A model generated the notes under the pieces. The model saw nothing but the letters and a program-made list of their open reading frames with translations, was not told the origin of the DNA and did no database searches. Shown piece by piece: positions 1 to 64,000 of a stretch of DNA of 64,000 bases (position 1 is the first letter of the stretch; each line of letters opens with the position of its first letter). Position numbers and translations under genes: made by a program. The DNA comes from Caenorhabditis elegans (Eukaryota > Nematoda > Chromadorea > Rhabditida > Rhabditidae), in assembly GCF_000002985.6 (NCBI RefSeq), contig NC_003284.9:8060001-8124000 (forward strand). The letters are read 5' to 3'.

Positions 1-1130
1 ACACTACGAGACGAAACGACATCACTATTCAATTCTAAACTGTACGTACTAGCCACCTGCCTGGAGAACCCGTTGAAAATCGACTTGATCGATATTTGGT
101 GAAAGGGTGAAAAGTAGGAGACACGAGAGGGGGAAAGATGTCAATGAGGACAGGGGAAACGTATTTTCGAGAAAGTTGACCTTATCGACCTTGAGCACAG
201 ATGGCTCGTAATAACAAACTGAGTGCAGCCGAAGACATAATCGGAAAAAGCAGCCGATAAAAGTTATAAATACATTCATCCAGAAACACCAACTGATTTT
301 AATAGTGGAGTAGCGCCATAGGGTAAATTGCTTAAAAAAACATTTTTATGGTGCAAAAATGATTAAATATCATAGTAACACTTATTTGAAAGTTTTGAAT
401 AGTTTTTTGTTGACAATCAAATGTTGCAATTACTGCATTTTTGCAGCTTATTGAAAACAAAATTATAGCACTGCAGAATGCTCAAATCACTGTAATGTTT
501 GAATATGAGTATTTTAAACATAATTAGACTATTAAATTTGTAGGAATTGTTTAACTATGTTTTATTATGACTATGTTAATTGCTTCCCCTATTCCAGATA
601 TTATCATATAGTGTTCCTTTGAAATTAATATAAAATAATTATTTCAGACAACCCTGCATACATAGAATGTTATTTGGTATTGTCAATTTTTGGTTTTCTT
701 CAAACATGTTCTTCCAGAACTACTTTTACGGTGAAATTACAACTTGTTCATTTTTCCAGAGACTCTTCATGTGGAAACATTAGTAACCTTTTTTAATGTT
801 GATGTGCACAAACATTTTTTATCAATTTTTGCCATAATAATGCGGAACTTTGTTTAATAACATCAACAAACACAAATGATACGGATTGTTCCTGTTGTAT
901 TAAAAAATTTTATACCAGCTCTCTCTTGAATCTTGAAATTTATGACTTTCATTCCAAAAGTTACACATTGCATACGAAACCGCCACTGATAAATCTTTAA
1001 CATTTATTACCCTCCACGTATCGTGTGGAGCAATTATTGCCATTTTCAGTGTGATAAAACCTTTCCTTTTTCCGGTTTACACAAAATATGAATTTAAATT
1101 ATATAGTTTAGTTATTATTTTTGTTTGCAG
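1..1130. other. Upstream non-coding region
   Basis: I see no supportable gene here. The stretch is AT-rich and holds the 5' flank of the membrane-protein gene starting at 1131. A diverged copy of a dispersed repeat begins near 302. A TTTGCAG acceptor lies immediately before the ATG at 1131, which fits either an SL1 trans-splice site or the end of an untranslated first exon. Confidence 0.6.
302..560 (+). repeat. Diverged copy of the GTAGCGCCA foldback repeat
   Basis: GTAGCGCCATAGGG followed by AAATTG, a TTAAAAA tract, ATGGTGCAAAAA and later TGTTGACAATCAAAT matches the start of the better preserved copies at 1446 and 4446 in the same order. I cannot find the opposite terminus, so the copy looks truncated. 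The right boundary is approximate. Confidence 0.45.
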
Positions 1131-4100
1131 ATGAGCAAAAGCGGCTCACTACCAAGATTTGCGGACGAGTTCGAAGACGATGACGATATCGAGTTAGTAG
1201 AAGGCGCAGATTTTGGCAAGAAGTAAGTTGTTTAAAAAATTGTTTGAAAATTGTAGATTTTTATTTTAGCCTTCGAAGTTTCGGTATTCGTCTTGCTATT
1301 TCTTTGGTTTTAATTGGATGTGTAGCTGGAGCTGTGATTTGGTCTTTTGTACAGGGTTAGTTAGTGGCTTTCACTGGTATCTCCAGTCAGTAAATTTAGA
1401 AAAAAGTATTTTGAAAGATTATTGCTACTTGGAATAACACTGCTTAAAAAAGCGCCAGTGGGAAAATTGTTAAAAACAACTCCTATGGTCAAAAAGTTAC
1501 CGAATATCATTATAAAACTTTTCAAAACTGTTTTGAAACTTTTTTATTTACGGTCAAAAAGTGACAATTGTTTTTGCCACTCATAATTTTGGAAGTCGAT
1601 CAAAAAAACTTTTTTTCTACATTTTTTATACTATGCTTAATTATTGTTTATTCGAAACTGGATAAATTTTAACCAAATGTAATACAGTTCGCGCGCTTGC
1701 TGTAGGACCCCCTAAATTTTTGAAGTATTGAAAAACTTCGAATTTTTCGTGAAAATCTATTATGATATTTGGAATCAGGGTATCAAAAAATCTATAGTCC
1801 CATGTTTTCATGAATTTATCATTAAAATTGAAAGCGCCTGGCTAATATTTGAAAAATAAGGCCGCGCGTTTGCTATAGGACCCACGGAGATTTTTGAAAA
1901 TTTTCATCAAAATTCTCGATTTTTTGAGTTTGTAAAAAAAATCATTTCTAAAACTACGTTTAATTACACTTTTAATGAAAAATAGTTCCGATTTATAACT
2001 TTTCGGAAAAATTCAAATTTTGATTTTTACTATTTTTCTCATTTTCAGACGTTTAAGCCCGAGAAGAAGCTCATGAGAAACTTTTGTGTTTCAACTTTTA
2101 TCACCTGCCTTATTTTTACTTATTTTCCTTATTAATTTGCCTTATTTCGCGGAAACTTATTTTTCAAATTTTGGCCAGGCGCTTTCAATTTTAATGATAA
2201 ATTCATGAAAACATGGGACTGTAGGTTTTTTGACACCCTGATTCCAAATATCATAATAGATTTTCACGAAAAATTCGAAGTTTTTCAATACTTAAAAAAT
2301 TTAGAGGGTTCCTATAGCAAGCGCACGCACTGTATTACATTTCGTTAAAATTTATCCAGTTTCGAATAAACAATAATTAAGCATAGTATAAAAAATGTAG
2401 CAAGCGCGCGCACTGTACATAAAAAAAAGCATCGGGGAGAATCGAATAACACATAAAGTATGAAAGACCCGTCAGAATCCATCTTAAGTGAAGTGATATA
2501 TATTTGACAGAAGAGGATAAATAATATAGAAATTTGAATGAACGAGATTTGTTGGTTTATGAGGTTGTAGGAGTCGGAACAGTTTGACAAAACTTTGACC
2601 GGAAATCATGAAAAATCTAAAATGTTTTAAAGTGTTTTGGTATGATATTCGTTTGTTTTGGATCATTATAAGGGTGTTTAAACAAAATCCCCACTGTCGC
2701 TACTCTAATTAAAAAACCCCTTTATTACTGTAAAAACACATTATTCCGGTCAGAAACGATGTCAAAAATAATTTCCCAATTGCGGGCCTTATGAAGTGAA
2801 AACAAATTTGTATAGATTATCGATCTGTAAAAAAAACTTATTTTTGTTTAAGGGGAAACTGGAACAGGTACTCCTGATATTCATCATCGCGATGCATCCA
2901 AAAATTTTTCCATTTTCATCGACCAGTATTCCCAGAAAGAAGGGCTCTATATCACGACATACCGACTTCCGGAAGGATCGAGCGATGAAGAACCAGTGAG
3001 TAGATTACAAGATGCTTTTTCAGTAAATGTTTTGTGAAGAAAGTTTGATCAGAATGTTTTCGCAAACTATTTCATCGGGCATTTTCAATACACTTGGCGA
3101 TGTTTTTTAAAAAATCATACTACTAATCTAACTTACCTCACAAAATATAAAGTTTAATTTGAATTTTTCTGTTCACTATAAAAATCTAGAAACATTTGCA
3201 TGCTTTACAGAAACTATCAGCAAAGTGTTTTTTAATTCTTGAAAACCTTGTATTCAATATTTCTATTAGTCCTAAAATAGATTCAAAGCTTTGCTGGAAA
3301 CAGTAAACATCAAGTCCATTTTAACGTTTTATTTCTAAAAGTATGGTAACCATCCAACATTGCAATGTTTACTCCAATAAATACACTTCTAGACATTTTC
3401 TAGAAACAAGAAGAATACCAATCATTCTGGTTTCAAAGCGACACTAATAAAACACTAGCACATCAAATCACTCCTACGGTAACAATTTATGCTTTTGAGC
3501 ATCATGCCTACTGGTACGATACTTCTGCAAACCCAGCGGTAACAAAAGTTGTCATTTGACCAAATGTTTATTTTTTGTTTTTTCAGAAATGCACATTCGA
3601 TCCTAAAATGAACTATTTGACATACATAAGAAACCTCGGAATGACCAATCTTGAAAGACATCATTCGGAATATGTTAGTGATTTTTTTATATTCCACTCT
3701 AGAAAAAAGTTTTCAAATTTTTTAAAAACAAATCGTTTGGTTTAGGAGGAAACACACAACGGTGAAAAGGTTTTCGTGTATCAAGGAAATCCGAATGAAG
3801 TGCTGTTAACAAACGTGAATCAAACTGCATTTTTGATAACTGCTTACGCAGATGCTAAAACTGGTATGTTCTCTGTTTTGGTGTTAAGCATTGTTCCGTA
3901 AAAGTTTAAAGATTTTTAATTCTAATGACACAGCTGGACGTCTGTAGTTCTATGTCTTTGTTTTTTTTCAATTTGTCAAAGGCGGTCATTAGCCCATTCA
4001 GTGATCTTAGACTGTTAGTTTCCTGAATGAAAGCCTTCTTTTCTGGTTTTCATATAGTTCAGACAACAATAAGAATGGGGGGGGGGGGGGAGGTTTCAAT

Positions 4101-5594
4101 TATTTTTACCAACAGCGTTTAAGAATGACTTTGAGAAAAAAAAACAATTTTTTAACCTTTAACTTTGGATTAGGGCCAGTGAGAATTTAGTTCGAATGTA
4201 CTTGAAACGGTTCAAAAATAATGAATATCTGAGTAAAACACTTTAAAAAGTTTCTCATATTTAAAATGTTTGCCAAAGTTTTAACAATTTTCCAACTCTT
4301 TAAAAAATTTGGACATTTTTAAGAACTTCTGAAAAATCAATTTCATAAACATCGGCTGAAATTTACCCGGCAATAAAATCGTCCGACTGGGTAAAAAAAC
4401 TGTGCCACCGCATTGTTCAAAAATGTGCCGTCATATGTATATTTCTTTAAAGGGGGAGTAGCGCCAGTAGGGAAATTGTTAAAAACCACCCCAATGATCC
4501 AAAAATAACTTTTTTTTAAATAATAAAACTTTAAAAAAATTTTCTGATAATTTTTTTATTTACTCTCAAAAATTGACAATTACTCAGTTTTGCCACTCAT
4601 AATTATGGAAGTCAACAAAAAAATGTGTCCCTTACATTTTTAAACTGTAATTTTGTTTTAATTATTCGTAATGAAACATTATAGGGGTCGGAACATGCAA
4701 CATTGCTTTGGATTTCCTCAAAAGCCCTTTTTTTTTCACAATTTAGGCAATTTACCAAAACTTTGACAGAAATTAGGAAATTGGACCATTACAAGTGTAT
4801 TTAGACAACATCCTCACTGGCGCTTCTCCACCTTCAAGGCACATGTCAATGAGACTGTAAAAATATAGCTATGTTCTCATATCAAAACAATTAAGTTTTT
4901 TCATATAGTTTTACATTACTTGAATTAATTTTATTTAGCTTATTAAGCGATTATTTAGCGACTGTACATTGAATTGTTATGAAATTCATTGAATGAAATA
5001 TTAGCCAATTTTCCAATGCTGTAGACATAAATTATTTGTATTTCAGAATTGTTGAAACTTTTTTCGTTTTTCTATTTCACCGACTTCCAATCATTCAATA
5101 TAAAATTTCATACTGCAAAACAATCCGTGAAATTTTTAAATAATTCTTTTTTTTTTGTGATTGTTGCATTTTTGGTATTCCTAAAGAGTTCACGTTTCTT
5201 GTTGACATTTTCATAGTTGGATCCCGGAAACAAAAACACTTTTATGCTTGTTTGACATTGTGTTGTGGTCAGTTGCACACACGTTGACACATTTTAACTT
5301 TCGTTCTTTCTTCCTTTGAAAAACTGCCGAATTTTATTCCGAAAATTCGACATTGAGCATGTCTCAAATTGAGTTGAAAACCAATTTTGTCTCTTTTCAA
5401 ATTTGTTCTTTTTTTAAGAAAAAAAAAATGCATATACATTTTTTTCAGGCGCTCTTCTCGCCTGGGACACCTACTTCACTTCTGAAACGGATAGCAGTGA
5501 AATGGTTTTCAAGGCGTCGTATGAATATCCACACATGATTCCAGCAAAACCAGACCCTTCTTATTTAGTTACTCCAACCGAATGTTCACCATAA
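1131..5594 (+). CDS. Single-pass membrane protein, 268 aa, function unknown
   Basis: Coding exons: 1131-1222, 1270-1355, 2853-2995, 3404-3538, 3587-3673, 3746-3863, 5449-5594 (807 nt, phases consistent). The N-terminal ~30 residues are very acidic (run EDDDD) and lack a signal peptide. One hydrophobic segment at about residues 38-57 (ISLVLIGCVAGAVIW) is followed by ~210 residues with several N-x-S/T sites, suggesting a type II protein with a lumenal or extracellular C-terminal domain. The start follows a TTTGCAG acceptor and is the first ATG of an open frame. Intron 2 (1.5 kb) is filled by nested palindromic repeats; intron 6 (1.6 kb) contains a G14 tract and another repeat. AATAAA signals lie at 5663 and 5672. 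I do not recognise the family; the ectodomain looks beta-rich. The exon structure is well supported and the function is open. Confidence 0.85.
1446..2715. repeat. Nested foldback repeat inside an intron
   Basis: The outer element starts with AGCGCCAGTGGGAAAATTG near 1452 and ends with its inverse (CCCCACTGTCGCTACTC, near 2690-2707). Inside it sits a second, much better conserved palindrome: the left arm 1617-1861 is nearly the exact reverse complement of 2157-2401. Each arm carries GCGCTTGCTRTAGGA and GAAAGCGCCTGGC. The order suggests insertion of the younger palindrome into the older repeat. All of it lies in intron 2 of the membrane-protein gene. Confidence 0.85.
4077..4090 (+). repeat. Poly-G tract (G14)
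   Basis: Fourteen uninterrupted G residues lie on the coding strand within intron 6 of the membrane-protein gene, between AAGAAT and AGGTTT. Such monoguanine tracts are known in C. elegans as substrates protected from deletion by the FANCJ-like helicase DOG-1. Confidence 0.9.
4446..4838. repeat. Complete TTTAAA-ended foldback element
   Basis: The left end reads TTTAAAGGGGGAGTAGCGCC and the right end is its imperfect inverse (GGCGCTTCTCCACCTTCAA). The terminal inverted repeats continue with CAGTRRGGA and a pair of ATGATCC/GGACCAT motifs. About 390 bp, no open frame. It resembles the palindromic TTTAAA elements (PALTTTAAA type) known from C. elegans; the name is from memory. Located in intron 6 of the membrane-protein gene. 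Confidence 0.75.
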
Positions 5595-7687
5595 CATGAA
5601 AACAACTTTAAATATTTTCATGAAATGTTCTTTCAGATATATAATAAGCCCGGAAATGTAGGAATAAAAATAATAAAAATTTATATTATTCTTATTTTAT
5701 TTTTTCCCTTTTAAATTGATGGTAAATGAACGGATATGTTTTCACGAAAACTTTTAATTCCGAACTGAGTGCTCAATTTCCTCATTCTCAAAATTGTTCG
5801 TATTTAGTATTCGAAATCGTAAAGCCGCAAATTCATTTTTGCCATTTCCATTTGGAAGAAGTGCTCTTCAAGAAAAAACAATTAGATTGGGTATATTTGC
5901 TGGCCGACTTCAATGATCTTCAATCTCGATTGAAAACTTGAGAATTCTATTGCTTTCCAGAAACAAAATGTTGTTCGTTTTTTTTTCATTCCTTATAAAA
6001 AATCGAAAACCACACAATTTCCTTATAAGATGTTCAGGGAAGTGTGCAGTTTCACCGAAATTCCCACTTTATAACAGCGGTGAGACCAAAGAAGCAAACT
6101 CTACCCGGTTCTAAGAATTAATTGACAAGTGTTCTACAAAATTAGAATTTTAAAGAAGATGAGGGCAAACCATTTTAGTGGTTTTGTGGTAACTGAGAAA
6201 AACAATGTCCACTATATATGTAGACCGCTTTTACAATTTTATGAGACAGTTGAAAAATTATTGTGAGTTCAAATAATCAAAATTTGAAATTTAGCCAATG
6301 AAAATTATATTTGAACTTTTAAAAAACCTTTTTAAACTTCTTTTTTTGTTAAAAAAAATAACCCAATTCTGACGAAAATCTGATCCTACAACATTGCTGC
6401 GTCTCAAAAAAAAAACGATGCAAAGTTGGCAAACGTCAAGTTTTTAGTTAAAATTATACTTTTTCTCTGTTTATTTTGAGCCGCCATAAAAATTTCTGAA
6501 TATGGCTGGGAGGTTTCATTACAACAATTTGTTTATTTCGGCGCATTTAAAGTCTATATAACATATGTAAAAACTCAGTGATGATAATTCTTGTTTTTCT
6601 TCGGATTATTTCAGTGATATTTAAAACAATCAAGCTTTCAAAAAAATAGGTATAAAACGTTGAATGCAAAAATTTTGGTATATCTAAGCATCATGTAAGC
6701 CAACAAAAGTGGGCGTTGTGACTAGAAAAACAACAAAAATTATCTGAATACTCATCCAAACACATTTTAATGCAAATTACCTTGTGGGCGCTCTCATGTT
6801 ACTGACTCGGAGCCAAATTTCTCCAAAACTATAAATTCTCGTTTTTCCCAATTTCATGCACACTTGAATTTTGTTTTCCTGTAGACATCGTTCAAAATAT
6901 TTCCCCGAACTTCTCATTTAAGAAATTGCAGTTCATAAATCTTCAATGGTTGTTTTTATACGTAGGTGAACTTTTGAAATATCGAAAATCGCTGGGCCAT
7001 TGAAAATAAATGACACGTATTGAAATATCCATGAATTTCCGTTGTCCAACCCCAAACGTCACTTGACAAAGTCCACCAAAGTGCTTGCCTGCTTTAAAAT
7101 TCTTAATTTTAGTTGACCAATTCAACTAGCATATCTCACTATGTGTGCATAGGCATGCACGTGGACACGTCAAGTTTTTTTTTGGTTGCTCAATCGCACT
7201 AATGGCTTTTCCAGAGTTTTTTGGAAGTCGTGGTGCCAATAGAAGTAGAAGAAGATGTCAGCCATTTTCTACTCATCCACTTTCTATTCCTTACCTGGTC
7301 GCTTAATTTTGCGAATATTGAGCAAGTTGATATGTTTTTTTCGGTAAAAATGCTTTAAAAACTTAAAATAATTTTTTAAAACATATGAATAGCTTGTGGG
7401 ACATGATTTTTTATTTATGGTATTCTAATCAGATAATATGTATTTTGTGCGTAAAAAACAGAACAATGGATATTATTCGATGCACCATCCACCCACATGA
7501 TATCATTTTCCTTCTTATTTCCACCCTATGTGCCACTTTGCACACCTACTTGAAAACTGGAGAACCCATTCTATTTCCCGAGAAATACTTGTTCTATTGG
7601 TCATTTTATTTTCCGGCTCACTACTTTCTTGCCGAGTTGTATAAGGTTAAAAACATCAAACCCCATTTGTAGAGCCGCATCGCCGTC
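5595..7687. other. Intergenic region
   Basis: About 2.1 kb of AT-rich sequence. The first 90 bp are the 3' UTR of the upstream gene, with AATAAA at 5663-5668 and 5672-5677. Short open frames at 5726-5941 and 7385-7672 have no splice context or composition that would support them. No tRNA or structured RNA was recognised. Confidence 0.6.
5663..5677 (+). terminator. Polyadenylation signals
   Basis: Two overlapping-range AATAAA hexamers (5663-5668 and 5672-5677) lie about 70-80 nt after the stop codon of the single-pass membrane protein gene, the usual spacing for C. elegans 3' ends. Confidence 0.7.
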
Positions 7688-8023
7688 ATGTTCAACGTCA
7701 AACTTCTTCTCGCTTTTTTCTTGTGTGTTTTGGTAGTTGAAACTACCACAAAGGTGGTCAAGGTAAAACATAATTAGTGTTGAAATGAAAGCTAAATTCA
7801 CAATTTTCAGTTTCACTCAGTTTCCTTCAATCAACCATCCTGGAGAACTTCCCAACGCTCCAGACAGGTTGGTAGATGATTTACTGTTAGTTTTCAGCTG
7901 CAGTTTTTACAGAGTCACAATTTTCAGATTCAAGGCTACGGTCCAGTGTCGGCGTTTGCTGAAAGCGGCTCCTCTCGACCACTTTTTTTCGGTTCATGGC
8001 GCAAACGCTTCGATGAGGAATAA
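7688..8023 (+). CDS. Small secreted peptide precursor, 75 aa
   Basis: Exons 7688-7762, 7811-7867 and 7928-8023, all in phase 0, separated by 48- and 60-bp introns with TTTTCAG acceptors. The N-terminus is a clear signal peptide (MFNVKLLLAFFLCVLVVETT). The rest contains an R-x-x-R-type stretch (RTSQRSRQ) and a C-terminal tribasic site RKR followed by FDEE. Processing at these would free a peptide of about 24 residues from the segment starting IQGYGPVSAF and ending in PLFFGSW. The layout of signal peptide, spacer and peptide bounded by basic sites is that of a neuropeptide-like precursor, but the peptide matches none I know. AATAAA overlaps the stop codon (8019-8024), and another is at 8079. 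The gene model is fairly safe; peptide function is inference. Confidence 0.7.
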
Positions 8024-8626
8024 ATTTTATTCATTCGTTTCTCAAGATCTTACGTTTTCCCGTTCGTTTGTCAGTGAAAATAAAAAGTTGTTATGTGTTT
8101 TTTGTTTTTTTAAACAAGACTGAACATATTGAATTAATTTATATATAGTTGAAAAGGAAATTACATTTTTGCACACTGCAACTTCCGAACTCGCTGGTCT
8201 GCAACGGTGGCTCTTTATTCGAATAGAATAATTCAGAAGGTCATTAAAAATGTCGAGAAACGTGATCTGGTCCAAGTCACTTTTAAAGTTGGTAAAAACA
8301 CTAATTGGAGGAACTAAACTAAAGAGAAAACTAGGATGTGGTATTTGAAGGAGATCATTTTCCTTTGAAAAAGAGGTCATGCATAACATTTTCATAATAA
8401 TCAGGTCATACCACCCAATACGTTAAGCCAAAGAACAAATATATGTAGACAAGACTTTTCTAAATTCTGGTGCTTTGAAGAAAAAACTTTCAGGCTGAGA
8501 ACATTGAAAATGCAACGAAGTTTTTTGTTGATTGTTTGTTTTGTGTTGAACGATTACCCTTGTTAAACCATAGCTAAATTTTTCAACTAGGGACTAGAGT
8601 ACTTGATTACCCATAGACTGATCGCG

Positions 8627-8706
8627 TCTGCTCCGCGCGCATTCCAAATTTGTAAAATGTCTTTAAAAAATTCTGTGCGCGCGGATAGAACGCGATCAGA
8701 GCGCAA
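8627..8706. repeat. GC-rich inverted repeat hairpin
   Basis: CTGATCGCGTCTGCTCCGCG near 8629 is matched in reverse complement by CGCGGATAGAACGCGATCAG ending near 8700, leaving a loop of about 30 nt. It stands out from the AT-rich surroundings because of repeated CGCG motifs. Confidence 0.7.
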
Positions 8707-8900
8707 ACTTGGCGCGGAAGAAGCTAGAAAACACGTGTCATTGGAGCGTGAACCAGTAATCTAGTCGCGCTTCAGGAGGAGCAATTTGCCGAGTAGTCAC
8801 GTTGGTCGATTAAATAATAAAAAACTGAACGTTATATATATATTAATATATAAAATTTTTTTCAGGCATTTTTCTGATCTCGCTTCTTTTCAGCTTTGAA

Positions 8901-9253
8901 TTGAGGTTTGTTTGCGGGTTTTGCTTTGTTAAGAATACATTATTAGAAAACGTCAAAAGTTTGGAAAAAAATCCGTCCAAATAGAAAATATATTTTTTTC
9001 GGATAATTTTTTAGTTTTTTGAATATTTCTTGAGATTCAAATTTCAAACTCAAATGATTTATATGTGTAAAAATAGTTTACACTTGGGTACATCATTTCT
9101 GTAGGAAAAATCTAGAATTTTCGACAAAATTTTTTTTGCATTTTTTTTGACGACCAATCAAAAAAAAACTTTTTTGGACGGATTTTTTTCCAAATTTTTG
9201 TCGTTTTCTAATAATTTATTTTAAACAAAGCAAAACCCGCACACAAACCGCAA
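8901..9253. repeat. Palindromic repeat element
   Basis: The left arm 8901-8981 (GAGGTTTGTTTGCGGGTTTT onward) and right arm 9174-9253 are nearly reverse complementary over about 80 bp, sharing GCGGGTTTTGCTTTGTT, ATTATTAGAAAACG and TTGGAAAAAAATCCGTCC. The centre is unrelated AT-rich sequence. No coding potential; a non-autonomous foldback transposon is the likely origin. Confidence 0.8.
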
Positions 9254-9656
9254 TATATTATCAAAACCTGCCAAAATGATTATTCGTGTATTTTAAGAAA
9301 ATTTTTTGATAAGAGAAAAAGAAAGACACTATAGTTGGTTATTAGAGCGCTATGAGGCAAACCACTTTTCCATATGTCCGCATATCACTTTATCTTAGTC
9401 AAACTCCACACTTCTTTTGTCCCCGCGGAGCAAAACTCACTGCTTTTGTTATCGAATTTTTTTTCTCAACCCGGGAAATTTCGCAATACTTTCTGACCGA
9501 AAGGTAAACATATTGGTTGCCCATCATCACGAGTAAGAACAAAATATACGGAACCATCGTTATCGAGAACAAAATAGACTGGTTGTCTACATAAAATACG
9601 TTTTAGTCTCGTCATTCGTTTCAATTTCATCGGTTGTGTTCATACGTATTGGCAAA

Positions 9657-10198
9657 ATGACAAAAGCCCCGATCGATTTTGAGGAAGAGTGGTGCAAGGT
9701 GAGTAGACAAACTTTTTTTTATCGATCTAATAAAATATTATCAAAAAAAAACAGACGACAAATTGTGAAATTAAAAATATCAATTGATTTTCATATTTCA
9801 ATATTAAAAAAAAAAAAAGTTTTCATAATTTCCAGATTTCAAATGGAACTTTGGAAATAAAATGGTATTATTTTCCAACAACTCAAAGCTTGAAAATTGA
9901 CATCGAAAAAATCCAACAAGTGAAAATTCAAAGTCAAGCTAAAAGTTATGTCAAAAACTGGGGATCCGGAGATTTGTGTGCATGGTGGGCATGTGATATG
10001 AAACGGTAAACTCAATCAATGCTACTGTTTTTTCACAGTCAAATTTTCAGCAACTTTCGCAGTCACCCAGAAGAGTTTTTCAATGTAAAAATTGACATCG
10101 GCGAAACGTTCAAAAAAGGATTCACTGTACATGAACTGGACAATTTCTTGCCTGCAATTCGAAAGTGGCTGAAAGTCCAAAATATTGTTTTTGAGTGA
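9657..10198 (+). CDS. Short nematode family protein, 119 aa, PH-like fold candidate
   Basis: Exons 9657-9698, 9836-10005 and 10051-10198 (360 nt). The protein begins MTKAPIDFEEEWCK. Its middle has alternating beta-type segments (NGTLEIKWYYFPTTQSLKID, then KIQQVKIQSQ) and a characteristic KNWGSGDLCAWWACDMKR. The C-terminal third ends in a predicted helix (DNFLPAIRKWLK). There is no signal peptide or membrane segment, so it is probably cytoplasmic. The NG-x-LEIKWYYFPT and NWG...WWACD pattern recalls a group of small nematode-specific proteins with a PH-like architecture that I have seen before but whose function is not known; that link is from memory. Polyadenylation signal at 10237-10242. A GTG at 9636 is in frame upstream, but the ATG at 9657 is the natural start. 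Confidence 0.85.
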
Positions 10199-10639
10199 AT
10201 TTTTTTGTGTTAATGTAAAAAATGTATGAGTTGTGTAATAAAATGTTTTGTCATCCAATATTCCAAAGTTAAATAAAAATTGTTTCAAATCCGACCAAAA
10301 TGAAATTGAAACTGTCCTACCCAAATTTTTCCTTTTCACAAAAAGGTAAATCGAAAAAAGATATTTATGCATTGTCGTCTTCGTCAATTTTCAAACTTAT
10401 CAATTTTCGACAGTTTCATTAACCGTCAATTTTCGTTTTATGTAAATGAAACCAATAGAATATAATTACCGATTTAATTGTATGCTTTGTATAAATGTTT
10501 AATCAGCTTACCAATTGCCTCAAAACAGTTTTTCCTTTCATTCTTTGTCCTATCTCCGTCGGTGAAAATGTTAAACTATGCGTTTCTAATTCTTTCAATA
10601 ATGTCTTATTAAAACACTATTTCAAAAAACTGGGAATAC

Positions 10640-10755
10640 GTACGAATCAACCACTTTCCAACCAACTTTATCTGCTCTCTAACCAACTTTATCCATTTTT
10701 CAACCAACTTTTGCCAACTTTTACCAATTTTCGCCAACTGTCACGAACTTTGTCC
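10640..10755 (+). repeat. Degenerate CCAACTTT minisatellite
   Basis: At least seven imperfect units built around CCAACTTT (CCAACTTTATCTG, CCAACTTTATCC, CCAACTTTTG, CCAACTTTTACC, CCAATTTTCG, CCAACTGTCACG, GAACTTTGTCC) follow one another at 10-25 bp spacing. Unit length is irregular, so this is an old, decayed tandem array. Confidence 0.6.
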
Positions 10756-11394
10756 AGATGTTTAGAGCACTGTAGAAGTTTTGCCACTTCTGTGAATGTC
10801 ACTTAGAAATAGGCAAAAGTTGATAGAGATTTGTTTGATACTTAACCAAGCCATATAAAAAATGAGAATGAGAATGAAACGAGAACGTGGAAATACAAAT
10901 TAATCTATTATCAAAAAAAAAATTAAAAATCATTACGTGTAAACACTGTGATGGTCAAAACTCACACAAGACAACCAATATTGCGCATTTTAATTATTTG
11001 TTAAATAACTGGCAAAAATTGCAAGCAAAAATAACTACTCTAGACAAAAAACCCCCGTTTTTTTTTCAATCCCTCACAATGCTTTATTGTTTGTAATAAA
11101 AACTATAATATATCAAAATGTTATATGTCAGAAAATTACCTTGAAGTGTTTTTTCTCAGACTTTCGCAACAAAAATACGTACTAATACAGCGCGCTAACT
11201 GTAATGGGACATTGTTACTTTGTAACTTCTACTCAGCACACCGACACCAAATTCAGTACATGGACCACGTATTTTTTCTAGGGTATGAAGTTTTTTCTCT
11301 GCAAAACAAAAAAGACAGTTTGTTGCTTTTGGTTTATTAAGTAATCAGATATATTTTCGAAACAACAAAAGTGAAGTTATGAAGTAAATAATCA

Positions 11395-11600
11395 AATGTG
11401 GTTTACCGGCTCAAGCAGTTACCAACTGACTGAGCCATGAGCCATGGAGGATGAGAAAATCCTAGATCATCTGTGATTGTGACTAAATTGTTTGTTTGGT
11501 TTTCTGGTCTTTTTTCTTTCCTTTTTTTGGCGAAAAAATTCGTTAAAAAATTTGCCCGTGCGGGAGAGTTGAACTCATCCCCTCCCAACAAAGGAGCTTT
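11395..11600 (-). other. tRNA-like fragments (possible SINE or tRNA relic)
   Basis: Read on the minus strand, a block near 11545-11600 contains GAGTTCAACTCTCCC, close to an RNA polymerase III B box with its stem. A block near 11405-11445 contains TGGCTCAGTCAGTTGGTAAC, close to an A box/D arm. The order is reversed relative to an intact tRNA, so it is not a functional tRNA gene. Chance similarity is possible. Confidence 0.25.
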
Positions 11601-12063
11601 TCATCAGTGCAACAAATCCAAATGTTGTTAGTGGCCCGAATCCAAGCCATATACTGACTAGTCTTTTCTGAGTGATAGATGTACTCGGAAAAGGCCTTTT
11701 CATATTTGTGGCCATACATTTCGAGAAATTTGTTCAAAACCAGAAATGAGAACTTTGCACCATCGTTTTCCACAGTAGTGAGTAAATGTTTTTGTTTCTG
11801 TTCAATCCGTTTCCAGCTAAACACTTTTCCTCCACACATACCGCATTTGTTTTTTATCTACCTCGGCCAACAGAATCTTCAAAGGTTTTCTCCTCAAACA
11901 ATTATTTAGCAGGTGATCCTGTACAACAGTTTTGGAGCTGACAATTTCTGATGCAGAAAAATATTGTGTGTTCAGCTGTGGGGAAAAAAACTACAATTGT
12001 TTCAGCCTCGTAAACCTCCCTCGAGGCCAATCAATAGTGACATAAATCCTTCCGACCATCGCC

Positions 12064-12123
12064 TATAAAAACTGGAGATGGCGAGCTGGAGATCTACCAA
12101 CTATGCTGGTCGTTTAGTTGGTA
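12064..12123 (+). other. TATA box followed by a short hairpin
   Basis: TATAAAA at 12064-12070 precedes a perfect 9-bp hairpin (TACCAACTA at 12095-12103 and TAGTTGGTA at 12115-12123, 11-nt loop). The local GC content is above that of its surroundings. It could be the start of a small non-coding transcript, but it is shorter than a miRNA precursor and I see no coding exon after it. Confidence 0.25.
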
Positions 12124-13390
12124 CATACAATCTACGTCATAACATTTTGACTCGTACACAAAACAGTGTTCTCAATTCTTATAATATCAATTCTCTATAT
12201 TTTCAATTATATCAATTATCAGTTTGTCAATAACTAAATAGAAATTCATCGTTTTGGACGACAACGATTTAACACTCCGGAAGTTACAAAGTGTTGAAAA
12301 GTAGAAAACAATTGTTTTAGAAATATCCATTTTCTTAAAAACAATTTTCATTGTTTTGTACATTTTTCAATCTTACCGTTTAAATTTTCCAGAACAAATT
12401 TGTTTCATGTCGACCATGAAATAAGTTATCAATTCACTTGTATAAGAATTGAATCATTTCTCTCATTAATTAATAAATCATAAAAGGTGTAAATTTTATA
12501 ATACAAACCAAACTTCTCTTTAAATGTATCATATTATTTCTACCAGCCCCATCATATGTACGTTTTATCGAGTCAACACAAATCAAGCAAGTATCACAGT
12601 TCTGACTACTAGGCAGTCGTTTTTTTCTAATTGGTTATTACACCGTTTCTGTCACAAGAACGTTCCAAACTTCCACGTATTGATATGGAATTTCATTTAG
12701 AAAATGTATGTATAGTGTATGATGAGAATCGTATCATTTTTGATCAGCTATTTTTTGCAGCAGCATGTGAGAGTTGAACTATTTGTGTTATGTATGTATA
12801 TGCTAAAAGTTCTCATTTGTGTTTTAGAAAAAGTTGTTTGCAAAAGTTTGTTGTGGTTTGGAACTGTCAAAATCATTTTTTAAATGGAGTACTGTAAATG
12901 GAAAAAAATGTTCGAATGTATGCTAAAAATGCTTAACATTTCTCGCCAAGTCACATTTGGCTAGAAGTTAATGAAATATAATCGCTATACAATATACTTT
13001 GAAGAAGGTGTATCAGTTTGGTTGTTTTCTTGAATTGTATTTCTCTAAAACTTCTCAAATATTGCATAGTTTAATGGTTTGTTACACGTTATTTTGTTTA
13101 TTGCAGTAAATTTCAGTTGAAAAGTCAAAATAACAAAAAAGTGTTAACACATGTTCACAGTGCACCCAAGTGCTATGCATCAACTTTGATCACATCCTTA
13201 AAAAATATTATGCCGACTAATTTTTCGTTTTTCAAAACATTGGCACAATTGAAAACATGTAAAATATTTTTTCAATATTTATTTGAGCTTGATTCAGAAC
13301 ACTTGTGCTTCAAACTATTAGGTATTGTTACCGTGGTGCATTAAATTTGGGGGACTTGTTCTAAACTGTAGTACTCGGTCATATTAGTAA

Positions 13391-13502
13391 GAATGCAAAG
13401 AAAACTGCATACAAATTTGAGGAAGGACGACAAAATTTGATTGAAAAATGCAAGCAAACCATGGAGGTGCTAAACCTATTTTTAGATCTTCCTTACGGTT
13501 AG
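13391..13502 (+). pseudogene. Exon-like remnant
   Basis: An open stretch encoding NAKKTAYKFEEGRQNLIEKC and continuing to NLFLDLPY, with amphipathic helical character, runs from an AG at 13390 to a GTTAGT donor at 13500. The next AG-bounded sequence (CTACAG then GTTGA) would close the frame at once with a stop codon. I could not find an upstream exon that joins in phase. It is either a decayed gene or a chance open frame. Confidence 0.25.
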
Positions 13503-13590
13503 TTGTTTTTACTTAATTTTATGGACATTTTCTGAGTCTACAGGTTGAGATTTTAAACTTATAAACTGAAATTCGATACATCGGTACATC

Positions 13591-13993
13591 GGTGGGCGGA
13601 TTTTTTTTTTCGGATATTTTCTAATAATGAATTTATCAACAAGTATTGATGTAGTTATTCTGGAAGAAATGTGTCCGAACAAAAGAGTAACTATTAAGCA
13701 ACATTTTAATATGATAAAACCTAGAAAAATTCAACAAGTTTTCTGTATAAACGATATGCAAGTCCATTATCCGATATCCGTAATATCCGTAATATCCGAT
13801 ATCCGATGTTGCTCGGCTAATAAGTTTTAAGGTCTGGGTAAGGAAAACTTGTAGAATTTTTCTAGGTTTTATCATATTAAAATGTTGCTTAATAGTTACT
13901 CTTTGGTTCGGATACATTTCTTCCAGAATAACTACATCAATACTTATTGATAAATTCATTATTAGAAAATATCCGAAAAAATATCCGCCCACC
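13591..13993. repeat. Large foldback element with ATATCCG-rich loop
   Basis: The arms 13591-13748 and 13838-13993 are reverse complements with few mismatches and start GGTGGGCGGAT on each side. The loop contains short direct repeats of ATATCCGTA/ATATCCGAT (about 13770-13806). Because the arms are so alike, both strands show a related open frame containing SIDVVILEEM, which I treat as a by-product of the palindrome. Confidence 0.9.
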
Positions 13994-15400
13994 TCTGATC
14001 GGTACGCTCTGAATACCAATCGACACAAAAACGCAAAAAAGGAGAAAAATATGATATTTTCGTAAATGGTGAATTTAGCGAGTACAGTCTGTGCGCCATT
14101 TTAAACTTAAATTTCCACTTTCAAATTGTACACTTAGAAAATAAACACAAAATTATGCGCAAATATCTGTGAATAGGCTTCGTTTTTGAGTCAAATTTTC
14201 TCGTACCTCCTTAATTTTTTCGCATTTTTCTTTTACATTTTTACTAATATAATATAATACCACACTTTGAAAGAAGAAACTTACAAGTGATAGACCTCCT
14301 TCAACACTCCCTATTAGTATTGTTCTTTATATTAAAAACACGTACCTTAATCTTCAACAGCATTACACTTCCCAAAAGTCTTGCTGAAACAAATTATATA
14401 TATATAATATTTACAGTTGGAGTTTCGGCATTATTAGAGTCGGCTGATAAATAGTATTAATGTAATACTAATATGGAAACTGCCACTATTTTTATTTTTT
14501 TCTTGAGTACATTCTCCACTTTTAATAAAACAAAATCGGTTTTGCTCTTTTGTGTAAGACAACAACTTTTCACCCTGCAAACATGTGGTCATTAAACACC
14601 TATTTCACTTTTGCACATTTAATTTACTGTTATCTTTATTTTCAATGCATTATTTTAAATACCCTGTTCAGAGGTGTCAATCACTAATGGTTGCCAAATT
14701 GATAGAACTGCTGCCAAAAAACGAAGTTCTTCCAGTAGTCAGCGACCGACCGGAGCCATTACCGGCCGTGCAAAGCGATAAATCTTTTATTGCTTTACGA
14801 CTAAAAACCCAACAATTTCACTGCATTGTGGCCGAATTGATTTTTGATAACAGCGCAGGCAAAAATGAACAAAAAACGCCGATCACCGTCTGCCGTCTTT
14901 TTTTTTTAACCCATAAATTCATTCACTGTGCCAGGCAGCGCAACATTTGTACATAGAAGTGACTTTTTGATCTTTCTACGTACGCAGATTGTGCCACGTG
15001 GACGTCGAAAAACTGAGAATACGAATAAAGAAAAAGTTGGGAATCATCGAAGCTGGGTGGAAATGTATAGAAACTGAAAAGAAATGAAATCTACAGCGCT
15101 AAAAAGCGTCGATTTATGTGTCCGTTTATGTGAACCAATGTGAAATCGCTTGTGCATTTTTTTTTCACAGAAATAATTGAATTTTTGTATGCAGCGTATT
15201 ATGAATGCCTTATGCTTTTTTTTCAATAAGTTTATCTTCTATTCGTTGAAGAACAGCGGAGAGGGAATCCCGCATCATTGCTGAAACGCAATATGTCCAA
15301 AAATCTGCAGAATCCTGGAAGCGGAAGAAGAAAAAAAGAGGAAGGGATGAACGTCATCTTTTTGACATAGAATACCAGCGAGCTGCTGACTTTCCACTTA

Positions 15401-15426
15401 ACATGCGTAGTATAAAAAACGCATGT
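15401..15426. repeat. Short inverted repeat around a TATA-like core
   Basis: ACATGCGT (15401-15408) and ACGCATGT (15419-15426) are perfect inverted copies flanking AGTATAAAAA. No gene follows within a kilobase, so promoter function is speculative. Confidence 0.4.
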
Positions 15427-17548
15427 GTGTTTTGATTTATACCAAACAAAGAATTTGAAACAGAAATTTTTTTAATGGGAAACTTTCAAAAAGATTTTAA
15501 ATTTTTCAAATAGTTAAACAATTTCGCAGTTTTCGCAACTAAAAAGTTACGAAAGCCCAAAAAGTTGTTTTACTTAATTTTTTATTCAATTATGTGTTTT
15601 TTATAGTTTTGTAAACAGTCAAAAGATGTGTACTCTAAGTTTCTTTAAAAGTTTAACTTTTTCAGAATATTGGCAAAAATTTTCAATTCTTCTTTTCAGA
15701 CTGAGAACTTTAAATACTCTAAAGCAGCTTTAAATATAGTTTAGCTAGATTATTAGTTTGTTGACTAGTAGCTTTGGATATGTTTTTGTGAAATAATTAC
15801 CTACAAATAGAACACCATTCATCTATAGAAACTTGACCTTCCATCGTAAAATTGTTTGATGAAAACTGATAGTAAAAACTGAGAATAAGCAAAACTAATT
15901 TTTTCCTTGGTGTTTACTTGTGCGATGTCTTTAATTACATGTTGATTCATAGGTCGTATTTATTCTTTCCATAATAATTTTACAATAAATTGTTCAAAAT
16001 CCTAGTAACTGAAATACATTTTTTCATCATACTTTTCGATCCACCAAAATGTTTTTTAGCCACTAAATATTTATATTTTTATTCACGCGTGAATATTTAT
16101 TTCGATATTAATTTTATTTTCAGAGTCAGAAAATTATTTCTCTATGCCTGAAAATTAGAGAATGTTCACGTCTCAATTTAAAAAAAATGGAGAACTTTTT
16201 GGGGGAACGAAACCCATCTGCACCCAAATTCATCTGGATGTAATTTTTTTAACGAAGTAAATTGAAAGAGGTGTTCGATAAAGAAAAAAATAAGTAAGTT
16301 TGGTTTCCGTGTATTATAGTAATCCAAGAAAAATATTCAGTGAAAATGCCTTCGAAACATTAATTACCTCTTTGATTGCCCACCCACACTAATTGCGTCG
16401 CTTTATCCCACGAAAGCAGTATATTGGTTGCACCATAAAGAAAATGTTCTCTAAGAAAATTTTCTCATTCATTTCTACATTTTGCTCATTTCACATAGAA
16501 CGTAGCTCCACTCACTCCCATTTATTTTCTTGAACCCTTCCTTTTTTGTTCAACGTACTACTCACTGGGTTGTAAATTCTTCCACTTTTCGTGACTGTCT
16601 CCGTTTAAATGATTAAAGTCAGCATTTCCAATTTTTCCCTAGTTTTTCATTTTGATCTGGCATTCGCAATCAACATTTTAATTTTTGTGAAATCAAAATA
16701 TTTTTTTTTGTTGAACATTGTAAACAATTGTCAAACTTGTAATTTTTATAATTATAGGGTTTATAAGGATATACAGAAAAAACTTTGAAAGGGTGAGAAA
16801 GTAGACACCAATTTTGAAAGTGATGTGAACCATTTTATAGGTGAAGTCTGCTGCTATATTATACCGGTAAAAAGATACATTCGTTTTTGAATAGCTGTAT
16901 ATGTTTATTTTCTTTTGTTTCTGCTGGTAGAAAATGAACTTTCTTCATTTCTAACATTTTTCCAACCAGTTTGTCTGATTTATGTAGTTAAGTGCAACAA
17001 GAAAAAACATTCTTCAATCATCCGAAAGTGTTCACTTAATCTAGTTGAAAACAAGAAACATGAAGAAATTTCTAAAATGCAAGAAAATTGACAAAAAACA
17101 GGCTTTTCATTTTTTTAAAAATTAATTTTTTTTTTGTTCTGTTAAAACTCATCCTCAAAAAATTAGAGTATCGTGATAGACGCAGTGTATAAAATTTAGT
17201 TCATGTAATTCAACTGATAATTATCTAAAATGTTTGACAAAACATTGGTTGAAATTGTAGATTATTTTTTTCTTGAAAAGTTAAAGATTGGCTGAAACTC
17301 GTAAAATTCGATATACGGCACGAATGACTTTACGCGATAGTTCAAATTTGTGTCTATTTCTAAGTTTAACAATCTGAAACTTGGTAACTTATATAAAAGT
17401 ATACTCAAACGACTTGGACAGGAAAAAAAAAACAAAAATTTGTTACATAATTTCAAAGTTCAATACATTTTAAAGATTTTTTCAAGATTAATTGTTTTCC
17501 TGTTATCCCCTTTTTAAATGCAAATACAATGTATTTTTCCTACGGCTT

Positions 17549-17670
17549 CAAATGAGGGTTTGTTTATGCAAAATAGTCTTGCCACGTGCTACCCATTGAT
17601 TAAAAAAGATTTAAAAATCAATGGATGGCGCGTGGCAAGACCATTTCGTATAAATGCGACCCTTTGAAAT
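17549..17670. repeat. Compact foldback element
   Basis: TTGCCACGTGCTACCCATTGATT (17580-17602, here split for reading as TTGCCACGTG and CTACCCATTGATT) pairs with the right side ending in GGCGCGTGGCAAG, and pairing extends outward through TTTATGCAAAATAGTC against GACCATTTCGTATAAA. The stem is about 50 bp with scattered mismatches and a loop of about ten bases. Transcribed, it would form a long RNA hairpin. Confidence 0.8.
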
Positions 17671-18074
17671 TGGAGGAAAAAAAATACACTGTACATTTCG
17701 TCATAATTGGTCTATAATTGGTCTAAGAGTATACCACACAATACATGCCCTTTTTTCGATTCCGCTTTTGCAAAATTTTTGTTCCCTGTTCTTCACAATC
17801 TGTGAGCACTGTAATGTTACACTTCAACTTTTTGGGAAAGGCCAGCCATTCTCCTTCTACCAAAATGTATTGGATCTTTCATTTTTTTGCACAAAACTGT
17901 TTCACTGGGCAGGAGATGGAGCTCGACGCTCCCGCCCTCCTTACCAAGGGGTTATAAACTGTTGTCTGTCACTGATATCGTATTTTCTCTCACACTCTTA
18001 CTAGCACTGTACTTTCGTTATACAGCCGCTACAGTACACTGTTTTACCGCTCTTTTGATTCCAGATTGTGATCA

Positions 18075-19886
18075 ATGGTTTTCTGCGTAACTGTGCTAGT
18101 GGCATCATGTTTTGTTAGCATCCATTCACAAGTGATGTTTGAAGAACTTGCAATGGGTGACCGATTTGGCGCATATCTGTTTAACAGTGGATATAAGGAA
18201 TCAGAAAGGGAATTTAGAAACTTACAAGTAAGTTTTCAATTTGGATGTTTCATTATTGGTCTTTTTTAAAATTAACCATGTTCAAAATTTATACCCATTT
18301 TCTTTATGAAAATATCAAAATGAGGGAGCATTGATTTGCACTATCAAAAAGATATGCTTGTTACTTTTTCTAATCGATTAATTACTTGAATATATACTTA
18401 CTTAGCGAGTAATTGTCTCTGTATGCAATTGATAATGGTCCCACTCTCAACTTTTAGAAGAAAATACGTACAAAAAACCAAAAACCCTAAATGATTATTC
18501 TCGAAACTACTGTTCTTAATTAATGTGTCAATCCAATTATGGTGATAAGCCGGTGGAAACGGGCGGTCAACTTACCAAAATTTTTGATAAGCTGTTTCGC
18601 CGCAACTATCATGCACTCTTTGAACGGGCATTTGAACATCAGCAGTAAATAGTGATCTGATATTTTAAAAAAGTCCATTTTGAAGTTTTTCGAGTTAGAA
18701 ATCAGTGCATAATGGTATAAACTGAGCAATTTAATTTGATTGAGTTTCTTTAAAATCAATTTAAAATATCACAAAAAGTTTATACCCATGAAATTTTGCG
18801 ACTGTTTTGAAAAAATTCAATTGGAATCATATGAAATCTTTTCCAATACATTGGTCAAATATTAAATCTTAATTTCTATACTACTTATTGTACATGGCCA
18901 ATAGACATTATTTCATTATCATAAACAAGTTTGGTCGAGCAAGTAATTATAGTTCAGTTCACAAGACGTTCTCCACAATTTACAACCTTGTTGATCATCC
19001 TTCCTCGTTAATTTGTGAACGTGTATGATTGAGTAGTTCATGAGTAAAACACATCAGAGACGGCGTGCTATGTCCTTTTAGCTTTTTATCAGTTTTTATA
19101 GTAGACGGAGCTGGTGAGTGAAAACGTATACAGTACTTGACGTTTTTATCAGTTATTCATGAGTGGATGAATACAATCAATTGTTATAATGATTTCTATA
19201 ATATATTTTTCAGAGGTCACGCAATCGTGCATTCAGAGAAATCCGAGCACAAAGACGAAGTTCACCGAGTCATTGGGGATATGGTCAAATGCTATCGGAT
19301 AATGCTATTTTCATGGGAGAACTGTCTTGTCAAAGTTTGACGGAATTTGGCGATGAGATAAATGTTGATGACAGCCAATTCACAAAGGAACTTGAAATTC
19401 GTAGTGTCACAGCAGTTGACGTTGAAAGTGAGTCTATATTTTAAATTTGTATAATTTTGTTTTTTTTTTCAGCAAAGGAGAAGTATCCTGTTGTTGTCAG
19501 AGGTAAAGATTTCGTTGTCTACCGCAAAAAGTTCAACGAAATAAATGGACTTATCATGTTTACGATAACCATAAGTTACTATGGTTGTTTTCCCTTGGGT
19601 GTATGTTTTGCAGTTTGAAATAGACAAAAAGAAACATGCTTTTTAGAGATCCTGCTATGCAATCACAGAATACCCAGGGACATTTAAAAAAGTGGTACCA
19701 CACATCAATACTAAGAAACACACAACTCATCACAAACATCACTCAAATCATTCAACTATGCACCATGAATCACAAAAGCTCACATTCAAATCGCTCAACC
19801 TTCTTTCATTACCACACAAAAAAGATTGCACATGGACTAGTTTTCTTGATTTCTGGCCAATCAACAAATTAATTTATTCCGATTAA
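18075..19886 (+). CDS. Secreted His-rich protein, 244 aa, unknown function
   Basis: Exons 18075-18227, 19214-19427, 19473-19600 and 19647-19886 (735 nt, phases consistent). The N-terminus is a signal peptide (MVFCVTVLVASCFVSIHSQ). The middle is Arg-rich (RSRNRAFREIRAQRRSSPSH) and then acidic. The C-terminal part has the beta-type run KYPVVVRGKDFVVYRKKFNE, the segment YYGCFPLG joined to RSCYAITEYPG, a His-rich stretch (KKHTTHHKHHSNHSTMHH) and a last cysteine in KKDCTW. The mature chain has four cysteines. The final intron (46 bp, GTATGT...TTTTAG) is inferred because reading through hits a stop soon after GCFPLG and because it restores a long open frame. No family recognised; an extracellular ligand or matrix protein is possible. 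Exon 1 lies 1 kb from the rest, so the 5' end is the least certain part. Confidence 0.65.
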
Positions 19887-21014
19887 GCCAAGAAAAACTT
19901 GTTCAAACTCTTGTAACTGCAATAAGCCAATAATAACACTTTAATTGTATAAAGGAGGATGTCATATTATGAGAAACCCAAATAATACATTTCATCTGGT
20001 ATATCTTAAATGTTCAATTTCTTTGCTTCATTCACAATTCCAAAAATGATTTATACTTGTTTGACAATTGTTCTGTCAGTCTACCACTTCCCATTTCCCC
20101 TATTAAATCCTGTAGCATTGCTACAACTGTTTCTTGCCAAAAACTTTTCAGCTATTATTTCATGTACTTTATTTTTATTCTTATTTTTACTCCTGCTGTG
20201 CCACTTTGTATGAAATGATTTCAACAAATAATTTTTTTCAGAATCATAAATTTCAGCATTTAAAGAAACAAACATGTCAGGCTACACGAAGGAAGAAAAA
20301 GTAAAAGTGCATTAGAAGATTTTATACTTGTTTTTTTAATCTTCAATGAAGCAACAGACATCTCAATTAAAAGCTTTTAAAAAATGTCAAAGGAAATTGC
20401 CAGAAAAACTAAAAATCTAAGTTTTTCAATACTAAATCCCCTTTTTCAAATATTTTCGAGCTAACTTACTTGCTACGATTTTCAACAAATAAGTATCTGT
20501 AAAAAAGTTTTGCATTGTCTTTTTTGATAGGAAGATATAAAAACAACAATGCAATTTCCATGTCAAAAATAATATGCATGGTCTTGATACAAACTGCAAA
20601 AAAAATTATTAAAAAAAAAGCATTACTACCCAAACTATTATATCCCGTTTTTAAGTAGAAATACTGAATAACCAATTTTTGGAAAAATGTATCATAGTTA
20701 TGATACACAGATATTGTGTTGAGCTGATGAAAAAGTAATTGAATCCAGCAAATTTCAATTTCATAGCCAATCAACTGCTATGATCATATGATGACGTGAC
20801 AACAGGAAAAACCGGGTTTTTTCTGAAATAACAGGTTTTCGGCAAATATGTCCTGGCAGACAGAAATATTTTTTTTAATTCAATTTTATTGGTCTTCAAA
20901 AAATATGCTCTTATATACTCTTTTTATTTACAATTTCAGTATTAAATTCTTATATAAAATCACAATGTTACGCATATCACAAATAATCTGTAGAAAGAAG
21001 TATGAAAGCATTGT
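19887..21014. other. Convergent intergenic region
   Basis: 3' flanks of the secreted His-rich gene (plus) and of the formate-THF ligase gene (minus). The ligase 3' UTR has a minus-strand AATAAA at 20923-20928. A minus-strand open frame at 20466-20774 lacks coding character. Nothing else recognised. Confidence 0.6.
20923..20928 (-). terminator. Polyadenylation signal of the formate-THF ligase gene
   Basis: TTTATT on the plus strand reads AATAAA on the minus strand, 87 nt past the ligase stop codon. Confidence 0.65.
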
Positions 21015-23346
21015 TTAGAATAGCCCATCAATGATCTCAGTGACTGGGTCAATGGTGATGTCGTAGAAGCACGGACGAGTGTTGAGTCCTGGCATTGTGG
21101 TCATTTCACCAACCAATGGGTAAATGAATCCAGCTCCAACGGATGCACGCACGTCGCGAATCGGAAGTGTGAAACCTACAAAAACTCTATCTTGATTTGA
21201 AAATAGTTGTTTGAATAGTTTGGTAGGAAATTGTTTATGCATAGTCAATATCGAGTTTCATTAACCAATCATAATGTTGAACTTTTAGTACCTAAACTAT
21301 AAACATTAAAACATCAACAGAGTGTTTATAATTGACCGGTATCTAATAATTTGATTTCTTACCAGTTGGAGCACCCTTCTTTGTTGGGTCTGATGAAAGG
21401 GACAAATGAGTTTTTGCCATACAAATTGGCAACTTCGAGAATCCCTGTCTTGTGTATCTTTCCAATTTCTGTTTGGCCTCGTCAGATAGTTCAATGCCAT
21501 CAGCACCATAGATTTCTTTGGCGATAGTAGCGATCTTGTCTTCCAATGACAAATCCAGGTTGTAAAGGAATTTGAATTGCTTTGGATGTCCAGTTGTAGC
21601 ATTGACCAGAGAATTGGCGAGAGCAACCGCACCAGCGCCTCCTTGTGACCAGTGTTCGGAAACCACTGCATCAAATGCTCCGTATTCCTTGGCCTTGGAG
21701 CAAACAAGTTCCAACTCCTTGTCGGTATCGGTTGCGAACTTGTTCACGCAGACAACAACAGGGATTCCAAATTTGTTTGCATTCTCAATCTGCTTTCTAA
21801 GATTTGAATCGCATCCTCCTTCAACAAGTGGAATGTTTTCGTCAAGGTATTCGTGTTTCAGTGGAGCTCCTGCTACAACAGATGGACCACCTCCATGCAT
21901 CTTAAGAGCTCTTACAGTTGCTACAAGGACAACTGCTGATGGCTGAAGTCCCGAGTAACGGCACTTGATGTTGAAGAACTTCTCCATTCCGATATCGGCT
22001 CCGAATCCAGCTTCAGTGATCACAAATCCGTCGGGTCCGGCAAGTTTCAAAGCAACCTTGTCAGCAAGAATACTGCTTTGTCCATGTGCAATATTAGCGA
22101 AGGGTCCGGCATGGACAAAAACCGGAGTACCCTCCAAAGTTTGCATCAGGTTTGGGCGAACGGTGTCTCGCATAAGAACTGTCAAAGCCCCAGTTACTCC
22201 AATATCATCAGCGGTTACTGGATTGCCAGCCTTGTCGGATCCGATCACAATTCGTGCAATTCTTTCTTGCATATCAGCGAGAGAAGTTGTCAACGCAAGA
22301 ATCGCCATGAGCTACAAATAAGAATTAATAAATTAAAATTGCCATGAAATTGTTTTGACTAACCTCACTAGCAACAGTAATATCAAACTGAGTAGTTCGG
22401 GTGTGTCCCTTCTCATTCGGTCCCATTCCAATTTCAATCTTTCTTAAGAATCTATCGTTCGTATCCATCACACGGTTCCAGGTGATAGTTGCAGGATCTA
22501 TGTTGAGACGAGCAAAGCTAACTCTCTGCTCTTCGCTAAGATTTTCAGCATCATCTACACGTGGGATTCCAAGACGGTCGAGGCGACGAAGTTGGATCTC
22601 CGAAAGTGGGCGGACTCCTGAAAAGTAAGTATTAATGTATTTATTTCTATGCCATAAAAAGGGACTTCAAACAAACCCTTCTTGTTCTTTGGTGCCAATC
22701 TGTTGAATAGTGCATCAGTTGCTTGGGTTGACTCATGGAACATTCTAGCATCGATTGCAGCAGCAAGAAGATTATTGGCTGCAGTAATTGCATGGATATC
22801 TCCTGTCAAATGAAGATTGAACTCCTCCATCGGAATAACCTGAGAGTATCCTCCTCCAGCAGCTCCTCCTTTAATTCCAAACGTTGGTCCTTGCGATGGC
22901 TGGCGTACACATGCGAACACCTTTTTGTGAAGATGAGCTCCGAGAGCTTGAACTAGTCCGATTGTCGTTGTGGATTTTCCTTCTCCAAGAGGTGTTGGCG
23001 TAATACCAGCAACTACAACGTACTTTCCATTTTTAACCTCGCTCAGTCTATCCAAAATGTCAAGAGAAACCTTTGCCTTCTTGCGTCCATAAAGGTCAAG
23101 CTCTTCTTGTTTGATTCCAATTTCCCCAGCTACCTGAAAATAATGAAGATAAGTTTTTTTTAAATTAAATATTCTTGAGTGCCTTTTCGATGTCCTTTGG
23201 TGGTTGAGCTCTCGAAATAGCAATATCCGATGGAACAGGAGTTAACAGGGTGGGCTTCAAGTATTCAACATTCCATGTGCTCTGAAATAAAAAATAATTC
23301 AACGAAATTATAATGTTTGATTTGGAACATTTAATCGAATTACCAT
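21015..23346 (-). CDS. Formate--tetrahydrofolate ligase (10-formyl-THF synthetase), 640 aa
   Basis: Makes 10-formyl-THF from formate, THF and ATP, supplying one-carbon units for purines. Coding exons in transcript order: 23344-23346 (start codon only), 23183-23281, 22677-23133, 22364-22617, 21363-22311, 21015-21175 (1923 nt). Family hallmarks are intact: P-loop [11 protein letters not shown] near residues 81-91; [20 protein letters not shown] with the [14 protein letters not shown] extension; [20 protein letters not shown]; and EGGCDSNL followed by VVVCVNKF. Length matches a stand-alone synthetase (MTHFD1 is about 935 aa with its N-terminal dehydrogenase domain). Intron 23134-23182 has a GC donor and no GT alternative. 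An alternative first exon at 23901-23903, again just ATG before GTAAG, would give the same protein. The gene lies downstream of dao-3 on the same strand. I believe it is K07E3.4 of C. elegans. Confidence 0.96.
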
Positions 23347-23900
23347 TCGGTCAAATTTGCGGCGCAAGCAGCGTGAAAAATTGAAAATTGAAGTTGATGA
23401 AAAGATAGAAATTGTGACTTAAATGTTTATGGGAACTTCGATCAAAAATTCTTATTTTTTTATATTTTGATTCTTATCAATCAATAAAATAGATTGACAA
23501 TAGTGATAATGTTGCAATTCGCAACTTGACTTTAAAAAACGATAAAACGCACGGACAGGTTTATCAGAAGAAAGTAACATATTTTAGGTTTTCCAGAAAT
23601 GTATGACAACATATCAAACTGGGACATATTAAGTTTTTATTAGTCAACATAAACAAAAAAGACGCTTTTTCAAGATTAATTTCTATGTACATATTAATTT
23701 AACAGATAATACTCTTTTTTTTATCTTCAGACTCTTTTTTTTTTTGAAAATGTATTTTTACAGTGTGGAGTTATTATACACAAGTTCTGTTTTTTTTGCT
23801 CACGCTCAAAACATGAACAAATTATTTTTGTTATTTTTGGAGTTTTCAAAATTGCATTTTCCGTTTAAAAATCAAATCCCAAAACGTTAGTGTTACTTAC

Positions 23901-23903
23901 CAT
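23901..23903 (-). other. Alternative first coding exon (ATG only) of the ligase gene
   Basis: On the minus strand the sequence reads GTGAAACATG followed directly by GTAAGTAAC, a strong donor. Splicing to the acceptor at 23282 gives the same first residues (M then STWNVEY) as the proximal ATG exon at 23344-23346. This suggests two promoters producing one protein. cDNA would decide. Confidence 0.5.
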
Positions 23904-24412
23904 GTTTCACAATTCAAGAGAAACCAATGAATCAACGAAAATAAAAAGCGAGTGATTCAAACAACTGCAGAGCGATGGCCACTAAATACAAACACCTTGA
24001 TAAGGCAGTGGGCAGAACAAGTAATCGAGTCAGTATCAGATATTAGGAGACGCACAGAAAACATGCACGGGGGGCATTTGCCGGGTCTGCCTTATTGATC
24101 GCGTCCTCTGATTTGTTCGATGTTGCGTCGCTCTCGTGCATCTAAACATCTAAACTAACCACGTGCATTTATCGCGAGACCATGGTCTTTTTACAAATCA
24201 GGGCTAATTGTGTCCTTGGTCATTGTTTATTTCGGTGGAAAGTGACAATAAAAAGAAAATACAAATTGAAAAGATTAGATTAAAAAAAGGTATGAAGAGG
24301 ACTTCAAGTTCCAGAACGTCACAACAAATTTTAAAGAGTAAAAAGTCAAACCAAAAAGCACATTATAAATAGTTCATTCGCAAATGATGTGGTGGAAGTG
24401 GGTGCTTGAAGT
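23904..24412. promoter_or_regulatory. Interval between dao-3 and the ligase gene
   Basis: Contains the dao-3 3' UTR with a minus-strand AATAAA at 24226-24231, then a GC-richer block (24040-24180) with CACGTG at 24160-24165 and TGATAA in CTTGATAAGG at 23998-24003. That GATA-factor type site fits intestinal expression. The block probably is the promoter of the distal ATG exon of the ligase gene. The spacing is too wide for a classic SL2 operon (about 100 bp). Confidence 0.45.
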
Positions 24413-26549
24413 TCACTCATCATCGTCATCCTGAAAAGTAGGTTCTGTGAAATACAACACTTACAAATATTTTTAACATATTTTCAATCGATTTTGTGTG
24501 AGGCACACTATAGTTGCAGAACAACTTTACATTCGGTGTAAATAATGAAGACAATGTCCATGAAATTTGCTTGTTTCGTAGAGTTTATCGCTCAATGAAT
24601 TTTTGAAGTTCTTTGAGTCGATAACGTGCTATCGGTGTCTTTTGTAATTTTTGAAATAAACTCTGGTGCATCAGTATCAACCCCACACGCAAAACAAACT
24701 GTTTGGCACTATCCACGCTTAGGCCAGAACATCAAAAAACCTGCACAAACTTAGTGTCGCAAAAGGAAAGCTATTTTACCTTTTGTCCAAGACGTCGTCT
24801 CTTAGCCTGCTCAAATGTGTTACGGATGAGCATGGCAACAGTCATTGGTCCAACGCCTCCGGGGACAGGTGTGAGGAATCCGGCGACTTCCTTTGCGGCT
24901 TCTGTGTCAACATCTCCGTAAATTTTGCGTGAGTTTGGGTCGTCACCAACGTTGATTCCACAGTCGATGACGAATGCGCCAGGCTTGATCCAATCAGCTG
25001 AAATATATGCTTTTATTTGTAAAAAACGCTGACACTTATCAGAACAGAGAGTCTGTTTCTATTTGATGCAAAACAATTCAGAAGTTGCAAACAGTCAGGT
25101 GCATACTAAACATTGATAGTTCTTAAATTGGGGTTTCTATTATAGATATTTTGCATAATTTAATGACTTACAAACTTTTAGGTTAGCAAGTAAATACCGT
25201 GCTGCTCATATAAAGGTCTACTCGTAATAACTTTTGCCAAGATTCTTCTTTTAAATGGATTTGGGCGTAATTATGAAAAAAGCAACGCGAAATTTGTTCA
25301 ATGATGAATTCCAAAAAATCAGGATATAAAAACTTTCACTATTTTACTATAGTCAGATCTCAGCTCGGAATAACCACGTTTGCTGAAGTTGAAATCAATC
25401 TTTTGATATCTGTATGGCCAGTACTGTGCACTATCTCAAATTTAGGTTTATTGATAATCTACCTTTGACGAAATGTTTTCTCCCAATTGCCACAATCAAA
25501 ATATCTGCTCTCAGGCATTTCTCCTTGAGATTTGGAGTTTTTGAGTGGCAGATTGTCACAGTTCCATGATGCCACAAGAAAAGCGCAGCGGCTGGAGATC
25601 CGACAATTTTCGAGCGTCCCAAAACAACCACCTCCTTTCCAGACACAAAGTTGGCATCACCAGTTGCCTGTTGAACCAAGTACAAGCATCCAAACGGAGT
25701 GCAAGGAAAGATCGTACGCTGGAGTTCTCCACGAGCCAAACGTCCAGCATTGATACGAGTCAGTCCATCGACATCTTTCAATGGGTCAATCAAGTCGATA
25801 ACAGAGTCTGCGTCGATTTCGTGCTTGCAGTCCAGTGGAAGCTGAAATTAATAACTTGCTATTATTGTTTAGCTTCCGATGTTTTTTTTTAATTAACTGA
25901 GATGTGTTTTTTTTCCGTTATAAGTTAACATTTCAATATTACAACTTAATCCGTTATATTAACCTGAATGATAATTCCGTCAATCTCGTTGTCATGATTA
26001 AGAGCCATAATCTCTCGCTTCAAATCTCCTTGAGTGATGGTGTCTGGCAACTTAATGAGTTTTCCATCTGCTCCGATTTCCTTTGCTTTTTTCAGTTTGG
26101 AATTAATGTACACATTGGAGTCTGAACGATTTCCAACCTGCAAATTTTGAGACTTTGAGTTATTCAGTATAACAGATATCCCCTCGGATATTATTTGTCT
26201 TGTTACGAAATAAAAGCCGGTATCTCAAAAGTACACCACAACTACAAATTACGCTCTGCAAAACTTTCAAAATCTGTTTTGTAAGTATGCAATGCACTTA
26301 TGTACGTCATGAACTCAAAACACAGATTGGACAGAGATTTTCATTTTCATATATTCAATTTAGAAATATTATTAAGTTAATAGCAATGCTTGAAATAAAA
26401 TTATTATCAGTGGTAAGCTTTCATACCTGAACAATTGCCAATACTGCATGAAAATTTGGGTGGTGCTCACGGGTTTTTGCGATTTTCTGTCCGACATCGT
26501 GAAGAACCTTTTTTGAGTACTCGAGTCCACTGACGATCTCCGCGACCAT
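24413..26549 (-). CDS. dao-3: Methylene-THF dehydrogenase / methenyl-THF cyclohydrolase DAO-3, 303 aa
   Basis: Interconverts 5,10-methylene-, methenyl- and 10-formyl-THF. Coding exons in transcript order: 26427-26549, 25964-26137, 25463-25841, 24780-24997, 24413-24430 (912 nt). The catalytic Tyr/Lys pair is present as Y51 and K55 in [16 protein letters not shown]; further hallmarks are KDVDGL, PCTPFG, the dinucleotide-binding [13 protein letters not shown], and [12 protein letters not shown] near the C-terminus. The last 18-nt exon only adds DDDDE and the stop. The chain equals the N-terminal half of MTHFD1; the synthetase half is the next gene downstream. TTTTTTAG directly before the ATG suggests SL trans-splicing. 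TGATAAG (minus, 27283-27289) lies about 0.7 kb upstream. The symbol (dauer or aging adult overexpression) is recalled for C. elegans K07E3.3. Cofactor preference (NAD or NADP) cannot be read here. Confidence 0.94.
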
Positions 26550-27734
26550 TCTAAAAAATAAACAAAGTAATAATCAAGTTGAAAAATACGTCAAGAAAAC
26601 AAGAAGGGGAAGAGTAAAGGAAAAGAGTACGAAACTCCTCTTGTACTTGGCTATTCATGGGAAGAGACTAGTGCAGAAGTCAGAGGACAAGCTGATTGGA
26701 AACTTAGCACATATTCACATTTCGATGGTGGGGGACAGAGTGAAAAAATAAAGCGTCGAAAAAGTTGAATATGCATAGCGGTCTGTTGTTTGTGGGGGAG
26801 TGATGAGAAGAGTTTTAAAACGGCCTGGCCTTGTTATCTTATGCTGAAGATCGCTATGATTTTATGTGTCGAGTGACTAGAGTTGCTTGTCAGCGACATT
26901 CTCATGGAAAATACATGTTCCACCGACAGTTTCGATGTCAAAGCTTCCGCATTAAACATGTTTGCTTGAAAATGAAAACAGTGTATCAAGGAACAAAATT
27001 CAATTTTTGTCACATGAAAATAATACTTTTGAAAGTTTTTGCTGCCTTATATGTTAACAATATATCAAAATAATGGACACAGTGCAGAAATGTCCAATAC
27101 GAACGCGTGGCGGCGGACCATGAAAATCGATAACAGTCGGCGGCTGGCCTTGCATGCAATGCGCGCGCATAACACAGAAATCTTATCGGCATCCATACGA
27201 CGCAAAATCTCTTTTTACCCAGCAATTTGCCGAGATAAAAACAATAATCATATCAACATTTTGACTACAATGGGACTGGGATCTTATCATGAAAACTTCT
27301 TACCTTGCAAATTTGAATGTGAAACTCATTATTTTTCTTATAAACTGGGAAACGTTGATTTTTAAAAAGTGTCTATTTCTATTAACCAGAAATCAAAACA
27401 TGTTATTCTCAAATGTTTTTTTCAAATGATTTAAAATGAAGAAAACAAGTCTTATCAATAATGTCCTAAAACCTGCACAATCCAAATTATCGGAGCAATT
27501 GAACAGTGAAAATAATGAAGTAAATATTAAATATTAACATTTTTCAAAGGCGTACACAAAAATCATTTATTCAAAATCATTCTTCGATTTGAAAAACAAC
27601 TAAATCACAGTATTTATATAAAATTTGCGAGAGATGGTGAGAAGGGATGGACAATGGGATTTCATATCATACAAAGAACATAAAATAAGATGTAACCGTT
27701 TTGGAATGTGCAACAATTATGGATTTGAATACAA
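26550..27734. promoter_or_regulatory. dao-3 upstream region and vem-1 3' flank
   Basis: The vem-1 transcript ends here, with a minus-strand AATAAA at 27566-27571. The remaining kilobase is the dao-3 promoter side. It has a TGATAAG on the minus strand (27283-27289) and a GC-rich block near 27100-27200 containing GCGCGCGC-like sequence (GCAATGCGCGCGCATAAC). No gene seen. Confidence 0.5.
27566..27571 (-). terminator. Polyadenylation signal of vem-1
   Basis: TTTATT on the plus strand, AATAAA on the transcript strand, 164 nt downstream of the VEM-1 stop codon. Confidence 0.55.
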
Positions 27735-28561
27735 TTAGTTATCCTTTTTTGTGCCCTCGTCGCCACCATTGATAATCGAATCCAAAGACTCGGCTCCACG
27801 AACAAACGATTTTCTATTTCCATAATCTGCTTTTTCCGAGCTATTCTTTACCAGACGTCCAACAGTCAAGTACTTGAATTTGAACTGTGTCTCCCATTCG
27901 TTGGCGGTTTCCTGTAAAAATCAATTTAGGTTTTTTTGTTCACAATCAATCTGACCGAGGCAATATACATTTGAATTAGCTTCGATGTCATATTGATGAC
28001 ACAAAAAAGTTATGGTTTATGCCTGAGTTATGAATAAATACCACAAATCATAAAACAATGACTTTAAGGATTAAATGTTTATAACGAACTTTCACGTTCT
28101 TACTCATGAGAAAACTGCATAGCCTACCTGCTCGTCAGCAGAGATTCCAGTATGATCATCCCACTCGCTAGAAACAGCATTCTGGTCCATGGTTCCAAGC
28201 GCGCGGGTAGCGTCATGCCCGGCAAGTGTACCGTAGGCTTTTCCTGGTCCGTAAAATCCTTTTCCGCGAGTCACGTCATAGATAGTTCCGTTGAGTCCAA
28301 ACAGAATGTGCTCATTTTTGACACCATCGTACTTGCGCAGCTCTTCAACTGTCATATCGGACATTGGCAATGGGGCGAGCTTAAGTTCAGGATTTAGAAA
28401 AAATACATGTTCATTAAAGAAGCTAATCAAATACTTACTTCTTTTGGTGGAGCTGGGAGCGGTTGCTCGGATCTGGTGAGCCAGTAGAAAAAGAATCCGA
28501 GAACGACGACAAGGAAGACCGCGTCGTACATTGTGAATTCAAACCAAGAGCTAAGATCCAT
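27735..28561 (-). CDS. vem-1: Membrane-associated progesterone receptor-like protein VEM-1, 183 aa
   Basis: Member of the MAPR/PGRMC family with a cytochrome-b5-like heme/steroid-binding domain. Coding exons in transcript order: 28439-28561, 28128-28379, 27735-27911 (552 nt). One membrane anchor near residues 12-28 (MYDAVFLVVVLGFFFYWL) is followed by a Pro-rich linker and the cytochrome b5-like domain (about 46-145), with the family pattern VEELRKYDG, ILFGLNGTIYDVTRGK, FYGPGKAYGTLAGHDATRAL and WETQFKFKYLTVGRLV. The first acceptor (AACTTAAG) is weak, but it is the only AG that gives the conserved frame. A TTTTTTCAG just upstream of the ATG marks a trans-splice or UTR acceptor. C. elegans VEM-1 is known for a role in motor axon guidance with UNC-40/DCC. 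Identity is recalled as K07E3.8. Confidence 0.94.
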
Positions 28562-30374
28562 TGTGACTGTACAGCTGAAAAAATGACAAACGTATAAAAT
28601 TGAAACTCGAACATATGGTGGTCGTTGATAGATCAAACCATTAGTGCGAGGGAACCGTTAGAAGGACAAAACAATTCTAGACAGCGAGCCTCGAACTGGT
28701 TAAATGATCGCGATCGAGTAAGGGCACGCGCCTCCCACCTCGTCGATTAAACGGATTTATTTTATAGGTTTCAACGGATTGAAGCGGAAACGTAAGCAAA
28801 AAGATCAAAAGTTCAAACGTGATATTCACTACTTGTCTCATAAATTCAATGAAATAGCACATAGTGTGGCGGAGGTACTGTTGCGAATTTAAGAAAAGTG
28901 AAGTGGGCCCTCGAACTGAATGAAAAGTGTACTCTTCAGCAACAACAATAAATATAGTTTTGATTTTTCTCAAAACACAAAGTTTCAAAAGATGGTTCGG
29001 TGCAAAATATAGTAAAGTGTAATAGAAAATAAAAAAAACTTTTAGTAAAGTCTTTTGGTTGTCTGGAGACTTTGGAGATGACAAATGTTTACTAAACTTG
29101 ATTTAAATTTTTTCTCTAGGGAAGTGCAAAAAGTCATGGAGTGTAAACACTAGGGGAAAATGTTTGTAAATAAATGAAATTTTAGTTTTTTTGAGTCTAT
29201 GGCAAATATATGAAAAATATAATTCAAAAAGTGTAATCCAAAACAAGTGAGAGTTCACGAAAAATCATATTTCCTGAAACACTTATTCAACAAAATGATT
29301 TATGCAAAAAAGTAACAGAAACAGTATACATTTTGTAAAAAGTCAAAAACTAGTCACCAATAAAAACATCAAAAATCACTGCAACAGAGCAGGTGAACCC
29401 GTCGACGATGTGTGAGCGTCCTTGACTGTGTTCGTCGAACGCTAGGTCCGTAAGTTGCCGTCATTTACAGTGCAAGTGCACAAAGCGGTAAGAGAAAGAA
29501 GAAGGATTTGTTGTAAAATGAAGAAAACAAGATGTAAAAGAGAAAACGGAAGAAATTATCTCTAATTTTAGAAATTCGAAAACATGGTACATTATTTTCT
29601 CACAGATTTTCCCAGTTGCCGTCAACAATTATTCACTCAGCGATTGACGGTCGGAAATCGAGAAGAATGTGCGTTTTCGTCGCCTTATCGTTTCTATTTT
29701 ATATTTGTCCCCTAATGTCTCTCGATTCTTCTTACTTTCACCACAGTCATCACAAACAATACGAGTAGTATTTGTAGCAAAGATTTTGTGGTTAGTGCCG
29801 TGGAACACACAATTTTTATCAAACAAATGTTTCACTGGGGTGCCCAAAGGTGAACAATGATTGTGTAAAAAAATAGAAACGAAGAAGAAAAAGAAGAAGT
29901 GAACCTACAAAAAGGAAAAGAAAACCCGTGCTCGGGCCGTTTTTGGATGGGAAATTGAAAATATTGCAACAGGGAGAAGCAAGAAAATGGGTAGTGGGAA
30001 TTGAGGACGAAAAAAAGTTTCGGGAGAAAATTGAGTCAAGTCACAAAGCAATTCGTGGTTTGTAGGCTAAAAAGTATGAAAGGAGAAAACGGTGAGTACA
30101 AATCACACGTGACGTGTGTTTCTAGCAGATGTGTAGTAATCGAAATAAAAACAGATAGGAAACGGGTCATGGGAGTGATAATAGCAGCATGTTGAAGATA
30201 TCGAAAGTCCACAGGAAAACGAGGCGTTTCTGCGTAACAAGAAATTGGATTATCGTTAAGAGGTGGCTCTCTTTTTCTTTTTATACATAACATTCTAATA
30301 ATATGCAAATATGCATGTACTCATGCAGAAGACACTGACATAAGGGCAAATCTTAAAAATCAAATAACAAGGGA
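28562..30374. promoter_or_regulatory. vem-1 upstream region and catp-5 3' flank
   Basis: No coding gene supported. The part next to vem-1 should contain its promoter. A short GC-rich island at 29396-29490 (GTCGACGATG, GTTCGTCGAACGCTAGG) stands out and may be an untranslated exon or promoter element. The catp-5 3' end near 30300 has only TATAAA-type variants of the polyadenylation signal. Open frames at 28677-29084 and 30036-30308 have no supporting features. Confidence 0.5.
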
Positions 30375-33300
30375 TTAACATTTGCTCTCTATAGTCTCTT
30401 TTCTGTCAATCGATTTCGACAAATTGATCTCATCTTCAAACCATCTCGGACTGCTTCCAATTGCAGCGAGTATTTTTTCATAGGCAGAGAGCGATGGATC
30501 TCCGTTCCGAAGACGTCGCTGGCGCAGATAGCTAAAATAAATATCCATTGTTTCATGTTATTAACCTTAGAAGTTGATTTTTAAGTATTTACATTTTTTT
30601 TAATTTGAAAATTGACGATTAAACACAAATTTTTCTACTTCAGTTTCAAGTTTAATTATATTTGCAATATTCTCCAAAACTCTGAGAGTTCCAACATGTG
30701 TTTTAGATTTTTTAGTACTAAAAGAATGGGTGTAAATTATTTATATACTAATCGTACACCACCTGCAAAAAATATATGCACCTAAATACTTTTCAATATA
30801 TAAATTAAATTTGAATAGTAGTATTGAATAGTTAAAAAAAAATCGTGTAATTTTTTTTTGAAAATGTTTCCAATTTTTAACAGGTGAAACGTTAAGTATA
30901 TATTTATGTTTAAAATCAGAAAAAAATCATTTCAAAACTAAAACTATTGTTATGATAAATTTCTGTGGTAATCTATTAAAATTATTTTGGAAATAAAGTT
31001 GCTACACAAACACTTTAAAATCTTTCTATTGTAGTCTCCGCTTGAGAGAAGAAAACTAATTAAATCTCAATAATATGTTTCAGGTAAAATATTTTCTAAA
31101 TGTTTAAAAAGTTTCTTAGTTAAATTTATACCTTCGAAATTAGTGATGTCAATTCAAAAAAATAATTTTCTATGAAAGCATTCTTTGATTCTTTGATTTC
31201 TACTTGCACCACATCGTATTCTAATCATACATCAGTTATATTCTCACGAAGTAACAAATTTTGAATATCAAATCGCACCTGATTTCGTCAAGTTTCTATA
31301 TAAATATTTCTCACGAGATTTTTCTAGAGCTACCTTTCAAAATGAATAGCAACCACTTTTTCGACGAAGAAATGTTCGTAGAGCAAAGACAGGAAAACTC
31401 CAGCCAGTGAAATTGCGAGGAGAATAAAGCGCATCGATGTACTTGGAACGTAAACGAATCCCATCAAGTTCATAAGGAATCCCATGTTTGTGAAGATCAT
31501 CACCATGTTGATCTAAATCACAACACTTTTAAAATTATAAATGTGCAAGTTGACATACGGCGCCAATAACAAAAATGATTCCACAAAGAAGCCAGTTAGT
31601 GAACACAGAACGACGATAAGGATGACCTTTAGAGTAGACAAAAGCATAACCAAGATACATACAGCAACTGGTGAAGAAGACAGTAGTTCCAATCATGGTA
31701 GTTGTGTTGTCCAATTCTTCCGGATTCGGAACGTACCAGGATTGGCCACGTACGAGAAGATATCCGGTCGTCTGAATCGTTTTCACCATTTAACAGACAA
31801 ATACCTAACTTTGTTCTTACCTGAGTAATAATATTGAAAAACATTTGTCCGAAAACACTGAAATAAAAAGCACTGGTGGCCAGTCTGCGAGGTGGCGGAA
31901 TTCCACTAAGCTTTCTCGATGCTTCTGTGTTTCCCAAAAACAATGCAACAAGAGTGATTAAAACAAGATCGATGTACAAGAACTGAAATTAATTATGCGA
32001 ATTTTATTTCAATTGCCTTCTCACCTGGCCGTCCGAAATATTTGTTCCATCATTATATAATAGCATGACAGACAAAAACTCGTTCAGAGAATAAGCTGCC
32101 ATGTATTTCGAAACTGCATAGGATGTGACTAATGCACATCTGCCTTCTTTGATGACGGTCGGCACACAACGAATATCTGGGACGTTGGAAGTGAATGGGG
32201 CGGCAATTGAAGCTTCAGCTTGGGAAAGGGAGATTCCTGCGTGAGCGGCTTTAAGAGCTGCACAATCGTTCGCACCGTCACCACACATTGAAACCTTGGC
32301 GCCAATCTGAAATTTATTAAATTATTTGGTATGCGAATTATAGCTGTCGGAACCTCTTGCAATGCTCCAATCAATTGAGCTTTTTGGTCCGGTGCCATTC
32401 GTGCATACACGTCACACATTGCCGTAATTCGATCAACAAGCTCTGGATACTCATGAGTAATAACGCTATAAGTTGGTCCAGCGATGGCCATTTGGTAGGT
32501 TGCCGTCCGGAGAACCGCTTTTCTGTCGAATGCTCTCACTTCGGAATCAGTATCAATGTCGTTTTCGGAGCTAGATACACTTTCTTTGATGAAAAGCTTG
32601 GTACGTCCAAGGGGGTCCTTTTCTGTTTTAGAGTGGGTAATCAAAAAAGCTTTCTTTGTAGGCCGGATGATTCCACACTCTCTAGCAACACTCATTGCCG
32701 TCAGCAAGTTATCTCCAGTGACCATTACGCATCGAATGTTGGCAACAGAAAGTTCATTGATGACACTCAACGTGACATCTTTCAATCGGTTCTCCATGAC
32801 GATCAATCCCAAGAATTCCAATTCTGATTCCATCTGTAATTTGGATGAATGAAGCTGTAGAAAAAACTGTTAAAAAATTACTAACAATATCTCTCGGCGT
32901 CTTTAGTGCTTTTGCAAAATTAAGATGCACAGCTTTAGAAGCGACAGCAATGAGACGGAATCCGCGTTGAGCATACTCGTCGACCACTTCCTGAAATCGA
33001 AAACTAAGTAATTTTAAGGTTTGCATCAAAATAAGACCATATAGTCTTCTGGAATGGTGTCTGGAATGCAGAGTGAAGCAATCATTTCGGGGGATCCTTT
33101 TGTGAAAACCATCATGTCATGTGCACTGTGCTCAGACGGTGTTGATATGATGACAGACATTCTTTGAAGAGCGGAACTGAAACCTCATTTTAGGAAAAAT
33201 ATCATTGCTTGTCGATATTATGTATTCTATCCGGAAATAAATAGTTCAATTCATGAACCGAACAGTTAGATTATTGATTTAAACAATACTGCATGTAAAA

Positions 33301-36300
33301 TTAGTAGAACTGGCGTATTACAAAACTAATATACATACATATTCATGAATTTATCAACAGAAGAACATGAGTTTTTGTATATCTATTACATTATTTTGCA
33401 TATTTTAAGCTTTTCAAAAGTGATAACTTTGTGGTCCTATAACATATTTTTGCAGCCACGGCACTGTCAAGTTAATTGAAATTTACCCGAATTTAGAAAA
33501 CAATTTTGAAGTTTTTAGGTATCAATGATTAAAGAAATCAAAGAAAGAAAGTAGTATCAAAGAACTCACTTGAATGGATGTTGTTTAATTACCGAGTATT
33601 CATTGTTCTCAGGATGATAGGTTGCTTGTTCAGGTGGTGGACGGAGAACAGTTGGCTGGACAGTATCAAAATCTTGAGTTTCTTCATCGGAATTCACAGC
33701 TTCCTCAATGATCCATTTACTTTTTTCGACAAGAATGAGCTCCAGTGGGTCACCGTGAAGTGTTCCATCAATTCGGGTAAGTGAATGACAACTTGCAGCA
33801 GCGACCACAATGTTCAGATTTGCATTTTCTGCAGATAGCTTAACAGGGTCTAACTCTTCAAATTCACTTGTAAACTCTGGCTTTCCATCTTCGTTTTTTC
33901 GAATGGCTTTCAAACAATTGAAGTCCAATCCATCCTCAGTAAGTGTTCCTGTTTTATCGAAGCAAGCCTCAAAAAAAAAAGATAATTGGAATAGTTGTCG
34001 ATATCAGAACAACTCACCACATTGATCAGACCACAAACATTAACAGTTGTTGGCGAGGTGCAAAAGATTTTCTTTTTCTTGAGTCTAGAATTGGCATTGA
34101 TGATTCCAACAGACATAGCTGCAGGTAACGCTGGCGGCACAACAATTGTTATGATGTCGAGGGATCGGATGATGATGTGCTTTAGAGACTCTCCGCGAGA
34201 AACCATTTCGATAACCGTGTAAATGAATCCAATAAGTGCGATGAAACCAAGTACGAGGATGAACACCATTACATCTTTCAACGCTTCTTTTTCTTGCGGT
34301 TTGGGATACATGATCGACCGAACAAGCTGTCCTTTCAAAGTCGAGAAGCCAGTGCGGATTACTCTTGCCTTTAAATTAACACTACTTTCAATTAAAGCGG
34401 TTTTAAGGATTCTTATCTCGAATTAGCGCTATAATTTTAATTTAACCATAACCATGCAATGGTTATGGTGTCACAAAACGTATCATTCCTAAATACTAAA
34501 AGTCTTACTGATACTTAAGGACACGAATTTGCTGTAGGACCCCCTAGATTAACGAAAATTTTCACAAAAGTTCAGGATTTTTAAAACTTTTTTTTTAATT
34601 TACAAGGTCGGTTCAACTGCGTTTTTAGTGAGAAATCGTTCTGATTTAAACCATTTCCAAATATCACAATTGTTTCACGTGAGAAATTTGGAATTTTCCA
34701 ATACTTCTATACAGGAGTCATATCAGTTAAATCATCAGTTAAACTTACCATGACAGGCTGGCCTTTGTAGTTTCTTGTCTGCAATACAGTGGTTCCTGAG
34801 AAAAGTGTGTGTCGATTGTGCTCACTGGAAAGACGAATTTCTGGTCCACACTCGTCAGCTTCTTTCAGCGATGCTTTTGTCACTGGCACACTTTCTCCCG
34901 TGAGCATCGCCTCATTCACAATGACTGTTCCATTCATCAAAAGGCAATCGCATGGCAAAATGAAAGTGTTTGATGGGAGAATCAAAATATCCATTGGGAC
35001 GATCTGAGTTTATGTTATAGCGGCGCGAGAACTTATAAGTTTACCTCAGAAGCATCGATTGTGATATCATGTCCATCTCTTCTGACAATGACACTGATTG
35101 TATCACCAACCATATTTCGAATTCTTTTTTCCTGTGCTCTCATCTGATACACAGCAACAGCAGCACTGCCCACGGTAATTATAACAATCACAGATGCATA
35201 GTATGCGTAGTTGTCGGAGTACCAAAGCGCAACACTGAATGTGGAGATAAATTTTTCATACGACAATGTAAAAAACACCTACGAAAAACATTGGAACAGG
35301 TAAAATGGTCCGAGAACTTCTTTGAATAAAATCACGAGAATTGGGGTCAGTGCCAAAGCTAATGCATTCATATTATATATCTTCCGGGAGGCGATCACAT
35401 CTTGCTCTTTCAATCCAATCACGTCCAGGGTCAATTTTTGGTATATATTGAAAGGTGCAGCGCTGTCCATGTCGGCCGGATTCAACCATTCTTGATCTTT
35501 TTCGTACCAAATGTATTTGATTTTTCTATACGTGAAAAAACGCATGACCTTGACTTTTTCCTGCTTCCCGCTCCGCTGAAACCATAACTTTATATTAAAA
35601 TATATTGGTTTCAAGAAAAAAACTACCGTCGGTCTAGCCAATCCAACATCGCTTTCCGCTTTGAATACTTCCTTGATTGTCTGAGTTCCATGGATATCTT
35701 CGACCATGACGTATTCACACTCGTCATGGCTTGTCGGCTGGAATCTAACTTTGACAAAGAGGCTTTTTACCCAGTAAGCCAGAAGCTGATAGAATCCAAG
35801 TGTGACAATGGTGAGAAGCCAGAATAGAATCTGAAAATGTTTGCATTATTTTAAATCGTTTAAAATTACTTGGAAGACACTCCGTCAAAACTAGAACATG
35901 AAGAATTGTGTCAGGCAACATTTGCCTTCAATGTTGCAGCCACAAATTTTGAAATTCAAAAAGCGTTTTGACACTTTGTTATTTTGTACTAACTTCTGTA
36001 AATTCGTTGTATTGTGAGACAAAATGGTTTGTCGTTTTTTGTTTTTTTTTGCAATCTTAGAAAAAAGTACTGTAACATGTCAACTATGTTGGTAACATTT
36101 AAATCTGTCGTTAATTTCATAGGTTTCATGAACTCCCGCCGACCTTTGTGTTAGAAGTTAAAAACGAAAAAAGTAAATCTTCGGAAGTTTAAAAACCCGG
36201 ATGAAGAGAGAAAAGGTTCAAAATTGTTTTGTAAAAACTTTTTAAAAATATAATTTATCTTATTTCACAAAATAATACCTGTCTTCCGATAGTTTCCTTG

Positions 36301-37185
36301 TATGCGTACAAGTCGCATGTCTCTTCTCCAATATTCAATTTTCCTTGATTGAAAGAGGTGGTCTTTGCCTTTGGATTGTCTTTCTCTCGCTTCATAATTT
36401 TCGTGGATGGATTGTCGGTAGTGTCGTACACTGCAACAACATGATATTAAAAAAAAACTGTCTAGTTTTGTATGGGAAAACGCAAAAAGAATGAACACTG
36501 TGTTTGTTTTGTGTTTGTTTTCTTTTTGTTTTTGAAGAAACGTTGGAAGCAGACAAAAAAAAGAACCAATACAGTTATAAACACCATTTTGATCAGCAGA
36601 TTTATAACTTTTCATTTTATTTCGCTTATCGTGATCCTAATTTAGAAACAATAAAACTCACCTCTGTTTCGCGTAGTCGTGTCAAGGAGTGGTTCCCTTT
36701 CGCTTGTCTGAAAAATTATATTTTAAAACTATCAAAACATTAGCTAAAAATAGGCCTGTTAAATGGGTCGAGATGGGTCGACCCGCAACCCAATTTTGGG
36801 TCGGGCTCGCGTCCCCGACCCACTATTTGGGTCGGTGTCGCGTCCCCGTTTGGGTCGGTATTGAAAATAGGGTATGTTTTTTTTTAATTGATGAAAATAC
36901 GATAATTTTATAATTTTCAGCTCTTAGACGTGTTTTTTGACAAAAAATAATTTTTCAAGTTTTTGATAATTTTCTGTTAAATTTTGAAGAAATGGGTCGG
37001 GAACATGACCCCGACCCAAAAGTGGGCCGGGGATGCGACCCCGACCCCGACCCGGCCGACCCAACAAAAAATGGGGCGACCCACTCCACAGGCCTAGCTA
37101 AAAATAACAAAAATATGAAAATTAAACGTTTTAACTTCTTCAAAATTTAGTTTCTTCTAATTTCCTTCAAAAGTCAACTCACCAT
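30375..37185 (-). CDS. catp-5: P5B-type ATPase CATP-5 (ATP13A2/3-like polyamine transporter), 1202 aa
   Basis: Seventeen coding exons, transcript order: 37183-37185 (ATG only), 36662-36707, 36279-36430, 35627-35830, 35283-35575, 35045-35234, 34749-35003, 34018-34368, 33570-33967, 33038-33176, 32886-32990, 32354-32833, 32025-32306, 31821-31982, 31559-31771, 31334-31512, 30375-30531 (3609 nt). Hallmarks: TGES near 331-334; the P5B signature VPPALPA near 458-464; phosphorylation motif DKTGTLT with D502; [16 protein letters not shown] near 881-896; hydrophobic hairpin [14 protein letters not shown] plus the usual C-terminal membrane bundle. The N-terminus has an acidic dileucine-type motif (EREPLLD). 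All catalytic motifs are intact. C. elegans CATP-5 is reported as a polyamine transporter of the gut. Intron 35235-35282 (48 bp) must be removed to restore [14 protein letters not shown]; reading through meets a stop. Recalled as K07E3.7. Confidence 0.95.
34446..34468. repeat. Perfect short palindrome in a catp-5 intron
   Basis: CCATAACCAT (34446-34455), GCA, ATGGTTATGG (34459-34468) is a perfect 10-bp inverted repeat in the intron between exons 7 and 8. About 60 bp later the intron also carries TTTGCTGTAGGACCCCCTAG, the same motif found in the palindrome at 1617-2401. Confidence 0.7.
36751..37096. mobile_element. hAT-like MITE with 8-bp target duplication
   Basis: The element begins TAGGCCTGT (36751) and ends ACAGGCCTA (37096). 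Its terminal inverted repeats match at 17 of 20 positions, continuing to TGGGTCG. The perfect direct repeat GCTAAAAA lies on both sides (36743-36750 and 37097-37104). An 8-bp duplication and such ends are the signature of hAT transposons. The 346-bp inside has no frame for a transposase and is dominated by repeated GGGTCGG / CCCCGACCC. It sits in catp-5 intron 1, between the ATG-only exon and exon 2. Confidence 0.85.
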
Positions 37186-38006
37186 TTTGCGTTCTGATTT
37201 TCAATTTAGATCCCCAATATTAAATAAACTTTGGAAGGCATGAGCAAACGCAATAGTATAACTGAGAGTTTCAGAGGGTTTAAAACGTCAGACATGCACA
37301 CAAAAGTGTAACAATGATGATAGTAATGTATCTGCGGCGCATTGATTAGCAGCTCAAATAGAAAAAGGCCAAACTGATAAGAGAGCCACTGGGTTGGTTA
37401 CTGGCTCTTTGTCCCCGTTGCTAGGTCACTTAATCGTATGCGCTCTTGTTTTGACATCATAATTAGTGGTTTGTTATTATCAAAACTGCTTACTTTTTTT
37501 CAAATCACCGATTAAATAATCAGAAAGAACCAACATTCGTAACGAATTGAAAAGTTTTAAGAGGACCCTCTAAAAAACGTCTCCTGACTTAAGAGAACAA
37601 AATAGTTAAGCGTATGCCAAACCACATAATCCAGTCATACTTCAAAAAACTATTCGAGAGTTCCAAAAATATAGGAAATTTTACTTTGCGGGCGATTTTG
37701 GCCAAAAATGGTCGCAAACAGAAACAATAATCACATCACAAAAAATAGTGTGGGTTTTTTATATATTCAGTTTCTATAGGAATTTTTGTAACAATTTTCA
37801 AGTTTATAATTGTTTTAAGACAAATTAACATTTTTTCATGATATTCAAAGTAGTATGTTAGCACTATTCCTTTCCGTTTCTCATTTTTTAAATTTTAAAG
37901 TTCAAAGGCATAAGGTATGTACGTTAGAAAAACAAATTGCACATTGAGTTTCAATATTCTTAAATATCGAAAATGTGTTTTTCGAGAATAAAGAAACTGT
38001 CTGTAA

Positions 38007-38080
38007 AACTAAAAAAACTCATAGCGTCAAAAAAAACTCATAACTAAAAAAAACTCATAGCAAAAAACTCATAGCGTCTA
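38007..38080 (+). repeat. Short tandem array of AAAAACTCATAGCGTC units
   Basis: Four units of 15-18 bp, each an A-run plus CTCATA, three of them followed by GC or GCGTC. The first and last units are the longest matches. Confidence 0.75.
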
Positions 38081-41000
38081 AATGTGATTTTTCACGATTA
38101 AATGTGGAAACATAAAATCCATTATTACCATTAAAACCATGAAATTAGCTATTTGCCCGCGGGCTCGAAATTTCATTTCATTTCCGTATTTCAAAAATTA
38201 TTAGCATTCAAGTCTTTTTATGACCATGGTTTGGTTATTTCACGTATGAAAAAAATCGAGAATCAGAAAAAAACCGATACATTATTTCTGGAAAAATTAA
38301 TTTCCATAGCTTTGACAATAGCTTACATTGTAATTCGGTAATTTATATTTCTAAGTGTCATACAAATGAGTTTTCGTGTATGGGGAACATTGATTCCAAG
38401 CATATCATGAATCCAATATTTTTGTTCAATAGTTCGTCTACAGTGACCGTACTTTTACAGTATGCGCAAGTATACCTTAATATTTCAATATTCCCATTAA
38501 GCTGCATGGGTGTGCTCATAGCAATTCTAAAACAATGTCAGTGCATTTATCTTGAGGTACTAAAAATTAATCAACAAGCAACGAGCCTCGGAACATGTAT
38601 CAATCATTTTTTCAACTGATCACATTAAATGTATTAATTTGACATCAGTTGGACTTTTCATACAAATTACAATAGTTTCTCTCAACACAGACCAATTCCA
38701 AGTGCTTACGTTCATCAAGAGCAATAAAATAGCAAAACGGCATTTTTAGAGTGTTTTGAAGAAGGAGATAACACAGATTCTTACCTCTAAAGTTTGGTCT
38801 TTTCAAGGCGCAAAAAATTGTTTGCATTCACCAATGTTGGTCTCAGAAGTTTGCGATTTTAATCTATAAAGTTGTTTTAAAAACAAATAACAAAACATGA
38901 AACAATACTGATTTAGCGTGATAGGAAGAATGGACAGTCGATTCTAATAAAAAGATAGAACCATATATCTATAAAAGTGGAAAAAACTGATAATTTATTA
39001 GAAAACATTCTACTTAATTGAGAGCCTCAGTATTTCTAATTCATAAATCAGTGACCGTGGGTGTGAACATAAAAGTCAAGTGGTAGGCGAGGCATCTTAA
39101 ATTACGTTATTCCGGTCAGGTTATCAACGATTAAATTTTGTTATCAAATAAAATCAAAATGTCAGAAGCTCTAATTCGATGGATAGTTGTGGTGTGAACA
39201 CTAGATAATTTTTTTTTAATCAGGCAGGTTTTGTTATACTAGCCTATTGATAAAATAAACTGATGTTCAGTTAAACAACAAGCTCAATCACCTAGTTTTA
39301 AAGTAATATTGTACTGTTGAGGACACAGGAAAAGGCAGAAAAAGTTCAATTTTGTGGTATGTAATTGTATCAAGTATTTTTCTCTCTGTTAGTCTAGTTT
39401 TAAAATAGTTTCATACACGGAAATCGGCAAACTCTTTACATTGATGTAGATGAATGAGAGGGCAACAGTGAGTACGAAAAATATTTGGAATGGAATTAAA
39501 ATATTTTGTTTGAAACGCTACCAAACCTATGGAAGGCAGAATCGGCAAATAAGCGAAATGCACTCTCGCCGACAAAATTATCAAAAAAGAAGAAGAAACG
39601 TGAAGGTGCAGATAACAAAATGACTGCTAGATTCACACTAAAATTTCATTTTGTTGCAAACTGCTCGGCACCAGTTACTAAAAAATACATAAAAGGAATG
39701 AAAATTATATTCCAAAAGTGTAGAATACTTGATAAAACTCCACCGAAACTTCAAATTTGTTGGGAAATCTCTTGAAACTTATAAACACATTGTTAAAGAT
39801 TGTCTAAATACACTTATCATAGTATAAAATAACCGAACACCCTAATTAAACTCTCCAAAAAATTATATAATATATGTTTTTTCAGTCAACGTTTTGGTAA
39901 ATTGCCAAATTATAAAAGTGAACTTAAGAGAACTTTTGAGAAGTTTGGTTAAATAAATTAGATTATGCCGGTTTTAATTGATTATTACCTATACATTTTG
40001 ACCAACTAGGACATTAGACTTTATTACATTAGCTAATGCCAAAATTAAAATTCGTCTATGTAGTATTTCATGATTTGTGACTAGACAAAAACTATTTGGT
40101 AAGCGACCGGCGCTCACATGTGAATAGATTGTCGGGTCAATTGACAAAAAATGCAAAGTTTCTGAACAAAACCGGCGACAAAATGTGGCAAATTCGATAT
40201 GATGATACAACGAAAAAAGGATGTTCAAAACATTTATGTGTTGTCAAACATATATCACTTTTTCTCTTCAAAACTCTGGTTCATCTTCAGTACAATATTA
40301 ACAAGAGAAACATGTGAGTTTGTTGATGAGATGACGATAATATCTAAGAAATGCTGTTCAATACACAAAATGAAACGTGATAACTAATCTTTAATTATCA
40401 CTTCTCATGATTGATAATCTAAATTTGAAAATATTAAACTTCATACAGTCGGCGGATTGAATTATGCGCATTCTGTCTGCTTCCTCCTGTTGTTGTCACA
40501 GACAATAGTCTTCAAGTGAAAAGCAAATAAAAAACAGCAATGATAACAGCCAAGTGTTTTTCATTTCACTTTTAAAAAACGCGCATAAAACGTTGCAGAT
40601 CAATGAGGTAAAGGAAGTAACACAAAACTCTTGTCGAACCTCAAGAATCAGGTGAAAATTACAACAAAACCAGTTGCCTTATCTGATGAGACGAACTATT
40701 TAGCTTATGTTCGAAAAAATAAAACGATGAAGGCCGACATCAATCAAAGTTGGTTTCCGATGATTATATATGTATGCTGAGATCCTTTTTTTTCACTTCC
40801 TTGATTATTTTATATAATGAAACAATTCCGAAATCTTTTATTGAAATTCGTTAGAATTAGGGTTGAGGAAGTAAAATGTGAAAAGACCGGTTTTAAACAA
40901 AAATTGGGTTTTTCTCTTAGCAAATCATTTTTGAAAATTGAGACATTGTTGTTTATATTTGCAAGTCATTAATATATTTTTAGACCATAAAATCATTCAG

Positions 41001-41917
41001 AAAAATGTGTACACCAGAAAATCAGTGTGTTTAAAAAAATCCATCAGAAATCAGGAGGAACGCAGGTACGAGCGGACATATTTTTCGAAAGTTAAAATTA
41101 CCTTCTCAGTAGGTCGCTGGAAACCTGCTACAAAATCGTAAAAATCGCTTCACAAATGTCTGAGCCTTGTACTGAAAAATGATGGACACCAAAACAAGAT
41201 ATACTAAAAATAACAAACAACGAGAATCGAGAGCAGCGCAAATGGATATGAACACATGTTAACTGTGCCTGTTAGTTCCATGATTGTCCAAAATAAAAAC
41301 TAAAGCGCAAACCAAGCTTACTGCCCAGAAGCATTAATGAGAAACTACTAGGGTAATATGAAAACATAGTGTTATAGTGGTTGTATTTTTATATTTAAAA
41401 AAATATGTGGTTTTTGAAATAGCCGGGGAAGAATACAACGGTGTCAACATCCTTTCGAATTACTGCGAATCATTCAGACAACGTTGCTCTTTTAGCCCGA
41501 AATACCATATGTGTCTACCAAAATTTCGCAATAGCACTTTGGATTGATGTATTCAACAGAACTCGCTGTGTTTCAGAATAACGCTCCTCTTGTTAGTCAT
41601 ATGCTTCTATCAAATACATGTAAGCTAGAAGGTTTCACCAAAAACATGAGATATGGAAAATATTATGGAATCAATTAATTCCCCCAGTTCTCGCCTTGTT
41701 ACTGTATATCACTTAGACATTCTAGTAATGCCAGAAAACAGTATTGTTAACGAAACTTAATTGTATACTGAGATATATGACGGATAGATACTGCCGGATC
41801 ACGTTAGGGTTTTAAAAAAATCTGACAAAGCCTGAAACGCAAGTTAGGCAGCTATTGGTACATTACAAAATTACAACACATTGAGGACAATACGGGTTCA
41901 TACTTTTAAATGAAAGA

Positions 41918-42255
41918 TTAAAGGAAGACTAACGGTTCGGAGGATTTTCCAAAAATGTTTTATGGGGCTCCAAAATTTCGAAAAATTTACACGTATTTTA
42001 GCTAAAATCTCAGATTTTGGCCGCTTTCCCGTGCCGTATCTGCCCAAAGTTGATTTTTTTTGGAATTGTCATTTTTATTGCATATTTTGGTAGTTTATCT
42101 TATTTAATTTCATTGATTAAGGTACATTTAAAACCGGTAGGTAACCAATTTTGATATATTTTGGTATGTTTGACTGCGACACAGAAAATTCGTTCATTTG
42201 AGCTCATTTTGAATCTATACGTTCAGAGTAGTCCGAGCCGTTAGTCCTCCTTTAA
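41918..42255. mobile_element. TTAA-bounded MITE, 338 bp
   Basis: The left end TTAAAGGAAGACTAACGG and the right end (inverse: TTAAAGGAGGACTAACGG) form 24-bp terminal inverted repeats with only two mismatches. Both ends border TTAA, the target site used by piggyBac-like and some other elements. The inside is non-coding AT-rich sequence with TTTTGGCCGCTTTCCCGTGC. No transposase frame; it is non-autonomous. Confidence 0.8.
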
Positions 42256-44307
42256 AACCATAATATCTTGAAAATCAAAAACTATAAAAGCAAGCTTAAA
42301 TAAGGCAGCTGACCGACATTTTTTCCACATCTTACTGGACGACTATTTGGCGTTTGGACACGGTTGCTCTTAGCGGTTATGTCATACGTTCCGCCCACCC
42401 CCCATATGTGTATCTTGATCACATTCATTGAGAGATACAGAATCATGAGAGACAATCCAGAGGCCAAGCTAGCATACATCTGAGAGAAACATTTTGAAGT
42501 AGACTGCTTTTTGATAATAAAAACTTATATTCACGTCAAATTAATGCTATACCGGGGTATTGATAATGCAATATGGAAAATCTTTAATTAGCTATGGAGC
42601 AAAGTGTGAGCTTTTGCGACATGTGCTTATTAGTTGAATATTTGACAAATCCAAGCAGGGGTTACAAAGTTAAATGAGAAAATGCCGTAAATACATAGGT
42701 ATTTGATATACATACACACAGTGAGTGATACGTGAAGTTATTTGATTTCATTATGTTTTAAAGAAAGGAAGATTATGCGCATCGGGGCTATGCGGCATGC
42801 ATTCAGACAGTCTGGAAGATACAAAAATTTTACTGTAAATAAAAATGACTGTATTTCCAAAATGACTGTATTTCCCTCAAAACACTCTAAAACGCAAGTT
42901 CAACAAACGCATATGTTTGACAACTATCAAAAGTTCGCAACTTTGGCAATTGCCAGTTCTCGTAAATTTTCGCTTTGGCAACTTCGGTGATTTTGGGTAG
43001 TTAAAAATTACAGTGCTTAGAAACTTCAAAAACAGCCGGTTTTGAAAGTTTTTGGCTTCTGTACAACACTGATGCGCACTACAAGGTGACATGAACAGGG
43101 ACTCTCAATGAGGAAACAGTCATTAAAAATTTTAATAACGACCACTCTAAAATTACTTATATTTTACAATACTATGGTACCATGAGAGTTTGAAATCAAG
43201 GTTCCGAGTGAAGCGCACGAGTAGATACTTACAAGAGCAATTGGCTATTGTGAGTTGTACGGTATTTATGTTGAGGAATCACAGTGAAATTAGAGAAAGT
43301 TAAATAATGAAAGTGCATTTTAAAAAAGTCACGAAACAATTAACATTCACATATTAATAAGTGACGAGTACAAAAAGAGCGATGGTTCAAAATTCATCAC
43401 AGAATCGGATTCTATTTGAAGCGGAAACAAATTTGAACACATGTTACTTGTGTCCGGTCGTGCTCTGTTTTTGAAAATCGTACAAGTTATAAGCTATAGA
43501 AAGAGAAAAAACCAACGGCTGTGGATGTTTTTATGAGATTGTACTTGATCCAATTTTATGAAAAACACTGCTATGAGTTTTTGGAAATATCACAAAGATG
43601 GCGTTATTATAATTACATTAAACAAGATATTTACTAAAATGAAAAATGTGGTACTTTTTTAAAATCAGAGAATCAGATTTATAATATCTGAAGAAGGCCA
43701 AACAATTGTTCGATTACAAAACACCATGTAAACCTTAAATCAACCAATCAACCAACTCTAAATTTTTTCTTCTGAATTTTTTTCTTTACATCAAGATTTT
43801 TTTACATATTCAAAAATTGAAAAAAAAAAACAAATGAATATTTAAGTATGCAATTAAAATAGATACTGTAAACATAAATGAATATATATATATTTGTATA
43901 ACTTTTCATATTTTCCTAGTAATCCACCGCTATTACACATTTTTTTAAAATTTACTATACTCTATTCTAATCCATATTTGCATTCCAGGTGTTGCAAATA
44001 GCAACTGAAGACCGGGTAGCCCGTCGATACAACGTCTTGGTGAACAATTGTCGTTGTCGCGCAGGCCACGATAATATACCCTTCGCTGTTCAAATTGCCT
44101 TGCGTTGTTGTCTGCGTTTCTTCACTCTTACTACTCGCTCACTTACTTACTCGTCGTCGTATTTTTGCTGCTCCTGCTCTTTAATATAACAACTCTCTCT
44201 TTTTGAAATTTTCGTTTTTTATCGATTTTTATACTCACTTTATTCTTATTTTCATATTTCAAATTTTAATCAGCGTATTTTAACAAATTTTATTTAAATT
44301 TTTCAGA

Positions 44308-47300
44308 ATGTCAAAACGACATCTCGACGACGAAAATTTATCAACGTATGAAATAAAACGTTTGAGAGATGAACAATTAAACCAAATTCGACTAAATGGC
44401 CTCAATAAAGAAGGAAATCTTCTCAACGAATTAGAACGGATGTCTGCAAATGGTGAGTATCGAAAGTTCCAGTCAAAAAAACTATCAAAAATATTTCAGC
44501 CGTACGGGAATTTCTTGTTACAACCTGCCCTTCTCCGTCACTTATGCAAGCAAGGATACTTCAATTGAAGTCATCACAGAAAATCGACGGTGGTTATTTT
44601 CAAATTTTGCAAATTCACGGATACGTCAAGTTCAACGAGCCATCAATGGTCAAGAGCATATTGAAAGAAAGTATATCACACAATGGTTCTTCATTTTTAA
44701 ACCGAGTCGCCAAATATATAGCGCAATTCTGTTTTAATCAGTCTGATTATAACACAATTTATCAATGGCGAGGTAAGTTCTAAAAAATGAAGGCTGAAAT
44801 TAATTACTGTGATTTTTCAGCTATGGTGGCGTCCAGAACAGAATATGATTGGCAACGTGCTTTCACCAGTTCAGTGCTTTCATCACCAGAACGAGAACTT
44901 CCATTGCTTGCTTCTCTTATTTTGCTCCTTCCGGACCCGTCACCAAAAAACGCCGTAAGTAAAGTTTTCTAAAATTATTATTCATTTGACAAAACAAGTT
45001 CATTCCGTAATAGGGTTTCTTCTGTAATAAAGACAATAGTTAGAACACATTTATTCATTAAAAAAAAAATCAAAAACTCATTTTCAGGCCAAAGTATTCT
45101 CAGCAATTGCCAAACAAGAAAAACTGCCAGAATGTTTTGAATGGCTTGCTAAACGCGCTTTTCAATTTGTGAGTGGATCCGCCTTTCACAAATCCGACGT
45201 CGAAAAAGTAACAAGGAAATACTTGACAAATTGTTTCGCTACCTGTATGAATTTGAGAATGAAGAATAAAAGCAAAACACAATTTGCTATTGAGTACTCA
45301 CAGAATATGTTCCTAGAAAGAACATCACAAATTGCAAATAAAGCTTTCGGAATCATCCGTTCAACGTGAGTTGATTATATATGGTCCAATAAAATACTTT
45401 CATGTCAATGCGAATGATTTTTTGTTCAAAAGTTCAATTTTTTTGCTTACTATGTAGAGATTTTATTCGTACACTTTAAATGAAAATCAAACAACTCTTA
45501 AAATTTTATTATTCAATAGTTAGAACATTTTCAGAATGTACAAATTGTTTATATATTGCTGTATATATTCTGAAAAAAACATTGACACAGCGCTTAAAAA
45601 GGAGATTTTGTAACTAAAAAAATAAGTCGTAACAAAAATACAAGAAATAAATTTGAATTGTTTTTCATAAAAACCACTACGAATTCAAAAATTTTACTAT
45701 AACACGTTTCAGAGACGAAAATTCTGCTCAAAACTTACTCCAAGATCCTTGTTTCCAAATTACCAAGCCTTCCGAGATGTTCATCGAATACTTCCTTCAA
45801 TACATCAAACTTGGAATGTTTTTCTTTGACGATGGAGATAAACTGATTGCTTGGAACTACTATTATGATGATCGCTGGTGTGGGTACGACCGTTCTGATT
45901 TATTCGGAGAAAAATTCCAGCTTTCTGAAAGTTTTCGATGGTTCGCTGACTTCAAATTTGCTGGCACGATTAATCAACATCCTCACTACGCGAATTTAAT
46001 TATTTGCTCGAAATTATATGAATGGATGAGCACTGACGAGAAAATGTACAGCAGGTTGATGAAGAAGTATGGAAACGAAGAGTTGATACAATTTTTCGCA
46101 ATTTCTCTATCATTCGCGGGATGTTTCAGAAGTATTATTGAACTTTACGACAAATATAAAAGCACAACAAAAAGTCGGCACGGATGGTTATGCCTACGGA
46201 TGTGTTACATGTACAGTTGTGCAAAAGTATGTTGAACACCCCAAAAGTCAAATTCCAAGTGTTTTTTAGGAAGGAATGGCAAACGAAGCATTGAATACCT
46301 GGGCTTCAATAATGGACACATCAGAAAGAGCTGATTTGTTACATACTATTACATTTCCTCAAAACAGTTTCCCGCTTCCTTACTTCGTACAAATGAAATA
46401 TGCGGGACAGTTTGCAACTCGACTATTACGAAACTGTCTATGGACTGCAGCTATTAAAGAAGGAACTGAAGGATGGAAAAAGTATGCGATGATCATTCTG
46501 CTCATCTGCGACACGTTGGAAGATTCATTTCTCAATCACAACATGATGAGAATTATGTTTCAAACTATAAAAATGAAAGATGTGAGTTCAAAATACATGA
46601 TTTTTGTCAAAATCTAGTAGCCCAGTCTTTCTGGAAAGAAAAAAAACAAGAATTATTTTACAATATGATTTTTCTTATTGATATTTTCAGATGCCTATTC
46701 TCTTTGAACCAACTCTTTCAAGCTGCCTCCGTCAGCAAAACTCATACTGGGACTGCCTCCAAATTGCAAAAAGTAGGGGATTCGAAATTCCAAAAGATCG
46801 ATTGTACGTTTTTTTTTAATTTGATTTGAATTTGAAAACCAATGGAAATAATTTTTCAGAAAAGAACGGTTGATCCCTGATGCAGAATCCGAAAGAAATG
46901 AAGGTTTTGCGATAGTTTATAAAAAGCTGAAGAAGCTAGATGCTATATTCTACCCCGTTGTGCTAGATCTTCCTGTAGCCGCTTTCAAAGATTTCAGAGA
47001 AGAAAATATGGAACTATTCAAAGATTTGCCCGTCGAGAGTCAAGAAAGAATATGTGAAATTAAGGAATACCATGAAAATGCAAGAAAGGCTGCTCGCGAC
47101 GAATATGAACGGCGGAAAAGAGAAGAAAAAGAAAGAGCAGATATGAAGAAGAAGCAAAAAGAAGACGAAGAAGAAGCTATGAAAAATCAAGAGCAAAGAT
47201 CACACTTCTTTATGATAGACGATTTTGAATCATCTCATTTTGGAAGATTCAATGGGAACGAGAAAGATTCCGATAATCAAGAATCAGAAAGTTCTGATAG

Positions 47301-47406
47301 TCCTTATAATCCATCTAGTTTCATGGCAGAGGACACTTTATCAATGCAGGATTCATCGTTTCCAACTGAAGTAGAAGATCCGGATACGTCAATGGATACT
47401 GAGTGA
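44308..47406 (+). CDS. Orphan helical protein with charged tail, 771 aa
   Basis: Exons 44308-44452, 44500-44772, 44821-44954, 45088-45365, 45713-46226, 46270-46581, 46691-46803, 46860-47406 (2316 nt, all phases consistent). The start directly follows TTTTTCAGA, so the mRNA is probably SL1 trans-spliced. No signal peptide or clear membrane segment. The first 600 residues read as a mostly helical repeat-type structure, with conserved-looking aromatic patches such as AWNYYYDDRWCGYDRSDLFG. Residues about 640-690 are a highly charged helix (YERRKREEKERADMKKKQKE), and the last 70 residues are acidic and Ser-rich. A helical scaffold with coiled coil and acidic tail suggests a nuclear or complex-forming protein, but that is inference; I do not recognise it. 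AATAAA at 47576-47581. Confidence 0.86.
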
Positions 47407-48291
47407 ATGTGTAATTTCTCGTTGTAGCTGTGATTATCCTTGTTGTTTTTAATGCAATTAATTCATGTTTGGTCAATGTCAAATTGAATAATAATTTATG
47501 AAATATAAATTCCTAATGAATGAATTAACATATTTATTGAAATTTGTTGTTTTTTTTTGTAAAAAAATACATGAAAATAAATATGTTCGTGAAAAGTTTT
47601 GCTTGTCGAACCACAAATTGACAATTGCGTTGTTCAGAAGTTCTGAGTATGGTGCATGAGATCATGATTCTTATAGGATCAATTCATAAATGTATACTAT
47701 GATTTTTGTATTGCTACAATTTCTGAAATTGTCCCGAATCACCGATAGCTGGAATTCAGAATTGCATTAAATGTACGTCATATAATTTATTTAGGTTTAG
47801 ACACGTAGGCATTTAGTTGAGAAATGTTTAAAATGTCTTAAACCTCAAAGGATTCAACGTTTTCTTCAACAAAAATAACTGTCCGGATACTTAAATACAA
47901 TGCGAAACTTGTTAATTTTGAATCAAGATTGGAAAATTGCACCTCATCTGACCTTCTATTATGGCTCATCAGAAGCTTTAATTGCCACTTTTGAAAGTAT
48001 CGTATTGATGCGACAAATTGATGTAGAAGTGTTTCATTTTCAGTTTTACCAAAGATGATCGTGACAAAAATTCTCAGTCATATTATCTCTAAAATGTTTT
48101 CCTCTTTTTTTAACAGCCGCACTGCCAAAACAATAAAGGCACACTCATTTCGTTGTATTATAGAAATTCTCAACTGTACGAATCGTGCTGAGGCACCAAG
48201 AAGCACCTTTTGTCCCCACCGTCAGTCTTTTCAAGAGTTGTGCGTCATTACGTTAGTTATTTTTTTAATTGTATCCACCCCAACAAGCACG
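47407..48291. other. Intergenic region
   Basis: 3' UTR of the orphan gene (AATAAA 47576-47581) followed by the promoter side of the four-pass membrane protein gene. The open frame starting at 48055 runs into that gene's first exon in the same frame, but I place the start at the ATG at 48292. Confidence 0.6.
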
Positions 48292-49124
48292 ATGGCGAAA
48301 TGTCACAGATCTTCCGTTGATAGTCGTATTGGTATGTTTCTGAATGCTTTATCGATATTTAATTGACAATTTAAGACGATTGTGAGTCCGAAATGAGAAA
48401 TGAACGTGTCCGGCCTTGCCAAATAATGGTGAATAATGAGGATCTGGAGTATTCCTCGAAACAAATTTTCAAAGTTGAAGTTCGTCCACTTTGCTGTTAT
48501 GCAGATTCTCATGTAGGATGAAAATTTTCTTCGAAAACTTAATTGTGTGATTTCAGCAATTGTTAGTTATCCTAGCAGCAGCAGCTCTTCTTTATTCTAT
48601 TGTAGCATTGGTACTTACTTGTATCTTTGCTCCTCATTGGTTCTTCATAATGACCTTGACATTTTCAGTTTGTTTTTTTAATTTAGTGATTTTTTTAAAA
48701 TTATTTTTTAGATAATTACTATGACTTGTATTTTGGTGGCGACATTCACTGGGAAAACCATTTTATTGATGATTTCCTTCGTTTTAACGGCAATTCTTGG
48801 AATTTTGACTTCAGCCGGTGCAATTTATTGTTTATTTTATGTTCTAGCAAGTGAGTATCTCTCTACTTCTGAATAACTTTTTAAAATTTAAGACATCCAT
48901 CTAAACTCCGGTTGGCAGTGGAGGTTCTATTTGTTCACTATGTTGATTGCCCAAACATTGATGATTTTCTGTATGTCCTATAGACCACAAACTCGTTTTG
49001 AAAATTTAGTTTTTCAGATGTCATTTCCCTCCTCTGCCTTATCGTTGAAATTATTGCCTTCAAACGTCGGGTTCGTAAAGATGAAAAGAGAAGGCAAGAA
49101 ATTCCCACGTGGAGGAGATATTGA
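48292..49124 (+). CDS. Four-pass membrane protein, 203 aa, unknown family
   Basis: Exons 48292-48331, 48376-48512, 48557-48667, 48712-48850, 48893-48970, 49018-49124 (612 nt). Residues 1-60 are soluble and contain CCYADSH just before the first membrane span. Spans: [20 protein letters not shown], then [20 protein letters not shown], a short [11 protein letters not shown] loop and [13 protein letters not shown], and last [14 protein letters not shown]. The tail [20 protein letters not shown] is strongly basic and should face the cytoplasm. The layout is tetraspan-like (claudin/MARVEL size), but I see no diagnostic motif. Exon 3 could instead end at 48610 in the same phase; I prefer 48667 because it leaves a standard 44-bp intron. 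All introns but one are 44-49 bp. AATAAA at 49226-49231. Confidence 0.8.
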
Positions 49125-50448
49125 ACTTTTTTCGACTAGTTTTTTATGAATATTATCATGCTGTGTATTTTTTACAAATGCTTCTTTATTTTAATGATTA
49201 CGTTGAGAAATAATTTAAAAATTACAATAAAAGTGGTTAAGCCCATTTTCATATAGATTTAACAATGTGAGCTAAAAAAAGTTTTTCAAGTTTTCAAGAT
49301 TTTTCACATTACAACTGTATATAAACTTCTTTTTTTTTGAGAAACTTTTCCTTGTTAACTTTTAATGTAAGAAAATTTGGTGAACTTGTGAGCTATTCGG
49401 TTTTTAATCTATCATTTTAAGTGAACCTAATTATTTTCATTTGCAGAAACTTTTACTACAACATGTCAGTTAAAAAATTCATCAGATAAAATTGTTTTAT
49501 ACAATATTTTTTGAGAGTGTAATATTCTACGCAAACACATAAACAAACACGTTATTGTATTTTCTATTTTAAATGCACAGTTGTGAAGTTGGTGTTTTTT
49601 TTTCATTGTAGAAGAACATATATTCTTTTAACAGTTCCAGAATGTAAGAACTTTTTCTTGGTTCAACGCATTTCCCCTGGATCCCACAAAATCTGCAAAC
49701 ACAATCACGCACATTTGCACATGAATATACATTTCAAAAAGAAGGGCGAATGCCCAAAAAAATGTTGGACGACTAGAACATTCGACGTTCTTCGTGGTGA
49801 GAACCTCACAGTTTGACACTGCTGCCCTAATCGGTTTCTGGTTGTTTTTGGCGCCGAACAGCCTTGTTTCTGGCATTCTTCTCACATTTTGTTGGTTTTT
49901 TTGAGAAGAAAATACATGAACAGAGGTGGATTTTTTTTCAGAAGGTACACAAAATACACGAACAAGTAGTGAAAAGTTCATTTTCCGTTTCTCTTCCTTT
50001 CTGTTTTTTGCGTTAGTATACTTCCAGTCGCTATTTCTCTTTTTATGCCAGTCGCTGCCAAAACTAATTCGACCACTCTTCTCGAGGCGTATCTCGTCCA
50101 CCTGCTAGTGCGCAGCGCGACCGCATCGCATCCGACAGCATATAGTACAATATGTATATAAATGTCCTCTGCCTGTGCCAACTGCAATACTGAACGCACA
50201 ATTACACTAATGTAAATCGATCCTTTTCCCCACATATATCCGTTTCTAGTTACCTTCTACACGCATCAACATTTTTTTCCACAATCACCAGTTATAAAAA
50301 AAGTATTTTTGAAAGAACATATTGCGAAGTTACAAAAAAAAACTCGAATACCCAAAAAAACACTAATTAGCAAATTAATCTCTCTACTATTTCTATGCTC
50401 TGACTATTTGCAGCAAAAATTAAATAATTGCTTTTCAGCTGGGTAAAA
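49125..50448. other. Intergenic region / promoter
   Basis: Holds the 3' UTR of the four-pass protein gene (AATAAA 49226-49231) and the likely promoter of the next gene. A GC-richer block at 50090-50200 contains GCGCAGCGCGACCGCATCGC and, after it, GTATATAAATG, a TATA-like sequence. A TTTTCAGCTGGGTAAAA acceptor lies just before the next ATG. No gene seen. Confidence 0.55.
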
Positions 50449-53400
50449 ATGTCAGATAGGCCGCCTGACGAACCAGGCTTTGCCTACTTCTGGCGTTGGC
50501 TTGCACGGGAGAAAGTGGATGAAGAGTTGTATCGCCTTATAAGAACCACTCCCGGACTACCTGACCAATCATGGATGGTGGAAGATGTAGAGAGTAAGTT
50601 GTGTGTAAAGAACTGTATTTACAATACATAGTTTTCAGAAACAGTTCGAGATTTCATGAGCAGTCGCGTCGATCACTTGAAGAGCTTGCTTGAAGGATGG
50701 GAGATCATGGAAAAGGGAATGAACAAAGAGATCGCAACCCAAATCTTCAATGAAGTAGTTGCCGGATGCAGGACGCTCGAGGACTTTGAAAATCGCAACT
50801 ATTCAAAGAAGAACCAGTATGATTTTTGTAATTTTTCAAAAATCCAATTGTGAAAAGTACGTAGTAAAGTTTTGAAACTTTAGTAACTTTTCAGAAATCA
50901 GCAGAACAAGCCACGTCAGCATTTCGGAGTCGAATTGAGCGGAAATCCGATTATGTCAATGGCGCCGATTACTGAACTTGCCACAAACGGGGGATTGCCA
51001 ACATCTTCAACAATCTACTCGCCACAGTCCGAGGAGTACTACACTCAATCGGCAAATAATAGGTACTACGACAAAATTTTTGGAGATCATAAGACCTTCG
51101 ACAACATCATGCAGAAAAACAGCCGGTAACGCTGCAAATTACTTAAACATTTTTTTGACCAGTTATTTTCTTTCAGAACTCCAAACATGCCGGTACCAAA
51201 AGTTCATCCAATGCCATACCATCCACAAATGAATAAAGGCAATCACTACCAACAACTTCAGCAATATACACAACCTCCGCCAGTTTATAATGCATACCAG
51301 CCACCCCCACAAATGCACTATAACGCACAACCGAGAATGGCATATCAGGTTGCATACCAAGCGGTTCCTCAATTCGTTCATATGCCTGTTCAAATGGCGC
51401 CAGTGGTAATGCAAGACAATGTTTACGCCGGCACCAGTTATCGACAAGTGTATATTCCGCCCGCATATTCCGCGAAAAGATATGGCAGTGAAAGTCGTTC
51501 TCGCTACGTGAAAGCAAAGAATGAAGTTCATGATCAGAAGAATACAAATGGATATGAGAATGCCAATACGTCATCATCCTCATCTTCCGTCACCGCACAC
51601 ATCGCCCGTTCTACTGTCAGCGAGGAAGAAGGTACATCGAGTAAGTCAGAAGAAGTTGCCATTGAGGATAGTTCGAAGTTTGAACACCAGGAACCTTCAA
51701 CTTCAGTGGATGTTGTGGGATATGTTGAGAAGTCAATGGCTGAAACAGATGTGCAGTCTGAGCTCGCTAATGGCGCACTGATGAATGGTACTGTAGATCA
51801 ACATCTGCAAGGCTCTGTGGCAAGCAGCAAACGAAATCCGACTAGCTCAGATGTTTTTGGAAATGTTTCCTCTGGATCTCGGAACAATTCAGAAGACAAT
51901 AAGCCATCAACATCGGAGTCCACAACCATTGCATCTGATAGCAATGCTAGTGATGAAGCATTAGCTAATACAGACACTGATCCATCAATTGCCGAGTCTA
52001 CTCATCAATTAACATTTCCTCCAATTACAACTGATTTTGTATCAGCAAAAACTGCGCTTGTAGTTGATACTTCTGATCAAGGCACTGCGCCAGTTGTACA
52101 GGCAGCTTATAAAACCGTTGCTGAAGTTGTTCAGCAAGGTTTGTCGACTGATTCTCAATCAGCAAAACAAGTGAGTGGAATTGGACATACTCGAATTTCT
52201 CCAGCTGAGAAGTCGTCAGGTGCAAATGCAACGTACTCTCACAGAACTACTACAAAAGAGCATGCATCACATGGGAATTCTAATGGCGACTGTTATCGAA
52301 GACATATGATCTCTCCAAGAAAGCCATCACTTTCATATGCTCAAATGCTTTATCCGAAAAGTGAACCATTCAGTTCGTCTTCTTCTTCTTCTTCGTCTTC
52401 GGTGCTTCTATTAGCATCGCCATCTGATAAAAATTCACGTCAATTGAAAGAGCCAACCGATTGGCACAAGGTGACAAACAAGAAAGCGGCGGATCCAGCA
52501 ATTTTGTCTCCTCCAATTCAAACACAACGCTCTCCACAATCTCCATTAACCGATTTCACACTTCCACAAGACAACTCTGACGAAGAGGATGATGATGTAG
52601 CGTCTGACGATCCAGATGCGGAAAAGAGACGTCAAAAACGTCGGCTAAAACGTCAAAAACTGAAACAAACTAATCGTCAGCAAAAAGCTCAAGAGAAGGA
52701 GCTTGCCCGTAAAGAGTCTCTTGCTAGAGCAGGATCTATAATGAAAGAATCAAACGATAGCGAACAGAACTCTAGTAAGTGTTTCACCAATTAATTAATA
52801 TTGAAACAAAAACATATTTTGCAGAGCTTGACACAAAATCGATCACTGACGAAACAACGGTGAAAGATAGCCCATCTACAGAGGAAACCGTGATACCAGA
52901 AAAGCCTAAGCCAGCGTTCGATCGTGAAAATATTGCTGCTCGTAGAAAGAAACGCCAAGAACTTCAAAAGCAATCAGAACAGGCAAATAAAAGAGTCAAA
53001 CCGACTCCCATCGTCATACCTGCTGAAGAAGTTCCTTTTGTGTCACTTTCGCCGTATGGATTTTCTGGAAAGACCCGCAATCGTCCACAAAATTACACTA
53101 TAATTTCACCAGATGGAAAGTCTTCCATCCCACTTTTTATCCCTGATCAAGACGGTCTTAGAACTAACTACGATGACGATAAAGCTGGTAGCACGTTAGT
53201 CGAAAAAATGATTGATAGCACTCTCTCTGACAAAAAACCCATTGCTGTACCGGTTCAATTGGTTCGCCACAACAATTCTGGAACAGTTCCAGTAGATATT
53301 ACCGAAATTGATGAAAACGCCAATATGGTGGAAAAACTGCTGATGTTTGACTCTTTGAAGAAACTGGACGAAGTAAGTTTTTGCCAAGAATTCTAAATAC

Positions 53401-53927
53401 AATTTTTTTGGTTTTAAGCTTGACCTTTCTGAAGTTGAACGCGGATCAATTGTTAAAGGGCTCGAAGATATGAAGAAAATGTACCTCCGTGTAGAAAAAG
53501 CCGGACAACTTATCTCCTACAAGACAGGAAGCTCTATGGTCACTGAGTGCGTCGAAGCAAAGCTCTTGTACTTGACGATAAAACTTTTAAGCAATCGCGT
53601 GGAGCTCAGCGAGCAAGATGAAATGATGGTTTTGGAAATTGGCAGCAAAGTTGCACATTGCTCGACAAGCTTTAATTACACTAGTGAGTTATTTAATTTC
53701 CTATCCTTCATATGGGAATTAACTTTGAATCGTTTTCAGACTATCTCACTGCTCTCCTCAACTTTGCTCCTGCTCGAGCTGAAACTCTCCCAGCTGGAAC
53801 TGATCTTCGCACAAATTATGAGCAGAGCGTAGTGCTCACCAAAGTATTCCTAAGACGGACTTCGATCCTCTTTGACAAAGTTTCGAAGATTTATGATTTT
53901 TCCCAACTCCCACAGGATATTGTTTGA
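50449..53927 (+). CDS. Large low-complexity orphan protein, 1050 aa
   Basis: Exons 50449-50593, 50639-50816, 50895-51125, 51177-52774, 52825-53372, 53419-53683, 53740-53927 (3153 nt). The TTTTCAG 11 bp before the ATG suggests trans-splicing. Residues 1-105 look like a compact helical domain (start MSDRPPDEPGFAYFWRWLAR). About 185-300 is a Pro/Tyr/Gln-rich segment (QQYTQPPPVYNAYQPPPQMH). Roughly 300-660 is Ser/Thr-rich and disordered, with a run of ten serines near 585. A basic coiled-coil-like stretch (KRRQKRRLKRQKLKQ) is near 666-680. Residues 901-1050 form a second helical domain. Two folded ends joined by a disordered PQ/Ser-rich linker resemble RNA-binding or condensate scaffold proteins; this is inference from composition only. 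No known family recognised. Confidence 0.88.
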
Positions 53928-56512
53928 ATTCTCCAATAATACATTTGGTCACATTAACGTTGTGTCAGTTTCTTGATAGCATCTGTCAAACACAGTTGTT
54001 TAAAGTTTTCAAAATCCTGTTAGAATTAGTGTCCCGAAAAAAAAATAGAAAAGCTTTCAAAATCCCAAACATAGCATCTTACTTACTCGCCTTTGCTCCC
54101 AAAGATTTACCATTTTCTTGTTTTTGTTTGTTAATTTCCTCTCCCACCCATTTTCAACCATGTCATTTCACACATTAAACTCAGTATGCATCGATTTAAT
54201 TGTTCCAGGCTAATTGGGTTTCTGTCATTGTTAATAGACACAATTTTTACTGAGAAATCCTTTTCATATGTGTGAAATTTGTTCTTTAAACGTGCATTTC
54301 CTATTTATCGCTCTCTAGATTTGATGCCAGTTCGTGTAGTTTTTTCCCAACCGTTGACTCATCGATACCGCAATCCATTTCACCCAGTATTTGTACCATT
54401 GCCGTGAATTCACAGTATTACATGGTCGTCCCCTTTTCCACAAAATCTCTTTCAGACTCCCTCCACCCTGATCCCGTTTTAATTGTTTCTTGCTGATTTC
54501 CCTTTCAACCGATCTTCGTTTTTTTTTCAATAGGGTATATTTGAAATGTCGGAATGTCGATTCAGCAGTAAATTTGATATGACACTCTGACTTTTTTAAA
54601 TGTAAATCTGATTGTTTATCAGAATTCAACCGGGCCCACTGATTATTCATTAATTATGCGACAAGAAGAATAACGTTATAGTTTTTCTTTCTTAAGCATT
54701 TTTCATCATCAACATTTTTTGTTTAGATTTAATTTTGTTGCTAATAAAAAACTACACAAAACGCCAAGCACATTTATTTGACTTTTTTTTTTGAGTAATG
54801 CAGTAAGTAGGCAATTTGTTGTTTTTATAATTGATTAGTTTTAAGGCCTACTTGCAAAACTGAGAAAATTCTTATCAAGAATTCAAAACCATTTACGATT
54901 ATCGGATTTTTAATATGGACAATGTTACTCATTTTGGATAAATCAAAAGAGTTTTTGGATTTTAAAATTAATAACTGTTTATTACTGATTAACAAAAGAT
55001 TACGGTAAATTGGAGTTACAAAATGGACAAGTTTTATTTATGAATCAAGACATATTTTGATAAAAAATATGGGTACCCCCGCCAATTTAAAAATAAATTT
55101 TTTAACTTAAAAAAAAACGTGTGAAATGCTTTCATATTTTCAGGCTTACTTAGAAAAACACCATTCCTAAGTCTAACGAGGAAAATGGGAAACATGGGAA
55201 ATATTACCGAAACCTGGGAAATATTTTTTATTGATTCCAAATTTTCCCTTGATTCCAAATATCGATGTGAAAAAAAATTAAAACAAAAATTACTGATTTT
55301 ATTTAAGCTTGAAATCACAAATTCCATTTTTATGTCATACTTCAGATTTAAACAAATTTATTTTATGTGTGTTTTTTTAATGGTATGTCCTAACGATTTT
55401 CCTAATTGACAACTATTATAGATTGAAAACACAGAATGCCAAGTAACGTAAGAAATTTTTTTTTCGAATACCAGACATAATTTCAATAAAAGAAAAATCT
55501 TTAAAAAAAGTTTAACTTTATACTACAATAATTTTGGTTTTTATGAAGGAATCTGTATTGCGGCACATCATGTATTTGCTCAAGGTTTCGTTGGTTGACA
55601 TATTTTTGTGATCCGTGGAATGAGCTTGCATAGAGTTTAGTCATAATTGGGTTTATTTTACATACAGTTTGAAGTATGTTTTGTCTGTTATTCGAAATTT
55701 TTTAGTTAGTTTGGTAAGTTGAAAAGAATTTACAAAATTTAACTAAACGAGGACGCTCATCTCGATTCTTATAATTCCATAATAATTCTACGGTAAAAGT
55801 CAAGTTATGCCTCAAAACATGTAATACATAATTACCAAAACTACTTAATTACCGCATTTCCTTAGTATTTTAATAGTGGTGTAGTCGAATTTTTTTTATT
55901 GCTTTATTAGACTCAAAATTGTCTGCAAACACCCAATTTCATAATGAAACTTATTGAAAACAATACACTTTGAAACAATTTAGTATTTCAGGAATAAGGT
56001 CACTGGAACTTCGAAAATGATAATTTGAATAACCGTTAATAAAATATTCAAACCAATTTGCATAATCTTGATTTTGTATCATGATGGTATAGAATGGGAC
56101 TTTTGAAAGATGTGAAGTTTCAATTCAGTAAGTACAACTTTAAAATTGGGCTGCAAGATTTCTTCTTAAATTTTCAACAGTTTCAAAACACTGAAATCAT
56201 GCTGAACTATGGTTAGAGACTCGACAACTTTCCTAAATTTTGGAGCAGTTTCAATGGTTTTCGAATGTATACTACATTTGTACCATTTTATGTGTTAGTG
56301 TAGGTTGCTTTGCTTCTACCTTCACTCTCAAATTCTTTTTTCCGCGGTAATTTTTCAACTATCGAAACAAAGAAGAAGTCATGAATAACTGTCCGCATAG
56401 AGTTCTCACCCGTCCCCTTTCTTTTCACCGAGCAGTCACGAGAGAAAGAAGAAGAAGCGGACCGCTGCAGAGATTCTTCGTAGCGGAGCCCCGCCCATCC
56501 TCTGTTACGCAT
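53928..56512. promoter_or_regulatory. Intergenic region, hlh-8 upstream side
   Basis: 2.6 kb between the orphan gene and hlh-8, expected to carry the hlh-8 promoter. A CATATG E-box is at 54265-54270. Around 56370-56500 the sequence becomes GC-richer (AGAAGAAGAAGCGGACCGC, GCGGAGCCCCGCCC), probably the core promoter and 5' UTR. An imperfect direct repeat of TGGGAAATATT is near 55192-55230. Confidence 0.5.
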
Positions 56513-56595
56513 ATGTTTGGATCTCATTTCTTCCACTCATTAACGTTCCAGGTATGTTTTTTTTGTTGATTTTTTAATGTGTTACTTTTCATATG
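56510..56595 (+). promoter_or_regulatory. hlh-8: Two CATATG E-boxes at the hlh-8 5' end
   Basis: CATATG at 56510-56515 and at 56590-56595 flank a GTATGT donor at 56552. CATATG is the E-box form reported for CeTwist/CeE-DA target genes, so these may serve autoregulation. The first one overlaps a possible upstream start codon. The second lies within an apparent 5' intron. Confidence 0.45.
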
Positions 56596-56637
56596 TTTAT
56601 TACTTGAACTGACCGATTTCAAATATGATTTTCACAG

Positions 56638-59600
56638 ATGGTGGCTCGTAGAAAAGGAGAACGCGTGGTTCGAAAGAATGAAGTGGAAAATGTGCAGCAG
56701 AGAGCATGTGCCAACAGACGGGAACGTCAAAGGACCAAGGTAAATGTTCATTCAATTGTTTTTGAGAGTTTCGGGTTGTTTAATATATTTTGAAAATGAC
56801 CGCCTTTCTCTCAAAATGTTATTTTAGAGGCTTCAACCTAGATCAGCAGCTCGAAAAAAAAAACAGAAATTAAATATATAGTTTTTTTTAACGTAGTCAA
56901 ACATAGTAACCTAGAATTGATACTATCATTTTATAAATGAAAAAAACCATGTCAGGTCAGTCAGGTCATTGTTTGTTGCATCTATTCTGCGTACGACTTT
57001 CACACAATTTTTCAATGACAGTTTTGCGTTGAGAACAACTTTTGATCTTTGTTATGTAATTAGTATATTTGAGCAAATTTTTCTCTTCTTAGCAATAAAA
57101 TGTCGAATTTTCAACTGAAGTTATCAAGTTTGAGTGAATTATAAAATTAGTGCTAGCCATGTAAGCAATGAAATATCCCCTTCACACGAAATCCTATAAA
57201 TTAGTGAGCGAACACTCCAAAAAAACCGGGTCATTAAGATTATCTGTTACTGTTCAGTATCGTTGTAATCCATACCCCTTCATTGCACGCTTTGGTAATT
57301 TTTTCACGTTTTTTTCCATTGATTAAGGTACAGTTTCAGTAGATCAATCCGCAAAATTTGAAAAAAATCTGTTGATTATAAGTATGTTCACCCGTATCGA
57401 GGAAATAAACGTGGAATAAAATACTAAATTTCGCAAAGAAAAGGTATGACTAAATAAACATGATTTTCGGTCTTTTCGACATCAAAAAATGACAAAAATG
57501 TGCTTTTTTTAATATTCAAACATGTTTTTTTGCGTCAAAACCGTTTCTGAACTTTTTTAAAAGGTATTATTCTGTAATTGGAACTGTAGAGCCATTGCTT
57601 CTTTTCAAAATTTATATAAATATTCCAGTTCTTTACTTCTACTTCCCCCTACGATCTAGTATTTAAAAAATTAGTTACAAAAAAATGTTACCGGGGAACC
57701 AATTTTAAAACCATAACTCGGCAACCAAATTGAACACGACTCTTTCGCATATCGCATATCATTTACAGCTTCCGTTCCCAAGCCATATCTCACACTTTTC
57801 CGACACCTCAATAACTAGTTTCACATATCACCCTGACCGCCAGGCTCGACGACACACTTTATTGTTCTCCCGCGCAATGTTTATGGCTCATCATCTGGCA
57901 TGCTCGCTAGCTCGCTGCGTTCCAAAACTCCTAACGTCGCCTTCGTTTACGGCTAACATTAAACCACTTCCTCAACTCCTTCCGTAAGAATTTTGAGTTG
58001 CTTTTCGGAGTACGGTAGAGGAAGATGCAAGACGCGAGATGGGAGAAGAGGGTGGGGGGCAATAAAAAGAAAAGGTCCCTTCTGAATCCTGAGAACATCT
58101 GGAGACAATTTCAAAATATCACAGGAATCAGAGAGGCTGAAGGCAGAAAACTTATTTTTCTTCTTTCCACGGACGACATTTCTGAGCCAAGGCGCTAGCT
58201 AAACAAAACGTTTTTGATGGGGAAAATGAGTGATGGTTGAGCAATATTTTTGCCGAATTTAAAAGATATTGATGATGGCGATTTTTTAAATAAAGTCTAA
58301 GTTGTTAGCAGTTTTTAAAAACAATTACCAAAATATTAAGTTAATTAGTAATTCCACACCGTCTTTGAAACGCCAAATGGAGTCTTGAAACTATTGCAAA
58401 TTGCAATGCATTCCGAATATCACTAAAAGTGCACGACAACTACCAATTGCCGTAAACTTCAAAACCTCGTGGCGTTAAGCCCTTTTTCAAAAAAAACCTA
58501 AATGAATACAAAAACGCGGTAGTGTTTTCTAAATATAATTATGTTTGAAAACTACCAAAAAAAACCTGGCAATTGGCAATTTCGGCAAGTTGGTCAATTT
58601 TAGCAATTGCCGGAAATTGCCGAAAACTGTGATAACAACTATCCTAATGACCTAATGAGTTCTTCTCTATCTTGATATGTTTATGCTTTATAAACATTAT
58701 CTACTGTTTATGCGCGAAAAAAAACATTTAGATCACTCGTATTATGATTTGTTTACAGGAACTCAATGACGCTTTCACACTTTTGCGTAAACTGATCCCG
58801 TCGATGCCCTCAGACAAGATGAGCAAGATCCACACACTACGCATTGCAACCGATTACATATCCTTCCTTGACGAGGTTTTGAGTTGGAGATACTGTGGGA
58901 TAATTGAATAAAACAATTTCAGATGCAAAAAAATGGATGCAAACTGTATGGCCATTCGATCTTCGACGAAAAACGTGGATACAATTTACAGTCGGCTTTC
59001 AATATGTGGAGGGGTAACAATGGATACACACCAATTGCTGGACCTTCACAGTTGCCTCCACTACAATCTGGTGAGCAAAGATGTTAATTCATTTTCAATT
59101 TTTTATTTGTTCCGTAGGCTGGAACATGTTCATAAACTTAGCATTTTCCGCTTTCAAAATTAGGCAAAACTATGAAAATAGAAGTACGAAACGTTTTTTG
59201 AGTTTAATGGATTATAATATTTTCGAAAAATGTCAGGTTATGATTAGAGCTATCATTTTTCCCGAATTATTTGATCATCAATTTACACGAACCTAAAATT
59301 GACTACATCAAAATAATGGGGTAATAACTGATGTAGAAACAATTCGTTTCAAAATTTTCAGTTGTAATTTTAGTTAGCTAATGGGGCTAATAACAGCACT
59401 AGTATTTTCTAGCTGTTAAAATTCTAAAGCTTTTATGTTATCTTATAGGAAACTGTATCAGGGATAAATGAAAAGTTAACCACTTTCTTAAACATTTATC
59501 GAACTTATAAACGTCGTACTTGTTTTCATATAACCTATGTAAAAATTATCATCAAAATTTAAAATTCTTTGCTTAGTTTTGCAGCCTCTATTAGTCTTGC

Positions 59601-60106
59601 ATCTCTACGAATCTACCGACAATTAGTCTTACATGCAGGAGTAATAGGAAATACAGTGTACTGGGCTTCCTTTGTGCACTTATAACAATGAAAATTCTCA
59701 GCTTCAGAGTGAATTGAAACTGTTATGATTGAAATTCTTATGAGAATAAAATTCGTGTCTTAAAAACAAAGTTCACTTTTTTCAGCACATATTCCCCCTC
59801 CTGCTCCATCCAGCATTCCTCCACACTGTCTGATGCCCCAGCCTTGGTATCAGACTTGTCCGCCGCCAAAACGTAAGTTTTTGTACTGATACAAATTTTT
59901 ATAGTGGGTCATAAAACAGTTTAGTCTGACTAGCACAACATCAGTAATCCTGCAAATCCTTTTTGTCAAAGTACAAAAGTACAATTTTTGAAGAGAATTC
60001 GCGTCACCTTGTTTTTTTTTCAGAAGAATTTCATGAACTGTGTCCCATCTCAACTCCAAATCCCAATTCAAATCCAAATCAACTCACTCCAATTCACTGG
60101 CAATAA
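56638..60106 (+). CDS. hlh-8: Twist-family bHLH transcription factor HLH-8, 178 aa
   Basis: Exons 56638-56739, 58759-58875, 58923-59070, 59786-59872, 60024-60106 (537 nt, 178 aa, the length I recall for C. elegans HLH-8). The basic region is [17 protein letters not shown], with the DNA-contacting glutamate at E29 and the usual R-E-R-x-R pattern. Helix 1, loop and helix 2 follow in exon 2 ([20 protein letters not shown], then [18 protein letters not shown]), split by intron 1 exactly between basic region and helix 1. The tail is Pro-rich and ends [18 protein letters not shown] see no vertebrate-type WR box. HLH-8 acts as a nuclear dimer with HLH-2 and directs non-striated muscle development from the M lineage. 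Intron 1 is 2.0 kb and contains E-boxes. A 5' exon with an in-frame ATG at 56513 could add 13 residues. Recalled as C02B8.4. Confidence 0.97.
57725..58105 (+). promoter_or_regulatory. hlh-8: Candidate enhancer in hlh-8 intron 1
   Basis: This part of the intron is visibly less AT-rich than the rest and holds two CATCTG E-boxes (57892-57897 and 58096-58101), one inside GCTCATCATCTGGCATGCTC. An intronic, E-box-dependent autoregulatory enhancer of hlh-8 is known from the literature; whether these exact sites are the ones tested I cannot say. Confidence 0.4.
58430..58640. repeat. GCAATTGCCG-type dispersed repeat in hlh-8 intron 1
   Basis: CTACCAATTGCCGTAAACTT near 58440 is followed by GGCAATTGGCAATTTCGGC and AGCAATTGCCGGAAATTGCC near 58570-58625, short inverted and direct copies of one another. 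This motif family is common in C. elegans introns. Confidence 0.5.
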
Positions 60107-60409
60107 TTTCGAATATGGAAAAAACTGGCCAGCTCCTAATTTATTTGATAATGTATGCTTCTCAATCAACATAGTCCTCATGATATAGTGCCTTATTCTC
60201 ATTTTTGATGTATCAAATCTGTCTAATAATATCTACTCGATTTCAATTTTCGTTTGCTCAAAACTTAAAAATTTGCTTGAGAATTTTGCAAGAGACTATT
60301 AGTAAGCCCATTGTTAAATGAAACAAGTTTATCCCGCAAACAGAAACTATGTGTGAATATGATCAAACTATAATACAAACACGTAAAAAAAAATTTTGAA
60401 TCATAATTA
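60107..60409. other. Convergent 3' region between hlh-8 and the cystine-knot gene
   Basis: Only 303 bp separate the two stop codons. I see no canonical AATAAA on either strand in this gap, so 3' ends must use variants (AATAAT near 60227 on plus) or overlap the neighbouring gene. Confidence 0.55.
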
Positions 60410-63220
60410 TCATTTGACCACTAAGCCATGCAATGATGAACCAATTTCAACTTGACATTCACACCCAGTAGTGGTATCAATTGACTCTTTTACCCAGTCA
60501 TCGCCATTCTGTCTCATCACATTGATCGTCCTCATTATTGGCTTGCATTCTCCGAATCCTAAAAAAAGTGTGGGTCAGCGGCGTGATGGATGGGCGTCTA
60601 TGAAAAAAAACGAGCCCATCGGAGCCCAAATGTCAAATACCTGAAAGGCATCCATCGTCGTTGTGGTCGCAATTGACCTCATTCAAATAGTTGGGGTAAT
60701 AGTCGGCGGGAAGCTTTCTCCACTGCCAACACAAATTGCACAACCCACACCATTCGGAATTCGTTTGAAGAGCTTCACCACGGCGGTACTGACATCCAAG
60801 ACTAGTGACTACTCCAAGCACTGAAAAACAGAGTTATCACTAAATTACTGATATTGTATCGGAAAGATTTGCATTTTTATTAGGATGGTCATAGATCTAA
60901 ATCTAAATTTAAATTTTTTAAATTTCCAGTTAAAGTTAAGACGAAGTGCCAAATTTTTGAAAAAAAAATCTTAAAAAGAAATCCAGAGCAATTTAGAATG
61001 CTTCGACAATTAGAATGTCTTAACACAAATAATTGAAACAGAATTAAAGTATGATAATCGTGGGAAAACTTTTTTTGGTCGGCTTCCAAATTTATGAGTG
61101 GCAAAAACTGTACAATTTTCACTTTTTTACTGTCAATAAAAAATTTTCAAGCATGTTTGAAAATTTTTACTATGATATTTAACTATTTTGGTCCTATAGG
61201 AGTAGTTTGAAACAATTTACCCACTCGCGCTACTTTGCCTTTAAAACATTTTTTACTCCGTCATGAAGAGTTTTGATTCAAAAGTTGTAATATTGAAAAA
61301 ACTTTTAGTAAAAGTTAAAAAATGAATAATTTATACAATAAGATTTATTAAGCAAAGAAGTTGTTTTAAAAAAGTACAATTTCAGCTTACCTGGCCGGTT
61401 TTTTGGATCAGTTGATGTGAATGAATCAGTTGAAGTATCTTGATCAATTGTGTTATCATCAATATCATTATTTAAAGAATCGGTGTCAGGTGTTGTATTC
61501 ATTAACACAAATCGTTTAGTAAGTCGCTAAAAACATTTTTAATCTAAAAAAACTTGTAGTGAAGTTGGAATTAAATGGGCTACCATGTTTTTATTAAAAT
61601 TATCTAACAAGCGCACCTTTTTTATCTTATACTTGTTAACTGTCGAGTACTCCTCACTGAACCTCTTTTTTCTTGAATGTTGATCACAAGATCCTGTTGT
61701 ACTACCTATTAAAACTTTCGATATTTTTTGATTGAAGTTGGTAAAGTTGATTGAGCAGTTGTGGAAAATAGCCAATAACCAACTCACCAAGTTTTATAGC
61801 CAAAGCATTTCTTTGAGCTGTCAGTGTTGCGTTGTCAGCGGCCCCTATATTTGGATTTGCCAGAAAGCCATTGAGAAGTGACATTTTACAACTCATACAT
61901 GCATATGTAGGGCACTCTCCATTGACAGACTGGTCCTGAATACAAATTTGCAAACGACTCTTAAAAATTTATGCTGAGAAACTGACCAGCGGAGTCCCTG
62001 CTCCAAACGCGGCAATCGATACTTTTGTTGTCATCACGGACGGGCCGGCCTAAAAACTGAATTTAAAAAAATTGAATTTTTGTAAATTTAAAACCATTGA
62101 CGCCATTGGAACATCGCCATCAACACTTTCATAATCTGGCTTTTGACCGTCTTCACTTCTCACAGAACCACCACCGGCTGCTCCAAATCCATTAGGTGGC
62201 TGGAAAAGTGTAGCTTGATCCGTACTTGCCAAATTTGGAAATGTGAACATTGCCTCATCTAGTGACTCCGCCATCATTGAACTGTCATATGAGAGACACG
62301 GCTGACTGGAAGATTTAGTCATTCTCCGATTACAACACTGAAATACAACATGTAAAAAAAAATCTTGTGAAAGTTTATGTCCTTTCAAACTTGAGACAAA
62401 ACTAAAGTTTCTCAAGGACACACCAATGTCAACAACTTTGGAAGTTCAAGAGCTTTAAGTTGTATGTATTAGAGAACCAAAAATTCGAATTTCGTAAGAT
62501 GAATTTTTTTAATATAAATCGCAAAATGAATAGTGGGAAAAAAGTTCAAAAGTTATCACCTAAACCTTTTATTTGTACAAACTGTTAGTTTTTTGGTGCA
62601 AATGCTTGCAAAACTGTAGTTGAAACTTTTAAACTACGATAAATAAATTTTTTGAAAATTACTGATATTTTACTTGATTATAATAATTGATGGTAATAAT
62701 AATAAGGGTACTTACAATTGATTTATAAATACCAATGTTGAAATAGTTTTATTTGTTCTTTTATTATCCAAAGTTGGGCATCAATCCACTTAATCAGATG
62801 TTAATTTAAAAATAAAATAATTTATTGAAAATTTGAGATTTTAGCTAACGAAGTTAGCCCTTCTGTTGCAAAATTTTTGAATATCGTTACATAATTGTGA
62901 ACACTTTAAGAATTCATATTATGAAGTTCGGTCTTGTGGGCTTAGATTGAGTGTTTTGGAACAATAAAAACTATTTCTCTATTCCATGTGTTTTATACGA
63001 CTGGCGTAACATATAGGGATCCTAAATATTTATTCACTCTTTTTTCAGTTATAGCTGATGGATATCAAAAAGATTTTCGAAACCCTCAAAACAGTTTAAA
63101 GTGTGAAGTTTGCCTGCGTTTACTTTTTCGATGACTCACCTTGGTCACAATAGCGGAGTTGCGACTATTAAATAACAGACAGAGTGAAAAATAAGTCGCT
63201 AATAATGACCAGTTGCTCAT
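60410..63220 (-). CDS. Secreted preproprotein with Trunk/Noggin-like C-terminal cystine knot, 362 aa
   Basis: Coding exons in transcript order: 63140-63220, 62095-62337, 61987-62049, 61788-61935, 61617-61705, 61391-61526, 60641-60820, 60410-60558 (1089 nt). Exon 1 encodes a signal peptide (MSNWSLLATYFSLCLLFN). The pro-region is acidic and Ser/Asp-rich. A furin-type site HSRKKR ends at about residue 192, with further basic sites (KYKIKK, RLTKR) before a Thr/Asp-rich linker. The last ~105 residues are cysteine-rich: LGCQYRR, WCGLCNLCWQW, LPADYYPNYLNEVNC, GCLSGFGECKP, INVMRQNGDDW and TTTGCECQV. The order C, P-x-Y-x5-C, C, C-x-P, V-x-R, W, C-x-C is that of Noggin and of the Trunk/PTTH growth factors. 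So I infer a processed extracellular ligand or antagonist. The gene model is strong; the family call rests on pattern memory. Confidence 0.8.
61080..61255 (-). repeat. Copy of the TTTAAA/GTAGCGC repeat in an intron
   Basis: On the minus strand this reads TTTTAAAGGCAAAGTAGCGC, then GAGTGGGTAAATTG, CTATAGGACCAAAATAG, and further on AAAGTGAAAATTG with TTTTTGCCACTCATAA. These are the motifs and order of the copies at 302, 1446 and 4446. It lies in intron 6 of the cystine-knot gene, and only one end is recognisable. Confidence 0.65.
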
Positions 63221-64000
63221 TATCTTTGATGAGTATTGATTTCTTAGTTTTCAAACTGAACTCGAAAAGTTTAAATTTTTGAATTTTTGTAGAACAAGTA
63301 GAGAATGAGAGATAGAGAAGAGAGATCTACACTTGACTACCAAAGTCTACTCGGTGTTTTATCCTTACCCAAACTGCCGAACTGTCGACTATTCTTCTCG
63401 CCACCCTTTTGTTTGGTTTCTGCGCCTTTTTTCCCGATTTCGTCTCTTTTCCTGCCATGTTTATCTGCCATTTTTTCTGTGTTTTTTTTTCTCTGAGTCG
63501 TTTAACTTTAACCTACCATTTTTCCGAGAGGTCGACGAACTTTTTTGTTCGAGAAAAATATTTGATTTGCATTTCAAAAGAAGACTTCGAATAGTGTTGA
63601 ACGATTAAATGTAATCGGTTATGATGAAAAAGTTTATTGGTGAAAAGTGACATGTGCAAATGCGTGACAAGAAAATGAAACGAACGTAAAAACAGAGAAA
63701 GCAATGAAAAAACTATAAGTTTATCACTCCGGTTTTACTCATTTGAAACATTTCAAAGAAAGAGTGCAAATTTGGTTAGTAGGTTATAAAACCATAATAC
63801 AATAATGATGAAATTTTATTTTTGATTCCCGTGTTTTTTTTTCAGTTTTCCAGATTGGAAATGAAATATATAATCACTGTACTACATTGAATTGTTTTGT
63901 CGTTTGTGCAGTACTAATTTGAAAACAATTAAAACTTCAGGTTCTGATTTTTAGAATCTGAAATAAGTTCAATAGCAATAACTTCAACAACCACCGATCA
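63221..64000. promoter_or_regulatory. Upstream region of the cystine-knot gene
   Basis: The 780 bp up to the window end are the 5' flank of the minus-strand secreted gene. A C/T-rich, GC-richer stretch lies at 63300-63540. The open frames there (63305-63608) look like by-products of that composition. Nothing else recognised. Confidence 0.5.

Follow-up and report, generated by a model that had tools for sequence, protein, structure and literature searches.

A gene within a 64,000-base stretch of the Caenorhabditis elegans genome (the window) probably encodes a secreted ligand of the Noggin/Trunk/PTTH group and, judged from its sequence, is one of seven paralogs, a family that an earlier note on the same DNA had missed. 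The window covers positions 8,060,001–8,124,000 of contig 6, which we take to be chromosome X, of an assembly of 100,286,401 bases in seven contigs that served for all genome searches. The gene, its paralogs, the register of their cysteines and a pro-region motif found in five of the seven members can be read from the genome itself. Matches to named families all fall short of conventional significance.

Gene model and predicted protein

The gene lies on the minus strand at window positions 63220..60410, where the earlier note had placed it, and its eight exons, when spliced and translated, give a frame of 1089 bases that is open up to and including the stop codon and encodes 362 amino acids (Table 1). 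All seven introns are GT...AG introns with consistent phases. The weakest-looking of the splice sites is the donor of exon 2 (GTTTTA), which opens the 45-base intron before exon 3. The gene is more than a chance arrangement of open frames, given that exons 7 and 8 both have matches elsewhere in the genome, and that the pattern C-x8-L-x5-P-x7-C occurs once in the six-frame translation of the 64 kb, in exon 7. Just beyond the gene, a plus-strand open reading frame near 58732 contains an HLH domain (Pfam E 4.9e-12). This fits the neighbour named in the earlier note, and we take the bHLH gene to be hlh-8; its strand makes the two genes a convergent pair.

Table 1 Exons and predicted cleavage site of the window gene, in window coordinates
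Feature	Position	Strand	Content
Exon 1	63140..63220	-	Start codon; residues 1-27 form a hydrophobic N-terminus resembling a signal peptide (by eye)
Exon 2	62095..62337	-	Pro-region with conserved motif CLSYDSSMMAESLDEAMFTFPNL
Exon 3	61987..62049	-	Pro-region, 63 bases
Exon 4	61788..61935	-	Pro-region with C-x4-C-x2-C
Exon 5	61617..61705	-	Carries furin-like RKKR
RKKR furin-like site (predicted cleavage)	61662..61673	-	Residues 190-193
Exon 6	61391..61526	-	Tail of second basic cluster, then acidic spacer
Exon 7	60641..60820	-	First half of knot-like domain: C263, C278, C281, C284, C304, C311; matches paralogs
Exon 8	60410..60558	-	Second half of knot-like domain: C318, hairpin, C346-x-C348, stop codon; matches a paralog

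From its N-terminus, the protein comprises a hydrophobic start (by eye), a pro-region with cysteines, the RKKR site, a second basic cluster (KKRLTKR, residues 207–213), an acidic spacer and a cysteine-rich domain (residues 254–362). Every motif that the earlier note had quoted from this protein (WCGLCNLC, PNYLNEVNC, GC, ECKP, MRQNGDDW and GCEC) is present, as is RKKR. However, the acidic stretch, which that note had placed in the pro-region ahead of RKKR, follows the second basic cluster, at about residues 222–248; cleavage at RKKR would therefore leave it on the mature protein, as a spacer.

Paralogs in the C. elegans genome

A six-frame protein search with the cysteine-rich domain identified five further loci in the same genome, at V:9.166, III:10.11, X:3.247, I:0.888 and X:15.42 Mb, with best-exon E-values from 8.2e-12 to 1.3e-3. 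When the X:15.42, I:0.888 and V:9.166 paralogs were themselves used as queries, the same set of loci was returned. A sixth paralog at V:9.578 Mb (V:9,578,644–9,579,946) matched weakly (E 1.03) and was spotted partly on account of its fitting cysteine order. Three exons together supply its complete set of cysteines, and used as a query it matched, apart from itself, two other members (E 0.11 and 0.23). From the sequences we count seven members, that at V:9.578 Mb with less certainty. We dropped two other weak matches, one at V:11.47 Mb and one at III:7.64 Mb, because by eye their cysteine order did not match.

Across the seven members 13 columns are invariant, eight of them cysteines. The six knot cysteines occur in order, with the terminal C-x-C, in 7/7 members and are profile-aligned to those of Noggin and PTTH. 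A phase-1 intron in the loop preceding the third knot cysteine (C318) is found in six of the seven, in four of them at an identical LSG position. The V:9.578 Mb member is the most divergent, and its C-terminal end, NCEDWIVEQIQLPVACQC, looks closest to PTTH by eye.

Similarity extends into the pro-region. Four of the six paralogs carry the motif CLSYDSSMMAESLDEAMFTFPNL ahead of the knot, which makes five of the seven members when the window gene is included; its scores in the four (74, 68, 54 and 28) exceed the maximum of 26 among 150 control stretches. At V:9.578 Mb the motif is weak, its score being reached by three of the 150 controls, and it is absent from the stretch upstream of the knot at X:15.42 Mb. 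The sole non-self matches of the window gene's pro-region in the whole genome adjoin the III:10.11 and V:9.166 knot paralogs, although both are weak (E 0.089 and 0.095). The C-x4-C-x2-C motif has a likeness by eye in three paralogs that does not rise above controls. Judged by sequence features, the seven genes probably constitute a subfamily of nematode type, set apart by an additional conserved pair of cysteines and by its own pro-region.

Family profiles and cysteine spacing

We searched profiles of the family against the sequences in the PDB. When the profile of all seven members was run against all 177635 distinct sequences, PTTH headed the list (E 0.029), followed by Noggin (E 0.31), and each aligned over the full domain with the knot cysteines in register. 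The remaining nine matches at E≤10 were amylosucrase chains with E-values of 1.9 or worse, and no IL-17, Spaetzle or neurotrophin chain appeared at E≤10. With six members, Noggin ranked third (E 1.5), after two CW zinc-finger chains that match a short motif; PTTH was unlisted, and there were again no IL-17 chains at E≤10. PTTH and Noggin rose to the first two ranks once the V:9.578 Mb paralog was added, so that the ranking depends on this divergent seventh member. In one control, with the non-cysteine columns permuted and the cysteines fixed, PTTH and Noggin were both lost and no cystine knot was retrieved.

In profile–profile alignment with hhalign, the scores with seven members were 30.6 for PTTH, 26.5 for Noggin, 24.2 for IL-17A, 20.0 for NGF, 18.7 for the worm IL-17 and 15.3 for Spaetzle. 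Among 100 cysteine-fixed shuffles for each comparison, none reached the observed score for the first five and nine did so for Spaetzle. With six members the scores were 28.0 for Noggin, 22.5 for PTTH and 21.5 each for IL-17A and the worm IL-17, and of 200 shuffles one reached the observed score for PTTH and none those for Noggin, IL-17A or the worm IL-17. From these rankings the domain looks related to a wider knot superfamily, with PTTH and Noggin nearest. In addition, the gapless pattern C-x8-L-x5-P-x7-C, which was defined after viewing these sequences, is present in all seven paralogs, Noggin and PTTH and in none of four cystine-knot rivals.

Proposed maturation and mode of action

We propose that the signal-like N-terminus would be removed and that a proprotein convertase, probably furin-like, would cut the precursor at RKKR or at the next basic cluster. 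The disulphide pairing of the Noggin knot provides the basis for assigning cysteine partners, and by this analogy the released domain would form a knot through C281–C318, C304–C346 and C311–C348, to which C263–C284 may add a fourth disulphide. C278, found at that place in the window gene only among the seven paralogs, is a candidate dimer-linking cysteine. The released domain would then act on a cell-surface receptor. By analogy, the most likely mode of action is activation of that receptor in the manner of Trunk and PTTH, which act on Torso-type receptor kinases, rather than clip-type trapping of BMP.

A member of the Noggin/Trunk/PTTH group could instead serve mainly as an antagonist of BMP (DBL-1), as Noggin does. 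We consider this rather unlikely, if the best placed of the alternatives. The domain resembles Noggin in profile searches, and Noggin leads the six-member hhalign comparison; however, PTTH outscores Noggin once the seventh member is included, and the pro-region of the window protein has no Pfam family match. Action in the manner of Noggin proper, through the clip, is also not borne out by the Noggin profile, which the window protein matches at positions 130–181 of 211 and at no others. In the accessible part of a study of aphids (PMC9071555), the N-terminal clip by which Noggin contacts BMP is given as human residues 28–48, and members of the group are shown to be capable of targeting BMP, receptor kinases or the two together. 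Given that work and the unmatched clip, both roles could be open to the window protein, and a short, divergent clip could escape detection by the profile. Our preferred reading is nevertheless receptor activation of the Trunk/PTTH type.

IL-17 and other cystine-knot families

A divergent IL-17-type cytokine, with the same knot-derived fold and signalling through an IL-17 receptor, would account for some of the single-sequence results. When the isolated domain was compared with Pfam in three different cuts, IL17 was the top match (E 0.0053–0.032), followed by Noggin (E 0.049–0.071), all below cut-off; the IL17 score was at most 17.6 bits against a cut-off of 24. The full protein matched Noggin (E 0.16, also below cut-off) and nothing else. 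Thus the single-domain profile search that the earlier note had proposed puts IL17 slightly ahead of Noggin, with neither reaching its threshold. The yardstick PTTH of Bombyx behaves similarly, matching Noggin at E 0.0081 and IL17 at E 0.29, both below cut-off. Since this accepted member also falls below cut-off, weak Pfam scores appear normal for the Noggin/Trunk/PTTH group, although membership is not proven thereby.

Across single proteins of the family, Pfam matches were likewise weak; they went to either IL17 or Noggin, apart from Spaetzle in one paralog and a CW zinc finger in two. We rejected the CW zinc finger, which corresponds to a short C..C..WRKLP match. IL17 was matched by one of six members in one scan and by none of four proteins in another, three of them common to both scans. 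The window protein had no match to Pfam Spaetzle, the domain alone had none in NCBIfam, and phmmer with the single domain retrieved nothing from the PDB at E≤10. The Pfam IL17 model, run against the whole genome, found a worm IL-17 exon and missed the window gene, in which an intron interrupts the domain. That exon (V:10,530,186–10,530,392, Pfam IL17 E 6.2e-10) served as our own-genome IL-17 control. The Pfam Noggin model gave a single match in the whole genome, at X:11,220,932–11,221,138 (E 4.5, profile positions 68–136); it sits in a 548-residue open frame and is probably due to chance.

Structure prediction, from which the earlier note had expected a cystine knot, did not confirm one. AlphaFold single-sequence models, one covering the full protein and the other residues 258–355, had mean pLDDT values of 36.6 and 47.7, and their confident part was a hairpin around residues 315–350, nothing else. 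Foldseek returned 234 matches at E≤10, none below 0.001, and the best 50 of the 234 were all IL-17 entries (top E 0.38). We count this result as weak evidence for IL-17, since the model is poor and the PDB is rich in IL-17, with at least 25 distinct IL-17-family sequences and one distinct sequence each for Noggin and PTTH. Foldseek matches to IL-17 beyond the hairpin were judged meaningless, because the model is confident in the hairpin alone.

IL-17A also exceeds all its shuffles in both hhalign comparisons and, like the window protein, has a proline eight residues ahead of the first C-terminal knot cysteine. However, the family profiles retrieved no IL-17 chain despite the number of such sequences in the PDB, and both IL-17A and the worm IL-17 exon lack C-x8-L-x5-P-x7-C. 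The IL-17 fold is without one knot disulphide, whereas the two cysteines concerned are kept in all seven members here, where they are predicted to pair. We conclude that an IL-17-type identity is unlikely. It is highly improbable that the protein is a ligand of the Spaetzle/neurotrophin type with a Toll- or Trk-like receptor: the V:9.578 Mb member alone matches Pfam Spaetzle (E 0.015, 16.3 bits against a cut-off of 27) and NGF scores above its 100 shuffles, but Spaetzle is lowest of six in hhalign and within reach of its shuffles, and both families are absent from the seven-member PDB matches and lack the spacing pattern. Membership of the Noggin/Trunk/PTTH group, as the earlier note suggested, thus stays the best-supported assignment on the strength of the first two ranks in the seven-member PDB search and of the cysteine spacing; the single-domain search did not decide between IL17 and Noggin, and the structure models did not confirm a knot.

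Comparison with known ligands

In the window protein and Bombyx PTTH (PDB 5aoq_L) the six knot cysteines agree in order and in spacing, C-x8-L-x5-P-x7-C included, and both proteins have the terminal C-x-C. Trunk and PTTH are secreted precursors with basic cleavage sites, and a precursor of this kind is also predicted for the window protein; Trunk is compared here by description alone. In contrast to both, the worm family has an extra cysteine pair, C263 and C284, that is invariant in 7/7 members, its own pro-region motif and seven genes in one genome. Human Noggin (PDB 1m4u) aligns over the full domain and has, like the window protein, C-K-P after the third knot cysteine. It differs in that the N-terminal part of its profile is unmatched by the window protein, which has a furin-like site and is without Noggin's last cysteine after C-x-C.

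Relation to published work

An eLife survey of moulting hormones from 2019 (PMC6660194) reports, in the part accessible to us, that searches for a trunk orthologue succeeded in other nematodes but not in the C. elegans genome, and it describes this species as devoid of PTTH signalling. The nematode trunk genes of that survey, which we can liken to ours by description alone, probably belong to the identical gene group. According to the accessible text of another study (PMC7909313), the origin of ptth from a noggin-like gene is placed exclusively in insects. The literature that we searched, which included parts of PMC6660194, PMC9071555, PMC11226491, PMC7909313 and PMC2841177 and lay mostly outside subscription journals, contained no description of a seven-gene C. 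elegans family; the window gene was looked up by guessed cosmid-series names rather than by its WormBase name. Given this and the fact that the group itself is known, the finding would extend the Noggin/Trunk/PTTH group to C. elegans, with seven genes, and is not a new kind of ligand.

C. elegans being the nematode most amenable to experiment, seven candidate genes there would make the ancestral role of the group, whether receptor-kinase activation or BMP inhibition, directly testable. A bolder reading, which we regard as distinctly unlikely, is that C. elegans has kept and multiplied a Trunk/PTTH-type hormone system, in which seven processed knot ligands, marked by an extra disulphide and a pro-region of nematode type, would act through an unrecognised receptor kinase that times development or moulting.

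Surroundings of the chromosome I paralog

The region around the I:0.888 Mb paralog (L014; chromosome I, near 885–894 kb) is repeat-bearing. It contains an interstitial TTAGGC array of 33 copies with 76% matches (L014 1168–1369), a 341-base unit repeated about twice in tandem (L014 2681–3322) and an array in which a 22-base unit recurs about 57 times (L014 8553–9801).
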